A stretch of DNA of 64,000 bases, taken from NCBI GenBank assembly GCA_016871755.1, contig VHCJ01000001.1, positions 62,001 through 126,000 on the forward strand, read 5' to 3'. The first letter of the stretch is position 1. Each line of letters begins with the position of its first letter. Below the pieces are notes generated by a model, which saw only the letters and a program-made list of their open reading frames with translations, made no database searches and was not told where the DNA came from. The stretch is from Verrucomicrobiota bacterium (GTDB taxonomy: Bacteria > Verrucomicrobiota > Verrucomicrobiia > Opitutales > Opitutaceae). Below, piece after piece: positions 1-64,000 of the stretch. A program made the translations under genes and the position numbers.

Positions 1-2
1 GC

Positions 3-458
3 GCGGAGACCTGGGTGACGTCGGGGTCGCCCGACAAACTCGCGCGGGCCGCGGCGCTGGGGGCGCGCCAAGGCTTCGATTACCGCGATCCCGCGTGGCC
101 CCGGGCCGCAGTCCGCGCGGCGGGCGGCCCCTTCTCCGTGGTCGTCGACAGTGCCGGCGGTCCGGGCTTTGAGTCGCTGATCGACGTCGCCGCCCCCGGC
201 GCCCGCATCGTCTTCTTTGGCGCCACCCACGGCAATCCACCGAGCCTGCCTTCCCGCAAGGTCTTCTGGCGTCAGCTCTCCCTCCTCGGCTCCACCATGG
301 GCAGCCCGCGCGACTGGTCCGCCATGCTCGACTGCGTCACCACCCGCCGCATCACACCAATCGTCAGCGAAGTCTTCCCGCTGGCCGAGGCCGGCGCCGC
401 CTTCGACCATCTCGCCGCCGCCGGGCAGTTCGGGAAGATCGTGCTGCGGATGGACTGA
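3..458 (+). CDS. Zinc-type alcohol dehydrogenase/quinone oxidoreductase (MDR family), 3' part
   Basis: The gene is cut by the left edge; the reading frame is open from base 3 and about 151 C-terminal residues remain. What is visible is the second half of the nucleotide-binding domain of a medium-chain dehydrogenase/reductase: a conserved VVVDSAGG segment, then a strand followed by FFGATHG, and the family-typical end AAGQFGKIVLRMD. These enzymes use NAD(P)H to reduce or oxidise alcohols, quinones or enones. The catalytic domain that would show zinc ligands is outside the window, so substrate and zinc dependence cannot be read. The next gene starts 78 bases downstream on the same strand. Confidence 0.85.
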   Translation, partial: AETWVTSGSPDKLARAAALGARQGFDYRDPAWPRAAVRAAGGPFSVVVDSAGGPGFESLIDVAAPGARIVFFGATHGNPPSLPSRKVFWRQLSLLGSTMGSPRDWSAMLDCVTTRRITPIVSEVFPLAEAGAAFDHLAAAGQFGKIVLRMD

Positions 459-536
459 TCCGCGCGGATCGCCGTCTCGACGCCTTCACCCTTCGGCCCG
501 CCGCCGTCCCACCGCCCTACGACTCACGTCCGCACC

Positions 537-2252
537 GTGACCCCTCCTGTCCTCGAGGCTTCGCTCTACCGGCTCGCCGCCCTCGCCACCGAGGTCGACG
601 ATCCGGCGCTCGCGCTTCGCCGCATCCTCGAGGTCCTGATGACGCATTTCCGGGCCGACTCCGGATCAATCGCACTGCTCAACCCCGACACCGGGCGACT
701 GGAGATCGAGGTCCAGCAGGGACTGCCCGACGACTACCGCGAGGCGACGCTGCGCCTCGGCCAAGGCATCACGGGCTGGGTCGCCTTCCACGGCAAGCCG
801 CAGTTCGTCCCGGATGTCCACCGCGACGCGCGCTACGTACGGCTCCGGCCGAGCGTGCAGTGCGAGATCGCGGCCCCCATGGAGGAGCACGGGCAGGTGC
901 TGGGCGTCGTCAATCTCGACAGCGACCGGCCCGATGGCTTCTCGCGCTGGGATCTCGACACGCTGATCTGCCTCACCGCGCAGGCCACCGCCGTGCTGCA
1001 GCGCCTCTGGCAGTTGCAGCAACTCCGGGGCAAGGCGCGCCAGCTCGAGTCCCTCATCGGCATCGGCCAGGCGCTCGTCGCAAAGGTCGAGGAACGCGAC
1101 CTATTTGAGACCGTCACCCGCGACGCGCGGCTGATCATGCAGGCGCGCGCCTGCGGACTGTACCTCCACGACGCCTCCCGCGGCACGCTGCGCCTGATCA
1201 CGTTCGCCAATCCCGACTCGACCGGCGCGACGCATCCGGGGCCCACCGACGACCTACCCCTGGAGACCAGTGCCATCGGGTCGGTCATCCAGACGCGCCG
1301 CGCCCTTGAGTTCGCGAACATCCAGTCCCCGGAATACGGCGAGGTCGTCGACCTGCCCGTCGACCCTCGGCTGCGCTCGCTGCTCGCAACACCTCTGGTT
1401 TTTGAGGGCGAAGTGCTCGGCGTGCTCGCAGTATTCAAGGAACACGTCCATCGCTTCAACAACGACGAGAAGCGACTGGGCGCCGCGCTCGCCTCGCTGG
1501 CGGCGGTGGCGCTGCAGAACGCGCGGCTCTACGCCCGCGTGTTCCGCAGCGAGGAGTCGCTGCGCAAGAACGAGCAACTCACGACCCTCGGACTCCTCGC
1601 CGCCGAGATCGCCCACGAGATCCGCAATCCACTCACGGTCATCAAGCTGCTCTTCGGCTACCTCAACCTCGAATTCCCCGCCGACGACCCGCGCCGCACC
1701 GACGTGCGGGTGATCGGCGAGAAACTCGACCAACTCGAGGCGATCGTTTCCCGCGTGCTGCAGTTCGGGAAGGCGCCGGCGAGCCTGCACGCCCCCTGGG
1801 TCCTCGCCGACCTCGTCGAGGACACCGCCCTCCTCATCCGGCTCAAACTGGCGCAGGGAAAGATCGCGCTCCGCGTCGCACCCATTCCACGCGACCTCGT
1901 GGTTGAGGTCCACAAGGGGCAGATCCAGCAGGTGCTGCTCAACCTGCTTTTCAACTCCACGCAGGCGATGCCGAACGGGGGCAGCATCACGCTCCGCACC
2001 GCCACCGAGGAGCGGCCGGGCGCGGGACGGGTGGTGCACATCGATGTCGCCGACACCGGCTCCGGGATTCCGGAACGGCTCCGGGCCCACATCTTCGACA
2101 ACTTCCTCTCCGGTCGGCCCGATGGCACCGGGCTCGGCCTTGGGATCGCGAAGCGAATCCTGCTCTCCCACTCGGGCGACATCCAGTTGCTCGACACCAG
2201 CGCAGCCGGCACCACCCTGCGCCTGACCCTGCCGCTGACCGCAGCCCCGTAG
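537..2252 (+). CDS. GAF-domain sensor histidine kinase
   Basis: A 571-residue cytoplasmic histidine kinase with no transmembrane segment. Two GAF sensor domains lie at about residues 20-165 and 185-335. Then come a HisKA dimerisation domain with the H-box AHEIRNPL (phospho-accepting His360) and a HATPase_c domain with N-box asparagines around 469-473, the G1 box DTGSGIP (Asp506) and the G2 box GTGLGLGIAKRIL. It resembles the NtrB/AtoS subgroup. No receiver domain is fused and no response regulator is adjacent, so it is an orphan kinase here. The start is GTG at 537; no Shine-Dalgarno is visible. The GAF ligand cannot be told from sequence. Confidence 0.93.
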   Translation: MTPPVLEASLYRLAALATEVDDPALALRRILEVLMTHFRADSGSIALLNPDTGRLEIEVQQGLPDDYREATLRLGQGITGWVAFHGKPQFVPDVHRDARYVRLRPSVQCEIAAPMEEHGQVLGVVNLDSDRPDGFSRWDLDTLICLTAQATAVLQRLWQLQQLRGKARQLESLIGIGQALVAKVEERDLFETVTRDARLIMQARACGLYLHDASRGTLRLITFANPDSTGATHPGPTDDLPLETSAIGSVIQTRRALEFANIQSPEYGEVVDLPVDPRLRSLLATPLVFEGEVLGVLAVFKEHVHRFNNDEKRLGAALASLAAVALQNARLYARVFRSEESLRKNEQLTTLGLLAAEIAHEIRNPLTVIKLLFGYLNLEFPADDPRRTDVRVIGEKLDQLEAIVSRVLQFGKAPASLHAPWVLADLVEDTALLIRLKLAQGKIALRVAPIPRDLVVEVHKGQIQQVLLNLLFNSTQAMPNGGSITLRTATEERPGAGRVVHIDVADTGSGIPERLRAHIFDNFLSGRPDGTGLGLGIAKRILLSHSGDIQLLDTSAAGTTLRLTLPLTAAP

Positions 2253-2289
2253 GCCGCCCGGCGTCTACTCCGTCCATCGCTCCCTGGCC

Positions 2290-2487
2290 ATGTCCTCTCC
2301 GCCGTCCGTCCCGAACCGCAAACGCTCCACCCTGAAGATCGTGGCCCTCGCCCTCGTCGCGAGCGCCGTGCTCATCCTCGTCCTGCCCCTGCCGATCCCG
2401 TGGCCGCTGCGGGCCGTGGTCGCCGGGACCGACCTGTTCGCCGCCGCGGTCGTCGCCGTCCTGCTCCGACAATCAGCCCCGCGCTAG
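2290..2487 (+). CDS. Small two-helix membrane protein, unknown function
   Basis: A 65-residue reading frame 37 bases after the kinase and on the same strand. A basic N-terminus (PNRKRSTLK) precedes two hydrophobic stretches, about residues 14-33 and 39-58, separated by a short Pro/Arg turn (PIPWPLR). That fits a small inner-membrane hairpin with both ends in the cytoplasm. I do not recognise the family. Spacing and direction suggest co-transcription with the kinase, but no functional link can be shown. The composition is credible for a real membrane protein rather than random high-GC frame; confidence is moderate because of its size. Confidence 0.55.
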   Translation: MSSPPSVPNRKRSTLKIVALALVASAVLILVLPLPIPWPLRAVVAGTDLFAAAVVAVLLRQSAPR

Positions 2488-2646
2488 CCGGCTCCGGCCC
2501 GGGAGGCTCCCGCCCGTCGTCGCTGGGTTCCTCCGGGCCCCGCTCGCCAGTGGGGTGCACGCTTTGCCGAGGCCACGACGCCGCCGCCCCGGCCCCTCCC
2601 GCCGCTTGACCGCCCGCGCCTTGTCCGGGAGCATCCCGACCCGACC

Positions 2647-5600
2647 ATGCTCATCCTCCGCGGCTCCCCGGCGCTTTCCTCCTCGCGCAGCCACAAGCTT
2701 CTCCAGGAGCTGAAGGCGGACGGCATCCCCCTCCTCGGCCTCGCTGGGCACTTTGTCCATCTCGTCGATGCGTCCCCCGCGCCGTCATCGCCGGAACACG
2801 CGGTGCTGGAGCGCCTGCTGACCTACGGTCCGCAGGTCGCCCTCACTCCCTTGGTCGGCGAAGTCCACCCCCGCGTCGTCGCGCCCCGCCCCGGCACGCT
2901 GTCGCCCTGGTCCTCCAAGGCCACCGACATCGCCCGGATCTGCGGCCTCGCCTCGGTTCGCCGCATCGAGCGGGTCATCGCCTACGACCTCGCCGTCGCG
3001 CCCGGAACGCCGGTGACCGTGATCGACCGGGCGATGGGCAAGTTGCACGACCGCATGACGCAGGCCGTGTTTGGCGCCGTGGCCGAGTGCGAGGTGCTCT
3101 TCCGCCACGAGAGCCCGCGACCGCTCACGGCGGTGCCGGTGCTGGCGCAGGGACGCGACGCCCTGGTCGCCGCCAACGCAACCCTCGGGCTGGCGCTGGC
3201 GGAGGACGAGATCGACTACCTCGTGAACGCCTTCCGGACGCTCGGCCGGGATCCGCACGACGTGGAGCTGATGATGTTTGCGCAGGCAAATTCCGAGCAC
3301 TGCCGCCACAAGATCTTCAACGCCTCCTGGGAAATCGACGGCGAGGCGCGCGAGCGGTCGCTGTTCCAGATGATCCGGAACACGCACGAGTTGCATCGCG
3401 ATGGCATCCTTTCCGCCTACAAGGACAACGCCGCCGTGCTCGTGGGTTCCCGCGGCGGGCGCTTCTTCGCCGATCCCGTCACGGGAGAATACGCCGCGCA
3501 CGCCGAGGACATCCACGTCCTCTGTAAGGTCGAGACGCACAACCATCCCACCGCGATCTCGCCGTACCCCGGCGCCGCGACCGGCGCCGGCGGGGAGATC
3601 CGCGACGAGGGCGCCACCGGGCGCGGGGCCAAGCCGAAGGCGGGCCTCACCGGCTTCACCGTCTCGCACCTCCGCCTCCCGGGCGCCGTGCAGCCGTGGG
3701 AGAAGGACCACGGCAAGCCCGGCCGCATCGCCTCGGCGCTCGACATCATGATCGAGGGGCCGCTCGGCGGCGCCGCCTTCAACAACGAATTCGGTCGCCC
3801 CGCCCTCACCGGCTACTTCCGCAGCTTCGAGGCCGAAATCCCCGCCGCCCCCGGCACGCCCGCCCCCGAGGGCGCCACCGAGCTCCGCGGCTACCACAAG
3901 CCGATCATGCTCGCCGGCGGCCTCGGCAACATCCGCGCCGACCACGTCCAGAAGGGGGCCATCGAGCCCGGCGCCAAGCTCGTCGTCCTCGGCGGGCCCG
4001 CCATGCTCATCGGCCTCGGCGGCGGCGCCGCCTCGTCCGTCGCAACCGGGTCCGGGCAGGAGGACCTCGACTTCGCCAGCGTCCAGCGCGACAACGCCGA
4101 AATCCAGCGCCGCTGCCAGGAGGTGATCGACCGCTGCTGGGCCCTCGGCGACGCGAACCCGATCGCGTTCATCCACGATGTCGGTGCCGGCGGCATTTCC
4201 AACGCGCTGCCGGAACTGGTCAACGACGGCGGGCGGGGCGGACGCTTCGAGCTGCGCGAGGTCCCGAGCGACGAGCCGGGCATGAGTCCGCTCGAGCTCT
4301 GGTGCAATGAATCCCAGGAACGGTACGTCCTCGCGATTCCCGCCGGACGCATGGACGCCTTCGCCGCGCTCTGCGCGCGCGAGCGCTGCCCCTACGCCGT
4401 CGTGGGCGAGGCCACCGCCGAGCGCCGGCTGGTCCTCAACGATCGTCACTTCCGCAACACCCCGATCGACCTGCCGCTGGAGGTGCTGCTCGGCAAGCCG
4501 CCGCGCATGCACCGCCGCGATTCGACCGTCGCGCGCGCGCTGCCGCGGCTCGACCTCGGCGGGCTTGAGGTGCCCGAGGCCGTCCGCCGCGTTCTGGGTC
4601 ACCCCACGGTCGCGGACAAATCGTTCCTCATCACCATCGGCGATCGGTCCGTGACCGGGCTGGTGGTGCGCGACCAGATGGTCGGCCCGTGGCAGGTGCC
4701 GGTGGCCGATTGCGCGGTCACGGCGGCCAGCTTCGACGTGTTCACCGGCGAGGCGATGGCGGTCGGCGAGCGCACACCCACGGCGATCCACGACGCGGCG
4801 GCCTCGGCCCGCCTCGCGGTCGGTGAGGCGCTGACCAACCTCGCCGCCGCCTTCGTCCCCGACCTCGGCCGCGTCAATCTCTCGGCCAACTGGATGGCCG
4901 CGCCCGCACTCCCGGGCGAAGGTGCGGCGCTGTATGCGGCGGTTCGGGCGGTCGGCCTCGAACTGTGCCCGACCCTCGGCATCACCATCCCGGTCGGGAA
5001 GGATTCGATGAGCATGAGCACGGTCTGGCGCGACGGCGAGCGCACCCGGCGGATGTCGGCACCGGTGTCGCTCATCGTCTCTGCCTTCGCCGCCTGCGCG
5101 GATGTACGCCGTTCGCTCACGCCGCAGCTCCGGACGGGCGCGGGGGAAACCGCGCTGCTCCTGATCGACCTCGGCCGCGGCCGCAACCGCGTCGGTGGCT
5201 CGATCCTCGCCCAGGTCGTGGGGCAGACCGGCCGCACCGCGCCCGATTTGGATCACCCGGGAGACCTGAAGTCCTTCTGGACCGCGATCCAGCAACTCAA
5301 CCAAGAGGATCGGATCCTCGCCTACCACGACCGCTCGGACGGCGGACTGCTCGCCACGCTGGTCGAGATGGCCTTCGCGGGCCGCGTCGGCCTCGACCTC
5401 CTGCTGGGCGCCCCGCTCCTGCTCAGCGGCGCCGACGGGGACGGATCGCCGCGCGCCTCCGCCCTCGCGGCACTCTTCGCCGAGGAACTCGGCGCCGTCC
5501 TGCAGGTCCGGACCGCCGACCTCCCCGCCATCATGTCCGTCCTGCGCCGCGGCGGCCTCGGCGTCTGTTCCCACGTGCTCGGCACGCTGAACGACGACCA

Positions 5601-6597
5601 CCGCCTGCGGATCCGCACGCTCGAGCATGTTCTCCTCGATGAAGACCTCTTCGCGCTGCGCGAGGTCTGGTCCGACGTGACCCGGCGCATCGCCGCTCTG
5701 CGCGACAACCCGGCCTGTGCGGAGGCGGAGCACGCGCACCGGCTCGACCGCGCGGATCCGGGCATCAGCCCGAAGCTCACCTTCACCCCGACGGCACCCG
5801 CAGTGGTGAGCTCGGGCACCCGGCCCGCGCTCGCGATCCTGCGCGAGCAAGGCGTGAACGGCGAGGTGGAGATGGCGGCGGCGTTCGACCGCGCGGGCTT
5901 CCGGGCGCTGGACGTGCACATGACGGACATCCTCGCGGGCCGCTTTTCACTCGAGAGCGTGCGCGGCCTCGTCGCCTGCGGCGGCTTCAGCTACGGCGAT
6001 GTCCTCGGCGCGGGTGAGGGCTGGGCGAAGAGCATCCTCTTCAACCCGCGGGCCCGCGGGGCGTTCGCGAGCTTCTTCGCGCGGCCGGAAACCTTCGCGC
6101 TCGGCGTGTGCAACGGCTGCCAGATGATGAGCAACCTCCGCAGCATCATCCCGGGCGCAGGCCACTGGCCGCGCTTCGTGCAGAACGAATCGGAACGGTT
6201 CGAGGCCCGGTTCTCATCCCTCCGCATCGAGCCGAGTCCCAGCGTGTTCTTCGCCGGCATGGCCGGGTCCGTCATCCCCGTGGCGGTGGCGCACGGCGAG
6301 GGCCGCGCAGAATTCGCGGACGCGGCGGCGCTCGCGGCCTGCGATGCCTCCGGGCTCGTGGCGGCGCGATTCGTGGACCACCACCACCAGCCGACCGAAC
6401 GGTATCCGTTGAACCCCAACGGATCGCCGCGCGGCATCACCGCGCTGACCACGGAGGGCGGGCGCGTCACCATCCTGATGCCGCATCCCGAGCGCGTGCA
6501 CCGGAACGTGTCCCTGAGCTGGCGTCCCACCGCCTGGACCGCGGAGGAGAGCCCGTGGATGGAGCTCTTCCACAACGCCCGCCGCTGGGTGGGCTGA
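2647..6597 (+). CDS. purL: Phosphoribosylformylglycinamidine synthase, single-chain PurL
   Basis: A 1316-residue large-type FGAM synthase. It converts FGAR, glutamine and ATP to FGAM in de novo purine synthesis. The linker and PurS-like region come first, then the two AIR-synthase-type ATP-binding halves ([20 protein letters not shown] near residue 300; NLSANWM and [13 protein letters not shown] near 745-790). A C-terminal class I glutamine amidotransferase domain follows from about 1060. Its catalytic triad is visible: Cys1155 in GVCNGC, and His1280 and Glu1282 in MPHPER. The length matches the gammaproteobacterial/eukaryotic single-chain form rather than the PurS/PurQ/PurL split. purC is elsewhere in the window, so purine genes are not clustered. 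A 1044-residue antisense frame inside it is a composition artefact. Confidence 0.97.
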
Positions 6598-6688
6598 GGG
6601 CGGTCGCATCGGGCTCGCCCTGCGGCCCGCCTGCTGTCAGGGTTTGACTGCGGTCCGGTCAGGGCGATCCGCCGGGCCGACGCCCGCC

Positions 6689-7031
6689 ATGCCCGCCGCC
6701 GCTCCTCCGCCCCCGGCCCCCGCGCCCGCCGCTCGGCGGAGCAACCGCCCCGGTCTTCGTCGCCCGCGGCGTCACCCGCGTGTTCCGCTCCGGCGAGGCC
6801 GAGGTTCACGCCCTGCGGGGGATCGATCTCGAACTCTACCCCGGCGAATTCGTCGTCCTGCTCGGCCCCTCCGGCAGCGGCAAGTCGACCCTGCTGAACA
6901 TCCTCGGCGGGCTGGATGTGCCGACGGCTGGCACCGTGCGCTTCCGCGACCATGACCTGACGGCGTGGGACGATGCGGCGCTGACCCACTACCGCCGCGA
7001 GCATGTGGGGTTCGTCTTCCAGTTCTACAAC
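6689..7031 (+). pseudogene. Truncated, frameshifted ABC transporter ATP-binding protein (LolD/MacB type)
   Basis: From about 6753 the sequence encodes the start of an export-type ABC ATPase: [20 protein letters not shown], the Walker A motif GPSGSGKST (6864-6890), then [15 protein letters not shown], the Q-loop region. Homology stops at about base 7031, before the signature motif, Walker B and the rest of the domain. The 5' end is also broken. The only plausible ATG (6689) opens a Pro/Ala-rich leader in a different frame, and the ATPase frame itself has no ATG, GTG or TTG between an upstream TGA (6645) and the internal GTG at 6780. No permease gene follows. This is a remnant or an assembly or sequencing artefact. 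Confidence 0.75.
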
Positions 7032-7033
7032 CC

Positions 7034-7435
7034 CCGCTGGAGGAGACCGGTGGCCCGACCTTCAAGGACATCTCGGGCGGGCGCCTGCCCGGCCTTTCGC
7101 GCTGGGCGGCCTCGGCCGGAGCGGAGTTCACGCGGCCGTCGCGGGTTCCCGGCGTCGTCGGCGAGTGGGTCCTCGGCGTCGACGCCTCCTACCGGAGTTC
7201 ATTCTCGTCCAGCCCAACCCCTTCCCGTTACCTCAACATTGCCGGTTACACCGTGGCAAACGCCCGCATCGGCATCCGCACCAGCCGCCGCCTTGAGCTC
7301 TACCTGTGGGCACGGAACGTGCTCGACCGTGACTACTTTGAGCAACTCCTTCCTGCCGGCGGGAACGCGGGGCAGTACGCAGCCGTCCTTGGCGATCCCC
7401 GGACGGTCGGCGTCACACTGCGGTTCGAGTACTGA
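7034..7435 (+). pseudogene. C-terminal fragment of a TonB-dependent receptor
   Basis: Beginning directly at the ABC break, another frame encodes about 133 residues of the last beta-strands of a TonB-dependent outer-membrane receptor. It includes [20 protein letters not shown], a ...[20 protein letters not shown] segment, [20 protein letters not shown] and the terminal [13 protein letters not shown] with the aromatic C-terminus used for barrel assembly. The style is that of siderophore-type receptors. Plug domain, signal peptide and most of the barrel are missing. A full receptor of a different subtype begins at 7614, so this piece is not part of that gene. Confidence 0.8.
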
Positions 7436-7613
7436 GGCATCGCCAGGCAGACCCGACGCGCGGAGGGGACCCGACCACGGTCCGCTCCCCCCATGGCTTT
7501 CCCCGCCTCCCCGCATTCTTGCCTTCTCTCGAACCGCTAAACTGCGTAACGTCTACCCCGATCCGGCTCACCGGATCGACTTCGCCTCCACTCACGAAGT
7601 GACCTCTACCACC

Positions 7614-10574
7614 ATGCACCAAACCCTCCCTTCCTCCCTTCGGCGTTGGCTCGCTGCCGCCGTGGCGGCCGCCGCGGCCGCCGCCGCCCAAGGCCAGAAT
7701 GCCGCCAGTACCGCGGCCGGCAACGCCGCCACCGCTGCGACGCCAGCCAAGGCCGCGTCCTCCGCGCCGCTCCAATTGCAGGAGGTCGAGGTCCTCGGCA
7801 GCCGCATCCGCCAGACCGAGTCCGTCGGGCCGTCGCCGGTCAGTGCCTACGACCGTGACTACATCCGGTCGACCGGCGCGATGACGCTGGCGGACTTCCT
7901 CAACTACCTCCCGCAAAATTACTCCGGCATCTCCTCCGGCCGCGGCAGCGCCCCGAACGAGTACAACCCGGAGTTCGGCCAGCGCACCGAGACGACCAGC
8001 CCGGCGTTCAACCTGATCACCGGCAGTTCAGCCGCACCGCCCGCGCAGAGCGGCGTCTCCGGCGTCTCGCTCCGCGGTCTCGGCTCCGGCTCGACGCTCG
8101 TCCTCGTCGACGGTCGCCGCGTCGCCCAGTCCGGCGCAGGCAACCGTTCGACGGACTCCCGCCAGGGCTTCGTGGACCTCAACACCATCCCGCTCGGCAT
8201 GATCGAGCGGGTCGAGGTCATCACCGACGGTGCCTCCGCCCTCTATGGCGCGGACGCCGTGGCCGGGGTGATCAACATCGTCCTCAAGAAGAACTACGTC
8301 GGCAATGAACTGACCACGACCTACAAAGGCACGTGGCACGGCGGCGCCCGCGAGCGCGGCGCCACGGTGACCTCCGGCTTCGTCGAGGGCCGCCTCCGCG
8401 GCACCGTCACGGTCGACTACTACGACCGTTCCGACCTGAAGGCCAGCCAGCGCCGGTTCTCCAAGAACCAGAACCACCGCGGCTTCATCAAGGGTTTCAA
8501 CAACAACACCAACACTCCGGTCAGCGGCGTCGATCTGCGCCTCAACTGGGGCTACCCGGCTCTGGTGCAGGCCCGCACCGGTACGCTGACGGGCATGTCC
8601 GTAAGCGGACTGAACACGCCGCTGGCCCTCGTTCCGGAGGGCTCGGGTCAGACGCCGTCGCTCACGAGCTTCATCCCGGTCGGCCCGACCAGCTACAATG
8701 CCACCACCGGTGCACCGGTGTTCACCGCTTCCGGTGTCCGTCGCGGCAACACCGCCAACTTCCTTGACCTCGTCTCCCCCTCGGAGCGCAAGGGAGCAAA
8801 CGCCACGCTGTCCTACGAATTTGCCTCTGGCGTCGAGGCCTACGTCCGCGTCGGCAAGACCGACACCCAGGGTCTTTACTCGACGCAACCCCCGGTCTCA
8901 TCGGCTGCCGCGAGCACGGGCTTCGGCAACGTCGCCACCATCGTCCCCGCCGCCTTCAATCCGTTCGGGCAGGATGTGCTGGTCGGCATGATCCACTACG
9001 AGTTCGGCTCCGTGACCCAGAAGACGCACACGATCGCGGAAAACGCCCTCGTCGGCGTTCGCGGTAACCTCGGCGCCTCGTGGCGCTGGGACCTCGGGCT
9101 GGGCTGGCAGAATCAGGACTTTTCGCAGCGCACCCGCGACTTCAACACGCTCGCCATCACCGCTGCGCTCGCCAACCCGGACCCGGCGCTGCGCCTCAAT
9201 CCCTTCATCGACGCCCGCGCCTCCAGCATCAGCCAAGCTGCCATCTATGAGCGGATGGCCAACTACAACACGCTCGACACGACCTCTGAACTCACATCGC
9301 TCGACCTGACCTTCGACGGCGACGTCATCGACTGGTGGGGCGGCACGATCAAGATGGCCACGGGCGTCTCCAGCGATCGCGCCAAGAATTCCAGCCTCGG
9401 CGTCACGTTCAGCCAAGCCGTCACGCCGGTCGCGACCACCACCCAGGCTCTGGGCGCACGCACCAGCCTTGCGGGCTTCGCGGAGCTCTCCGTTCCCATC
9501 TTCGGCCGCAAGAATGCGCGGCCCCTGCTCCAGCGCCTCGAACTCCAGCTCGCGGGGCGCCATGAGGACCGCGATTCCGCCGGCAGCGCCAGCATTCCGA
9601 AGATCGGTCTTTCGTGGGTGCCGGTTCTCCCGGTTCTCATCCGCGGCAGCTACTCCGAGGGCTTCCGCGCGCCGGGTCTGACCGAGTACCAGGTCACCGG
9701 CACGCCGTTCACCTCCACGCTCACCGACCCGCGCCGCACGCCGGCGTCGACCACCGGCGTCAGCGTGACGCGCGGCGCCAATCCCGGCATCCAGCCCGAA
9801 ACCTCCACCAACGAGTTCTACGGCCTCGTCTTCGAGCCGCAGTTCGCCAAGGGCCTGAACGTCTCGGTCAACTACTACCGCACGATCCAGAACAACGTCA
9901 TCCAGGTCGTCAGCGCGCAGAACATCGTGAACAACGAGGCCGCCTTCCCCGGCCGCGTCGTCCGCGCGACCCCGGATCCGGTGGTGGACGTGCCGCTCGG
10001 GCAACCGGGCCGGCTTGTTTCCGTGGACACCACGCTCGTGAACTTCGGCGAGGTGCGCAACGAGAGCATCGACTACACGGTCGAGTACGGCATCCCGTCC
10101 CAGCGCCTCGGCCGCTTCACCGTCAATGCGACGGCCTCCAACACGCTCGCCGCCATCCGCAACGTCCGCCCGGGTCTGCCGGAACTGGACGACGCGGGCG
10201 ACACGTTCTCGCCGCCGAAGTGGAAGCTCAATGCCGCGGTGTTCTGGCAGAAGGGCCCGTACTCGGCGTCGGTGTTCGCGACGTTCCTCGACAAGTTCAA
10301 CTCGAACCGCTCGGGCAACAACCTGACCTTCACCTCGGCGGCTGGATTCGTGTACTATGGAATCCCGTCGCAGACCAAGGTCGACGTGCGCGGCGCCTAC
10401 GAATTCCGCAACGGGTTGGTCCGCGGCTTCGGCAAGGGCCTGCGGATCAGCGGCGGCATCGGCAACGTCTTCGACGAGGAGCCGCCGTTCTCGGACACCG
10501 TCTTCGGCTTCAACGGCGCGCTGCACAGCGCCTTGGGCCGGACCTACGAGGTCTCGATGTCGCTGCCCTTCTAA
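7614..10574 (+). CDS. TonB-dependent outer-membrane receptor
   Basis: A 986-residue receptor that would import a ligand across the outer membrane using TonB/ExbBD energy. The ATG at 7614 is followed by a Sec signal peptide with an unusually long alanine run (residues about 14-28) and an Ala-rich spacer. A plug domain follows ([14 protein letters not shown], later [16 protein letters not shown] and [19 protein letters not shown]), then a long beta-barrel ending in YEVSMSLPF with the terminal Phe needed for BAM assembly. The frame is open far upstream (to 6780) only because it runs through the ABC/receptor junction; the signal peptide fixes the real start. The gene ends 76 bases before a strong terminator. 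The ligand is not predictable; the asparagine-rich barrel style is common in Opitutaceae. Confidence 0.93.
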
Positions 10575-10650
10575 ACGGGTCACCCCGCTAACCAGCGGAG
10601 ACGCCCGCCGCAGTCGGCGGCGATCGTGTCCCGGTCTGAGCCTCACCCCG

Positions 10651-10680
10651 AGAAGCCCCCTCCTCACCGAGGGGGCTTCT
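10651..10680 (+). terminator. Rho-independent-type terminator of the receptor gene
   Basis: A perfect 12-bp stem (AGAAGCCCCCTC / GAGGGGGCTTCT) encloses the 6-base loop CTCACC, 76 bases after the receptor stop codon. The trailing T-tract is poor (TTGCT), so efficiency is uncertain, but stem strength and placement fit termination of rightward transcription. Confidence 0.75.
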
Positions 10681-10772
10681 TGCTCCCCAGACCTCGCGCT
10701 CGCGGCGCGGTATCGTCCGCTGATGCGCACCACCGAGGGGCTCTTGGCTGTCTGGGCCGTTCGGCTCCGCGG

Positions 10773-10792
10773 CCCCCCCCCCCCCCCCCCCC
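10773..10792. repeat. Homopolymer tract of 20 consecutive C
   Basis: Twenty uninterrupted C residues lie in the 347-base spacer between the receptor gene (ends 10574) and the convergent TonB-like gene (ends 10922). Apart from this tract and the terminator at 10651-10680 I see no gene in the spacer. Such tracts slip during replication and are error-prone in sequencing, so the exact length is uncertain. Confidence 0.9.
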
Positions 10793-10921
10793 GGGAACGT
10801 CAGGGGCGTACCGGCATCGACGCATGCCGAATCGCTGCGCCGGTCGCACACCCCTTCGGCAATTGCCGCGTCCCGCAGGTCACCCGGCCCTTCGAACGTG
10901 CGGATCCGGTGCTCGACGCCC

Positions 10922-11914
10922 CTAGAACTTCAGGGGCACGCGAATCCGGGTCTCGACGGCGCGCCCCGACTTCACGGCCGGCAGGAAAAGCCAACCGCCC
11001 AAGGCGCTTTCCAGCGCCGCGCGCGTCTCCGCCGCCGGGCTCGGGTCGAGGCTGACCCCCGAGACCATCCCGTTCGGAGCCACGGTCAGCGTCGCGAGCA
11101 CGGACGCCGGCAGCCCTTCCTTCTCTTCCAAGAGGGGCGGAATCTGCAGGAACGGCTGCGCCGCCCGGTCGCCACCCGCGTTCTCCCGCAGCCACGCCGC
11201 GACCGCCAGCGCGAGGGCCTGCTCCTCGCGCCGCCGATGGAACGGCGCCACCTCACCCGAGAGATTGGTCTTGAGTTCGATGCCCTCCGAAAAGAGCTGC
11301 CAATAGAGGCGCTGATCCGATCCGTCGCCGCCCGGAGCCGGCGCGCGACCGGAGAAACGCTGCGGACGGGTCGTACGCACGGTGAACTCCACATACTCCG
11401 TCTCCTCGGCCCGCAACGCACCGATCTTCTGGAGCCGCAGGGTCGGCATCCCCGGCTTCCCGGTCGCCGACGCCAGCAGGTCCTCGCAAATGACGAGGAG
11501 GTACGCGTCCGGGACGTCCGCCTCGGCCGTGACCTCGACGGACACCTTGATGTCCTGCGCCTGGATCTGCTGCATGCTCAGATCCGCCAAGCCATAGCGC
11601 GTGCGCTCGATCACTTGGGGATCAAGCTGGGCCCGGACCGGATGATAACGCGCCGCCCGCGCGACCTGCAGGGGCGCGAGGGCCGGGAGGGTCTTGAGCC
11701 CGCCCGCGATGCTGACCACGGCACGGTCCTTCGCGGCGTCCACCACCGGATGCATGGCGTTCTGATGCTCGGCCGACAGAAGCGTGGGATGCAGCGGCGG
11801 ACCGAGTGCCAGCGCCCGCGATCCGAGTCCCAGGCCCACGAGAAGCACGGCCAAGACAGCGACCGAGGAAGGACGCGCAGCAAGTCGATGAACGGGGGAA
11901 ACGGAGGCTGTCAT
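10922..11914 (-). CDS. Exported protein with TonB C-terminal-like domain
   Basis: 330 residues from the ATG at 11914. A longer open frame exists upstream but runs through the minisatellite and has no plausible domain. The N-terminus has a basic region and a hydrophobic helix (about residues 17-36, AVLAVLLVGLGLGSRALA), either a signal peptide or a single membrane anchor. The middle is unassigned. The last 70 residues (ASVLATLTVAPNGMVSGVSL ... AALESALGGWLFLPAVKSGR ... VRVPLKF order) match the fold pattern of the TonB C-terminal or AgmX/PglI-like energy-transducer domain. It lies convergent to the receptor at 7614, which suggests but does not prove a transport-energising role. No ExbB/ExbD genes are in the window. 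Confidence 0.7.
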   Translation of the reverse strand: MTASVSPVHRLAARPSSVAVLAVLLVGLGLGSRALALGPPLHPTLLSAEHQNAMHPVVDAAKDRAVVSIAGGLKTLPALAPLQVARAARYHPVRAQLDPQVIERTRYGLADLSMQQIQAQDIKVSVEVTAEADVPDAYLLVICEDLLASATGKPGMPTLRLQKIGALRAEETEYVEFTVRTTRPQRFSGRAPAPGGDGSDQRLYWQLFSEGIELKTNLSGEVAPFHRRREEQALALAVAAWLRENAGGDRAAQPFLQIPPLLEEKEGLPASVLATLTVAPNGMVSGVSLDPSPAAETRAALESALGGWLFLPAVKSGRAVETRIRVPLKF

Positions 11915-12354
11915 CGTGAATCGTGATGAGGTGGGTGACGGCGAGCGGAAGCGGGGCTGCGTTCTCCCGTCGTCGTTGGGGGGTTCCGGCTGGCCGCGAA
12001 GGTAACGGGGGCTTGCTCCGTTCACGGCCGGGCACGCCTCGATCATGCCGGGAAGACGAGGGCGGGAAAGCGAAAAGACATCCGCACCGCGAGGGCCACC
12101 GCCCGTGACGCGGGAAGAGCGCTGCAGTTCTCCCCGACGCGCCCGCGGCCGACCCAGTTGGGGTCGGCTCCGCCGACGCCGGTCCACGCTTCGTCGGTTC
12201 GAGGTTCGTCGGTTCGAGGTTTGGCGGTTCGAGGTTTGGCGGTTCGGGGTTTGCCGGTTCATGCTTTGCCGGTTCACGCTTTGCCGGAGTCGCCCGCGCA
12301 GGCGCGATCGTCAAAAGCGTTGCCCCGATAAGGCAGCCGTGGCTTGCTCGGTCC
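11915..12354. other. Divergent spacer with minisatellite, no gene
   Basis: This 440-base spacer separates two outward-facing exported-protein genes. It should contain both promoters, but I could not pick a convincing -35/-10 pair on either strand. Its only clear structure is the 15-bp tandem repeat at 12195-12284. Open frames through it give Arg/Ser/Thr-rich low-complexity translations. Confidence 0.6.
12195..12284. repeat. 15-bp minisatellite, six tandem units
   Basis: Six head-to-tail 15-base units begin at 12195, 12210, 12225, 12240, 12255 and 12270. Each begins CGGTTC; the consensus is CGGTTCGAGGTTTGG. Units 2 and 3 are identical, and units 5-6 form a second subtype ending CTTTGC. The period is a multiple of three, so an antisense frame reads through as five-residue repeats of the QTSNR type, but no real gene appears to use it. 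Confidence 0.9.
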
Positions 12355-12999
12355 ATGCGGTTCGCCCTTTCCCTTGTCGCCGGGGCCGTGGTCTGCGCCG
12401 GCTGGTTTCCGGCCCTCGTGCGGGCGCAGGACTTCACCCGGGAACTTTCCCCGGACGAACAGGCCGCCATCGGCCTGGCAAAGCTCACGCCCGCGGAACG
12501 CGCCGCCCTCGTCGCTGCGGTCGAGCGTTACCGCGAACGCGCCGGCTCGCCCTCCCCCGGCAACGCCGACCAAGCGGGGGCTGCGGTGTCAGGTGGCGAC
12601 AGCGCCGCTCCCCGGACCGCCTCCGCTCCGGCGAGCCCGGACTCCGCCGCGGCCAAGCCGGGTACGTCCGCAGTCGCCACGGCTGGACGCACCGTGCGCT
12701 CCTGGATCCCGTTCCTCAAGGACGACGGCGCGAAGCCCGCCCCGCCCAAACCCGCTGCGCCCGCCGCATCGGACGAAGTGGTGACCCGGTTGAAGGACAA
12801 CCTGCGCTCGTTCAGCGGACGCCGCTCCTTCATCCTCGAGAACGGCGACGTCTGGGAGATGGACGAGCCCGGCACCTACAGCGGCCCGGTCCTGAAGTCA
12901 CCCGAAGTCATCGTGCGTCCCGGGGTTCTCGGAACGTACGTCCTGAAGGTTCCGGACGCTGCGCTCCGGGTCCGGGTGCGCCGCGCCGGCCCGCGCTGA
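12355..12999 (+). CDS. Secreted or periplasmic protein of unknown function
   Basis: 214 residues. A clear Sec signal peptide (MRFALSLVAGAVVCAGWFPA, cleavage near LVRAQ at about residue 25) is followed by a short charged helical region resembling a SPDEQAAIGLAKLTPAERAA motif. Next is an Ala/Pro/Lys-rich linker (about residues 65-140), then a compact C-terminal domain of about 75 residues rich in predicted beta strands (GRRSFILENGDVWEMDEPG ... VIVRPGVLGTYVLKV). I do not recognise the family. The architecture, a small all-beta domain tethered by a flexible linker, is typical of envelope proteins in this lineage. It is convergent with the S9 peptidase downstream. Confidence 0.7.
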   Translation: MRFALSLVAGAVVCAGWFPALVRAQDFTRELSPDEQAAIGLAKLTPAERAALVAAVERYRERAGSPSPGNADQAGAAVSGGDSAAPRTASAPASPDSAAAKPGTSAVATAGRTVRSWIPFLKDDGAKPAPPKPAAPAASDEVVTRLKDNLRSFSGRRSFILENGDVWEMDEPGTYSGPVLKSPEVIVRPGVLGTYVLKVPDAALRVRVRRAGPR

Positions 13000-13081
13000 A
13001 CGCGCGGGCTGCGGCGCTGCTCACGCGGACCGCTTCGGCACCGGCACCTTCGGGCAATGCAGTGACCGCGCCGTCGCGCCG

Positions 13082-15148
13082 TTATTCCGACGCCGAAGGT
13101 GCCCGCGCGCCGGACGCGCGGGCGGAGGGCGGAGGGGTTACTGTGGGGGGAAAGTACTTCGTGAGGAAGCGCTCCACGGCGCCGTAGTAGCCGAACGCCG
13201 TTTCCTCCTTCTCGAAGCCGTGACCCTCAGCGTCCTCGATGAGCGAGGCGTATTCCTTGCCGTGTTTCTTGAGCTCGCGTTCCAGGACCTCCCAGTGCTC
13301 GAACTCCACGCGGGGATCGTTGCGACCGTACGCGTGCATCGTGGGAATCCGGATGCTGGCCACGTGTTCGACCGGCGAACGTGCCGCCAGCACGGCGGGG
13401 TCGTTGCCCACCGCCCGTTGCAGCCAGGCACCGGCGACGCTGTTCCCGATCAGGTCGTAACGCGTGATCAGGCGCAGGTCGGAGACGCCGACGTAGTTGA
13501 CAGCCACACGGTAGAGTTCCGGGGTGAAGGTGGCTCCAGCCAGCGCGGCGTAACCGCCATAGCTGGCGCCGACGATCCCCACCGTATCGGCCGAGGTATG
13601 TCCTGCGGCGATCGCCCACTTGACCGAGTCGGTGAGGTCATCCTGCATCTTCGCCCCCCACTCGCCGAATCCGGAGCGCTCGAAGTCCCAGCCGTAACCC
13701 CCGGACCCGCGGAAATTCGGCTGCAGCACGGCGTAACCGCGACTGGCGAAGAACTGGACCTCCGGATTGAAACCCCACGTGTCACGGATTCCGAAGGGAC
13801 CGCCGTGGGGCATCACGAGGAGCGGCACCCGCTCCTTCTCGCGTCCGAGCGGCTTGGTCAGGTAGCCGTGGATCTTGAGGCCATCCCGCGCCGTGTAGAC
13901 GATCGGCATCATCGACGACATCTGCTCCGGCTTGATCGCCGGCCGCGCCGCGGTCACCGCCTGCAGGCGCAGGCCCGCCGCGCTCATCTCGACCAAATAG
14001 TACTGTCCCGGATCCCGGTCGGAGAAGGCCCGGATGATGAAGCGCTTCTCATCGTCCGCCATCGAGGTCACGAGCAGCAGATGGCGCGGGAACTGGCCTT
14101 GGATTGAGTTCATGATCGCGGCCCACTGCGGATCGATCCAGTGCGTGCGCAGCAGCACGTCCTCGTAAACGACGCCGAGCAGGCGGTCGCGCTTCGGCGA
14201 CATCAAGGCCCGGCGGATCATGCCGGCGGGCGGGCTGAAGACGTCGGCGGTGAATTCGCCCTTGGTCACGTCGAAGGCCCGCAGAACGCCGCGGTCCTCG
14301 GTCGTCTGGTCGATGATGTACGCGGTGTTGCCGGAGTCGAGGAGCCCGGCGATTTCCCAGCGTTCCTCAGCGGCGGGGAAGGACTTGACCGTGCGCCACG
14401 GCTGATCGTTGCGCTGACGGATGCGGAACAGCCGCGTCGCTCCCTCCAGTTCGGTGGTCATCCGCTGCACGGCGTTGCGGTCGAAGAAGCCCGCGCTGAC
14501 GCCGCGGTCGAGACCGACGACCGGAGAGCGGCGGCCGGTCTTGACGTTGACGCGATAGATGCTCGGGGTGGGGTTGCGCGGAGCGCTCGGGTTGATGCGG
14601 CGCGCATCGCTCTCCTCGGTGAAGCCGGAGATAAGAATGTGATCATCGCTCGCGGGGAAGCGGTCGACGAGGTTGCCGAAGAACAGCGAGAAATCGTCCT
14701 TCGTGCGGCGCGGCTCGAGGATGCGCTTCAGACCGCGCCCCTGCAGGTCGACGGACGCGAGCAACGGCACCTCATGGCCGGCGATGGCGGACGTGAAGAG
14801 CAGGCGATCCGAGCCCTTCCAGAACACGCCGCGGATGTTCTCGTCCTTGAAGTGAACCGGGACGGTGACGTTGCCCGTCGCGAGGTCCTTCACCGCGATG
14901 CTGTAGCGGCCCTGATTCGGCGCGATCATCGCGACCTTGGTGCCGTCGGGTGAGATGACGACGGTCTCGATCGACTGCTGGTCGAAGAAGATGTTCATCG
15001 GCAGCAGTTCGCGGGCGCGAACCTCGACCTCGGGGAGAGGCACGCGCGTCTCGGCGGTGGCGGGGAGGACGCTGAGCGCTGACGCCGCCGCGGCGAGGAG
15101 CCAACGGTGGGCGGACGAAGCGCTGGCGCGGGGATGGAAGAGCTTCAT
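13082..15148 (-). CDS. S9 family (prolyl oligopeptidase/acylaminoacyl-peptidase type) serine peptidase
   Basis: 688 residues from the ATG at 15148, which opens a Sec signal peptide (about residues 10-33, ending ATAETR), so the enzyme is periplasmic or surface-exposed. An N-terminal beta-propeller-like region occupies about 35-400 and a C-terminal alpha/beta hydrolase (Peptidase_S9) the rest. The triad is visible: Ser529 in GASYGG, Asp611 in YGRNDPRV and His643 in EGHGF. HGGPFGIRDTW provides the oxyanion region. Family members release di- or oligopeptides or remove acylated residues. A TonB-dependent receptor gene ends 118 bases upstream on the same strand with a terminator between, and a paralogous peptidase/receptor pair occurs at 34.4-39.3 kb. 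Confidence 0.93.
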   Translation of the reverse strand: MKLFHPRASASSAHRWLLAAAASALSVLPATAETRVPLPEVEVRARELLPMNIFFDQQSIETVVISPDGTKVAMIAPNQGRYSIAVKDLATGNVTVPVHFKDENIRGVFWKGSDRLLFTSAIAGHEVPLLASVDLQGRGLKRILEPRRTKDDFSLFFGNLVDRFPASDDHILISGFTEESDARRINPSAPRNPTPSIYRVNVKTGRRSPVVGLDRGVSAGFFDRNAVQRMTTELEGATRLFRIRQRNDQPWRTVKSFPAAEERWEIAGLLDSGNTAYIIDQTTEDRGVLRAFDVTKGEFTADVFSPPAGMIRRALMSPKRDRLLGVVYEDVLLRTHWIDPQWAAIMNSIQGQFPRHLLLVTSMADDEKRFIIRAFSDRDPGQYYLVEMSAAGLRLQAVTAARPAIKPEQMSSMMPIVYTARDGLKIHGYLTKPLGREKERVPLLVMPHGGPFGIRDTWGFNPEVQFFASRGYAVLQPNFRGSGGYGWDFERSGFGEWGAKMQDDLTDSVKWAIAAGHTSADTVGIVGASYGGYAALAGATFTPELYRVAVNYVGVSDLRLITRYDLIGNSVAGAWLQRAVGNDPAVLAARSPVEHVASIRIPTMHAYGRNDPRVEFEHWEVLERELKKHGKEYASLIEDAEGHGFEKEETAFGYYGAVERFLTKYFPPTVTPPPSARASGARAPSASE

Positions 15149-15186
15149 GCCCCAACGGTGCGAAGTGGACGCGATTTTGCAGCACG

Positions 15187-15219
15187 AAAAAGGCCGGGGC
15201 CCGAAGGCCCCGGCCAAAA
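15187..15219 (-). terminator. Terminator between receptor and S9 peptidase genes
   Basis: A perfect 10-bp stem GGCCGGGGCC / GGCCCCGGCC with a 4-base loop (15192-15215) is flanked by A-runs on both sides. For leftward transcription it is followed by TTTTT, so it is a canonical intrinsic terminator for the receptor gene that ends at 15267. The peptidase gene downstream would then need its own promoter, read-through or attenuation. Confidence 0.85.
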
Positions 15220-15266
15220 CCGGATCGGACCGGTCGCCGAGGCGACCGGAGGACGATCACGCTGCC

Positions 15267-18029
15267 TTAGAACTTGTAGCGCGCATCCACGAAGAAGAAG
15301 CGGCCAACCGGGTCGTAGGCGTTGATGTCGCGGCTCTGATTGCCTTCAGAGGCGATGAACGGCGGATCGACGTTGAAGACGTTGTTCGCGCCAAGGTTCA
15401 CGGACAGGCCATCCAGCCAGCGGTTCTTGGAACCGGAGAAGCTATAACCCGCCTGGAGGTCGACGGTGCGGTAAGCCTTGACGGACGGCTCATTCGGGGT
15501 GGCAACGTCGGTGACGCTCGGGATCGCGACCAGATTCACACCGGCGTTCCAGCTCTTGTAGCGCCAGCTGACCTGCGCGTAGGCGCGCCAGCGGGCATAG
15601 AGGCTGGAGCCGGAGTAGGAATCGGCGTAGTCAAACGGAGCCTGCGTCGGGAGACTCTGAATATTGTAGTCATTCAGGTACACCGCCGAGACGCGTCCCG
15701 TGAGGACGCCCCAGGACTGCGTGTCGTGGGTGTAGGAGACCTTGACGTCGGCACCGGACTGCCAGACACCGGCGATGTTCACCAACTGGTTGGTGATCCA
15801 CACGGAGTCGGACGGACGGCTGGACAGCTGGCCGGGGCTCGTGACCGGAGCGCCCGTGCCGAAGTAGGTTTCGCCCGCGGCGCTCTCGCCGAAACGGACC
15901 AGCGGGGCGTAGGGGGAGGCCGGACCGAACTGCTCGACCGAGCTCACGATGAGCGAGGACGAGATGCTCGAAATGAGGTCACGCTCATCGATGTTGAACC
16001 AGTCGATCGAGACCTCGAGGCCCTTCAGCTTCTTCATCGGCGACCAGACGACACCAGCGGTCCAGTTACGCGACTGCGACGGATTCAGCTTCGGGTTCGA
16101 ACCGGAGGACGAACGGTACTGGCGGGAGCCCGTGGTGGTGCCCAGCGCCTGACCGGTCGTGCTGTAGCGGAAGATATTGACGCCGGCCGTGAAGCCCTGC
16201 GAAACCGGACCCGTGAGGTCGAACAGCGTCGGGGCGCTGAAGGACTCCGAGTAGGTGCCGCGGACGGCGAATTCGTCGTTGAAGGGCAGCCAGCGGAGGC
16301 TGTACTTCGGCACGAACGGGTCGGACGTCAGGCTGTAGAGCTCTTTGCGCGCGGCGATCGAGAGATCGAGCACGTTGAAGCCCGGGCGGGAGTTGGCCTT
16401 GTCGAAGATCGGAACGCGCACCTCGGCGAAGAAGCCGTCGGTGTTCGAGTTCGCGGAGTAGGGCTGACGCGGGGTGGCCTGGAGCCAGCCACCACTCCGG
16501 TCGTAGCGGTCGTTGGTGAAGGACAGCGACTCGCGGCGGGTGTCGGCACCGAGGGCCGCGGAAACCGGACCGCCGGGGATGTCGAAGAGCTCGCCGGTGA
16601 CGCGGGCGTCGAAGCCGATGAGTTCGCTCTCATAGTCGCGGAAGCTGGTGCCGATGAAGCCGGCGACGACGCCAGGCGCCTGATTGCGCGCGAACGGATT
16701 GTAGGTTCCGTTGTTCACGGCAGCGGTGTAGGCGGCCGCGTCGATCAGGTTATCGTTGCGGAAGTTGCTCACCGTGCGGTTGAAGTTGGACGCCACCTCG
16801 TAGTTCCAGGTGCCGACCAGCGGACCCTTGAAGCCGACCACGCCACGGGTCGCGACCGTCTCGTTCTTGTAGATACGCGGATTGGTGACGAAGCGATTGC
16901 GGGCGGTGACGGTGACGTTGAACGGATTGGAGGGCGTGGCACCCGTGACGTTGCCCGCGACGGGCTGGGCGTTCAGCACGGACTCCGAGCCGGTCGCCGA
17001 GTAGATGAAGTCGGCGAAGAGCGTCGTCTTTTCGGTGAGGCGGTGGTCGATCGCGGCGACCACGCTGCGGCGCTGGGCCTTGATCAGCATCGTCGGGTAG
17101 GACGCGAGATCGAAGAACTGCTGCGCACCCGTCTGGTCGAGCGGACCGCGGTAAATGCCCTGCGCCACCGCCTGTTCCGGCGTGAGGTCGAGGTTCAGCG
17201 GCGGAGCGTTCAGGCTCGGGTTCAGGTAGTACCACACGGTCCCGATGTTCACGACACCGGCGTAGGTCGGCGTGCGGAAGATCCCACGGGCCCACGGACG
17301 CTCATTTTGGATGAGCGGATCGCTCTTCTTCCACTCGGTGGAGATGGTGATCTGGGTCTTGTCCGTACCGGCGCCGAACACACCAAAGTAGCTGCGCTCC
17401 CGGTAGTTGCCGTCATTCGGGCTGAAGCCGTAACGGCCGCCGACCTCGGCGCCGCGGTAGTTCGTCTTCAGGATGACGTTGACCACGCCCGACACGGCGT
17501 CAGAGCCGTACGTCGCGGACGCGCCGTCCGAAAGGATCTCGAGGCGTTCGACCGCGGAGATTGGGATCAGGCTGACGTCGACGAAGTTCGCGCCGCCGCT
17601 CGCCGTCACCGGCGAGACCGCCGCACGGCGGCCGTTGATCAGCACGAGGGTCGCGCGGTTGCGCAGCGAGACCGCCGAGCCACCGTTCGACGAACCGGAG
17701 GAGATGTTGCCGTTGTCGGAGCCAATGTTGTTCGCGCCGTAGAAGAAGGGCTCGGTCTTCTTGAGGACCTGGAGGAGGTCGTTGGAAACGCCGGAGTTCT
17801 TGATGTCGACCGACGTGATGACCGACACCGGGATCGCCGGGGTGTCGGCCGCCATCGGGATCAGCGAACCCGTGACGACGAACTTTTCGAGTTGAACCTC
17901 CTCGTCTTCCTTCTTGGGAGACGAGTTGGCCGGGGCGGTTTGCGCGTAGGCGCTCAGCGAGCTCAATACTCCCAGACCCAATGCGAGGGTAAAGGAGGAC
18001 CGAGCCTTCGTACGGAGACGAGGGATCAT
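15267..18029 (-). CDS. TonB-dependent outer-membrane receptor
   Basis: 920 residues from the ATG at 18029; an in-frame ATG at 18062 adds 11 residues without improving the signal peptide. The signal peptide is RTKARSSFTLALGLGVLSSL ending SAYAQ. A TonB-box-like EKFVVTGSLIP leads into the plug domain (SNGGSAVSLRNRATLVLING, EILSDGASATYGSDAVSGVV). The barrel ends GRFFFVDARYKF with the terminal Phe. The extracellular strands are rich in Asn, Ser and Tyr. The downstream neighbour is the S9 peptidase at 13082, and the same gene pairing recurs at 34.4-39.3 kb. The substrate is unknown; peptides or siderophores are plausible. A palindrome lies about 90 bases upstream of the start. Confidence 0.93.
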   Translation of the reverse strand: MIPRLRTKARSSFTLALGLGVLSSLSAYAQTAPANSSPKKEDEEVQLEKFVVTGSLIPMAADTPAIPVSVITSVDIKNSGVSNDLLQVLKKTEPFFYGANNIGSDNGNISSGSSNGGSAVSLRNRATLVLINGRRAAVSPVTASGGANFVDVSLIPISAVERLEILSDGASATYGSDAVSGVVNVILKTNYRGAEVGGRYGFSPNDGNYRERSYFGVFGAGTDKTQITISTEWKKSDPLIQNERPWARGIFRTPTYAGVVNIGTVWYYLNPSLNAPPLNLDLTPEQAVAQGIYRGPLDQTGAQQFFDLASYPTMLIKAQRRSVVAAIDHRLTEKTTLFADFIYSATGSESVLNAQPVAGNVTGATPSNPFNVTVTARNRFVTNPRIYKNETVATRGVVGFKGPLVGTWNYEVASNFNRTVSNFRNDNLIDAAAYTAAVNNGTYNPFARNQAPGVVAGFIGTSFRDYESELIGFDARVTGELFDIPGGPVSAALGADTRRESLSFTNDRYDRSGGWLQATPRQPYSANSNTDGFFAEVRVPIFDKANSRPGFNVLDLSIAARKELYSLTSDPFVPKYSLRWLPFNDEFAVRGTYSESFSAPTLFDLTGPVSQGFTAGVNIFRYSTTGQALGTTTGSRQYRSSSGSNPKLNPSQSRNWTAGVVWSPMKKLKGLEVSIDWFNIDERDLISSISSSLIVSSVEQFGPASPYAPLVRFGESAAGETYFGTGAPVTSPGQLSSRPSDSVWITNQLVNIAGVWQSGADVKVSYTHDTQSWGVLTGRVSAVYLNDYNIQSLPTQAPFDYADSYSGSSLYARWRAYAQVSWRYKSWNAGVNLVAIPSVTDVATPNEPSVKAYRTVDLQAGYSFSGSKNRWLDGLSVNLGANNVFNVDPPFIASEGNQSRDINAYDPVGRFFFVDARYKF

Positions 18030-18115
18030 GGTGGTGTGGTTATGGTTGAGTGTGACTATCATGGAGCCACTTGGGCACTCCGCACACTAATTGAACGATA
18101 GTAACCCAAACGCCT

Positions 18116-18129
18116 CTGTCATGTGACAG
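18116..18129. promoter_or_regulatory. Palindrome CTGTCATGTGACAG upstream of the receptor
   Basis: A perfect dyad with 6-bp arms (CTGTCA/TGACAG) about a 2-base centre, in the AT-richer segment between the receptor start (18029) and the end of the next leftward gene (18173). Its size and position suit an operator for the receptor promoter. No binding protein can be assigned. Confidence 0.4.
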
Positions 18130-18172
18130 CGAGCGATTTTCCACGTTTTCGTGAAATTATCGCCGGCTTTTG

Positions 18173-19696
18173 CTAGGGATTAGCTTTAGGGAAGCCGAGG
18201 TACTGGTCCACAATCCACTTGGTCTTCTCCAAAGTGTCAGCGTGCGGCGGCGCGTTCCACGCAAAGAAGGTCTCGTACGCGAAGGACGGCAAGAGAAAGG
18301 TCAGCGCGACACTCAGGAGAAGGACCCGGCCCAAGCGGCTCGGAATCGCGGACAGTAGCGTGGCGAGGGCAAAGGGCATCAGGAGCAGCACGGGGATCGT
18401 CGTCTTTAGCCCCCAGGGGTTGAGGTGCCCGAGATACACCAAACTCATCGCGACCAAGACCACGAGGAAGGACATCGCCGCCCACCAGGTCAGGCGTCCA
18501 CACCACGCGAGGCCGACCAGCACGACCGCGATGAAGACGTATTCGCGTCCGGCCGAAATCGCCCAGTAGGCAGCGTTGTTGTTAACTGTCAGGATGTTCT
18601 GGAATCCATCCTGCAGCGTCTTGCCGGCAAAGAAGGCCACCGCCTGAAATCCCAACACGGCGGCCAAGCCCAGTTGCAGGGCAAAGGCGAGGCCTTCCTT
18701 CCGGAACCATGCCCACCGGAATCGCTCCTGGAACTGCAAGACTCCGAACAACGCGATGGCGCCGAGACCAAAGAGCGCAAAGGGGAGACCGCCCATCAGG
18801 AAACCCACCAGCAACGGCCACGGGGCCCGGTCCACCGTCCGCACAAAGGGGAGAAACAGGGCCAAGCCCACCGCTCCCGCCGCGAGTTGCGACGGCGCCC
18901 AATTCCACATGCTCACCGTGTTTTGAACTTGGAAGGGGAAGAACGCGTAGAACACGCCGTCGTAGTGCGGTCCCAAGGGCGGGATCTCTCCGCGCCGGTA
19001 CGACTCAAGGAAGAACTCGCCGCCACCCCAGGTTGGCACGAGCAGGAGGGCCAGACTCGCCGCTCGCTCCGAGAGGGGTCGCGGTTCTCCGCGCCACAGC
19101 TGGGGAACCGCACCGAGCACGAGCACCATCGCCCACAGGAGGAGGACGAGGCTGCTGACGCTGAGCAGCCCGGCAAGCACCCGCGCGGTCGCATCCGGCG
19201 AGTAGTTCGGCCGGAACCAGTGGAGCGGAGTCGCCGCGATCATCGGCGGGAGGTAGGGAAGGTAGTAGTAATTAAGCCGATACTGCATCGGAATCGGCGC
19301 ATCCGGCTCCCGGTCATCAAAGAGAAATCCCGACGCCCGCGGGGCCACCGGGTCCTGGTAGAGGGAGAGCAGCACCGACCGGTGCTTCGCCCAGTCCCCA
19401 AGGAAGGAGTCACCGTGGTAGAGCTTCGAATGCGACAGGACGAGGAAGACCACCAAGGTCAGGACCGCCCAGCCGTTGACCGTGACCGGTGAAAAAAGCC
19501 CCGCCTCCCGCATCCGCGGAACGCGTCGCAGTGCCACCCACGTGCCCGCGATGAGGGCAATCATCCCGCCCGCTTTCCAAGCGACGCCGAGGGTCAGCGT
19601 CATCATGTAGAGCGCAACCAGCGCCGCCACCGTCCACACCAAGCCTCGATACAGGCGCAGCAGGGTCTCCGACCCCAACTCCAGCCGGAAGCTCAT
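18173..19696 (-). CDS. Polytopic membrane protein, glycosyltransferase-like (GT-C style)
   Basis: 507 residues from ATG 19696. This start overlaps the stop of the upstream methyltransferase frame in an ATGA and is preceded by the purine-rich GAGAAGAA. About ten or more hydrophobic helices span the protein. A long periplasmic loop after the third helix carries acidic and aromatic residues (LYHGDSFLGDWAKHR, then FDDREPDAPIPMQYRLNYYY). Many helices plus an early loop with Asp/Glu is the pattern of GT-C glycosyltransferases and polysaccharide membrane enzymes, but no signature motif proves activity. It is the last gene of a leftward operon with the methyltransferase and the sialidase-like/GDSL protein. 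Its codon use looks less GC-extreme than its neighbours. Confidence 0.7.
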   Translation of the reverse strand: MSFRLELGSETLLRLYRGLVWTVAALVALYMMTLTLGVAWKAGGMIALIAGTWVALRRVPRMREAGLFSPVTVNGWAVLTLVVFLVLSHSKLYHGDSFLGDWAKHRSVLLSLYQDPVAPRASGFLFDDREPDAPIPMQYRLNYYYLPYLPPMIAATPLHWFRPNYSPDATARVLAGLLSVSSLVLLLWAMVLVLGAVPQLWRGEPRPLSERAASLALLLVPTWGGGEFFLESYRRGEIPPLGPHYDGVFYAFFPFQVQNTVSMWNWAPSQLAAGAVGLALFLPFVRTVDRAPWPLLVGFLMGGLPFALFGLGAIALFGVLQFQERFRWAWFRKEGLAFALQLGLAAVLGFQAVAFFAGKTLQDGFQNILTVNNNAAYWAISAGREYVFIAVVLVGLAWCGRLTWWAAMSFLVVLVAMSLVYLGHLNPWGLKTTIPVLLLMPFALATLLSAIPSRLGRVLLLSVALTFLLPSFAYETFFAWNAPPHADTLEKTKWIVDQYLGFPKANP

Positions 19697-20499
19697 TTCT
19701 TCTCGAAGACGCCGACGATCCACGCGCCACCGACCCGGAACCCGCCTCGGAGGCGGCGGAACGCGGCGAAGAGCCTGGCCAGGTCACGCCCCGTCTTGAA
19801 GCGATCGGGATGTGAATCGATGTCCGCCGCCGAGCGTCAGCTGAGGAGTTTCTTCAGCCAGGGGTTCCAGATCGGATGCCAGGGACACCGCACCGCCACG
19901 ATCGCCCGACCGCCGGGACGCAGCACGCGGTGGGCCTCCGCCACCAGGGCTTCCTCCTCCACGCAGTGCTCCAGAAGATCGATCATCAGCACGCAATCCA
20001 GCGAGCCGTCTGCGTACTCCAGTCGGCTGGCATTGCCCAGCTTCACCGAGGCTGGATCCAACCCAGCCGCGCTCAGATACTCGCGACCTTTGCGCACGAG
20101 CTCAGGATTAAGGTCCACTCCTTCGATGCGATAACCCAAGCGCCCGAGATGGAGCAGGAGCGGCCCGGAATTGCACCCGATGTCCAAGAGGGTGTCCCGT
20201 CCGGGAAACACGCCCGACCGACGCAACATACCTTCCAGGGCTCGCTTGCGGAGGCGGTGCCAAACCCGTTCGGAGAGGGTTCCCGCCCTCTCAGCTTGGA
20301 CCAGATCGTACGTCAAGGTCAGCTCAGACTTTCCATGCAGGGGAGGGATAGGCGCTCCGGATTCAGCCTTGTGAACCGTCCCCTCAGACTCCGACGGGGA
20401 GTGTGGGAGAATGGCCGAGTCAATCGCGGAGATGGGCTGCATCGGAGACACGTCCCTCTCATATCGTCCTGATCCGCTGGAACCTGAACCGGCATTCAT
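19693..20499 (-). pseudogene. Class I SAM-dependent methyltransferase interrupted by an in-frame TGA
   Basis: The methyltransferase fold is clear: motif I LLDIGCNSGPLLLHLGRLGY, GVDLNPELVRKG, then DCVLMIDLLEH and EAHRVLRPGGRAIVAV. Translation from ATG 20499 (alternative ATG 20442) stops at TGA 19837-19839 after WNPWLKKLLS, giving about 220 residues. The same frame continues for 47 sensible codons past it (DSHPDRFKTGRDLARLFAAF ... WIVGVFEKK) and ends at TGA 19693-19695, exactly overlapping the ATG of the next gene. That coupling suggests the ancestral protein was about 268 residues and that the internal TGA is a nonsense mutation, a sequencing error or read-through. The truncated product keeps the SAM site but lacks the C-terminal lid. 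Confidence 0.75.
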
Positions 20500-20503
20500 T
20501 CGG

Positions 20504-22438
20504 TCAATACCCGAGTTCCAGCGCCGCCCGCACCACGGGTGCGAGCCGCCCCGCCAGCCGCCCTTGGCCAGCCGGGTTGGGATGGCATTGGTCCGTCGTC
20601 CATGCCCCGATCTGCTCTCCACTCGCCTCCGCCGCGCTCCAGTCCGCGAAGTGATCCACAAGCCACACGCCACGCTCCACCGCAACCTCACGGCAGCGCT
20701 CCACAAAGGGCTCCAACCGGACGTTGGGGTGCTCCCCCAACCCGTTCCGCTTCGCCTCCCTCCCCCACCGCGGCGCCGTCATGAGCACGGGGACGACCCC
20801 CGCCGCCCGGAGACGGTCAACGAGCTGGAGCAGGTTCTCCCGGTAGGCCTCCCCCGTGATCCGCGAGGCCGTCTTGCCCGGATCGACATAGCTGTCGTTC
20901 GTCCCGTACATGATCGTCACGAGGTGAGGACGGTGCGCCAGAACGTCCCGCTCCAGCCGGAGGAGCGCCTGATCCGTCCGCTCGCCGCCAATGCCGACGT
21001 TGCGGACCGTGACGTCCACGCCGCCGCGCCGGAGTGACCGCTCCAATCGCGCCGCAAAGGTTTCCTCCGCCGTCACCCCGGGTCGCACCGCCTTCGTGAT
21101 CGAATCCCCCAGCGTCACCACGCGCAGCGGCTCCGCTGACCGGGGGGCGCAGTCCGGGCGCGACCATCGAATCCGCGCCACGAAGGTGGACCCGTCCGCG
21201 CCGCGGGTCCGCGAGTCCTTCATGAAAAGCCCCTCCGAAACCGTCACCCACGCTTCCGACTCCGTCACGGCATTCGCCCCGAAGTTGCCGAGCTCCGCGC
21301 CGCGCTCCGGCACGACGACGCGCTCGCTCGCCCTCACCACCCGCAGGGCCACCGGATCAACCCGAGCCATGAACAGGGGAGCCCGGTGCCGCATGATATG
21401 ATCGTTGGCCGCTCCCCGCCGCGTGTACACGAGGTACAGGCCTTCCCGGTGCGTGATCCAGTGAGCCTGCGTGTTGTAACTCCCCAACTCCTCCCCGTCG
21501 TCGAACCGCCACGGCTGCGGCTCGGCGAACACCAGTCCGTCGTCCCCCGAGGTCACGTACGCGCGAAGGTCGTTGCGCAGGGTCAGGAAGTACTTGCCTC
21601 CGAACTGCGCGAGTGAGGGTTCGTGGAGACCGCGCTTAATCGTAAGGCGCAGGAGGGGGCCGACCCTCACGACACGCAGGGTCGTACCGTCGAAGCGGCA
21701 CTCCGCGACGGCCACGCTGAAGGGCTCGGTCGCGTTCCGGCCGACGTACAGCGGCACGAGGAGCGTACCGTCCGGCCGCGCCAACCACTGCGAGCAGGCG
21801 CTGCGGGCAAAGTTGAAGTGCTCGTCGGGCGGCATCTCCAGCACGCGCCAAGGCGTCCAGGCCCCGGAGCCGGGATCCATCACGGCATACACGGTCTGGT
21901 GCGCCCGCGGCACATCCTCCAGTTGCGCACCCTTGGGACTGTAACGAACTTGGGCCCCGAGCGCGATCACCCGCCCCGTCGCCGCGTGCCACCCGGGTGT
22001 CACGTCGGCCACGCTCAGCGTCACGCCGTCGGGCTGCTGCCGCCATGACAGTGCCGGGGGGCCGACCGGACCCACCCAGTCGCCCTGCAGCACGGGTCGG
22101 GTGAGAACATGGAGGCCGGAATAGTAATCCGACACCCGCAGGTGCTGCTGAAGGGTCATCACCATCGACGGCGCCCTGGAGTCCTCGCCAGGCACCGCGA
22201 CCGCCCGTGGATGGTACCAGAGGAATTGGCCGTCGTCGTGCCGCAAGGCGGTATCCAGCGCGACGCTGAAATCGAGCGGCGCGGCGGCGGGGGCGGCTGC
22301 GGTTGCAGGGGCGGGAGCAGGAGCGGAGGCGGAGGCAGGAGCGGGGGCGGGTTCCGTTGTCGCCGCGCCAAGCGCCGACCACGCAGCGCCCGCGACGAGG
22401 CCGACCACGCGGAGATCAGGAAGACGAAGGAAGGACAT
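20504..22438 (-). CDS. Exported sialidase-like and SGNH/GDSL esterase two-domain protein
   Basis: 644 residues from ATG 22438, with a signal peptide (VVGLVAGAAWSALGAATTE) and an Ala/Pro-rich linker (about residues 30-55). An N-terminal region (60-425) shows sialidase/BNR-like propeller features ([46 protein letters not shown]). A C-terminal SGNH hydrolase domain (about 435-644) has block I GDSI (Ser446), GIGGERT, YGTND and DQCHPN (Asp616, His619). SGNH enzymes deacetylate or de-esterify glycans, so together the domains suggest processing of an acylated surface or dietary polysaccharide. Its stop lies 4 bases before the methyltransferase ATG, so the three genes to 18173 form one operon. Confidence 0.85.
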   Translation of the reverse strand: MSFLRLPDLRVVGLVAGAAWSALGAATTEPAPAPASASAPAPAPATAAAPAAAPLDFSVALDTALRHDDGQFLWYHPRAVAVPGEDSRAPSMVMTLQQHLRVSDYYSGLHVLTRPVLQGDWVGPVGPPALSWRQQPDGVTLSVADVTPGWHAATGRVIALGAQVRYSPKGAQLEDVPRAHQTVYAVMDPGSGAWTPWRVLEMPPDEHFNFARSACSQWLARPDGTLLVPLYVGRNATEPFSVAVAECRFDGTTLRVVRVGPLLRLTIKRGLHEPSLAQFGGKYFLTLRNDLRAYVTSGDDGLVFAEPQPWRFDDGEELGSYNTQAHWITHREGLYLVYTRRGAANDHIMRHRAPLFMARVDPVALRVVRASERVVVPERGAELGNFGANAVTESEAWVTVSEGLFMKDSRTRGADGSTFVARIRWSRPDCAPRSAEPLRVVTLGDSITKAVRPGVTAEETFAARLERSLRRGGVDVTVRNVGIGGERTDQALLRLERDVLAHRPHLVTIMYGTNDSYVDPGKTASRITGEAYRENLLQLVDRLRAAGVVPVLMTAPRWGREAKRNGLGEHPNVRLEPFVERCREVAVERGVWLVDHFADWSAAEASGEQIGAWTTDQCHPNPAGQGRLAGRLAPVVRAALELGY

Positions 22439-22827
22439 CGGGGAAAAGCACGGGGCGGCGAGGCCTTCGCACCCGGCTCCCAAGGCCGGGCGCGGACCCC
22501 ACCCACGCTCCCAGTGTGCATCGCGACCCGATGAAGGCGATGCGATTGTCCCTTGCCGCGTCCAAGGGTCTCCCGCCGATCGCAGGCGTCCCGCAGAACC
22601 GGATCGGGCCACGCGCGTCGCTCCGTCCGTGCCTCCCGCCCGCCGCCGTCCCCGGGAGCACACCACCGCAGCGCCCGGGACGAGGAGGCCGTCGCCAATT
22701 CGCCGCCGATCCCCCGCCGGACGCGGCGGCTCACGATTCGTCGGGACGCAGGCCGACGGGCGATTCACGTTTGCGTCGCATCCCACGTAGCCGCTGACTC
22801 TCCATCAACCCGCCCCCCCAAAAATCC
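22439..22827. other. Divergent intergenic region, no gene seen
   Basis: The 389 bases between the outward-facing sialidase/GDSL gene and the unknown gene at 22828 have only GC-rich shadow frames. Both promoters should lie here, but I could not identify convincing elements. Confidence 0.5.
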
Positions 22828-23583
22828 ATGCCCCGCATCTATCGTGAGACCTTCGACCACGGCCCCGGTGGCTGGTGGGGATTTGCCGGCAATCACCTCG
22901 GCTTGCAGCCCCTCGCCTGGCGCCGGGGCACGGTGACCACGCGCAGCCCGTGGTGGATCGACTACAACCACGCGCCGCCCGGCGCGGGCTACCTGCACAT
23001 GCTGGCCTGCCTCAACGTGCGCGGGCCGTTCTCGGACCACCACCGCGAGGTCGCGGGCCGCAACACCTTCGCCGAGGACGCCTACCCGCTGGACTTCCAA
23101 GACGCGTGCCTGCGCGTCCGGGTCCGCGGCGAGGTTCGGCTCCGCGGCGCCCAACTCGTGCTGCTCGTCCAGGGTCGGCAGGGCGCACTCATTTCTGGCT
23201 GGCTGCTCACCGGGCAACCGCTGGCCGTCACGCCGCGTTGGTCGGAGCAGGACATCACCCTCACCCCGGATCCGGCGCAGTGGACCTGCCTCGGGTCCCG
23301 GCATGATCGCGCCGACTACTACGGCCGCCTCCCGCTCGCCACGATCCTGCGCGACGTGAACGTGAACCTCATGTTCGTGCTCTTCCCCCTGACGGTGACG
23401 CCGATGGGCCCGCTCCGCGGCGATCCGCACCGGCTGCGCGCCGGCCGGGACTATCCCGTGTGGACCTCGGACCTGCCGGAGGGCTACGTGGAATTCGACA
23501 CGGTCGAGATCGCCTTCCGCGGCGACGACCCTCCCCCGGCGCGGGCTGGCCGGACCCGGCGCCGCGCCGACGGCCGGGCCTGA
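22828..23583 (+). CDS. Unknown protein, possibly carbohydrate-binding beta-sandwich
   Basis: 251 residues with no signal peptide or membrane segment. It opens with RETFDHGPGGWWGFAGNHLG, an arrangement seen at the start of lectin-like or LamG-style jelly-roll domains that describe a damaged or bound segment of a glycan. Later come alternating hydrophobic strands (ACLRVRVRGEV, AQLVLLVQGR) and many Trp/Tyr. The last 20 residues are Arg/Pro-rich and look disordered. I do not recognise a named family, and carbohydrate binding is inference from composition and from the glycan-type neighbour. A truncated recombinase begins within about 10-30 bases of its stop, so the gene may have been affected at its 3' end. 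Confidence 0.6.
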   Translation: MPRIYRETFDHGPGGWWGFAGNHLGLQPLAWRRGTVTTRSPWWIDYNHAPPGAGYLHMLACLNVRGPFSDHHREVAGRNTFAEDAYPLDFQDACLRVRVRGEVRLRGAQLVLLVQGRQGALISGWLLTGQPLAVTPRWSEQDITLTPDPAQWTCLGSRHDRADYYGRLPLATILRDVNVNLMFVLFPLTVTPMGPLRGDPHRLRAGRDYPVWTSDLPEGYVEFDTVEIAFRGDDPPPARAGRTRRRADGRA

Positions 23584-23591
23584 GGCTCCGC

Positions 23592-24053
23592 GCCACAGCC
23601 GCGCCGCATTTGCTCCGCACTGACACCCTCGCCCTCGCCGAAGAACTGGAGCGTTGTAACGCGAATCTGGCCAGCCTGTCGGAGAACCTGGACACCTCCT
23701 CGGCCATGGGCCGCATGTTCTTCAAGCTCATGAGCGTTCTTGCCGAGTTCGAGCGGGACCAACTCAGCGAACGCACCACGAACGCCATGACCCACCTGCG
23801 GAAGCACAACCGCCGGATTTCGAGCCGCATCCCGTTCGGCTACACCCTATCCGCAGACGGCGAGACCCTCCTCCCGGTCGCCAGCGAGCAGGCTGCCATC
23901 CAGACCATGGCGACGCGTCGAAACGCCGGCATGACCCTCGGGGGCATCGCTCGCAGCATGGAAGCCGCCGGCGTGGCTACCAAGCAGGGCGGGAAGTGGA
24001 CGCCCAAAACAATCTTGGCCATCCTCCGTCGGCAGGAGAAGCTGGCGGCATGA
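23592..24053 (+). pseudogene. Serine recombinase lacking its catalytic N-terminus
   Basis: The frame encodes the distal part of a resolvase/invertase catalytic domain (DTLALAEELERC ... SENLDTSSAMGRMFFKLMSV, LAEFERDQLSERT) and a Recombinase-type linker and DNA-binding region (GFTL-like YTLSADGETLLPVASEQAAI, ending PKTILAILRRQEKLAA). The first roughly 70 residues, with the active-site serine and the YxR motif, are absent, and homology fades out at about 23592-23610. It therefore cannot catalyse recombination. It was probably left behind by an integrated element. Its stop overlaps the next gene's ATG. Confidence 0.8.
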
Positions 24054-24250
24054 AGCGCAAGAAGCCCAAGAAGCTGCCGTCGGTCAGCAAGTCCGAGGTG
24101 AAACGCCTGCCCAAGACAGAAGCCGTGCTGCTGAGGCTGACGAAGGACGACAAGGCCTCCATCGTCGCAGCGGCGAGCAAGCTGCACCTGACCGTCACAG
24201 AGTTTCTGACGAAGGCTGGCTTGATGGTGGCAGAGAAGGTCCGGAAGTAG
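24050..24250 (+). CDS. Small ribbon-helix-helix-like protein, mobile-element partner
   Basis: 66 residues from the ATG at 24050, which overlaps the recombinase stop as ATGA; AGGAG lies about 11 bases upstream. A very basic N-terminus (KRKKPKKLPSVSKSEVKR) precedes EAVLLRLTKDDKASIVAAAS, then LHLTVTEFLTKAGL. That strand-helix-helix pattern is typical of CopG/MobC/DUF1778 ribbon-helix-helix proteins that bind DNA as dimers, as relaxosome accessory proteins, antitoxins or element repressors. No toxin gene follows. It belongs with the recombinase remnant. Confidence 0.6.
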   Translation: MKRKKPKKLPSVSKSEVKRLPKTEAVLLRLTKDDKASIVAAASKLHLTVTEFLTKAGLMVAEKVRK

Positions 24251-24670
24251 GTCCTAGGGGAAGTCGGTACCCTCAAAAACCCGACGGCATATAGGAGAGT
24301 AGGGCTGTGGGAGAACAGGTAGCTTCCAAGCTACTTTCTTTAACCTGCTTCGCAGGCCGCGCCGGCGTGTCTTCTGACTAGAAAAAGTCGTTTTGAAGAA
24401 AGTCCTGACCCGTTGCGTCCACCCAACCGGGAACCCAGAGCACCGGGATGGCGTACATATGACCGCAACCCGTCAGCGCAGTGATTGGCGGGCCTGCTGA
24501 GGTTCGACCGTCCTCCCTCAGACTAGCAGGCAAGTTTGGGCCGAAGCGGATACGAGTGCGTCTCAGTGGTAGCAGTGGCGCTTCCGCTTGCTCGCTTTGG
24601 ACATCCCTGCACTTTGAGGGAGCTGTGTGCAAAAGTGTTAGCAAAACGCCCTTCGGCTTGGTCGCTGACC
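24251..24670. other. Gene-free end of the recombinase patch
   Basis: This stretch is less GC-rich than the flanks and codes for nothing I can support. A frame at 24378-24644 (-) of 88 residues has no recognisable features. A frame at 24481-24756 (+) ends inside tRNA-Glu and is a shadow. Short inverted repeats such as GTAGCTTCCAAGCTAC near 24322 have no obvious role. It is probably residual mobile-element DNA. Confidence 0.45.
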
Positions 24671-24708
24671 AAAAAGAAGCGCCGCATCTCTCTCGAAATG
24701 CGGCGCTT
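24671..24708 (-). terminator. Intrinsic terminator of the tRNA-Glu transcript
   Basis: An 11-bp stem (AAGCGCCGCAT / ATGCGGCGCTT, 24677-24687 with 24698-24708) has a 10-base loop and, for leftward transcription, is followed by CTTTTT. It lies 7 bases past the encoded CCA of tRNA-Glu. Confidence 0.85.
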
Positions 24709-24715
24709 GCTAAAG

Positions 24716-24792
24716 TGGCGTCCCCACGGGGATTCGAACCCCGGTTCTTACCGTGAAAGGGTAGTGTCCTAACCGGGCTAGACGATGGGGAC
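24716..24792 (-). tRNA. tRNA-Glu (anticodon TTC)
   Basis: Cloverleaf on the minus strand. Acceptor GTCCCCA/TGGGGAC with discriminator G and encoded CCA (24716-24718); D-arm with GGTTAGGAC; anticodon loop CTTTCAC giving TTC; T-loop GGTTCGAATCC. It is followed by an intrinsic terminator. The DNA beyond its 3' end contains the recombinase remnant. Confidence 0.95.
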
Positions 24793-24988
24793 GCAAAAGG
24801 GAGAAGGTAGGCCCCGAAACCCGTCGCGCAAGGCTGTTTTTCAGCCGGGCGGGCCCAGGCATGTCATCGGCCCGAGACGGTACGCGCTGGCACTTCCCGC
24901 GTCCGCCCTGGGTCGTTGTCTTCACCCGCACCGCGCCGCCCAGAAATTGGCGTTGGAATCCGGCGCCGCGCGGCATGGACTCTCCGCC

Positions 24989-25918
24989 GTGTCCTTGAGT
25001 TCCTCCGCCATCGTGCGCTCCCTCCCGGCCCACGCGGTCACCACGTTCCCGCACGTGCCTTTCCCGCACGTCGCCTCCGGAAAGGTGCGCGAAATCTTCG
25101 ATCTCGGCGACGCCCTGCTCCTCGTCGCCTCCGATCGCTTGTCCGCCTTCGATGTCATCCTCCCCGATGGCATCCCGGGCAAGGGCATCCTGCTCACCCA
25201 GCTCAGCCTGTGGTGGTTCGAACAAACCCGCGATCTGATCGACAATCACCTGTTCCCCGACCAAGCCGGCGAATTCCAGCGCCGGGGGCTCACCGATCGC
25301 GACCTGCAGCTGCGGAGCATGATCGTCCGCAAGCTCACCCCCCTCCCCATCGAATGCGTCGTCCGGGGCTACCTCGCCGGAAGCGGTTGGTCGTCCTATC
25401 AGAAGTCGAGCCAGGTCTGCGGTCACGTGCTGCCGCCAGGCCTGCGCCAGGCCGACCTCCTGCCCGCACCGCTCTTCACGCCGACCACCAAGGCGCCCAA
25501 GGGTCAGCACGACGCCCCCATGACCGACGCCGAGGGCGTCGCGCTGCTGGGCGCCGAGCGCTTCCACACGCTTCAGCGCCTGAGTCTCGCACTCTACCAC
25601 CGTGGCCACGATCTCGCCGCCCGCGCCGGAATGATCCTCGCCGATACCAAGTTCGAGTTCGGCACCGACGCTTCCGGAAAGGTGTTCCTCATCGACGAGG
25701 CGCTCACCCCGGACTCCTCCCGCTACTGGCCGGCCGAGAGCTACGCGCCGGGGAGTTCACCGCCAAGCTACGACAAGCAGTTCGTCCGCGACCACCTGCT
25801 CGCACTCAAGTGGGATCAAACCCCGCCCGGCCCGCGGCTGCCAGCCGACGTAATCCAGCGCACGCAGGAAAAGTACCTCACCGCCGTGGCCCGGTTGGTC
25901 GACGGGGCCAGGGCCTGA
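24989..25918 (+). CDS. purC: Phosphoribosylaminoimidazole-succinocarboxamide (SAICAR) synthase
   Basis: About 309 residues. The enzyme joins CAIR and aspartate with ATP in purine synthesis. Visible family motifs are SGKVREIF near the N-terminus, LLVASDRLSAFDVILPDGIP, CVVRGYLAGSGW, TPTTKAPKGQHDAPM, ILADTKFEFG and VFLIDEALTPDSSRYW. The length matches the longer bacterial/yeast-like PurC. The start is uncertain: no ATG fits, and the open frame extends to the tRNA. GTG 24989 or TTG 24995 gives an N-terminus of normal length; GTG 25013 is also possible. It lies alone, divergent from tRNA-Glu, far from purL. Confidence 0.93.
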   Translation: MSLSSSAIVRSLPAHAVTTFPHVPFPHVASGKVREIFDLGDALLLVASDRLSAFDVILPDGIPGKGILLTQLSLWWFEQTRDLIDNHLFPDQAGEFQRRGLTDRDLQLRSMIVRKLTPLPIECVVRGYLAGSGWSSYQKSSQVCGHVLPPGLRQADLLPAPLFTPTTKAPKGQHDAPMTDAEGVALLGAERFHTLQRLSLALYHRGHDLAARAGMILADTKFEFGTDASGKVFLIDEALTPDSSRYWPAESYAPGSSPPSYDKQFVRDHLLALKWDQTPPGPRLPADVIQRTQEKYLTAVARLVDGARA

Positions 25919-26078
25919 TCGCAAACGCGCCGCCCGCGTTCGAGCCGTCGCCTCGCCCGCAATCACCGCTCGGAACGCTCCGGCGGGTGTACGACGCGAG
26001 CGGACGCGCCATCGATCAAGGCGTTAGCTTAAGCGATTCGACGACCGGTCCCGCGCGTGGCGCGCGTCGGCGTGCCGG

Positions 26079-26633
26079 TCAGCCGCTCGTCTTGAGATTC
26101 ACGGGCACGTGGACCTCCGAGCGCTTCGTGAACCACGGCGTGAAGGGGCCGTGCCAGTACACCGCATAGGGCTCGCCCGCGATTTCCAGTCCGGGCTGCG
26201 TCGCGATCCACGCGAGCAATTCGTCGCGCGTGCGGATGAAGTTGTCCTGCGAATACCCGCCCCGCGCGCCACGGCTCGCGACGCGGCGCTCCGGGATGCG
26301 CACCACTTCGACCGAGCCCGCGTTGCCGGTCACCTTCGCCTCCTCGCTCGGCGCCACCCAGAAGTACATCGCGGCCTGATCAATCTTCGCCTCCACCGGC
26401 GTGGTCATCGCGATGTCCCGCGACGAAATGTAGCGAAACAGCGGACCAAAGAGCCGGTTCGATTCCGAAAAGTAGTTGCCCTTGCCCTGACTCTTCAGGA
26501 GCACGCCGGCGGGCAGCACCTTGACCTCGGACACGCCGGGCTGCGTGGGCGGGAATGCCTCTTGAGCGGCCATGAGGGAAAGGGTTTGGAGGACGAAGAC
26601 AAGGAGCGCGGCGAACCTCAGGAACGGCGACAT
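26079..26633 (-). CDS. SOUL-family heme-binding-like exported protein
   Basis: 184 residues with a Sec signal peptide (LRFAALLVFVLQTLSLMAAQ). The SOUL/HEBP fold is indicated by VKVLPAGVLLKSQG, FGPLFRYISSRDIAMTTPVE (the DIAMTTPV core motif), then MYFWVAP, VEVVRIPERRVASRGARGGY and the C-terminal PYAVYWHGPFTPWF. Eukaryotic relatives bind heme or porphyrins; bacterial periplasmic members have no settled role. It is convergent with purC. Confidence 0.85.
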   Translation of the reverse strand: MSPFLRFAALLVFVLQTLSLMAAQEAFPPTQPGVSEVKVLPAGVLLKSQGKGNYFSESNRLFGPLFRYISSRDIAMTTPVEAKIDQAAMYFWVAPSEEAKVTGNAGSVEVVRIPERRVASRGARGGYSQDNFIRTRDELLAWIATQPGLEIAGEPYAVYWHGPFTPWFTKRSEVHVPVNLKTSG

Positions 26634-26994
26634 CCATCAACCTAGCCCGATTGCGCCCGCGCGCAAGCGGGGGTGCCCGCGGAAACATCGACCGGTTCGC
26701 GTTTTCCGGGAATCGCGATAATTCTCTTGCTTCCGCGCCACGCTCAACGCCCCCAAGGCCCCTCCCGCCGTCGCCGCCCCCGAGAAAACCTCCCCCCCGC
26801 CTCCTGAACCCCACGCTGACCAACCCGCATCCCGCGCACCCCTCGCTCCGCGTCCCGCGTTCCCCTCTCTCGGCGCACCGCCCCTCAACGTCCACGCCCA
26901 TTCCACGCCCCCCACCGTCGCCTACACGGTCTTCAAGCCGACCGACCGCGGCACCGCCGAACCGCTCCAACCGCCACTACGTTCCTCGCTTTCC
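26634..26994. other. Divergent spacer, strongly C-rich on the plus strand
   Basis: The 361 bases between the SOUL gene and the SDR gene are dominated from about 26740 by C-rich, purine-poor plus-strand sequence. The one AT-rich patch, around 26700-26730 (CGATAATTCTC region), is the likeliest promoter area. No gene is supported. Confidence 0.45.
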
Positions 26995-27747
26995 ATGCAA
27001 TCTGAATCCTCTCCCGTCCACATCCTCATCGGCGGTGCCGGTGGCATCGGCTCCGCCGCCGCCCGCCGGCTCGCCCGCTCCGGCGCCCGACTTGTGCTGG
27101 CCGGCCGCCGCGAGGCGCCGCTGCAGGCGCTGGCAGCCGAACTCGGCGCGGAGGCACACGTCGTCGATGCGCGCGAGTCTGCGGCGGTCGAGGCGCTGTT
27201 TGAGGACGTGCTCGCACGCCACGCTCGCATCGACGGCGCGGCGAACTGTGCGGGCTCGATCCTGCTCAAACCGGCGCACTTGATTTCCGATGCGGAATTC
27301 GCCGAGACCCTCGCGCAGAATCTCTCCACGGCATTCCACGTCCTGCGTGCCGCCGCCAAGCGGATGATGCGTCAGGAGGGTGGCGGCGCGATCGTGCTCT
27401 GCTCGTCGGTCGCCGCCCAGCGCGGCCTGCTGAACCACGAAGCAATCGCCGCAGCGAAGGCCGGCGTCGAGGGACTCGCCCTCGCCGCCGCCGCCAGCTA
27501 CGCCCGCAGCGGCGTCCGCATCAACTGCGTCGCTCCCGGACTGACCCGCACCGATCTCACGCGCGGCATCACGTCGAACGAGGCCATCGCCAAGGCCTCC
27601 GCCGCGATGCATCCCCTCGGCCGCATCGGCTCGCCGGATGAAGTGGCCTCGGCGATCTGCTGGCTCCTCGACCGCGAGCAATCCTGGGTGACGGGTCAGG
27701 TCATCGGCATCGACGGCGGCCTTGGCCGCGTGCAAGCCCGCGGCTGA
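26995..27747 (+). CDS. Short-chain dehydrogenase/reductase with non-canonical active site
   Basis: 250 residues of SDR fold. The Rossmann motif is GGAGGIG (13-19). NCAGSILLKP replaces the usual NNAG region, the SDR serine is Ser138 in LCSSVAA, and the C-terminal GQVIGIDGGLG is classical. The YxxxK active-site position reads IAAAK: Ile151 replaces the catalytic tyrosine, while Lys155 is kept. Classical oxidoreductase chemistry therefore should not proceed in the usual way, although cofactor binding looks intact. It may belong to a divergent SDR clade. It stands alone, followed by a decayed region. Confidence 0.88.
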   Translation: MQSESSPVHILIGGAGGIGSAAARRLARSGARLVLAGRREAPLQALAAELGAEAHVVDARESAAVEALFEDVLARHARIDGAANCAGSILLKPAHLISDAEFAETLAQNLSTAFHVLRAAAKRMMRQEGGGAIVLCSSVAAQRGLLNHEAIAAAKAGVEGLALAAAASYARSGVRINCVAPGLTRTDLTRGITSNEAIAKASAAMHPLGRIGSPDEVASAICWLLDREQSWVTGQVIGIDGGLGRVQARG

Positions 27748-27949
27748 GGCGCCGGGAGTCCCGCATCGCCCGCGCGGCCGGGCGATTCCTCGCTCGCTTT
27801 CTTCGTCGGTACGGTGTGTCCAAAATCCACGCAGCCGAGCGACCTCGCACCCCGCACGGGAGAGTCCGGCCGAGCTTCGCCATTCCGCCGATCCGGGTCC
27901 GTCCCGGACGCTCATCGCCGCAACGATCCGCCAACCCCGTCCCGCCACG

Positions 27950-28232
27950 ATCGCCAAATTCTCCGTCAATTACATCGCGTTTCCCGAGCACCGCACCCGC
28001 GTCTTCACGCACCGCACCGACGACCCGATCGAGCTTGAGGATTTCCTCATGCACCGGCTGACCTCGCGCGACCTGCATCCTGCAGATTCGCCACGAGGGA
28101 GCGGACCTGACTCCGCACCAATCCGACCGTCTGATCAAGGTCGCCGCCGAACGCATCGCCTCCGCCCTCGTGCGGGAAGCGCTGCATCTGGATGCGGCCG
28201 CCGTGAAGGACCGCTTCGGCTTCGCCGGTTGA
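27950..28232 (+). pseudogene. Frameshifted small conserved-looking gene
   Basis: Two adjacent frames together read as one protein. IAKFSVNYIAFPEHRTRVFT followed by DDPIELEDFLMHRLTSR comes in one frame up to about 28070. QIRHEGADLTPHQSDRLIKV then AAERIASALVREALHLD to KDRFGFAG and a stop at 28232 follows in the next frame. The expected ATG reads ATC (27950-27952). One frameshift plus a lost start makes it a pseudogene of about 94 codons. I do not recognise the family. Confidence 0.55.
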
Positions 28233-28374
28233 GCACCGCGAACTGGCGGATTTTCAGGTGCTGGCCGCATCCCGCACCAAGACAGCGGTGCAACTCCTCA
28301 AAATTCCGGCACCGCTCGCGTGCTACTGGCTGGGCCGCTCCGAAATCGAGAACGCCAACCGCGGCGACAGCTAG
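28228..28374 (+). pseudogene. Fragment of an unidentified gene
   Basis: A third frame, open from about 28228 to TAG 28372-28374, reads as a protein-like tail (EHRELADFQVLAASRTKTAV, then LLKIPAPLACYWLGRSEIEN). It has no start codon of its own. It could be the end of the preceding broken gene after a second frameshift, or an unrelated remnant. Low confidence. Confidence 0.35.
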
Positions 28375-28508
28375 CAAAGGGGACCACGTTCAGGCGCCGG
28401 AGGTTTCCGGCACTCGCAGGTCACCACCAACGATACTGAGTTTGAACTCGTGACCTAGCTCGTGCTCCACGAGGACTCTAGTGGTTGATTACGACCCGCA
28501 TGAAACAG

Positions 28509-28529
28509 TTAAATAAAACGCTTATTTAA
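28509..28529. promoter_or_regulatory. Palindrome TTAAATAA-5-TTATTTAA in AT-rich leader
   Basis: A perfect dyad with 8-bp arms and a 5-base spacer (AACGC), 70 bases before the ATPase gene, in the most AT-rich stretch of the window. It may be an operator or part of a promoter. Confidence 0.4.
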
Positions 28530-28564
28530 TTACTAATCAGTGCTTAGCAAACTATCATTGCCTT

Positions 28565-28582
28565 AGGTAAAAACTTTTACCT
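28565..28582. promoter_or_regulatory. Palindrome AGGTAAAA-AC-TTTTACCT before the ATPase
   Basis: A perfect dyad with 8-bp arms and a 2-base centre, ending 16 bases before the ATG at 28599. A repressor or autoregulator bound here would block initiation. It is a second dyad of similar size within 80 bases. Confidence 0.45.
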
Positions 28583-28598
28583 TAATGACCTAATCGTC

Positions 28599-30056
28599 AT
28601 GGCGATCCCTTGGAGCTTCTACGGCCGCCGCACTGAATTGAGCCAATTGCAGGCGATTCTCGCCCGCCGTCGCTGGTTCTTTCTTCAGATCTCCGGACGC
28701 AGGCGGATTGGCAAGACCACCCTGATCCAAGAGGCCCTGAACGCGGACCAACGGGCCCGCACGCTCTACCTCCAGATTCCTGACTCTGATCCCGTCGGAG
28801 TCGTGGCCGCGTGCAACGGCTACCTCGAAACCTTCGGCCGTCCCGAACGCGTTTCCGCCCTGGGTGAACTCGCCAAGCTGGTCGGCCGCCTTGCCGAGAC
28901 CGGCCACATCGTGGCCATCGACGAGTTTCAATACTTCCATCGTAAACCCCTCGGTGATTTCTGCTCCCTGCTTCAGGCCGAAGTCGATCGCCTCGCCGCT
29001 CGTGCGTCCGAGATCACCGGCGGACTCATCGTGCTCGGCACTCTCCACGCGGAGATGACAGCCCTGCTGGAAGATCGCGATGCTCCGCTCTTCAATCGCG
29101 CCACCGATCGGCTCGATCTCGGCCACCTCGACATCGCCTCCATCCTCGAAATTCTCCGGGCCCACGCCGACACCGCCCCGCAACGCCTGCTCTTCCTCTG
29201 GAACCTTTTTGAAGGCGTGCCCAAGTTCTACCGCGATGCCTTCGAGCAGGGTGTTCTCGGGGCCGACCGACGCGAACTGCTCCACCGCCTTTTCTTCGCC
29301 AGCTCTTCACCCCTACGCGGCGAGGCCGACAATTGGTTCCTCCGCGAACTCCGCGGCCGCTACGACATGGTGCTCCAGCACCTGGCCAAGAATCCAGGCT
29401 GCACGAATGCCGAGATTGAGGCCGCCATCACCCAAGTCTCGCGGGGAGGGGAGGCCAAGCAAGTGGGAGGCTACCTGAAGATTCTCACCGAACGCTATCG
29501 GATGATCGAACGGAAGCTCCCCATCTTCGCACCCGCCAAGGCCCGAAGTGGTCGCTACTACATCCGCGACAATTTTCTCCGCGCTTGGCTCTCCGCTCTT
29601 CAGCGCCCCGTTTCCGCCACCGCCTTCCGCCCTCCGGAAGAGCTCATCACTCAAGCTGACGAACGCCTCGCTACCGTCGAGGGCTTCGCCCTCGAATCCT
29701 TGGCCAGTCAACTCTACGAGGAACGCAGTCGCCTCGGACTCGGCGACTTCCCGCTGAGCGAACGCATTCGCGGTTATTGGGATCGCGGAGATGTCGAAAT
29801 CGACCTCGTCGCTGTTTCTGAATCGGAACGCCGCATCCGTTTCGGCACCTGCCGTCGCAACCCGGATAAACTCTTTGAATCTCTCGCCGGCCTCCGCACA
29901 GGCGCCGAGGCCTTCATCCAGACGCACGGTCGCTTCTGCGATTGGCGCCGTGAGTTCGTCGCCATCTCCCCCGAAATCACCCCGGAGTTTCGAACCCGCC
30001 TCCGGCATTCCGCGGTCATCGCCCAAGACCTGCACGACCTCACCGCCGGGCTCTAA
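28599..30056 (+). CDS. AAA-type ATPase with DUF234-like C-terminal domain
   Basis: 485 residues. FYGRRTELSQLQAIL is the usual start of archaeal-type STAND/AAA ATPases. Walker A is GRRRIGKTT (33-41), Walker B HIVAIDEFQYF (Asp108, Glu109), and a sensor-like LIVLGTLHAEM follows. A winged-helix region (about 270-330: KNPGCTNAEIEAAI ... QVGGYLKILTERYRMIERK) leads to a C-terminal DUF234-type domain with YIRDNFLRAWLS and IDLVAVSESERRIRFGTCRR, whose D-x-V...E-x-x pattern resembles PD-(D/E)XK nucleases. Biological role is not established for the family; members are widely transferred. Codon use is less GC-biased than its neighbours. It sits between decayed genes and tRNA-Val, which suggests acquisition. 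Confidence 0.85.
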   Translation: MAIPWSFYGRRTELSQLQAILARRRWFFLQISGRRRIGKTTLIQEALNADQRARTLYLQIPDSDPVGVVAACNGYLETFGRPERVSALGELAKLVGRLAETGHIVAIDEFQYFHRKPLGDFCSLLQAEVDRLAARASEITGGLIVLGTLHAEMTALLEDRDAPLFNRATDRLDLGHLDIASILEILRAHADTAPQRLLFLWNLFEGVPKFYRDAFEQGVLGADRRELLHRLFFASSSPLRGEADNWFLRELRGRYDMVLQHLAKNPGCTNAEIEAAITQVSRGGEAKQVGGYLKILTERYRMIERKLPIFAPAKARSGRYYIRDNFLRAWLSALQRPVSATAFRPPEELITQADERLATVEGFALESLASQLYEERSRLGLGDFPLSERIRGYWDRGDVEIDLVAVSESERRIRFGTCRRNPDKLFESLAGLRTGAEAFIQTHGRFCDWRREFVAISPEITPEFRTRLRHSAVIAQDLHDLTAGL

Positions 30057-30065
30057 TCCCGGACT

Positions 30066-30096
30066 TTTGGTGTAGACCCATCTTTGGTTTAGACCC
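30066..30096. repeat. Imperfect 14-bp direct repeat
   Basis: TTTGGTGTAGACCC (30066-30079) and TTTGGTTTAGACCC (30083-30096) differ at one base and are phased 17 bases apart, starting 10 bases after the ATPase stop and 41 bases before tRNA-Val. Function unknown. Confidence 0.6.
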
Positions 30097-30136
30097 GTCC
30101 AATCCCGAACTCCTCTGGGAAGACGGGCCAAATTGA

Positions 30137-30213
30137 TGGTGGACGCTACTGGACTCGAACCAGTGACCCCGTGCGTGTGAAGCACGTGCTCTAACCAACT
30201 GAGCTAAGCGTCC
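30137..30213 (-). tRNA. tRNA-Val (anticodon CAC)
   Basis: Minus-strand cloverleaf. Acceptor GGACGCT/AGCGTCC with discriminator A and encoded CCA (30137-30139); D-arm GCTCAGTTGGTTAGAGC; anticodon arm CGTGC-TTCACAC-GCACG giving CAC; T-arm ACTGG-TTCGAGT-CCAGT. The ATPase patch lies beyond its 3' end. Confidence 0.95.
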
Positions 30214-30373
30214 CTGACAGAGGTGGGAACGTGAAGCACGCTGCCGGGCGATGCAACTCTGATTTAGCCGCCAATGCCGCGCCACGGCCGCGCCACGCAT
30301 CTCCCTTCGTCCTCCCCACGACTCCAGGTCGCTCTCTCCCGCTCCGCGTCACCAGAGGACCCGGCCGGGCGCC

Positions 30374-31054
30374 TCACTTCCGCGTCACCACCGGACGGCG
30401 GCGGCGGGGAAAGAGAGTGCGGCAAATCTCGCAGACCGTGCCGTCACAGGCGTGCGCCGTGCAGTGCTCCCGGCCATAGAAGATGATGCGCAGGTGCAGG
30501 GCGTTCCAGTGCTCCCGGGGAAACAGGCCCTTCAGGTCCTTCTCCGTCTGCGCCACGCTGCGGCCATTCGTCAGCTTCCAGCGCTGCGCGAGGCGGTGGA
30601 TGTGAGTGTCCACGGGAAACGCCGGCACGCCGAAGGCCTGCGCCATCACCACCGACGCGGTCTTGTGGCCGACCCCGGGGAGGGCCTCCAGCTCTGCAAA
30701 GGTTCGCGGCACTTCGCCGCCCTGGCGCTCCAGCAGAATCTCCGAGAGTCCCCGGATCGCCTCCGCCTTCCGGGGCGCCAAGCCACACGGGCGCACGATC
30801 GCATCAATCTGCGCCACGCTGAGCTTCACCATCTGCGCCGGAGTCGAGGCGAGGCGAAACAAGGCGGGGGTCGTCAGGTTCACGCGCTTGTCCGTGCACT
30901 GCGCCGAGAGCAGCACCGCAATCAACAGGGTGTACGCATCCGTATGATCCAGCGGCACCGGAGTCTGAGGGTACAACTCCGCCAACCGACGGTCGATGTA
31001 CGCCGCCCGGTCCGCCCGCCGGGAGAAGTCCAAAGTCGCCGCGGAAGCCGCCAT
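30374..31054 (-). CDS. nth: Endonuclease III family DNA glycosylase/AP lyase
   Basis: 226 residues from the ATG at 31054; the longer open frame upstream lacks features. The enzyme removes oxidised pyrimidines. It shows LLSAQCTDKRVN, the helix-hairpin-helix LEALPGVGHKTASVV with catalytic Lys131, and FPVDTHIHRLAQRW with catalytic Asp149. The iron-sulfur loop is atypical. Instead of C-x6-C-x2-C-x5-C, the cysteines are 198, 203, 208 and 211 (C-x4-C-x4-C-x2-C, in HCTAHACDGTVCEICR), followed by a basic tail. Whether a 4Fe-4S cluster binds is uncertain. It lies 160 bases from tRNA-Val and diverges from gcvP. Confidence 0.92.
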   Translation of the reverse strand: MAASAATLDFSRRADRAAYIDRRLAELYPQTPVPLDHTDAYTLLIAVLLSAQCTDKRVNLTTPALFRLASTPAQMVKLSVAQIDAIVRPCGLAPRKAEAIRGLSEILLERQGGEVPRTFAELEALPGVGHKTASVVMAQAFGVPAFPVDTHIHRLAQRWKLTNGRSVAQTEKDLKGLFPREHWNALHLRIIFYGREHCTAHACDGTVCEICRTLFPRRRRPVVTRK

Positions 31055-31440
31055 GCCCGCGAGGAAGCCGCGCCGCACCGCCCATGACAAGGGCAGAAGG
31101 CGGCGTCCGCCGTGACGCGCCGGGAACAGTGCAAGGCGACCGATCACCCGCGGCTCTCCCACCCTCCGCCGCCGGTTGAATCAAATCTCAACGCTCCCAT
31201 CAGGCGCCCTTCTCACCGGCAAGCGTCCTTCCCTCCCGAGCGACGGCACTCCTCTGGGCACCCCTCCATTCGCGGGATTCCGAGGGGGGCCGACGGTGAC
31301 GCATCACCGGGTCCGGAGTGTCACCCAAACCGGCCTCGGCCCGCCCCCACCCCCTCCCCCACCCCGCGCCCGCGGACGCACCCGAAAGCCAGAAGCCGAT
31401 TGCGCACCCTCCCTGCACCGTTAGCTTCCGGGAAACCTCC
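31055..31440. other. Divergent nth/gcvP spacer, no gene
   Basis: 386 bases with a C-rich, purine-poor segment around 31330-31380. I looked for a glycine riboswitch before gcvP and found no recognisable aptamer core. No small gene is supported. Confidence 0.5.
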
Positions 31441-34380
31441 ATGTCGACCGCCGCCGCCGCCGCCCCCGCCGCTCCCGCCATCCTGCCATCGTCTTCCGCC
31501 GGGCCCCGCCTCGAGGACCTCCTCGCCCCGAGCGATGGCTTCGCGCGGCGGCACCACGGCGACGACGCCGATGTCATTCCTCTCCTCGCCGCTCTTGGAC
31601 AGCCGAGCCTCGATGCGCTGATTGATGCCACGGTGCCGTCGGCCATTCGTCTGCCACGGCCGCTCGATCTGCCCGACCCTCTGGCCGAGTCCGCCGCCCT
31701 CGCCGAGCTCCGCGGCATCGCCGGGCTCAATCAGGGGTTCCGCAGTTATATCGGCCAAGGGTACTTCGACACGATCACCCCGCCGGTCATCCAGCGCGCC
31801 ATCCTGGAAAATCCGGGCTGGTACACCGCCTACACGCCGTACCAAGCGGAGATTTCGCAGGGTCGCATGGAGGCGCTGCTCAATTTCCAGACGGCGGTCA
31901 TCGAGCTGACCGGCCTCGAAATCGCCAACGCCTCCCTCCTCGATGAGGCCACCGCAGCCGCCGAAGCGATGACGCTCGCGCTGCGCTCCGTCAGCGGCGC
32001 GGGTCGCCGCCGGTTCTTCGTTTCATCCCGCTGCCACCCGCAAACGATCGACGTCGTGGTCACGCGCGCCCAGCCGCTCGGAGTCGAGGTCGTGCTCGGC
32101 GATGCCGCCACGGCCGCGTTCGACGACAGCTACTTTGGCGCGCTCGTGCAGTACCCGGACACCTTCGGGGCGATCCATCGTTTCGATGAAATCGCCGAGC
32201 GCATCCATGCCGCCGGCGGCCTGCTCGTCGTCGCCACCGATCTCCTCGCGCTCACGCTGCTGCGTCCGCCGGGGGAATTCGGGGCGGACGTCGCGATCGG
32301 CTCCGCGCAGCGCTTCGGCGTGCCGCTCGGCTTCGGCGGACCGCACGCGGGGTTCATGGCCACGCGAGATGTCTACAAGCGCCAGATGCCGGGCCGCCTG
32401 ATCGGCGTCTCGCGCGATGCCCAGGGCGGACCCGCCATGCGCATGGCCCTCGGCACGCGCGAGCAGCACATCCGCCGCGACAAGGCCACGTCCAACATCT
32501 GCACCGCCCAGGTGCTGCTCGCGGTGATGGCGTCGATGTACGCCGTCTTCCACGGGCCCGAGGGGCTGCGCCGGACGGCGCGCCGGATCAAGTTCCTCAC
32601 GGAGTGGCTGGCGGCCGGGCTTCGCGCCACCGGGGCGAAGGTGGACGACAGCGGCCCCTTCTTCGACACGATCGTGGTGCGCGGCGTCGCCGCGGTCCGC
32701 GTCCACGCCGCCGCCCACGCCCGCCGCCTCAACCTGCGCGCGATCGCGGACGACGCCGTTGGGATCTCGCTCGACGAATCCACCACGCGCGCCGACGTCG
32801 AGGTGCTGCTCGGCCTCTTCCGCGAGTCCGCCGTCCTGCCCGACGCGTCCGGGATCCGTCACGCGTTCCCGGAGCCGCACGCGCGGCGCGGGGATTTCCT
32901 GCAGCACGGGGTCTTCCAGCGGTACCACACCGAGCATGAGATGCTCCGCTACATCAAGCGGCTTGAGGCCAAGGACCTTTCGCTGTGCCACTCGATGATC
33001 GCGCTCGGTTCGTGCACGATGAAGCTGAACGCGGCCAGCGAGATGTTCCCCGTGACCTGGGCGGAGTTCGGTCGCATTCATCCGCTCGCGCCGGCGGAGC
33101 AGACCCGGGGTTACGCCCGCCTGTTCCGCGACCTCGAGCGCTGGCTGGCGGAGATCACCGGCTTCGCCGCCGTCTCGCTTCAGCCGAACGCGGGCTCCCA
33201 AGGGGAATTCGCGGGGCTGCTCGCGATCCGCGACTACCACCTCTCCCGCGGTGACGCACACCGCACGGTGTGCCTGATCCCCACCAGCGCCCACGGCACC
33301 AACCCGGCCAGCGCGGTCATGTGCGGCATGTCCGTCGTGCCCGTCGCCTGCGATGCCGACGGCAATATCGACCTCGCCGATCTCCGCGCCAAGGCGGACC
33401 AGCACGCCGCGAACCTCGCCGCACTGATGGTCACGTATCCGTCCACCCACGGGGTGTTCGAGGCCTCGATCCGCGACATCTGCGCCCTCATCCACGAGCG
33501 CGGCGGCCAGGTTTACATGGACGGGGCGAACATGAACGCGCAGGTCGGCCTGACCTCGCCCGGCTTCATCGGAGCGGATGTCTGTCACCTCAATCTCCAC
33601 AAGACTTTCTGCATCCCACACGGCGGCGGCGGTCCGGGTATGGGCCCCATCGGCGTGGCCGCGCACCTCGCACCGTTCCTGCCCGGGACGCCGGGCGCCC
33701 GGCCGGAGCAGACGCAGGGCAACCGCGCCGTGTCCGCCGCGAATCACGGCTCGGCTTCGATCTTGGTGATTTCGTGGATGTACATCCGGATGATGGGATC
33801 GGTCGGCGTGACCGAGGCCACCCGGCGCGCGATCCTCAACGCGAACTACATCGCCCGCCGCCTCGATCCCTACTTCCCGGTGCTCTACAAGGGCGCCGCC
33901 GGCTGGGTCGCGCACGAGTGCATCATCGACCTCCGTTCGTGGAAGAAGTCCGGCATCGAGGTGGAGGACGTCGCCAAGCGCCTGATGGATTACGGCTATC
34001 ACGCGCCGACGATGAGCTGGCCGGTCGCAGGCACGCTGATGATCGAGCCCACCGAGAGTGAATCACAGGCCGAGCTCGATCGGTTCTGCGACACAATGAT
34101 TTCGATCCACGGGGAAATGACCCGGATCGCCTCGGGTGAGCTCGACCGCACCAACAACCCGCTCAAGCACGCCCCGCACACCGCCTCCGTGGTGCTGTCG
34201 GATGCGTGGGACCGTCCCTACTCGCGCGAACTGGCGGCGTTCCCGACGGCGTCCGTGCGGCAGGCGAAGTTCTGGCCCAGCGTCGGCCGGGTCGACAACG
34301 TCTACGGCGACCGCCACCTCGTCTGTTCCTGCGTCGGCATGGAAGCCTTCGCGGAGGCCGCCCCGCCTGCCAAGGCATGA
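31441..34380 (+). CDS. gcvP: Glycine dehydrogenase (decarboxylating), single-chain P-protein
   Basis: 979 residues from ATG 31441. The P-protein of the glycine cleavage system decarboxylates glycine through pyridoxal phosphate and transfers the aminomethyl group to lipoylated GcvH. The N-terminal P1-like half includes [20 protein letters not shown] and [17 protein letters not shown]. The C-terminal half carries [43 protein letters not shown] and the PLP lysine Lys721 in [20 protein letters not shown]. The gcvT and gcvH genes are not in the window. An Ala-rich N-terminal tail of about 20 residues precedes the conserved part. No Shine-Dalgarno is visible. Confidence 0.97.
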
Positions 34381-34431
34381 GGCGACGGCGCCTCGTCTGC
34401 GACCTCGCGCGATCGCCGCGCGCGGGGCGGG

Positions 34432-36423
34432 CTATTCGCCGGACTTCGCCGGAAGCTGGAGGACCTCGGACGGCCCGACCTTCACGTCGACCTTGGACAG
34501 GACATGGCGTTTGAGGAACGCGTCGACCCGCGTGTAGAAGGCGATCGCATTCTCCTCCTTGCGGAAACCGTGACCCTCGCCGGACTCGATCAGGAATTCG
34601 AATTCCTTCCCATGCTTCGTCATCGCGGCGCGCATGTCGTCGCCGTGCTCGCGGGTGACCCGTGGATCGGTCTGCCCGTAGGCCATGATGACCGGGGCCC
34701 GGATCTGCGGCGCGAAGTTGACTGGTGAGCGGGCCGCGAGTTCCTCCGCGTCCTCGAACAGGTCGCCCATGCGGGTCTTGATCCAGAGCTTGCGGTCGTC
34801 GCGGGAACGGCGCTGGGCGGCGATGAGTTTGAGGTCGGTGACCCCGACGTAGTTGACGCCCGCCGCGTACAGCTCGGGGGTGAAAGTGACGCCCGCCATG
34901 GCGGCGTAGCCGCCGTAGCTGGCCCCGGCGATGACGACCCGCTGCGGGTCGGCGAGGCCGGACTCGACGGCCCACTTCACGGCGTCGGTCAGATCGTCCT
35001 GCATCGCGCGCCCCCAGGTCCGGTAGCCGCGTTGCTCGAACCACTGCCCATAGCCGCCGGAGCCGCGGTAGTTGGGCTGCAGCACGGCGAAGCCGCGGTT
35101 GGCGTAGAGCTGCACCTCGGGACTGTAGCGCCACTCGTCGCGGATCCCGAACGGGCCCCCGTGCGGGTTGATGATCAGGGGCAAGCCCTGCGGGGCCCGG
35201 CCGACCGGGAGCGTGAGCATGGCCTCGATCTCAAGCCCGTCGCGCGCGCGGTATCGGACGGCCTTCATGGGCGCGAGAGCCGCAGGATCGAGGTGCGGGC
35301 GGATGACAGCGAGCTCCTCGATCTTCCTCCGCTCCTCGTCGAAGAGGTAGTAAACTCCCGGTTCGCGATCGGAGCGGGAAATCACCAGGACCTGCCGCCC
35401 GTCCTCAGTGACGAGTTGCTGGGTGTTCACGAGGCCGGGCAGGGCCTCATCGAGGATGCGCTGGCGCCGCTGGTAGGTCGGATCCCAGTAGACCTCGGTG
35501 ATGCGGTCGGTGACGTACCGGGCCCCGACCACCTTGCCCTCGGTGCCGCCGATGATGACCTCGGTCACGTCGTAGCGATCCCCCGGATCGGCGAAGACCG
35601 GTTCGGCGCTCCGCTGGTGGGTGACGGTGTCGTAGGTGTAGAGGGCGAACGTCTTGCGGCCGACATTCGAGGTCACGTAGACGGTCCGGTTGTCGCCGGC
35701 GAAGGCGAGCGGGCGCCAACTCGGCTCGCCATCCTTGAACCGGGCAAGAGTCCGCCATGCGTCGCCCGCCTTGTCGCGGTAGAGAATCGTCTGTTCGAGC
35801 AGGCGACCGGAGATGCCGAAGCGGGCGACATGGTTCCAGTCGAGCACCCAGCCCCGGACATCGCCGGGGTTGGCGGCAATAACGGTGACCTTGCCGGTCT
35901 TGACGTCGAGCCAGACCGGGTCGGCGCGGTCGCGGTAGGTTTGATTGGAGAGGGCGAGGACGCGGCGCGGGTTCTTCGGATCGGAGCGCGAGATCTCGAT
36001 GAACGCCCGCGTGTCGTCGAACTTCATGAAGTCCTTTCCGTCGCGGTTGATCGCGAACGGCAGCAGGTCCTCGTCGCCGTCGTCGTCGAGCAGCATGACG
36101 AGTCGGTCGTCGTTGGCCCAGCGGTAGCTGGAGATGCTGAAGTCCTTGAAGGCCGTGATGAGATTCTTGGTCTTGGCCTCGCGGTCCATGATCACGAGGT
36201 TGAGTCGGCGTTCATGCGGCACGAGCGCGGCGATGTAGCGCCCACTTGGCGAGAAGCGCAGTTGGCTGATCGCGGGGTTGCGGAAGAAGTGCTCCACCGG
36301 GATCTCGGCGGCGGGGGCGGCGGCAACCGGGACCGTTCCGACGAGGCTGGCGAGGAGGGCGGCGCCGACGCCCCACCCTCGAGGAACGCAGGCAAGCCAT
36401 TGGAAGGCGAAGCGGACCGTCAT
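34432..36423 (-). CDS. S9 family serine peptidase (paralogue of the 13.1 kb gene)
   Basis: 663 residues from ATG 36423. A signal peptide (about 15-38, GAALLASLVGTVPVAAAPAA) predicts export. A propeller-like N-terminal half precedes the Peptidase_S9 domain with NPHGGPFGIRDEW, GASYGG (Ser502), YGQTDPRV (Asp586) and EGHGFRKEE (His618). The catalytic domain is clearly paralogous to that of the 13082-15148 gene, including the shared PNYRGSGGYG and MQDDLTDAVKWA blocks. Its start is 46 bases downstream of the receptor stop on the same strand, so the receptor and peptidase are probably co-transcribed. Confidence 0.93.
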   Translation of the reverse strand: MTVRFAFQWLACVPRGWGVGAALLASLVGTVPVAAAPAAEIPVEHFFRNPAISQLRFSPSGRYIAALVPHERRLNLVIMDREAKTKNLITAFKDFSISSYRWANDDRLVMLLDDDGDEDLLPFAINRDGKDFMKFDDTRAFIEISRSDPKNPRRVLALSNQTYRDRADPVWLDVKTGKVTVIAANPGDVRGWVLDWNHVARFGISGRLLEQTILYRDKAGDAWRTLARFKDGEPSWRPLAFAGDNRTVYVTSNVGRKTFALYTYDTVTHQRSAEPVFADPGDRYDVTEVIIGGTEGKVVGARYVTDRITEVYWDPTYQRRQRILDEALPGLVNTQQLVTEDGRQVLVISRSDREPGVYYLFDEERRKIEELAVIRPHLDPAALAPMKAVRYRARDGLEIEAMLTLPVGRAPQGLPLIINPHGGPFGIRDEWRYSPEVQLYANRGFAVLQPNYRGSGGYGQWFEQRGYRTWGRAMQDDLTDAVKWAVESGLADPQRVVIAGASYGGYAAMAGVTFTPELYAAGVNYVGVTDLKLIAAQRRSRDDRKLWIKTRMGDLFEDAEELAARSPVNFAPQIRAPVIMAYGQTDPRVTREHGDDMRAAMTKHGKEFEFLIESGEGHGFRKEENAIAFYTRVDAFLKRHVLSKVDVKVGPSEVLQLPAKSGE

Positions 36424-36469
36424 GGAGGCAAACAACCCCGCTGGCGCGGAAAGCGCAAGGCGGCGCGGG

Positions 36470-39286
36470 CTAGAAGTCGCGCCCCACGCGCAGGTAGACG
36501 AACCGGCCGAGGCCGAGCGCGCCGTAGGTGCTCTGGTCGTAGCTGGACGTCTCGTAGCCGTTGAAGGGCGGTTCGCGGTCGAACACATTGTTCACGCCGA
36601 CGGAGATGCGCGTGTCCCAGAGGCCGCTGTAGGTGAAGCTCGTGTTCACGGTGGCAAGGGCGTTCTCGCCCCATCCGGCGAGGGTGTAGCCGTCGTTGTA
36701 GTACGACCCGATGTAGTTCAGGCGGACGGCGGCAAAGTAGTCCTTGTAGGCCCAGGCACCGCCCAGCGTGCCATTCCACTTGGGAAAATTGTAGCGTCCC
36801 AGATTCTCGAAGTCGGGCGGGAGACTGCCGCTGGCGTCGCGCACGCCGGAATTGGTGCGCAGGCTCAGCGTGCGGGTGGCGTTGGCGGTGAACTGAAAAC
36901 GGCCCACGCGCGTGTCGCGGAGATCGTAGCGGGCCTCGAAGTCCATCCCCTCGTACCACTGCTTGGCGACGTTGAAGGGGATGCGCCGGATGGACTGGAT
37001 GGGGCCGGGATTTCCTTGGGTGGCGTCGCGCACGACCGCGCCCGGGAACTGGTCCTCCCGCGCGAGCAGCGTCGTGTCGGACGGCGCGGTGATCACGTCC
37101 TTGATGTCGAACACGAAGTAGTCGACGGCGAAGGACAGGCCCTTCACCGCCTTCACGTCGAAGACGGCGCCGGCGTAGCGGGAGTCGGCTTCCTCCGGCC
37201 GCAGCAGGGGGTTGCCGGAGGTGACGATGCGGAGCTGGGTGGGGGGATCCTGCGGGCGCTTCGGATCCTGACGCACCCCGGAGCTGAACGCGACCGTCGC
37301 GGAGGTGAACAGACGCCCGAGATCCGGAGCCTTGAACGACTGGGAGAACGACGCCCGGAGCAGCACGTCGACCCACTTCGTCTGCGGGAGATTCCAGCGG
37401 ACACCGATCTTGGGCTTCGTGGCGGTGCCGAAGTCGCTGTAGTCCTCATAGCGCACGGCCAACTGCGCCTCCAAGGAGCGGGAGACCGGGAAGGTTGCCT
37501 CCACGTAGGCGGAAAAGATGTCGCGATCGCCGCGGTAAGGGGCCCCGCCGCCGGATCCGACGAAGGACGCGGTGTCGGGAGCTTGATCGATGAGGTCGTT
37601 GCGGACCTCGACGCCGGCCGCGACACCGAGGTCGCCGCCCGGGAGCTCCACGGGACTGCCCGAGACCGTGAGGTCGAACATCCGGGCCTCGGCGGTGAAG
37701 ACACTGGTCGAATCCACGAAGAGCCGGTTGACGACCTCCGGGTTGTCGGAAGGTCCGAACGGATTGAGGGCCGTCTGGCGGGTCGTGCCGTTCAACGCCG
37801 CCTGGAGGTCGGCGGCGCGGATCAAGTTGCGCGAGACCGCCGTGACCTCGCCGGAGGCAAACGACGCCCCCGCCTCCCACGTCCAGTCGTTCCGGAGCGT
37901 CCCGCCGATTCCGAGCAGCACCGTGGCGGCGGTCGCGGCGGTGTCGAAGAGGCGAGGAGGACCGAAATTGGTCCGGTAGAGGAAGTTGGTGAGGTCGAAA
38001 CCGAAGGGATTGTAGGGATTGGTGGGCGGGACGTTGAGCAACCCGGTCGGGCCGGTGCCGGGATTCTGGACGCTCTGGATGACGGAGGGCGTGAACGCGT
38101 AGTAGGACTTGTTGTTGGAGTACAGGACCTCGCTGAAGACGCGGAGACGGTCGCTGAGCTCGTGGCGGAGGTTGGCGTAGCCGCTGAAGTAGTCGTAGGA
38201 CGGGAAGAGTTGGAAGGATTGGGCGAAGTCGTAGCGGTTCTCGTTGGTGGGCGAAGCCACGCGGGTGAACTGGGACCGCGTGGGGTTGGCGGTCGGCTTG
38301 CCACCGCTGAGGACGTAGAGGCCGGCGCCCGAGGTGAAGCCGGCCGCGGCGGCCTGCAGCGCGGACAGGTTCACGTTCGCCGGCCAGTTGGCCGCGCTGT
38401 TCTGGTTGAGTCCCTTCGGGGCGGCCGCGGAGTAGTCGGTCGTCCGGGAACGGGCGTAATCCTTGAGGTAGTTGTCGTTGGCGCCGACGTAGTTTCCGAC
38501 GACGGTGAGGGACGTCTTGCCGGACTGGGTGCCGACGAGAAACGAGGCCAGCTTCGTGAACGTGTCGTGGCCCAGCGTGTTGCCGGCGAGGAAGTCGACC
38601 TGCAGGCCGGTGAAGTTCCGCTTGAGCTTGATGTCCATCACCCCGGTCACGGCATCCGAGCCGTAGATGGCGGAAGCCCCGTCCTTGAGGTACGAGATCT
38701 TGTCGATTGCGGCGATCGGGATGGAGTTGAAGTCGAAGATCGTCTGGTTGTTCGAATTGGTCAGCGCGTAGCCCACGGTGCGGCGCCCGTTGATCAGGAC
38801 GAGGAAGCGGTTGCTGCCGAGGCCGCGCGGGTTGACCGTGGCGGCCCCGCGGGTGAACGATGCGGTCTGCACGACCGAGTTGGTTGAGCCCGTGTTGAAC
38901 GGCAGGCTTTGCACGAAGTCGCCCAGCGAGGTGAAGCCGCTCTCGCGGATCTCGGCCGCCGTGTAGGTGACGACCGGTGCCGGCGTCTCGGTGTCGAGAC
39001 GCTTGATGCGGGAGCCCACGACCTCGAACTTCTCCAGCTTGATCTCCTCGGCCTTCCCCTCGTCGGTCGGCTTCGGGGGGACTGGAGCGACGGCGGCCGA
39101 CGACGCCCTCGGCGTCTGGGCGGCGACGGAAACGGCGGCCGCCAACGCGGCCGCGCCCAAGAGGCGCGCGAGGCGCTGCAGCTCATGCAAACCTGAGAGA
39201 CCCCGCGTCACACGAAAGAGTGGAGCCGACTTGCCGAGAAGACCGGGTGCGGGGGGAGCCTTGGGGTGCATGTCTTCGAGGTTCAT
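36470..39286 (-). CDS. TonB-dependent outer-membrane receptor
   Basis: 938 residues from ATG 39286, or 913 from an in-frame GTG at 39211 that gives a more ordinary signal peptide; ATG 39271 is also possible. The hydrophobic segment LARLLGAAALAAAVSVAAQ is the signal core. EKFEVVGSRIKRLDTETPAP begins the plug domain, with VNPRGLGSNRFLVLINGRRT and KISYLKDGASAIYGSDAVTG following. The barrel ends GRFVYLRVGRDF with a terminal Phe. It lies immediately upstream of the S9 peptidase at 34432, repeating the receptor/peptidase pair at 13.1-18.0 kb. The ligand is unknown. Confidence 0.93.
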   Translation of the reverse strand: MNLEDMHPKAPPAPGLLGKSAPLFRVTRGLSGLHELQRLARLLGAAALAAAVSVAAQTPRASSAAVAPVPPKPTDEGKAEEIKLEKFEVVGSRIKRLDTETPAPVVTYTAAEIRESGFTSLGDFVQSLPFNTGSTNSVVQTASFTRGAATVNPRGLGSNRFLVLINGRRTVGYALTNSNNQTIFDFNSIPIAAIDKISYLKDGASAIYGSDAVTGVMDIKLKRNFTGLQVDFLAGNTLGHDTFTKLASFLVGTQSGKTSLTVVGNYVGANDNYLKDYARSRTTDYSAAAPKGLNQNSAANWPANVNLSALQAAAAGFTSGAGLYVLSGGKPTANPTRSQFTRVASPTNENRYDFAQSFQLFPSYDYFSGYANLRHELSDRLRVFSEVLYSNNKSYYAFTPSVIQSVQNPGTGPTGLLNVPPTNPYNPFGFDLTNFLYRTNFGPPRLFDTAATAATVLLGIGGTLRNDWTWEAGASFASGEVTAVSRNLIRAADLQAALNGTTRQTALNPFGPSDNPEVVNRLFVDSTSVFTAEARMFDLTVSGSPVELPGGDLGVAAGVEVRNDLIDQAPDTASFVGSGGGAPYRGDRDIFSAYVEATFPVSRSLEAQLAVRYEDYSDFGTATKPKIGVRWNLPQTKWVDVLLRASFSQSFKAPDLGRLFTSATVAFSSGVRQDPKRPQDPPTQLRIVTSGNPLLRPEEADSRYAGAVFDVKAVKGLSFAVDYFVFDIKDVITAPSDTTLLAREDQFPGAVVRDATQGNPGPIQSIRRIPFNVAKQWYEGMDFEARYDLRDTRVGRFQFTANATRTLSLRTNSGVRDASGSLPPDFENLGRYNFPKWNGTLGGAWAYKDYFAAVRLNYIGSYYNDGYTLAGWGENALATVNTSFTYSGLWDTRISVGVNNVFDREPPFNGYETSSYDQSTYGALGLGRFVYLRVGRDF

Positions 39287-39604
39287 GGAACGGGGGGGCG
39301 GGGTCAATTCGCGCCGCGCCCGGTGCTGACGTCGCGGGGAAAAGCATGGCCGACCCAGAAACCATGGGAAGGGCGCCACCGGTGCAACGGCAAGTTCGCA
39401 GAAGCGCCCACCGGGTCGCATCCGAACGGCCCGGCGGCGGACCCGCATCGCGGCCTCCCCGGCGCTGGTCAACCTGCGCCTGAGGTGCCACCGATGGCTG
39501 GCCGAAGAGCCGAGGAACGCGTGGCCGACGTCGGGCGCGTCCTCGCGACACGAGCTGCCGCCGGCGGCTTGCCGAGGGCCGAAAGCCTGCCAGCATGCTG
39601 TCGA
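39287..39604. other. Divergent receptor/xdhC spacer
   Basis: 318 bases between outward-facing genes. I checked the receptor-proximal strand for a cobalamin-type aptamer and saw none. The region is uniformly GC-rich, and no promoter or gene can be supported. Confidence 0.45.
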
Positions 39605-40609
39605 GTGAACGAGTTCGCGGCCATCCTCAGCCATCTCGCGACGGGGTCAGCCTACCCGGCGGCCCTCGCCACGCTGGTGAGGATCGAAGGCTCGTCGTAC
39701 CGGCGGGCCGGGGCGAGGCTGCTGCTCATGGCGGACGGAACGTCCGTCGGAAGCCTCAGCGGCGGTTGCTTGGAGCAGGACATCCTCGCCCGGTGCGCCC
39801 GGGTACGTGACTCCCGGCGATCGGAGTTCGTGAGCTATGACACCCGGGAGGAGAACGACCTCGTCTGGGGCGTAGGGCTTGGCTGCCACGGCGTGGTGTA
39901 CCTGCTGATCGAACCGCTTTCATCCCGCCCCGACTGGGTCGACCCAGTCCGCGACGCCGCCCGGTCGCGGCGGGAGCTCGTACTTCGGGTTGGGACCGCC
40001 GGGGACGGCAGCGAGGCAGCAGGCACCCGCATCGCAACTGAAGGCGAAACGGCGGGTGGAGGCCTGATGGACCGCATCCCACCGCCGTTTCGGCTGTTGG
40101 TGTTCGGGGCCGGCGAGGACGCGCGTCCGTTGGTGCGCTTCGGGGCCGAGCTCGGCTGGGAGGTCAGCGTTTTGGATCCCCGACCCGCGCTTCCGACCCC
40201 CGACCGGTTTCCGGAGGCGGTCGGGTGGCACTCCGGCCCGGTCGATGCCTTGCTGCGCGCGTACACGGCCGACCCGCGCACCGGCGCGGTGATCATGACC
40301 CATCATTACGTCCACGATCTGCCCTTGCTCGCGGGCCTGAGAACGCAGCCACTTGCCTACCTCGGGCTTCTCGGCCCCCGTGCCCGGGCGGAGCGCCTGC
40401 GGCGCGACGTGGACGCCGCGGGTGGAGCCGCCCCGGCGTCCGGCCCGATGAGCGCGGCACCCGTTCTCCACGCGCCGGTCGGTCTGGACCTCGGCGGAGA
40501 TGGTCCGGCCGCCGTCGCGCTGGCGATCGTCGCGGAAATCCAATGCCACCTCTCGGGCCGGGACGGTCGCCCGCTCCGGCAACGCCGGGAGCCGATCCAC
40601 CCCCGATGA
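39605..40609 (+). CDS. XdhC/CoxI family molybdoenzyme maturation protein
   Basis: 334 residues from GTG 39605; the open frame continues upstream but conserved sequence starts here (VNEFAAILSHLATG). XdhC proteins bind and sulfurate molybdenum cofactor and deliver it to xanthine-dehydrogenase-type enzymes. Motifs are EGSSYRRAGARLLLMADGTS, VGSLSGGCLEQDI, and the C-terminal NAD-binding-like RLLVFGAGEDARPLVRFGAE with MTHHYVHDLPLL and YLGLLGPRAR. Its stop overlaps the ATG of the next gene (ATGA), pairing it with a MobA-like enzyme. No molybdoenzyme large subunit is in the window. Confidence 0.9.
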   Translation: MNEFAAILSHLATGSAYPAALATLVRIEGSSYRRAGARLLLMADGTSVGSLSGGCLEQDILARCARVRDSRRSEFVSYDTREENDLVWGVGLGCHGVVYLLIEPLSSRPDWVDPVRDAARSRRELVLRVGTAGDGSEAAGTRIATEGETAGGGLMDRIPPPFRLLVFGAGEDARPLVRFGAELGWEVSVLDPRPALPTPDRFPEAVGWHSGPVDALLRAYTADPRTGAVIMTHHYVHDLPLLAGLRTQPLAYLGLLGPRARAERLRRDVDAAGGAAPASGPMSAAPVLHAPVGLDLGGDGPAAVALAIVAEIQCHLSGRDGRPLRQRREPIHPR

Positions 40610-41274
40610 GCGCTCCCGCCTGTCAGCGCGTCGGATGCGTGATCCTCGCTGCCGGCGCCGGTTCGCGGCTGGGTCAGGCCAAACCGTTGCTCGCCCTCGC
40701 CGGACGTCCCCTCGTTGTTCGCGCGGCCGAGGCCGCCCTCGCCTCCACCGCCTGGCCGGTGGTCGTGGTGGTTGGAGCCCATGCCGCGTCCGTCCGACCG
40801 GCGCTGGCCGGCCTCCCGGTGCTGGTGGCCGAAAACCCCGCTTGGGCGGAGGGCATGGCCTCGTCGCTGCGCACCGGGCTGGCCACGCTGCGCTGTTTCT
40901 CACGCGAGATCGACGGTGCCGTCTTCGCGCTCTGCGACCAGCCCCACTTCAGCGCCGACGTGGTTCAGCGTCTCATCGCGCGGCAGCGCGCGACCGGCAC
41001 CGGGATCGTCGCGGCCCGCTACGGCGGCAGGCTCGGCGCACCCGCCCTGTTCACCGCGCCTTTCTTCCATGCCCTCGAGTCACTCGAGGGCGATCACGGC
41101 GCACGCGACCTGATCGCCGCCGCGCACGCCCGGGGAGAGGCGGCGGCCGAGGACTTCCCGGAACTCGCCCTCGACATCGATACGCCCGCCGATCACGCGC
41201 GCGCCCTCGCGGCCCTCGGCCTCACGGAAGCTTCAACTCCATCCCGATCCGCAGATCATTCGGCGAATTCATGA
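40606..41274 (+). CDS. MobA-like NTP transferase (molybdenum cofactor cytidylyltransferase, MocA type)
   Basis: 222 residues from ATG 40606. The nucleotidyltransferase N-terminus CVILAAGAGSRLGQAKPLLA carries the LAAGxxxRxGxxK signature. VVVVVGAHA, AENPAWAEGMASSLRTGL, FALCDQPHFSADVV (metal-binding Asp) and RYGGRLGAPALF follow in family order. MocA adds CMP to molybdopterin for xanthine-dehydrogenase-type enzymes, which fits the translational overlap with the XdhC gene. The 3' end runs 53 bases into the end of the convergent LysM gene, so the last 15 or so residues (Ser/Thr-rich) may be non-conserved read-on. Confidence 0.88.
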   Translation: MSAPACQRVGCVILAAGAGSRLGQAKPLLALAGRPLVVRAAEAALASTAWPVVVVVGAHAASVRPALAGLPVLVAENPAWAEGMASSLRTGLATLRCFSREIDGAVFALCDQPHFSADVVQRLIARQRATGTGIVAARYGGRLGAPALFTAPFFHALESLEGDHGARDLIAAAHARGEAAAEDFPELALDIDTPADHARALAALGLTEASTPSRSADHSANS

Positions 41275-42127
41275 TTCCCCGGTTCGCCGCATAGATGTCC
41301 CGAAAGCGGCTGCGGTCGCCGTAGTACCGCAACGCGAGACTCTGCAGGGTGTCACCCCGGACCACGACATGCGTGCGGGGCGAAGCCGCCGGCGCCGCCG
41401 CCACGGGAGTCGGCACCGCCTCGGGCGGAGCCTGCGCCCGGAGCAGCGGAACCTGTTCGCCGGACGCCGCCGGGCGTTCGGCGAGCGTCCGCGCCGAACG
41501 ATCCGTCAGGACATCGACCGCCACGAGAGGAGAAGCGGACTCGACCACCCCGGCCGGCCCGGCACCGAGGGTCGCCGTCGACGTGACCTCCCGCTCCGGC
41601 CCCGGGGCGGCAACGCCGCTCGCGCGACCGAGGCCGCGGGCCCGGAAGTCAGCGAGGTCCGCCTTGAGGGCCTCGTTCTCCCGGCGGAGACGTTCGACTT
41701 GGTCGTAGGAATTGAAACGCGGGTCGACCGTGTTGTTCAGTGGGTCCCCGGGCAGCGTGCTCGCGAACTCGCGCTTCGCCGCATCGATGCGCTGCCGCAC
41801 CAGATCGGCCTGTGGGGAGTTCGGCTTCAGCTCCCGGAACTTGCGGTAGTGATAGATCGCCGCGATCGGATCACGGATATGCTGCTGATACAGCAGGCCC
41901 GCCTCGAGATGGGACTCCGCCGCATCGGCATCGCGGCGCTCGATGACCTTGAGGAACGCGCTCAACGCTTCCTGGTTTCGTCCCTGCCGCAGCAGTTCCT
42001 TGCCCCGCCGGTAACCCGGATCGTCCGTCTCCGCCGTCAGGCCGATCCGCTCGCCCCCATCGCACCCGGCGAGGGCCAGCAGAAGTCCGATGAGAAACAA
42101 CGGAATCGGAAAAAGGCGGCGCAGCAT
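41222..42127 (-). CDS. LysM-domain lipoprotein with TPR-like region
   Basis: 301 residues from ATG 42127 (ATG 42154 is an alternative). The lipobox LLALAGC near residue 24 predicts lipidation and envelope anchoring. Residues 45-115 form two TPR-like helical pairs (GYRRGKELLRQGRNQEALSA, YRKFRELKPNSP). A short coiled coil follows (VERLRRENEALKADLADFRA), then a Pro/Ala-rich linker and a C-terminal LysM module (VVVRGDTLQSLALRYYGDRS ... LRIGMELKLP order) that binds peptidoglycan. It probably bridges the membrane and cell wall. It is divergent from kdsD and overlaps the mocA 3' end tail to tail. Confidence 0.85.
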   Translation of the reverse strand: MLRRLFPIPLFLIGLLLALAGCDGGERIGLTAETDDPGYRRGKELLRQGRNQEALSAFLKVIERRDADAAESHLEAGLLYQQHIRDPIAAIYHYRKFRELKPNSPQADLVRQRIDAAKREFASTLPGDPLNNTVDPRFNSYDQVERLRRENEALKADLADFRARGLGRASGVAAPGPEREVTSTATLGAGPAGVVESASPLVAVDVLTDRSARTLAERPAASGEQVPLLRAQAPPEAVPTPVAAAPAASPRTHVVVRGDTLQSLALRYYGDRSRFRDIYAANRGIMNSPNDLRIGMELKLP

Positions 42128-42201
42128 CGTCCGGAAAGGGATTGTCTGGATCAACGGAGAAGGGCACCGTTCACCGTTTCCGCAACCGACTCAAACGCGA
42201 A

Positions 42202-43194
42202 ATGGCGCTGAACTCCAAAACCGCCCTCGCCCGCGCCCGGGCCTGCCTCGAGATCGAAACCGCCGCGATCCATGCCACGTCGCGCGGACTCGATGCGGCC
42301 TTCGTCGCCGTCGCCTCCGCGATCGAGGAGGTCGCCGCCCGCGGCCAACGGCTGATCTTCTCCGGCGTCGGCAAGTCCGCCCACATCGCCCAGAAACTCT
42401 GCGGCACGTTCAACAGCACCGGCATCTCCTCCTGCTTCCTCGACCCGACGCAGGCCCTGCACGGGGATCTCGGGTTGGTCGAGGACGGTGACCTCGCGGT
42501 GCTGCTCAGCAACAGCGGCCAGTCCGAGGAGGTCATCCGCCTCGTCCCGTGCCTCAAACGCTTCGGGGTCCGCATCATCGCGTTTACGTCCACGCCGGAT
42601 TCCGAACTGGCGCGGAACGCCGACCTGAAGCTCATCTACCACGTCCCGCGCGAAGCCTGCCCACTCGCGCTCGCCCCCACCGCCAGCACCACCGCCGCCC
42701 TCGCCCTCGGCGACGCCCTCGCCATGGTGCTGCTGGAGGCCCGCGGACTCACCCGCGACGACTTCGCCCGCTTCCATCCCGCCGGCAATCTCGGTCGCGT
42801 GCTGCTCCTGCGCGTCCGCGACATCATGCGCACGGGCGACCGCCTGGCCGTCGCCCCGGACTCGGTGTCGGTTCAGGACGCCATCCTCGCCATGACCAAG
42901 GCCAAGAGCGGTTCCATCGCCCTCACCACCGGCAGGGTCGGCCGGCTCAGCGGCATCCTGACCGACGGCGACGTCCGCCGCGCCGCCCTCTCCACCGGCC
43001 CCAGCTTCCTCACGCTGCCGGTCGCGCAGTTCATGACGCGCCACCCCAAGACCATCCGCGACACCGCCCTCGGGGTCGACGCGCTCCGGCTCTTCGAGGC
43101 CCACAAGATCGACGACCTCATCGCCGTCGATGGCCGCCACCGCCCGGTCGGGCTCGTTGACGGGCAGGATCTTCCCAAGCTCAAGATCGTCTGA
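42202..43194 (+). CDS. kdsD: KpsF/GutQ family arabinose-5-phosphate isomerase
   Basis: 330 residues from ATG 42202; a longer frame from 42142 adds an unsupported basic leader that overlaps the divergent gene. An N-terminal SIS domain (about 35-185) has GVGKSAHIAQKLCGTFNSTG, HGDLGLVEDGD and LLSNSGQSEEVIRLVP. Two CBS domains follow (about 205-262 and 272-328), with FARFHPAGNLGR at the join. The enzyme interconverts ribulose-5-phosphate and arabinose-5-phosphate, the first step to Kdo of lipopolysaccharide, consistent with an outer-membrane organism. Other Kdo genes are not present here. Confidence 0.93.
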   Translation: MALNSKTALARARACLEIETAAIHATSRGLDAAFVAVASAIEEVAARGQRLIFSGVGKSAHIAQKLCGTFNSTGISSCFLDPTQALHGDLGLVEDGDLAVLLSNSGQSEEVIRLVPCLKRFGVRIIAFTSTPDSELARNADLKLIYHVPREACPLALAPTASTTAALALGDALAMVLLEARGLTRDDFARFHPAGNLGRVLLLRVRDIMRTGDRLAVAPDSVSVQDAILAMTKAKSGSIALTTGRVGRLSGILTDGDVRRAALSTGPSFLTLPVAQFMTRHPKTIRDTALGVDALRLFEAHKIDDLIAVDGRHRPVGLVDGQDLPKLKIV

Positions 43195-43338
43195 CCCTCG
43201 CTCCACCCGCGGCTGCATCCGGCCACGGCGAACGGCCCGCTTTCGACTCCGCACCCATCCGGGCATGGACTCCGCCGCGCAACCCTGCGCACCGGCTTGT
43301 CTCCCGCCGCAGGCCGCGTAGGATTCGTTCGTCACGCC

Positions 43339-44991
43339 ATGCCCACCCCTCCCTTCGTTTACCAAGACCCCTTCCCACTCGACGCCGACGACACCGAGTA
43401 CCGGCTGCTTTCGCACGAAGGCGTGAGCACCACCACCTTCGAGGGCCGGGAAGTCCTGAAGGTCGATCCCGAGGCGCTGGCCTTCCTCGCCCAGCTCGCC
43501 CTGCGCGACACGCAATTCCTTCTCCGCACCAAGCACTTGGAGCAAGTCGCCGCGATTCTCGATGACCCCGAAGCGTCCGACAACGACCGCTACGTCGCGC
43601 AGACCCTGCTGAAGAACGCCGAGGTCTCGGCCGAGGGCATCCTGCCGTTCTGCCAGGACACCGGCACCGCCACCGTGGTCGCAAAGAAGGGTCAGCAGGT
43701 CTGGACCGGGGCCAACGACGCCGAGTGGATTTCGAAGGGCATCTACGAGACCTACACGAAGGAGAACCTTCGCTACTCGCAGACCGCCCCGCTCGACATG
43801 TGGAACGAGGTCAACACCGGCACCAACCTGCCGGCCCAGATCGACCTCCACGCCACCGAGGGCACCGCGTATGAATTCCTCTTCGTCGCCAAGGGCGGCG
43901 GCTCGGCGAACAAGACGTTCCTCTTCCAGGAAACCCGCGCCCTGCTCAATCCGAAGAGCCTCGAAAAGTTCGTCACCGACAAGCTGTCATACCTCGGCAC
44001 CGCCGCCTGCCCGCCCTATCACTTGGTCTTCGTGATCGGCGGCACCAGCGCCGAGGCCTGCCTGAAGACGGTGAAGCTGGCCTCGACGAAGTACTACGAC
44101 AAGCTGCCCACCACGGGCAACGCGCACGGGCGCGCCTTCCGCGATCTGGAATGGGAGGCCAAGATCCTCAAGATCGCCCAGCAAAGCGGCATCGGCGCGC
44201 AGTTCGGCGGCAAGTACTTCGCCCTCGACGTGCGCGTCGTCCGGCTGCCGCGCCACGGGGCCAGCTGCCCGGTGGGCATGGGGGTGTCGTGCTCGGCCGA
44301 CCGCAACATCAAGGGCAAGATCACCCGCGATGGCATCTTCCTCGAAAAGCTGGAGACCAACCCCGGGCGCTTCATCCCCGCCGCCCAGCGCACGCTCAAG
44401 GACAACCATGTGGTCCGCATCGATCTGCACCAGCCGATGCCCGCCATCCTCGCCGAGCTGTCGCGACATCCCGTCACCACCCGCGTTCTGCTCACCGGTC
44501 CGCTCATCGTCGCCCGCGACTCCGCCCACGCGAAGCTGAAGGAGCGCGTCGACGCGGGTCAGGGCCTGCCGGATTACTTCAAGAACCACCCCGTGTACTA
44601 CGCCGGCCCCGCCAAGACCCCAAAGGGCTATGCCTCGGGTTCATTCGGGCCGACCACGGCCGGGCGCATGGACAGCTACGTCGATCTCTTCCAGTCGCAC
44701 GGGGGTTCGATGATCATGCTCGCGAAGGGCAACCGCGGGCCGGCAGTCACGGCCGCGTGCAAGAAGCACGGTGGCTTCTACCTCGGCAGCATCGGCGGGC
44801 CCGCCGCCATCCTCGCCAAGGAAAACATTCGCAAGGTCGAGGTGATCGAATACCCGGAACTCGGCATGGAGGCCATCTGGCGCATCGAGGTGGAGGACTT
44901 CCCGGCGTTCATCCTCGTCGACGACAAGGGCAACGACTTCTTCGTCGGCGGCTGCGGGGTGTGCCTCCCCACGCCCAGCGCCAAGACCTAG
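43339..44991 (+). CDS. fumA: Fumarate hydratase class I (iron-sulfur)
   Basis: 550 residues from ATG 43339. It hydrates fumarate to malate in the citric acid cycle with a 4Fe-4S cluster. The three cluster cysteines are Cys105 (PFCQDTGT), Cys224 (TAACPPYH) and Cys318 (GVSCSADRN). Their spacings of 119 and 94 residues equal those between the cluster cysteines of structurally known class I fumarases. The N-terminal alpha domain is followed by the beta domain ([40 protein letters not shown]). The C-terminus [13 protein letters not shown] adds two further cysteines. The symbol is used for the single-chain fumA/fumB type. Confidence 0.95.
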
Positions 44992-45031
44992 CACCGACCG
45001 CGGCGGCAGCGCGCGGCCGCACCCACGGGCT

Positions 45032-45907
45032 TCAGAAACTCACCCGCAGACCGCCGCGCTCCACGTTGAGGCGGCTGACGCTGCTGTAGAGCTCGTCTTC
45101 ACTCAGGCGGCTGATCATTCGCTCGCGCGCGCGGTCCGGGGAACCGGATTGCGAGGACGACTTCATGGCCGCCGGAGCAACCAGCGCGGCCAAGCGTTCA
45201 CGCCTCGACTCGGTCGGCGATGTCACGCGCGCCAGCGGCTCCTCGACCGCCGACGTCCGGCTGTTGGATCGGAAGGACCCGAGCTCAAGCGTGGCAACAC
45301 CCGAGGAATCCAAGGTACTCAGCGGCGCGGGACGCAGCGAACGAAGGTCGGACGCCAGCGCCGTGGCATTCAGGGAAAGACTCGCTTCCGCCGCACCGGC
45401 GGACGCTACGGGACCCCGCTCCAGTGCTGCCGAGGACGTATCTGCGGCGAGGGCCTCGCCCGCCGCCACCCACTCGGGACCGGCATTGACCTGAGCCACC
45501 GCCACGACAACGCCCTGAGCACCGGATGACTCCGCACCGCCCAGCGTCGCCACTTGCGGCGCCTCGCTCACCATGGCCACGTCAGCCAAGGTTGACGGAT
45601 CGGCATCGGTCACCGGACCCACTGGAGTCACCGCCGTCGGCGACCGGAACTGCTGCACCGTCAAAACACTGAGCACGCCCACCGCCGCCAAACCGACGGG
45701 CACGCGCACCCGTGACAAGGCCGAGGCCCACGCTCCCAAATCCACGCGCCACCACGGGCGCCGCTCCACAATCGCCGCCAGTTGCTTCGCCCTCAGGGCA
45801 TCGTCGAACTGCGCCCAAAACTCCGGCGCCGGGCGCTCCGCGCGCTTCAGCCGCAGAAGATCTTCCAGCGTCACCGCCTTGCCCGACTGCTTCGATTCAG
45901 GACTCAT
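45032..45907 (-). CDS. Membrane protein, probable anti-sigma factor
   Basis: 291 residues. A short cytoplasmic N-terminal domain (1-65: LEDLLRLKRAERPAPEFWAQ) precedes one transmembrane helix (about 70-88, VGLAAVGVLSVLTVQQF), then a long Ala/Ser/Thr/Val-rich periplasmic region and a basic C-terminal segment. There is no classic zinc-binding anti-sigma HxxxCxxC motif. Its ATG overlaps the stop of the sigma-factor gene (ATGA), and sigma factors are usually followed by their anti-sigma partner. The assignment rests on position and topology only. Confidence 0.6.
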   Translation of the reverse strand: MSPESKQSGKAVTLEDLLRLKRAERPAPEFWAQFDDALRAKQLAAIVERRPWWRVDLGAWASALSRVRVPVGLAAVGVLSVLTVQQFRSPTAVTPVGPVTDADPSTLADVAMVSEAPQVATLGGAESSGAQGVVVAVAQVNAGPEWVAAGEALAADTSSAALERGPVASAGAAEASLSLNATALASDLRSLRPAPLSTLDSSGVATLELGSFRSNSRTSAVEEPLARVTSPTESRRERLAALVAPAAMKSSSQSGSPDRARERMISRLSEDELYSSVSRLNVERGGLRVSF

Positions 45908-46539
45908 GGCCGCATGTACCCCTGCAACTCCGATTGGAGGAGTTGCTTCGCATAGTGCAGGCGCGAGCGCACGGTTCCCACCGAGCAGTCCATGACCTCG
46001 GCGATCTCCTCATGACTCAAACCATCAATCTCAAACAAAGTTACCACGGTACGATGCTTGATAGACAGCTTCTGCAGGGCCTCGTTCAATTTTTCCTGAA
46101 GCTCCTTGACGAACAATTCACGATCTCCGCCCTTTTTGTCGGTCAGCTGCGAAATGATCTCCCCCGCCGTTTCTTCGTCGTGGATCTTCTCAAAGCTGAA
46201 AAAGGTCCGGAGGCGGTTCTTGCGGAGGTGGGACAGGGTTCCGTTGACCGCAATCCGATACAGCCAGGTGAAGAAGGAAGACTGACCGGCAAACCGGTGA
46301 ATCGACTGAAAGGCCTTGATGAACGCGTCCTGCGTGAGGTCAGCCGCATCCTCGCGGTTTGACGTCATGTTGTACACCACCCCGAAAACGCGTTCCCGGT
46401 ACTTCCGGATGAGTTGGTCGAAGGCCGCCACATCCCCAGCCTGAACGCGCTGCACGACGGCCCAGTCGGAATCCGCCTCCACCTGCCGCTCCGGCGACGC
46501 CACCAGCGTCTTGGAGAGAGCCTTGGAAAGGGCGTTCAT
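45904..46539 (-). CDS. RNA polymerase sigma factor, ECF (sigma-E/RpoE-like) type
   Basis: 211 residues from ATG 46539. Region 2 (about 35-100) shows AFDQLIRKYRERVFGVVYNM, DAADLTQDAFIKAFQSIHRF and FFTWLYRIAVNGTLSHLRKN, the core-binding and -10-recognition helices. A roughly 45-residue linker follows (FFSFEKIHDEETAGEIISQL). Region 4 (about 150-205) has LSIKHRTVVTLFEIDGLSHE, EEIAEVMDCSVGTVRSRLHY and AKQLLQSELQGY. It lacks regions 1.1 and 3. It is translationally coupled to the membrane protein at 45032, the likely anti-sigma factor; the pair would respond to an envelope signal. Confidence 0.93.
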   Translation of the reverse strand: MNALSKALSKTLVASPERQVEADSDWAVVQRVQAGDVAAFDQLIRKYRERVFGVVYNMTSNREDAADLTQDAFIKAFQSIHRFAGQSSFFTWLYRIAVNGTLSHLRKNRLRTFFSFEKIHDEETAGEIISQLTDKKGGDRELFVKELQEKLNEALQKLSIKHRTVVTLFEIDGLSHEEIAEVMDCSVGTVRSRLHYAKQLLQSELQGYMRP

Positions 46540-46603
46540 GACCCCGCAACCATGGCGGGGATTACGCCCGGCGCAAATCCAAATCCACGCGCCGAGGCAG
46601 GAA

Positions 46604-47632
46604 TCAGCCCGACGCCGGACGCAGCGCCGCCACCTGCTCCCGCAACACCGCGCCCAACTGCCGCAGCAGGGGCGTCGGCGCGAGATCACCCCACGCCGCC
46701 AAGGTCGTCTCCCCGGTCTCCAACTCGGCGACGATCACGCCGGCCACCTCCGCAAAGGTGCCCCGTGCCTCCATCTGTTCCAGCCAGAAGGCCAGCCGGG
46801 GTGGACGTTGCCCGCGGATTTCCTCCAGGAGTTCCTCCGCCAGCGCCTCCGGCAACCGCTGCCGCAACCGCAGCAGGGGCAGGGTCAGCTTGCCGCTGAT
46901 CAGGTCCGTCCCGAGGGTCTTGCCAATGCGGTCCTCCCGGCCGAAGAAGTCCGCCAGGTCGTCGTACATCTGATACGCGATCCCGAGCTGGCGTCCGAAG
47001 GTCGCCGCCGCGTTCACGTAGCCCGCCGGCAACCCGGCGAGTTCCGTGCCGAGGGCGCACGACGCGGTGAAAAGCTCCGCCGTCTTGAGGTCGACGATGC
47101 GCCGGTAGTCGGCGTCGGAAATGTCGTCCGTCCTCCGCCGGAGGGTCTGGATGATTTCCCCGGCGCAGACCCGCCGGGTCGAGTCCGCAACCAGTCGACA
47201 CACCGCGGTGGTCGGAAACTGCGCGGCGAGAAACAGGGCGTGCGAAAACAGAGCATCCCCCAACAGCACCGCCGCCTCGGGACCGAAGGCCCGCGCCGCC
47301 GTCAGCCGCCCGCGGCGCAATTCCGATTCATCCATGATGTCGTCGTGCACCAGGGTCGCCAGATGCACGAGTTCCACCACCGCCGCCGCCCGGACCAACT
47401 CCGGCAGCACGCGGCCATCCCCCTGCCAGCCGCTCAGGAAGACCAGCGCCGGACGAATCCGCTTCCCCGAGGTGTCGATGCAGTAGTCCGCCATCTCCCG
47501 AATCTCCGGCTCAAAGGCCTCGATTTGGGAACGCAGAAACGCATCCAACTCGGCCATGTGCGGCCTCAGGCGCGCGAACACCGTCGCGAAGTCCCGCGGC
47601 GGAGAACGATCGGTGGATACCGGAGCTGCCAT
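46604..47632 (-). CDS. Polyprenyl diphosphate synthase (octaprenyl/heptaprenyl type)
   Basis: 342 residues of the trans-isoprenyl diphosphate synthase fold. The first aspartate-rich motif is DDIMD (97-101) within LATLVHDDIMDESELRRG and the second DDLAD (224-228) in YQMYDDLADFFGREDRIGKT. GKRIRPAL (56-63) contacts the pyrophosphate. Chain length (C35, C40 or more) is set by residues before the first motif and cannot be read reliably. The product would be a quinone side chain or a carrier-lipid precursor. It lies 64 bases before the sigma-factor start, same strand. Confidence 0.92.
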   Translation of the reverse strand: MAAPVSTDRSPPRDFATVFARLRPHMAELDAFLRSQIEAFEPEIREMADYCIDTSGKRIRPALVFLSGWQGDGRVLPELVRAAAVVELVHLATLVHDDIMDESELRRGRLTAARAFGPEAAVLLGDALFSHALFLAAQFPTTAVCRLVADSTRRVCAGEIIQTLRRRTDDISDADYRRIVDLKTAELFTASCALGTELAGLPAGYVNAAATFGRQLGIAYQMYDDLADFFGREDRIGKTLGTDLISGKLTLPLLRLRQRLPEALAEELLEEIRGQRPPRLAFWLEQMEARGTFAEVAGVIVAELETGETTLAAWGDLAPTPLLRQLGAVLREQVAALRPASG

Positions 47633-47702
47633 AGACCCCCCGACCCTATCCGCGTCTCCGGAAATGGCTAATCAATTGTCAGCCAAACAGACGCCCCCGC
47701 GC

Positions 47703-48437
47703 TTAACGCCGGAAGTGTGCGCAAACGATGCCGGCCGCCACCGCGGCGTTCAACGACTCCGCCTTTCCAAAACGGGGAATCGTCACCCGCCGGGTCACCC
47801 GCGCCGCCACCGCCGGAGACAGGCCCCGCCCCTCACTCCCGATCACGATCACGCCATGCTCCAGGGGCGGCAGGCGGCGAATGTCCTCGCCGTGCAGGTC
47901 GCACCCCAGAATCGGCACCGTCGCCGGCACCGTCGCCAAGGCCTCCGCCAGCGGCGCCGTCACCACCCGCAGTCGGCTGAATGAGCCCATGCTGGCGTTG
48001 ATCACTTTCTGGGAAAAGAGATCCGCGCAGTCCTGACCCATCACCACGCGGTCCAAGCCAAACCAATCCGCAATCCGCAGCAGGGTGCCGACATTCCCCG
48101 CGTCCTGCACCCCATCGAGCGCCAGGGTCCGGCCCTGCGCCAGTTCCCGCGGACCCAGCACCTCGCGCCGGAGGCGGAGGACGCCGAAGGCCGTGGAGGG
48201 CGTCGGAAAGTGGCTGATCCGCGCCATGTCGGCTGCCGGGATCACCCGCGCCCCGGGCCGCGTGGCCAGCCCGCTGTCGGCCGTCACCAGCAACGCCTCC
48301 CACGGCGGCCCGTCCGTCGACAACTCCGTCACCACCTTCTCGCCTTCAACCACAAAGAGCCCCTGCGCCTCGCGCTCGCGCTTGTCGTGCAGCGCCCGGA
48401 AACGGCGGACCTCGGCGGCGGTGAGCGGGGAGGTCAC
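47703..48437 (-). CDS. TrmH/SpoU-family RNA 2'-O-methyltransferase
   Basis: 244 residues. The N-terminal substrate-binding region has RFRALHDKREREAQGLFVVEG. The SPOUT knot has LALDGVQDAGNVGTLLRIAD (motif 1), then VIVIGSEGRGLSPAVAARVT (motif 2) and RVTIPRFGKAESLNAAVAAG (motif 3) with the SLNAAVAAG loop that binds SAM. It methylates a ribose 2'-OH in tRNA or rRNA; the target is not identifiable. It is 70 bases from the polyprenyl synthase and same strand. Confidence 0.92.
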   Translation of the reverse strand: MTSPLTAAEVRRFRALHDKREREAQGLFVVEGEKVVTELSTDGPPWEALLVTADSGLATRPGARVIPAADMARISHFPTPSTAFGVLRLRREVLGPRELAQGRTLALDGVQDAGNVGTLLRIADWFGLDRVVMGQDCADLFSQKVINASMGSFSRLRVVTAPLAEALATVPATVPILGCDLHGEDIRRLPPLEHGVIVIGSEGRGLSPAVAARVTRRVTIPRFGKAESLNAAVAAGIVCAHFRR

Positions 48438-48649
48438 GGGGAGGAAGGTCGGAGGGGAGCGGGGGCCGACCGGATCGACGGGGGAACGGCGGCTGGAGGG
48501 AATCGGACTGACAGGAGGGGAGGGCGTTTCCGAGGAGAAAGCACGCCGTCAGAATCACGTCACGCCCTGGGACTGACGGGAAGCTGCCGCCCCGCCCGGG
48601 CCGAACCCACCGGCGCACGCGGCACCGGCGGACTCGCGCGGGTGTGGGC

Positions 48650-49876
48650 TCAGACCTTGGGTCCGCCCTGCGCGATGTTGCGCGCGCGCAGGCGGAGACC
48701 GTTGAGGCGGATGAAGCCGGTGGCGTCGTTCTGGTTGTACCAGCTCTTCACGCCTTCCATCGAGGCGATGTGCGGATCGTAGAGCGAGTACTTGGACTTG
48801 CGGCCGGTGGTGATGATGTTGCCCTTGTAGAGCTTGAGGCGGACGGTGCCGGAAACGTAGCGCTGGCTCTCGTCGACGAGCGCCTGCAGGGCCTCGCGTT
48901 CCGGGGCGAACCAGAATCCGTAGTAAACGAGTTCCGCGTACTTCGGGATGAGCGAATCGCGCAGGTGCTGCACCTCGCGGTCCATCGTCAGGCTCTCGAT
49001 CTGGCGGTGGGCCTGCATCAGGATCGTGCCACCCGGGGTCTCGTACACGCCGCGCGACTTCATGCCGACGAAGCGGTTCTCGACAAGGTCGACGCGGCCG
49101 ATCCCGTGCTTGCCACCGAGACGGTTCAACTCGCGCAGGACGCCGGCCGGCGAAAGGCGGCGGCCGTTCACCGCGACGCAGTCACCCTTGGCGAACTCCA
49201 ACTCGACGTACTCGGCCTTGTTCGGCGCCTCCTCGGGCGAGACGGACAGCTTGAACATGCCGCGGTTGGCCGGGGCCGTCGGATCGAACCATGGATCCTC
49301 GAGAATGCCGGCCTCGTAGGAAATGTGCAGGAGGTTCCGGTCCATCGAATACGGCTTCTTCAGCGAGGCCTCGACGGGGATGCGGTGCTTCTCGCAGTAA
49401 GCGATCATCTCGGCCCGGCCGGGGAAGAGGTCACGGAACGCATCGATCTTCCACGGCGCGAGGATCTGCAGCCGCGGCGCGAGCGCCATGTAGGTCAGCT
49501 CGAAGCGGCACTGATCGTTGCCCTTGCCGGTCGCACCGTGGGCCACGGTGTCCGCCTTCTCCTTGCGCGCGATGTCGATCTGCGCCTTCGCGATGAGCGG
49601 GCGGGCGATCGAGGTGCCGAGGTAATACTGACCCTCATAGACCGCGTTCGCGCGGATCATCGGGTAGATGTAGTCCCGGGCGAACTCCTCGACAAGGTCG
49701 AGCGTGTAGTGCTTCGAGGCGCCGGTCTTGCGCGCCTTTTCCGGGAGCCCCTTCAGCTCTTCTTCCTGGCCGATGTCGGCCGCGAAGGTGACGATTTCCG
49801 CGTCATAGGTCTCGCGGAGCCATTTGACGATGACCGAGGTGTCGAGCCCACCGGAGTAAGCGAGGACGATTTTCAT
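48650..49876 (-). CDS. argG: Argininosuccinate synthase
   Basis: 408 residues. It ligates citrulline and aspartate with ATP in the penultimate step of arginine synthesis. The ATP pyrophosphatase motif AYSGGLDTS (6-14) is at the N-terminus. The family blocks [48 protein letters not shown] and [14 protein letters not shown] follow. Length is normal. It is the last gene of the leftward argB-argD-argF-argG run. A 212-base spacer follows to the RNA methyltransferase. Confidence 0.97.
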
Positions 49877-49952
49877 GGAGGCTCCGTTGTGCGAAACGCC
49901 TCCCCCCGGCGCAAAGCAAAACCGCCGGACCGACGCAGGTTCCGTCGGCGCG

Positions 49953-50900
49953 TCAGCGCCGGGCCGACCGCGCCAGCATCGTGAGGATCGCCTTCTGCAC
50001 GTGCAGCCGGTTCTCCGCCTGGTCGAAGATCACGCTGCGGGGATTCGCCAGGACCTCCTCCGTGACTTCCTCGCCCGGGTGAGCCGGCAGGCAGTGCAGG
50101 AAGTAGGCGTCTCGCTTCGCCGCAGCGAACAGGGAGGCCGTGACCTGGTAGGGGGCCAACGTGCGGAGGCGCTCCTTGGTCTCCTCCTCCTTGCCCATGC
50201 TCACCCACACATCGGTGTAGACGACATCGGCGTCGCGCACCGCCTCGCGCGGATCCGTCGTGAAGGTGAATCCACCCGGAAATCCCTCACGGGCGAGGAA
50301 CGCCTCGAACTCCTTGCTCGGCCGGAAGGACTCCGGCCCGGACAGCGCGATCTTCATGCCGAAGAGATTCGCGCCGAGCGCCCACGAATACGCCATGTTG
50401 CACGACGTATCGCCGAGGAAGGCGATCTTGCGACCGCGCAGCGACGCGAGGAGGTCGCCACCGGGCGCCGTCCAGCGCTCCGCCACGGTGAAGGCGTCGG
50501 TGTAGATCTGGCAGGGGTGCAGGAAATCGGTCAGGGCGTTGATCACCGGGACGGTGCCGGCCGCGGCCAGCCGCTCGACGTCGGAGTGATCGAAGGTGCG
50601 CACGATCAACCCGTGCACGAAGCGCGACAGCACGCGGGCGGTGTCCTCGATGGACTCGCCGCGACCCAGTTGGATGTCGTTCCGGTTCAGGAAGAGCGGA
50701 TTCCCGCCGAGTTCATGGATGCCCACCTCGAAGGACACGCGGGTGCGCGTGGAAGACTTGGAAAAAATCATCGCCCACGTCTGGCCGGCGAGGACCGCGG
50801 ACGCCTGGCGGCCCCGCGTGGCCTTGAGTTCCCGGGCCAGCGACATGACTTCGGCCACCTCCGGCAGCGTGAAGTCAGTCTCCTTGAGGAAGTGCTTCAT
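49953..50900 (-). CDS. argF: Ornithine carbamoyltransferase
   Basis: 315 residues from ATG 50900; the open frame continues upstream without homology. It makes citrulline from ornithine and carbamoyl phosphate. SSTRTR (49-54) is the phosphate loop, [10 protein letters not shown] the carbamoyl-phosphate/ornithine region, and LHCLP (268-272) the ornithine-binding cysteine loop. Spacing to argG is 76 bases and to argD 147 bases. Confidence 0.96.
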
Positions 50901-51047
50901 TTTCGAGGAAGCGATCAGCCTACGGTATCCGCGCGCCGGGCGCGAGTGAAAATTCGGGTTCGTCGCCCCTCCGGGCGCCGCGGAATCTCCCCGCTCGGAC
51001 GGCCTTCCCCAGCGCGCGAAACCCAAACGTCACACCACCCGTTCGGC

Positions 51048-52277
51048 TCAACCGGCGGCGGGGCGCGTCGCGGCGAGCGCCTGGCGGAGCAGGACGACAC
51101 TCTGCGCGAGTTCGTCCGCCGAAGTGTTCAACGGCGGGAGGAGACGGATGACGTTGCCGCCGGCGGCGACGACGAGCAGCCCGGCCTCGCGGGCGGCGGC
51201 GATGACCGGCGCGGGGTCCAGCGCCAGTTGCAGGCCGACCATGAAACCCTGGCCCCGGAGCCCGCGGACCTGCGTCGGAAACTCGGTGGCGAGTCCGCGG
51301 AGCGCGGCGTGCCAGGCTCCGCTGGTCGAGCGCACATGGTCGACGAGGTGCTCCTGCTCGAGGACATCGAGCACGGCGAGGGCCGCGGCGCAGGCCAGCG
51401 GCGTGCCGCCGAAGGTCGTGCCGTGGGATCCCGGCTGGAAGAGATCGGACGCGCCCTCGCCGACCCAGATCGCGCCGATCGGGAAGCCGCCGCCGAGCGC
51501 CTTGGCCATGCCGATGGCATCGGGCCGGATGCCCGCGTGCTCGAAGGCAAAGAACGCGCCGGTGCGACCAATGCCGCACTGCACCTCATCGAGGAGGAGC
51601 AGCAGGTGGTGCTCGTTGCAGAGAGCGCGTAGCCCGACGAGGAACTCCGGCGTGCAGGGGTTCACCCCGCCCTCACCCTGGATGGTCTCGACGAAGATCG
51701 CCGCCGTGCGCTCCGTGATCGCGGCGCGGAACCCCTCGAGATCGTTGAGATCGGCGAAGACGAAGCCCGGCGTGAGCGGACGGAAGCCTTTCTGGATTTT
51801 CTCCTGCGGCGTGGCGCTCATGCCACCGAAGGTCCGGCCGTGGAAGGCGCCGCGGGCGCAGATCACCTCGTAGATCTTCCCTTCCTCGCCGCCGGCCTTG
51901 CGCACGCCGTGCAGGCGCGCGAGCTTGATCAAGCCCTCGTTCGCCTCGGCACCGCTGTTGCAGAAGAAGACCCGGCCTGGGCCGGCATAGCCGACGAGGC
52001 GCCGCGCGAGCTCGGCCTGCCGCACGTTGCGGAACAGGTTGCTCGTGTGCACCAGCTCGGCGGCCTGCTGTTGCACCGCCGCGACCCAGCGGGGGTGGCA
52101 GTGACCGAGCGCATTGACCGCGATGCCGGAGGTGAAATCGAGGTACTCACGACCCGCGTCATCCCAGACCTGCGTGCCGCGACCGCGCACCAACGTGAGC
52201 GCGGCGCGCGCGTAATTCTTCATGACGTGCGCATCGTAGAGATCGGCGGCGGCCTGGCGGGTGACGGACGGGTTCAT
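51048..52277 (-). CDS. argD: Acetylornithine aminotransferase (class III PLP enzyme)
   Basis: 409 residues. It converts N-acetylglutamate semialdehyde to N-acetylornithine. FCNSGAEANEGLIKLAR (105-121) binds pyridoxal phosphate, LLLDEVQCGIGRTG carries the cofactor aspartate, and Lys259 in GMAKALGGGFPIGA forms the Schiff base. HGTTFGGTPLACAAAL follows. The symbol rests on the cluster context; the same fold also covers succinylornithine and ornithine aminotransferases. Confidence 0.95.
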   Translation of the reverse strand: MNPSVTRQAAADLYDAHVMKNYARAALTLVRGRGTQVWDDAGREYLDFTSGIAVNALGHCHPRWVAAVQQQAAELVHTSNLFRNVRQAELARRLVGYAGPGRVFFCNSGAEANEGLIKLARLHGVRKAGGEEGKIYEVICARGAFHGRTFGGMSATPQEKIQKGFRPLTPGFVFADLNDLEGFRAAITERTAAIFVETIQGEGGVNPCTPEFLVGLRALCNEHHLLLLLDEVQCGIGRTGAFFAFEHAGIRPDAIGMAKALGGGFPIGAIWVGEGASDLFQPGSHGTTFGGTPLACAAALAVLDVLEQEHLVDHVRSTSGAWHAALRGLATEFPTQVRGLRGQGFMVGLQLALDPAPVIAAAREAGLLVVAAGGNVIRLLPPLNTSADELAQSVVLLRQALAATRPAAG

Positions 52278-52313
52278 CGAAAGAAAAAAGGGCGCAACGG
52301 CGCAGCACCCGGA

Positions 52314-53195
52314 TCAACCATGCACGATTTCCGTGCCGATCCCGGAGTCGGTGAAGATCTCCAGCAACAGCGAATGCGGCAGGCGACCATCGATGAAATG
52401 CACGCGCTGCACCCCCTCCTGCAGGGCGCGGATCGCGCTCGCCACCTTCGGCCGCATGCCCTTGTCGATGACTCCCTTCGCCTTCAGCCCATCGACCTGC
52501 GAAATCTTCAGCGTCGAAATCAGCGACTCCGGATCAGGCGGCGCCGAGAGCAGGCCCGGAACGTCGCTCATGTACACGAGGCGGCGGGCGTGCAGCGCGC
52601 TCGCCACCCGGCCCGCCACCAAGTCCGCATTCACGTTGTAGGGCTTGCCATCATACCCCTCGGCCACGGGCGAGATCACCGGGATGTTGCCCTCGGCGAT
52701 CTCCTTCTTGATCAGCTTCACCTTCACCTCCGTCACCTCGCCCACGTAGCCGAGGTCCACCGGATTGCCATCATCATCGACCGTCAGCTTCTGGCAGACG
52801 AGAACCGAGTCACCCGGCAAACCCTTCGGCTTGCCACGGGCGGACGCGATGGCTTCGCAGACGTCGCGATTGACGATCTCGTCGAGCGTCCGCTTGACGA
52901 TCGCAACCGTGGCGTCGTCGGTGACGCGCATGCCGTTGACGAAGGTGGCCTTGAGGCCGGACGTCTCCATCGCACGGGTGATGGCCTTGCCGCCGCCGTG
53001 GACCACGACGACGTTGATCCCGCAGGCGGCGAGGAAGGCGATGTCGTAGGCGACCCGCGAGCGGACGATCGGATCGGGGTCGTCCATGAAGCTGCCGCCG
53101 TACTTGACGACGAAGGTGGAGCCGCGGAAATCCTGGATGTAGGGCAGGGCCTCGAGGAGGACCTTCGCCTTGGCGGTGATTTCGGAGACGTTCAT
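52314..53195 (-). CDS. argB: Acetylglutamate kinase
   Basis: 293 residues from ATG 53195. It phosphorylates N-acetylglutamate, often the feedback-controlled step of arginine synthesis. The amino-acid-kinase fold shows [12 protein letters not shown] (Lys31), [40 protein letters not shown] and [10 protein letters not shown]. The N-terminal helix before Lys31 ([20 protein letters not shown]) is the type found in arginine-inhibitable hexameric enzymes. It is divergent from argJ. Confidence 0.96.
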
Positions 53196-53425
53196 GAAGT
53201 CGGAGCGAACTCCGCACGCCACGCCCCATCCGAGACGCGCAAGGACGCGGCCGGCAGAGGCAAACAAGGCTGGACGAAGAGGCTCACAAAAAAACGGAAG
53301 GTCGTACGCATAAAGCCCCCGACCCGTGCCTTTCCATAAAATTGTCGCGCATTCCGGAAGAATCTTGCGACGGACCGGTGCAGAATCGACTTCACTCGCC
53401 GCGCGCTCGCGCACAGGAGTTGGCC
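53196..53425. promoter_or_regulatory. Divergent argB/argJ control region
   Basis: 230 bases between the outward-facing argB and argJ starts must hold both promoters. An AT-rich core lies at about 53325-53345 (TTTCCATAAAATTGTC). AGGAG at 53415-53419 is a clear Shine-Dalgarno 6 bases before argJ GTG 53426 and supports that start. No certain ArgR box was found. Confidence 0.5.
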
Positions 53426-54742
53426 GTGCCGAGCACCGATCTGACCTTCGCCGACCGTTCCTCCCACCGCGCCTGGCTGGCGACGCAGGCGATCCTGCCC
53501 GCGGGCTTCCGGGTGGGCACCTGCCGCTTCGAGTTCACGCCGCGCGAGGCGCCGAAGCCGTCGCGGATGACGCTGACGCTGCTGGCGCTCGACCGGCCGA
53601 CCGCCGACTTCGCCGCCGTCTTCACGCGCAACGCCTTCCCGGGCGCCCCCATCCTCGTCGGCCGCGCCCGCCTCGCTGAGCCCTCCCTCGGCGCGATCAT
53701 CATCAACAACAAGATCTCGAACGTCTGCGCCCCGGGGGGAGTCGCCGACGCCGAGCGCGTGGCCGGCGCGGCTGCGATGCTGCTCGGCCTGCCCGCCACC
53801 GCCGTCCTCCCCTGCTCCACCGGCGTGATCGGCTGGGGCCTGCCCGTTGACGCCATGCTGCAGGCGCTGCCCGAGGCCGTCGCCGCCCTCCGGCCCGGCT
53901 CCGCCACGCCGATGGCGGAGGGCATCGTCACGACGGACCTCTATCCCAAGGTCCGCCGCGCCACCGTCGGCCAGGGCAGCATCGTCGGCATCGCCAAGGG
54001 CGCCGGGATGGTCGAACCCAACCTCGCCACGATGCTGGTGTACCTGCTCACCGACCTCGCCGTGCCGCGGGACGAACTGCGCGCGATCCTCCAGCGTGTC
54101 GTCGCAGACAGCTTCAACACCATCAGCGTCGACAGCGACACCAGCACCTCCGACACGGTGGCACTGCTTTCCTCCGGCACGGTGCCATCCCCGGATCTGG
54201 CCGCGTTCGAGGCCGCGCTGCGCCAGGTGTGTCGCGACCTCGCGGAGGACGTGGTCCGCAACGGCGAGGGCGTCCGCCACGTCATCCGGGTCCGCCTCTC
54301 CGGCGCCCCCACCGCCGAACTCGCCCGCGGTCTGGGCAAGGCCATCGTGAACGCGCCGCTGTTCAAGTGCGCCGTCGCTGGCAACGACCCCAATGTCGGC
54401 CGGCTTGTCCAGGCCATCGGCAAGCACCTCGGTGCGCGCGGCGAGACCATCGACGCGTCCCGGGTCCGCGCCAGCATGGGCGGGATCGAGATCTTCTCGG
54501 GCGGAGTCTTCCGCCTCGATCCCACGAAGGAGGCCGCCCTCATCGCCCACCTCCGCAGCGCCGAACTCTACGCCAGCGCCGCGCCGGTCGATGGCGTGTT
54601 CTCCGCGCCGATCGATTTCCCACCCCACGAGCGCTGCGTCGACATCGAGGTCGATCTCGGGGCCGGCACCCATGCCGCCACCGTGCTCGGCGGCGACCTC
54701 ACGCACGAGTACGTGAGCGAAAACGCCGACTACCGCAGCTGA
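53426..54742 (+). CDS. argJ: Bifunctional ornithine acetyltransferase/N-acetylglutamate synthase
   Basis: 438 residues from GTG 53426, chosen because of the upstream AGGAG. It moves acetyl groups from acetylornithine to glutamate and may also use acetyl-CoA. Self-cleavage before the nucleophile Thr202 in [13 protein letters not shown] yields alpha and beta chains. Other blocks are [47 protein letters not shown] and VSENADYRS at the end. It is the only arg gene here on the plus strand, lying between argC and argB, which point leftward. Confidence 0.95.
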
Positions 54743-54745
54743 GCC

Positions 54746-54773
54746 CGCCGAGGCGGCGGCCGCCGCCTCGGCG
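54746..54773. terminator. 28-bp perfect palindrome between convergent argJ and argC
   Basis: CGCCGAGGCGGCGG is followed directly by its reverse complement, 3 bases after the argJ stop and 25 before the argC stop. It would form a very stable hairpin on either transcript. There is no T-run, so it is only a candidate bidirectional terminator or transcript end-protecting structure. Confidence 0.55.
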
Positions 54774-54797
54774 TCAGCGATCAATCGCGCCGCCAGC

Positions 54798-55823
54798 TCA
54801 CGCCAGACCAGCGGTCTCCGGGAAGCCGGACCAGAGGTTCATGATCTGCACGGCCTGGCCGCTGGCGCCCTTCATCAGGTTGTCCTCGGCGGAGGTCACG
54901 ATGACATTGCCGGTGCGCGGATCGTGGACGGCGGACATGTCGAGGCGGTTGGTGCCGACGACATGAGCGGTGTCCGGCGTCTCGCCGCTCGGCAGGATCT
55001 GGACGAACGGACGTTCGGCGTACGCGGCGTTCCACGCCGCGTAGATCGCCTCGATCCCCGCCCCGCGGGCGGCCGGCACGGTGATCGTCGTGGCGATGCC
55101 GCGGCGCATGGGAACGAGGTGCGGATTGAACTGGATCATCGTCGGCACCCCGGTGTGGAGGGCCAGTTGCTCCTCGATCTCGGCGAGGTGGCGGTGCTTG
55201 ACGAGCCCGTAGGCCTTCATGCTCTCGGCGCGCTCGGCAAAGAGGTACATTTCCTCGGCCTTCTTGCCGGCTCCGCTGACCCCGCTGGCGGCGTTGGCCA
55301 CGATGTGCTCGCGCGACACCAGCCCGGCCCGCAGCAGCGGGATGAGCGGCAGGAGGATGCTCGTCGGGTAGCAGCCGGGCGCCGCGACCAGACGGGCCTC
55401 GGTCCGCCAGGCCGCGGCGGTGATTTCGGGGAGGACGAAGCGGGCCTGCGGGATCAGCTCCGGCGCGTGATGGCTGCCGTAGTAGCGCTCGTAGGTCGCA
55501 AGATCAGCGATGCGGAAGTCGGCGCTCAGGTCGATGACCCGCTTCCCGCCGGCGACCAGGGCCTTGGCGTAGGCGGCCGCGGCCCCGTGCGGCAGCGCGA
55601 GGAAGAACAACTCGATGTCGCTCGCGGCCAGCGCGGCGGCGTCGGAATCGCTGAACACCAGTCCTCGATCCACGCCGCGCACCGCCGGGATCACCGCCGA
55701 CAGGCGTTTCCCGGCCTGGCTCCGCGACGTCACCGCCGCCAACTGCACCATGGGGTGAGCGAGCAGCAGCTTGACCAACACCTCCCCGGAGTAGCCCGAG
55801 GCTCCAACGATGCCGACTTTCAT
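54798..55823 (-). CDS. argC: N-acetyl-gamma-glutamyl-phosphate reductase
   Basis: 341 residues from ATG 55823. It reduces N-acetylglutamyl phosphate with NADPH. VGIVGASGYSGEVLVKLLLA at the N-terminus is the Rossmann motif. The catalytic Cys151 lies in VAAPGCYPTSILLPL. The region with KAYGLVKHRHLAEIEEQLAL matches the family. Three or four extra N-terminal residues are possible from 55832. The gene is leftward like argB, argD, argF and argG but convergent with argJ. Confidence 0.96.
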   Translation of the reverse strand: MKVGIVGASGYSGEVLVKLLLAHPMVQLAAVTSRSQAGKRLSAVIPAVRGVDRGLVFSDSDAAALAASDIELFFLALPHGAAAAYAKALVAGGKRVIDLSADFRIADLATYERYYGSHHAPELIPQARFVLPEITAAAWRTEARLVAAPGCYPTSILLPLIPLLRAGLVSREHIVANAASGVSGAGKKAEEMYLFAERAESMKAYGLVKHRHLAEIEEQLALHTGVPTMIQFNPHLVPMRRGIATTITVPAARGAGIEAIYAAWNAAYAERPFVQILPSGETPDTAHVVGTNRLDMSAVHDPRTGNVIVTSAEDNLMKGASGQAVQIMNLWSGFPETAGLA

Positions 55824-55924
55824 GACGTGCATCCTTCAGCAACGAAGGCACCGGAAGCCAGAGGAATTTCCCGGGAGGCCGGGCGGTCGCCCACGGACCG
55901 TCGGGGCGGGAGGCCAATGGGGGG

Positions 55925-55951
55925 AAAAAACGCCGACCCGGAGGTCGGCGT
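55925..55951 (-). terminator. Intrinsic terminator of the rplM-rpsI transcript
   Basis: A stem of CGCCGACC / GGTCGGCG (55931-55938 with 55943-55950), extended to 9 bp by a flanking A-T pair, with loop CGGA. For leftward transcription it is followed by TTTTTT. It is 29 bases beyond the rpsI stop. Confidence 0.88.
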
Positions 55952-55979
55952 CTGGAAAAGGACGGAGGCGCGGAGCGGA

Positions 55980-56381
55980 TCAGCGCTTCGAGAACTGGAA
56001 GCGCTTGCGGGCGCCGGGCTGGCCGGGCTTCTTACGCTCCTTCTCGCGCGGATCGCGCGTGATGTGGCCGGCCTTCTTGAGCGGCGAACGCAGTTCCGCG
56101 TTCATCTTCTGCAGCGCACGGGCGATGCCGTGAGCCGTGGCTCCGGCCTGACCGGCGACGCCGCCGCCCGCCACATTGACCGTGACGTCGATCTTCTCCC
56201 GAAGCTCGACCGTCAGGAGGGGGGCGTAAGCCTGCTTGGCGAAGTTCTCGTGGGAGAAATAGTCCTCGAAGTCGCGTCCATTGGCGACGAGCTTGCCGGA
56301 ACCCTCGACGATGCGCACGCGCGCCGTCGCGGTCTTGCGGCGGCCGGTGGCGGTGAAAACGTTGGTGGCGGTCGCGCTCAT
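55980..56381 (-). CDS. rpsI: 30S ribosomal protein S9
   Basis: 133 residues from ATG 56381. ATGRRKTATARVRIVEGSGK begins the protein, GGGVAGQAGATAHGIARALQ is the central signature, and the tail ends GARKRFQFSKR with the basic C-terminus that reaches P-site tRNA. Its start lies 8 bases beyond the end of rplM; the two form the usual bacterial L13-S9 operon. Confidence 0.97.
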   Translation of the reverse strand: MSATATNVFTATGRRKTATARVRIVEGSGKLVANGRDFEDYFSHENFAKQAYAPLLTVELREKIDVTVNVAGGGVAGQAGATAHGIARALQKMNAELRSPLKKAGHITRDPREKERKKPGQPGARKRFQFSKR

Positions 56382-56389
56382 GGTCGGAA

Positions 56390-56821
56390 TCAAACGGAGA
56401 TCTTGATCGGGTTCTGGGCCGCGTGCGTGTGTTCGGCGCCGGCGAAGACGCGCAGCTTGGTGAGCATCTTGGCCGCGATGCGGTTCTTCGGGAGCATGCC
56501 CTTGACCGCGTGCTTCACGATGAAGGGGGCGTTGCGCTCGCGCTGCTGCGGAATCGAGCGGAAGCTCTCACCGCCGACGAAGCCGGAGAAGAACATGTAC
56601 TCGTTCTGCTCTTCCTTGCGACCAGTCAGCGCCACCTTGTCGGCGTTGATGATCACGACGTAGTCGCCCGTATCGACGGAAGGGGTGTAGGAGGCCTTGG
56701 TCCGACCGCGAATCAGGTTCGCGGCTTTCACGGCGAGACGGCCCAGCACGGCACCTTCGGCATCGATCAGATACCACTTCGGTTGGGGCAGGGTCTCGTT
56801 TTTGGCGAGGAACGTTTTCAT
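56390..56821 (-). CDS. rplM: 50S ribosomal protein L13
   Basis: 143 residues from ATG 56821. KWYLIDAEGAVLGRLAVKAA and GDYVVIINADKVALTGRK are the family core, with HAVKGMLPKNR near the end. It is first in the L13-S9 pair, and both precede argC on the same strand with a terminator between. Confidence 0.97.
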   Translation of the reverse strand: MKTFLAKNETLPQPKWYLIDAEGAVLGRLAVKAANLIRGRTKASYTPSVDTGDYVVIINADKVALTGRKEEQNEYMFFSGFVGGESFRSIPQQRERNAPFIVKHAVKGMLPKNRIAAKMLTKLRVFAGAEHTHAAQNPIKISV

Positions 56822-56890
56822 GCGAAAAGGGGTCAAGAGCTAGGATTGTGCCGGGAGGTGTCAACTGCATTTCCCTGCCGGAAAAACGAA

Positions 56891-56929
56891 CGCCCGGTCT
56901 CCGCGGTCCAAACCGCAGAAAACCGGGCG
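56891..56929 (-). terminator. Two-level hairpin after the TorF-like gene
   Basis: Outer arms CGCCCGGT/ACCGGGCG enclose an inner GCGGT/ACCGC hairpin. For leftward transcription the structure is followed by GTTCGTTTTTC. It lies between the TorF-like stop (56962) and rplM (56821), so it should end the former transcript. Confidence 0.65.
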
Positions 56930-56961
56930 GCGTGAGTTTGTTGCTGCCGTGTGGCGTTAAA

Positions 56962-57648
56962 TCAGAATCCCACCGTCACGCCCGCCGTGAACCAGACGTA
57001 GTCATCCGAACCGTCCGCGTTGGTGGACGCATACTGGACACCGATCGCCGCCGTCGCTTTCTCCGACAGCTTGTAGGGCAGATTCACGCCCAAGCCCCAG
57101 TAGGCATAGTCGGAGCCCGAGTCCGGTGACACGTTGCCCAACGTCGCCGAGAAATCCAGCGAGGTGCCGGCGGTTGCCATCGGCACGCTGTAGCCGACCG
57201 ACCCCTGCAGCGTAAAGGCTTTCAGGGTCGTATCATAGTACGCATACACGCCAGGCGAAAAGCCCGACACCGACCCGGTCAGGCCGATGTAGCCTTCAAA
57301 GGTGTTGGAGTCGTAAACCGACGTGTCCGCCTCAGGGTAGTAATAGAGCGTGGCCCCGAAATCGAGCTTCACGGTATCGCTCAGCGGCAGCCCATAGCCG
57401 GCGTAGAAATCGAACTCGTTGTCGAGGTTGTCCGTGATGGGCTGGTTGGTCCAGATGCCCGCGTAAAAGTTGCCCGACGCGAGTTCGACGGAGGGCTGGA
57501 TCGATTCCTTGGCGTACTGGACGCCCCGGAAGACGTACTTGCTCGCGTACGGGAAATCGACCGTCACGGAATATGACGGCGCAGCTTCGGCGCCCCGCAA
57601 TCCGAGTGAGGACGCGAACAGGCAAAGGAGGAGGGTGACTTTTTTCAT
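56962..57648 (-). CDS. TorF-family putative porin (Gcw_chp type)
   Basis: 228 residues from ATG 57648. A signal peptide (KKVTLLLCLFASSLGLRGAE) is followed by YSVTVDFPYASKYVFRGVQY, the diagnostic start of TorF/Gcw_chp beta-barrels, and by alternating amphipathic strands with many aromatic residues (LDFGATLYYYPEADTSVYD, DYAYWGLGVNLPYKLSEKAT). The protein ends WFTAGVTVGF with a terminal Phe. Function in the outer membrane is unknown. Confidence 0.85.
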   Translation of the reverse strand: MKKVTLLLCLFASSLGLRGAEAAPSYSVTVDFPYASKYVFRGVQYAKESIQPSVELASGNFYAGIWTNQPITDNLDNEFDFYAGYGLPLSDTVKLDFGATLYYYPEADTSVYDSNTFEGYIGLTGSVSGFSPGVYAYYDTTLKAFTLQGSVGYSVPMATAGTSLDFSATLGNVSPDSGSDYAYWGLGVNLPYKLSEKATAAIGVQYASTNADGSDDYVWFTAGVTVGF

Positions 57649-57805
57649 GGTGTAGGTTTTAGTTTGAGGTCGGCCCAAGGGTTCCCGACTCCCGCCTTTC
57701 GACCCGGCACCCGGTGTGAACCGGCGCTGGCGGAAAGTGAGCATCGGACAATCCTTAGACCTGCGCCACCCACTAAGCAGAACACGGGCCACGCCCGGCT
57801 TCACC

Positions 57806-58186
57806 ATGAAAAAATATCCTCTTTTCGCCGCCCTTGCGGGTTTCTCCGCGGTAGCCCTCGGGGCTTTCGGCGCCCATGCGCTCAAGCCGACGCTGCTGGC
57901 CCGGGGGTCACTCGAAACGTGGAATACGGGCTCTCTCTACCACCTCGTCCATGCCGCCGCGCTGCTCGGCGTCGCGTGGCTGGGTCCCGACGGCTCCAAT
58001 CCCCGCGGTCCGCTCGCCCGCGCGGCGGAGTGCTGGCTCGCCGGCACGGTCCTCTTCTCCGGCTCCCTCTACGTGCTCGCCCTCGGGGGCCCCCGCTGGC
58101 TGGGGCCGGTCACCCCGCTCGGCGGGGTGCTGCTCCTGACGGGGTGGATTCTCGTCGCATTCGCCGGCCGCCGTTCGCCAGCCTGA
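57806..58186 (+). CDS. DUF423 (YgdD-like) membrane protein
   Basis: 126 residues from ATG 57806. Four hydrophobic helices and the family pattern ALAGFSAVALGAFGAHALKP near the N-terminus with YHLVHAAALLGVAWL and SGSLYVLALGG after it. DUF423 proteins are inner-membrane proteins of unknown function. Its stop is 4 bases before the GTG of the next gene, so the two are translationally close. Confidence 0.88.
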   Translation: MKKYPLFAALAGFSAVALGAFGAHALKPTLLARGSLETWNTGSLYHLVHAAALLGVAWLGPDGSNPRGPLARAAECWLAGTVLFSGSLYVLALGGPRWLGPVTPLGGVLLLTGWILVAFAGRRSPA

Positions 58187-58190
58187 GGCC

Positions 58191-59654
58191 GTGGTCCCTC
58201 CCCTGCCGCTGCCCGACTCGCTCCGCGACGCCCTCCTCGCCGTCCGGCCCATCGGTCGCCCGCGCCTCGTCGGGGGCTGCGTGCGGGACTGGCTCATGGG
58301 CCTCGCGCCCAAGGACTTCGATGTGGAGGTGGGCGGCACCGACTTCCCTTCCCTGCACCAAGCCCTCGCCCCGCTCGGAGCCACCGATGTCGTCGGGCGC
58401 AGTTTCGGGGTCATCAAGGTCCGGACGCGCGATGGTCGGGAATACGACTTCAGCCTGCCGCGGCGGGAATCCAAGACGGGCGCTGGCCACCGGGGCTTCG
58501 CCATCGCGCCGGATCCGACCTTGAGCGACGCGGATGCCGCCGCCCGGAGGGACTTCACGCTCAACGCCATCGCCTGGGACCCGTTCAGCGAAACGCTCGT
58601 CGATCCGCTGAACGGCGTCGCCGATCTCCGCGCCCGCCTTCTGCGGCACGCCAGTCCGGCCTTCGTCGAGGACCCGCTCCGGGTGCTGCGGGGGATGCAG
58701 TTCGCCGCCCGCTTCGATCTCACGCTGGCCCCCGAGACCGCCGCGCTGTGCCGCTCCATCGTCGACACCTACGCCGAACTGCCCGTGGAACGGGTCTGGC
58801 ACGAGTGGGACAAGTGGGCGACGCAGTCCGTGCGCCCATCCCGGGGTCTGGCGGTGCTCGAACAGACCGGATGGCTGCGGCACTTCCCGGAAATCGCCGC
58901 CCTCCGCGGCTGCCCGCAGGAGCCGGAGTGGCACCCGGAGGGCGATGTGTTCACGCACACCGGTCTCTGCTGCGACGCGCTCGTGCGACTCAAGCCGTGG
59001 CAGGAGTCGGACGCGCCGCGCCGCCGGTTCCTGCTGCTCGCGGTCCTCGCCCACGACTTCGGCAAGCCTTCCACCACCTCCCGCGCGATGAAGCGCGATG
59101 TCCTGCGCTGGATCAGCCCGGGGCACGAGGCCGCCGGCGGGCCGCTGGCGGACACGTTCCTCGCCCGGATCGGCGCCCCGCTCGACCTCGTCACGTTTGT
59201 CCGCCCACTCGTGGTCGACCACCTGGTCCACCACAGCGGCCACCGCAGCGAGTACGGCGACACCCAGGTGCGCCGCCTCGCCCGGCGACTGGCCCCGGCG
59301 ACGATCGACGACCTCGCGCTGGTGATGACCGCCGATTCGTTGGGCCGCCCGCCCTTGTCGTCACCGGAAACGATCAATCTGATCGAGAAAATGCGCGCCA
59401 AGTCACGCCAGCTCGACCTCGCCGCCAAGGCCCCGCAGCCGCTGCTGAAGGGACGCCATCTGCTCGAGCTGGGGCAGACCGCCGGCCCCCACTTCAAGGC
59501 GTTCCTCGACCTCGCCTTCGAGGCGCAGCTGGACGGGATGTTCCGGGACGAAGCCGGCGCCGTCGCGTGGGCCCGCACCGAACTGCGCCGCGCCGCCAGC
59601 GCCGCCGCCCGCGCGAGCGCGGCGGTAACCCCGTCGCCGCCTTCATCTCCCTAA
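58191..59654 (+). CDS. CCA-adding/poly(A) polymerase-type nucleotidyltransferase with HD domain
   Basis: 487 residues from GTG 58191. The pol-beta-type head has [20 protein letters not shown] and the metal-binding DFDVEVGG, then [15 protein letters not shown] and [16 protein letters not shown], the template-binding RxxR motif. An HD domain follows ([31 protein letters not shown]), which has phosphohydrolase activity in long CCA enzymes. It either adds CCA to tRNA or polyadenylates RNA. The tRNA genes seen here already encode CCA, so a repair role is likely. The last 20 residues are Ala/Pro-rich. Confidence 0.9.
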
Positions 59655-59674
59655 ACCCCTTCATCTCCGTCGCC

Positions 59675-60622
59675 ATGCCCTCCCAACTTGACCAGCTGAA
59701 ACAGTTCACCCAGGTCGTCGCCGACACCGGCGACTTCGCCTCGATGCGGCAGTTCGCCCCGAAGGACGCGACGACCAATCCGTCGCTCATCCTCAAGGCC
59801 GCCGCGATGCCGGAGTACGGCTACCTCGTCGACCGCGCCCTGAGCGACGCCGGCACCGCCACGCCGGTGGGTCAGGTGATCGACTCGCTCCTCGTCCTCT
59901 TCGGCCTCGAAATCCTCCGCATCGTCCCGGGCCGCGTCTCCACCGAGGTCGATGCGCGCCTGTCGTTCGACCGCGATGGCACGGTCGCCAAGGCGCGCGA
60001 GATCATCGCCCGCTACACCGCCGCGGGGATCCCGCGCGAGCGCGTGCTGATCAAGATCGCCTCCACTTGGGAAGGCATCCGCGCGGCCGAGGTCCTCGAG
60101 CGCGAGGGCATCCGCTGCAACCTGACCCTGCTCTTCTCCCTGCCGCAGGCGGTCGCCTGCGCCGAAGCGGGCGTGCGGCTGATCTCACCGTTCGTCGGCC
60201 GAATCCTCGACTGGCACAAGCGCAACGCCGGTCGCGATTTCGCCCCCGCCGAGGACCCCGGCGTGCGTTCGGTCGCGTCGATTTACGCGTACTACAAGCA
60301 CCACGGCTACGCGACGGAGATCATGGGGGCCTCCTTCCGCAACAAGGGGGAAATCCTCGAACTCGCCGGCTGCGATCTGCTCACGATCGCCCCGCCGCTG
60401 CTCGCCGAACTCGCCGCCAGCGAGGAGCCGATCACGCGCAAGCTCTCAGCCGAACACGCTGCGAAGGACGCCCCCGCCCGTCGTTCCTACGACGAAAAGG
60501 CGTTCCGCTTCGCGCTGAACGAGGACGCCATGGCGACCGAGAAGACCGCCGAGGGCATCCGGCTTTTCTCGGCCGATATCGTCAAGCTGGAGGCGTTCCT
60601 CGACCAACGCCGCCGCCGCTGA
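59675..60622 (+). CDS. tal: Transaldolase
   Basis: 315 residues from ATG 59675; longer upstream open frame is within the previous gene and is not coding. It transfers a dihydroxyacetone unit in the pentose phosphate pathway. Family blocks are [13 protein letters not shown], the Schiff-base lysine Lys127 in [32 protein letters not shown] and [11 protein letters not shown], with [12 protein letters not shown] following. This is the TalB-type length. It begins 20 bases after the previous gene. Confidence 0.96.
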
Positions 60623-60679
60623 GCGCGGCAGCTGAGCGCCGCGGGCGGCGGCGGCATCGTCCGACCGCCATCCGCCGCC

Positions 60680-61210
60680 TCAGCGGGCCGCCTGCGCCGG
60701 GAGCACCGGTTCGAGCGTGAGCTGGCCGCCTTCCACTGCAAACGCCGCCGGGCCGACGGCCAAGTCGCCGTCGGTCAGGATGCGCGCCCGCAGGCCGCCG
60801 CGGCCCTTCAACCACGCCTCGGCCCCGGGGCCGACCGCCTGATCCATCCAATAGCAGGGCGTCGATTCCGCCGTGCCGTCAAAGGTGACCCCGCACAGGG
60901 AGAAGCGCGCTCCGATCAGCGCCGGCAGATCGAGTCCCTCCACCACCACATTCCGTCGCACCGCCCCGGGGCTCACGCCCGACACGCCAAGCGCAGCGCA
61001 AAGTCCATTCCAGATGGAAAAGTCGAAAAAGGTGATCTGTCCGCGGTAGTCTTCCTTGTAGTCGAAGAAGCGGTCGCCCTCGATCCCGCGCCCCGCCCGA
61101 CACCGGGCGCGCTCCACGGAGAGCGTCGCGTGCGTCCCCGCCGGTCGGCCATGATGGCCAAAGTAGTTATGGCCGGGGGAAATGAAGAGATGACGGACGT
61201 GAACCGGCAT
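60680..61210 (-). CDS. MOSC-domain protein
   Basis: 176 residues from ATG 61210. The MOSC beta-barrel domain, related to the molybdenum cofactor sulfurase C-terminus, is indicated by FISPGHNYFGHHGR, GIEGDRFFDYKEDYRGQITF, VRRNVVVEGLDLPALIGARF and STPCYWMDQAVGPGAEAWL, where Cys119 is in the position of the conserved MOSC cysteine. Free-standing MOSC proteins bind or transfer sulfur at molybdenum cofactor sites. xdhC and mocA elsewhere in the window are a thematic link only. Convergent with tal. Confidence 0.9.
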   Translation of the reverse strand: MPVHVRHLFISPGHNYFGHHGRPAGTHATLSVERARCRAGRGIEGDRFFDYKEDYRGQITFFDFSIWNGLCAALGVSGVSPGAVRRNVVVEGLDLPALIGARFSLCGVTFDGTAESTPCYWMDQAVGPGAEAWLKGRGGLRARILTDGDLAVGPAAFAVEGGQLTLEPVLPAQAAR

Positions 61211-61392
61211 GGGGGGCGCGCCGAGTCCACGCGGCGACCCGCAGAAACGCAACCCCGCTCCACGCCGCGGCCCAAGGCAGCACCCGGGCCGCCGCCCGCC
61301 CACCCAACCAAAGCCGTGCCTCCCCTCCCCCCTCAGCCGCCCGCGGCTGCTTTTTGCTTTCCAGCGCCGGCCCGCGCGGTTCGCTCGTCGTC

Positions 61393-62970
61393 ATGCGCCC
61401 CACCCCGTTCCTGCTCCGCTGGTCGAGAGTCCGCGTGCGACTGGCCGTCTTCGTTCTGCTCGGCGGGTGCAGCGTCGGCGTCCTCTCCACCGCCGCAGCC
61501 GCGGCCAGCGCACCGGCCAACCCGCGGGTTCCGCGCTCGGTGGTCTTCATCCTCTCGGACGACCATCGCTATGACGCGATGGGGTTTCTGGGACACCCGT
61601 TCCTGCAGACGCCTCACCTCGACTCGATCGCCGCCCATGGCGTGCACCTGCGCAATGCGTGCGTCACCACCGCGCTCTGCTCGCCGAGCCGCGCCTCGAT
61701 CCTCACCGGCCTGACGTCGCACCGCCACCGCGTCGTCGACAACTACAACGCGATCGCGCCGGGAATCCGGTTCTTCCCGGAGGACCTGCAGCAGGCCGGC
61801 TACCGCACCGCGTTCATCGGCAAGTGGCACATGGGCGGCGAGTCCGACGCGCCCCGCCCGGGCTTCGATCATTGGGTGAGTTTCCGCGGCCAAGGTTCGT
61901 ACCTCCCCGAACAGAACGGACTCAACGTGAACGGCCAGCGCGTACCGCAACGGGGCTACATCACCGACGAACTCACCGACTACGCGATCGATTGGCTGAA
62001 GACTCAGCGTCCCAAGGAACAGCCCTTCTTCCTCTACCTGTCGCACAAGGCAGTGCACGCCAACTTCACCCCCGCCGAGCGCCACCGCGGCCGCTACGCC
62101 AACGTTCCGGTGCCGCGTCCCGGCAACGCCCATGAAACGCCCGCCGAACTCGCCGCCAAACCGCGCTGGGTCCGCGACCAGCGCAACAGCTGGCACGGCG
62201 CTGACTTTCCCTACCACAGCGACCTCGATATCGCGGAGTACTATCGCAGCTACTGCGAGACCCTCCTCGCCGTCGACGACAGCGTCGGCCGCGTCCTCGC
62301 CCAGCTGAAGGAACTCGGCTGCCTCGAGGACACGCTCGTGATCTACATGGGCGACAACGGATTCATGTTCGGCGAGCACGGGCTGATCGACAAGCGAGTG
62401 GCCTACGAGGAATCCATCCGCGTGCCACTCCTCATGCAGTGTCCCGCCCTGTTCCCCAAGGGTCGCACCGTCGACGCGGTGGTGGCGAACATCGACATCG
62501 CGCCCACGATCCTCGAGGCCGTCGGCCTGACCCCGCGGCCCGGGTTGGATGGACGCAGCTTCCTCGGCCTCGCCCAAGGCAAGTCCGTCCCGTGGCGCGA
62601 GGACTTCCTCTACGTCTATTATTGGGAACGCAATTATCCCCAGACCCCGACGACCTTCGCGCTGCGGACGGATCGCTACAAGTACATCACCTACTACGGA
62701 CTCTGGGACATCGATGAATTGTATGATCTCCGGGAGGACCCATCGGAGCGCCGCAACCTGATCCAAAGCCCCGAGCACCGCGCGATCGCCCGCGATCTGG
62801 AGCAGCGGCTCTACCGCCGCCTCGCCGCGGAGGGCGGCATGCAGATCCCGCTGAACGCCCCCAAGGGCACGATCTACAACAAACGCCTCGCCCCGCGCGA
62901 CGGCGCCGACGCCGCCGACTTCCCGCCCGCCCTCGTCGTCCCCGCCCCGCTCAACCGCGGCGCCCAGTAA
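61393..62970 (+). CDS. Exported sulfatase (formylglycine-type, S1 family)
   Basis: 525 residues from ATG 61393. A hydrophobic leader (LAVFVLLGGCSVGVLSTAAA) gives either a Sec signal peptide or a lipobox-like LLGGC at about residue 30. VFILSDDHRYDAMGFLGHP begins the domain with metal-binding Asp. The sulfatase signature is LCSPSRASILTG, with Cys96 the predicted formylglycine residue, followed by FIGKWHMGG and YMGDNGFMFGEHGL. It would remove sulfate esters from glycans or other substrates. No formylglycine-generating enzyme is in the window. Divergent from the MOSC gene. Confidence 0.93.
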   Translation: MRPTPFLLRWSRVRVRLAVFVLLGGCSVGVLSTAAAAASAPANPRVPRSVVFILSDDHRYDAMGFLGHPFLQTPHLDSIAAHGVHLRNACVTTALCSPSRASILTGLTSHRHRVVDNYNAIAPGIRFFPEDLQQAGYRTAFIGKWHMGGESDAPRPGFDHWVSFRGQGSYLPEQNGLNVNGQRVPQRGYITDELTDYAIDWLKTQRPKEQPFFLYLSHKAVHANFTPAERHRGRYANVPVPRPGNAHETPAELAAKPRWVRDQRNSWHGADFPYHSDLDIAEYYRSYCETLLAVDDSVGRVLAQLKELGCLEDTLVIYMGDNGFMFGEHGLIDKRVAYEESIRVPLLMQCPALFPKGRTVDAVVANIDIAPTILEAVGLTPRPGLDGRSFLGLAQGKSVPWREDFLYVYYWERNYPQTPTTFALRTDRYKYITYYGLWDIDELYDLREDPSERRNLIQSPEHRAIARDLEQRLYRRLAAEGGMQIPLNAPKGTIYNKRLAPRDGADAADFPPALVVPAPLNRGAQ

Positions 62971-63177
62971 CGGGGCTCCCCGGGTGAAATCCCAGCGCCT
63001 CCGAGTCGGTAGTCCGGGGCCGACTTCGTTCAGCAACTGGCTCTCGCGGAGGAGCACGATGGAGCCGAGGGTCAATTCGACTGGGGGCACGTGGTCGGCT
63101 GATGACCCCCTACCCGGGGAACGGCTCGGACGTTGACCCGGGGACGGCGATGGATTTCTTCCCAGGTAGCCAGGCGC

Positions 63178-63253
63178 GTCCCCATAGCTCAAGTGGATAG
63201 AGCAGTCGTTTCCTAAACGACTGATCCGTGTTCGAGTCACGGTGGGGGCACCA
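63178..63253 (+). tRNA. tRNA-Arg (anticodon CCT)
   Basis: Plus-strand cloverleaf. Acceptor GTCCCCA/TGGGGGC with one G-U pair, discriminator A and encoded CCA (63251-63253); D-arm AGCTCAAGTGGATAGAGC; anticodon stem AGTCGT/ACGACT with loop TTCCTAA giving CCT; T-loop GTTCGAGTC. A degenerate gene follows its 3' end. Confidence 0.93.
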
Positions 63254-63279
63254 GCCGCCGCTGCGACCGTAGCTGGCGA

Positions 63280-63570
63280 GGCAGGGTGCGACGCTCGGAT
63301 TGCCTCGTTCCGTCGCTTGCTCCCGCGCTGCGCCACGCCGAGGCGATGTTCACCGGCAAAGCGGTGAATGGCGGAAAACAACTCGCCCGTCAGTTCGTCG
63401 TAGAGGGAATCGGGCTGGTAGCGGTATTGGGGATCGGCTGCACGCTTCGCCTGCTCTTCCTTGGCTATGGCTGCCTTGTCTGCAGCGACGGCGTGAAAGC
63501 GAACCTTCGGCCCCCTGGAACAAACCCCGGCTGACCGTGCCCAGCGCCTCCGTGATCTCCAGCCTCGCAT
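63280..63570 (-). pseudogene. Degenerate gene next to tRNA-Arg
   Basis: A leftward frame reads as a credible protein segment: VRFHAVAADKAAIAKEEQAK, then QYRYQPDSLYDELTGELFSA and IHRFAGEHRLGVAQRGSKRR. It has no proper start, and another plausible segment (ARLEITEALGTVSRGLF) lies just upstream in a different frame, suggesting frameshifts. It runs on into the tRNA as antisense, where it is not coding. I do not recognise the family. The rest of 63254-63841 holds no other supportable gene. Confidence 0.35.
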
Positions 63571-63841
63571 CTGACCGGCGCCTCACGCACGCTTGAGCGG
63601 CGTCACGGAGAACTCCTTGGGCCGCCACGCCGCTCACGTGATTCCGCCCGCTATCCCCATGACGACAAAGTCCGTGCTTGGTCCGACTCCATCGCTCCGC
63701 GCCGTCATGACCCACGTAACTTCGACTCCACGGTGCCCTCGCGCCTCGTCTCTCGGCGGCCTCATCCGGATCGCCGGTCAACTTGCGGCCGGACTCCGCT
63801 TGGGCAGCTTCGTCTCAGAGACCCGCGTTCACACCGTCCGC

Positions 63842-64000
63842 ATGGTGTTGGCCCTCGCCCTTGCCCTGACCGTGACCGCCGGCGCGAACGCCGCGCCCGC
63901 TCCGGCCGGAGGGTGGCGCGCCGGGGTCGCGCGCGAGAAGATCACGCCGCCAGCCGGGGTGTGGATGACCGGGTACGGGTCGCGCGACCGTCCGGCCGAG
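63842..64000 (+). CDS. Neutral/alkaline ceramidase-like protein, N-terminal part
   Basis: The right edge cuts the gene after 53 codons. ATG 63842 opens a signal peptide (VLALALALTVTAGANAAPAP). Then AGVAREKITPPAGVWMTGYG matches the conserved beginning of neutral/alkaline non-lysosomal ceramidase family proteins (AxxKxDITPPxxxxMxGY pattern). Bacterial members in this lineage are exported hydrolases of uncertain substrate. An upstream ATG at 63660 in another frame is less likely. Confidence 0.75.
   Translation, partial: MVLALALALTVTAGANAAPAPAGGWRAGVAREKITPPAGVWMTGYGSRDRPAE

Follow-up and report, generated by a model that had tools for sequence, protein, structure and literature searches.

An in-frame TGA upstream of a conserved ATGA overlap in an Opitutaceae methyltransferase gene: probably a recent nonsense mutation

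The class I SAM methyltransferase gene analyzed herein is interrupted by an in-frame TGA at positions 19837-19839 (minus strand), and with a probability of roughly two in three this codon represents a very recent nonsense mutation of a conserved Gly codon. The premature stop is most likely not a new mechanism. The window, that is, the whole stretch of 64,000 nucleotides under analysis, corresponds to positions 62001-126000 of contig C1 in its own genome (G000), which comprises 3.67 Mb and is given as 97.41% complete.

Translation of the interval from 20499 to 19693 (minus strand) revealed one internal stop, 47 further sense codons (19696-19836) and a natural terminal TGA (19693-19695) that overlaps the next start codon as ATGA (19696-19693), which confirmed the arrangement reported in the preliminary description. 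The gene beginning at this overlap (18173-19696, minus strand) appears in the ORF list with an intact frame and encodes a membrane protein of 507 aa, for which no match was found in Pfam (E up to 0.1) or NCBIfam (E up to 0.01). On the other side, the ORF list places a GDSL-type esterase frame at 20504-22786 (minus strand), the listed start being putative. No promoter-like or terminator-like sites were found within 18100-22900.

Close orthologues of the methyltransferase were detected in two of the nine other genomes of the genus (G005 and G003) by searching the frame against 57 genomes and the alignment against the 10 genus genomes at E up to 1e-30, with the window's own genome included in each set; these collections, in which the species is represented by one genome, may omit records near that of the window. 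The orthologue contigs, both from Opitutaceae MAGs, are JAIXWY010000003.1 (isolate D4_MAG_00034, with "pond" in the title) and CAIOYO010000164.1 (isolate Loclat_bin-15473). The next-best match in the 57-genome search was far weaker (E 2.3e-14, 36% identity), and a class-wide search of 384 genomes (E up to 1e-16), for which at most seven first-look candidates were scored among the matches listed, gave one non-own genome among them, covering model positions 48-187 of 242. Neither viral contigs nor plasmids yielded relatives. Within the window's own genome, the best two of 10 other matches, by E-value order, were only 30% and 37% identical, and thus no close spare copy of the methyltransferase was seen.

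Both orthologues align through the stop site ungapped and with the reading frame open, the corresponding codon encoding Gly in each case (GGT in G005 and GGG in G003). As counted from the alignment, the tail beyond this site is identical to that of the window in 44 of 47 residues in G005 and 43 of 47 in G003, and the ATGA overlap with the next gene is also present in both. The presence of the tail and the same overlap in these intact frames bore out the ancestral length that had been proposed, and supported the view of a single nonsense codon within an otherwise conserved frame; neither orthologue ended naturally at the premature stop with a following stretch devoid of homology. In G005, the orthologue of the downstream membrane protein is 74% identical and free of stops. 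A GDSL-type gene lies immediately upstream in both relatives (in G003 by DNA alignment only), where an orthologue of the C-terminal part of the esterase adjoins the methyltransferase in G005 and, again by DNA alignment, in G003.

The preliminary description had taken the ATG at 20499 as the start codon, which became doubtful upon comparison with the relatives, as the stretch 20499-20452 was not kept in frame: G005 carries a TGA within its counterpart, and G003 lacks that ATG. A GTGTCT sequence is common to the window, G005 and G003 at the position of the GTG at 20451 in the window, and because only the frame from this shared sequence is open in all three genomes, the conserved start is probably this GTG rather than the ATG. 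The truncated frame would then span 204 codons (19840-20451, minus strand) and yield a product of 204 aa, compared with 252 aa for the full frame; the orthologue in G005 measures 247 residues. The stop flagged in G005 was considered as a shared stop and rejected, since it sits upstream of the conserved GTG and not at the codon of interest.

As for the encoded domain, a Pfam search with the translated stretch 19840-20499 identified Methyltransf_11 (PF08241) at residues 105-200 of that frame (E 5.5e-20; 72.2 bits versus a cut-off of 21.2 bits), the match stopping short of the premature stop. For the 47-codon tail alone, Pfam gave no match (E up to 0.1), and no NCBIfam family exceeded its cut-off for the methyltransferase among the 25 of 34 matches listed. 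In the class I fold, the final helix and strands round out the sheet. Two low-confidence structure predictions were obtained (mean pLDDT 41.1 and 43.6), and the latter model put one helix and the two final strands in the tail.

The constraint that has acted on the tail was assessed by Nei-Gojobori counts, with synonymous change near saturation so that the ratios are rough. Against G005, the 31 tail differences comprised 27.5 synonymous and 3.5 nonsynonymous ones on 38 and 103 sites, respectively (dN 0.035; dS 2.5, near saturation; ratio 0.014), and the core showed 73.5 and 15.5 differences (ratio 0.038); against G003, the ratios were 0.064 for the tail and 0.062 for the core. A neutrality test on the 31 tail differences, which covers both lineages, gave P 2e-13 for three or fewer nonsynonymous changes and P 4e-12 for four or fewer. 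These codon counts indicated strong purifying selection on the tail, which is not a chance open frame. Given such strong constraint, the stop would have to be of very recent origin, an error or a codon that is read through. Given two to three nonsynonymous tail changes, the neutral share of the window's own branch was at most about 5-19%, a bound resting on an assumed branch dS of 1.2-0.4.

Relaxed constraint after the stop was not observed in either tail comparison. The lack of a nonsynonymous excess in the tail, which would be expected also if the full-length protein were still made, counted against loss of function; relaxation would be expected only for an old event. In the core, changes unique to the window numbered 10 nonsynonymous and 27 synonymous, as compared with 3 and 29 unique to G005 (Fisher P 0.07), which gave a weak hint, not significant, of relaxation. 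Within the 17 codons preceding the stop (19840-19890, minus strand), a stretch identical in both orthologues, three window-only changes (P>R, H>N and I>L, at 0-based columns 187, 195 and 201) were noticed post hoc as a cluster, and perhaps reflect early relaxation.

The premature stop stands isolated on its contig. A comparison of the open frames of G005 along contig C12 (700 kb) with contig C1 of G000 (268,477 bases) gave 62 matches, comprising 51 in the sense frame as judged by third-position bias, 10 shadow matches and one ambiguous match, the latter 11 of which were dropped. An internal stop was present in only one of the 51 sense-frame orthologues (22,856 codons), namely the methyltransferase; the set consists of frames open in G005 and covers one contig of G000. 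Nine of the 62 matches had been flagged in all, and the eight others were rejected as broken genes, seven of them being antisense shadow frames, with most mismatches at codon position 1, and one being ambiguous. One match flagged for lying in two frames belongs to the shadow frames. Antisense shadow frames, which made up 10 of the 62 matches to G005, can mimic broken genes. In the window itself, an open frame of 1054 aa (14937-18101, plus strand) lies opposite the gene for a TonB-dependent receptor (15267-18062, minus strand).

The same comparison revealed that the window and contig C12 of G005 are collinear in inverted orientation, 7.6-23.5 kb of the window corresponding to 111.7-98.6 kb and 24.7-55.8 kb to 48.4-6.2 kb. 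The intervening ~50 kb of G005 (48.4-98.6 kb) thus corresponds to a gap of only ~1.2 kb in the window (23525-24792). Since a tRNA-Glu gene (24719-24792 of the window) is located at the edge of this gap, a mobile island at the tRNA, either gained in G005 or lost in the genome of the window, is possible.

Of the three explanations that the preliminary description had offered for the stop, two were retained, namely recent nonsense mutation and a base error, and programmed read-through found no positive support. A wrong base in the assembly, or a minority allele turned consensus, with the gene intact in the living cells, is the less probable of the two retained explanations and still carries some weight, considering that the tail and overlap have been preserved as they would be in a functional gene, that the stop is the sole such event among the 51 orthologues and that the genome was assembled in 144 contigs. 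On the other hand, TGA differs from both GGT and GGG at two of three bases, and a single erroneous base would thus require another background codon such as GGA, which is used at 202 of 1,945 glycine positions across the aligned orthologues. The three window-only nonsynonymous substitutions shortly ahead of the stop, albeit a post hoc cluster, would also speak against an error. The TGA is probably real in the living population. That the truncated product retains enzyme activity or has acquired another function is, in turn, highly improbable: the Pfam methyltransferase match does end 5' of the stop, but the tail hardly varies among the relatives and, judging from the class I fold and the low-confidence model, would hold the sheet-completing helix and strands.

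Read-through of the UGA, either programmed or leaky, would give rise to two proteins, one short and one long, and tune the downstream gene, and would account for the continued constraint on the tail. The premature stop is moreover a UGA followed by C, a context in which termination is weak in E. coli. Work on mammalian sites terms UGA_C weaker (PMC9841425). Nevertheless, this explanation appeared unlikely. The codon is Gly in both orthologues, the stop being conserved in neither of the two relatives, and the C after the UGA sits in an Arg codon (CGC) in all three genomes; because this codon is common to them, the C predates the stop, and no selection need be invoked for the weak context, which was inherited. 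UGA is also the usual stop, being used by 40 of the 51 orthologues, 11 of these 40 with UGAC as well. A suppressor tRNA was not apparent, as the anticodon UCA occurred in none of the 45 tRNA matches read by ARAGORN in this nearly complete genome. RNA folding in the region that surrounds and follows the stop (19760-19850, minus strand) was not unusual (z 0.26; 111 of 200 shuffles equal or better), and the sole Rfam match within 18000-21500 at E up to 1 lay elsewhere on the opposite strand and below the gathering score. Selenocysteine insertion, considered in view of the top NCBIfam match, a methyltransferase selenoprotein family (53 bits versus a cut-off of 460), was rejected: the best SelB match scored 168.8 bits and fell short of its cut-off (242.25), and the single tRNA-Sec match over the cut-off (47.1 versus 47 bits) was a tRNA-Ser with anticodon UGA. 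Because the loosely limited searches for tRNA-Sec and SelB matched all 14 control genomes, of which 5 and 2, respectively, exceeded the cut-offs, only matches over the cut-off were used. Low basal read-through at the UGA is possible. A species-specific leaky UGAC that yields the methyltransferase in two lengths and uses the ribosome supply to the ATGA as a dial for the membrane-protein gene is very improbable.

On the favored interpretation as a recent nonsense mutation, the change of the conserved glycine codon to TGA in a methyltransferase gene overlapping its neighbor would shorten the product from 252 to 204 residues with loss of the end of the fold, and the truncated methyltransferase would probably be inactive, insofar as the low-confidence models locate the lost elements correctly. 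Ribosomes would now terminate 141 nt short of the ATGA overlap, and because they would halt at that distance, reinitiation at the membrane-protein gene would probably be reduced by a polar effect, by analogy with coupled gene pairs. If the base is real, the locus provides a natural counterpart of a designed coupling test, in which a stop precedes an ATGA overlap, and shows a gene caught as decay just begins. The general weight of a single stop in a single gene is small. Our literature search found no paper on nonsense mutations in metagenome-assembled genomes.

The locus can be compared with three known systems. As a member of the class I SAM methyltransferases (PF08241), the window gene resembles the family in its domain match far over the cut-off, and differs in that its last 47 codons are cut off by the stop. 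With regard to coupled ATGA pairs, the 4-nt stop/start overlap is kept in all three genomes, as in a coupled pair, and the stop lies upstream of it as in designed variants (PMC6728339), the likeness here being one of sequence alone. In the portion of that study on E. coli, stops introduced upstream of overlapping starts brought translation of the downstream gene to extremely low or undetectable levels in three of five pairs, with nearly 40% left in one of the remaining two and the other uncoupled, and its abstract gives a figure of "13 of 14 cases" for two organisms (PMC6728339). Finally, the gene is like a bacterial pseudogene with a single nonsense codon in that the orthologues of sister species are intact and one internal stop interrupts a frame that is otherwise kept; unlike such a pseudogene, its tail shows no decay, and because of this the event would be either very young or not real.
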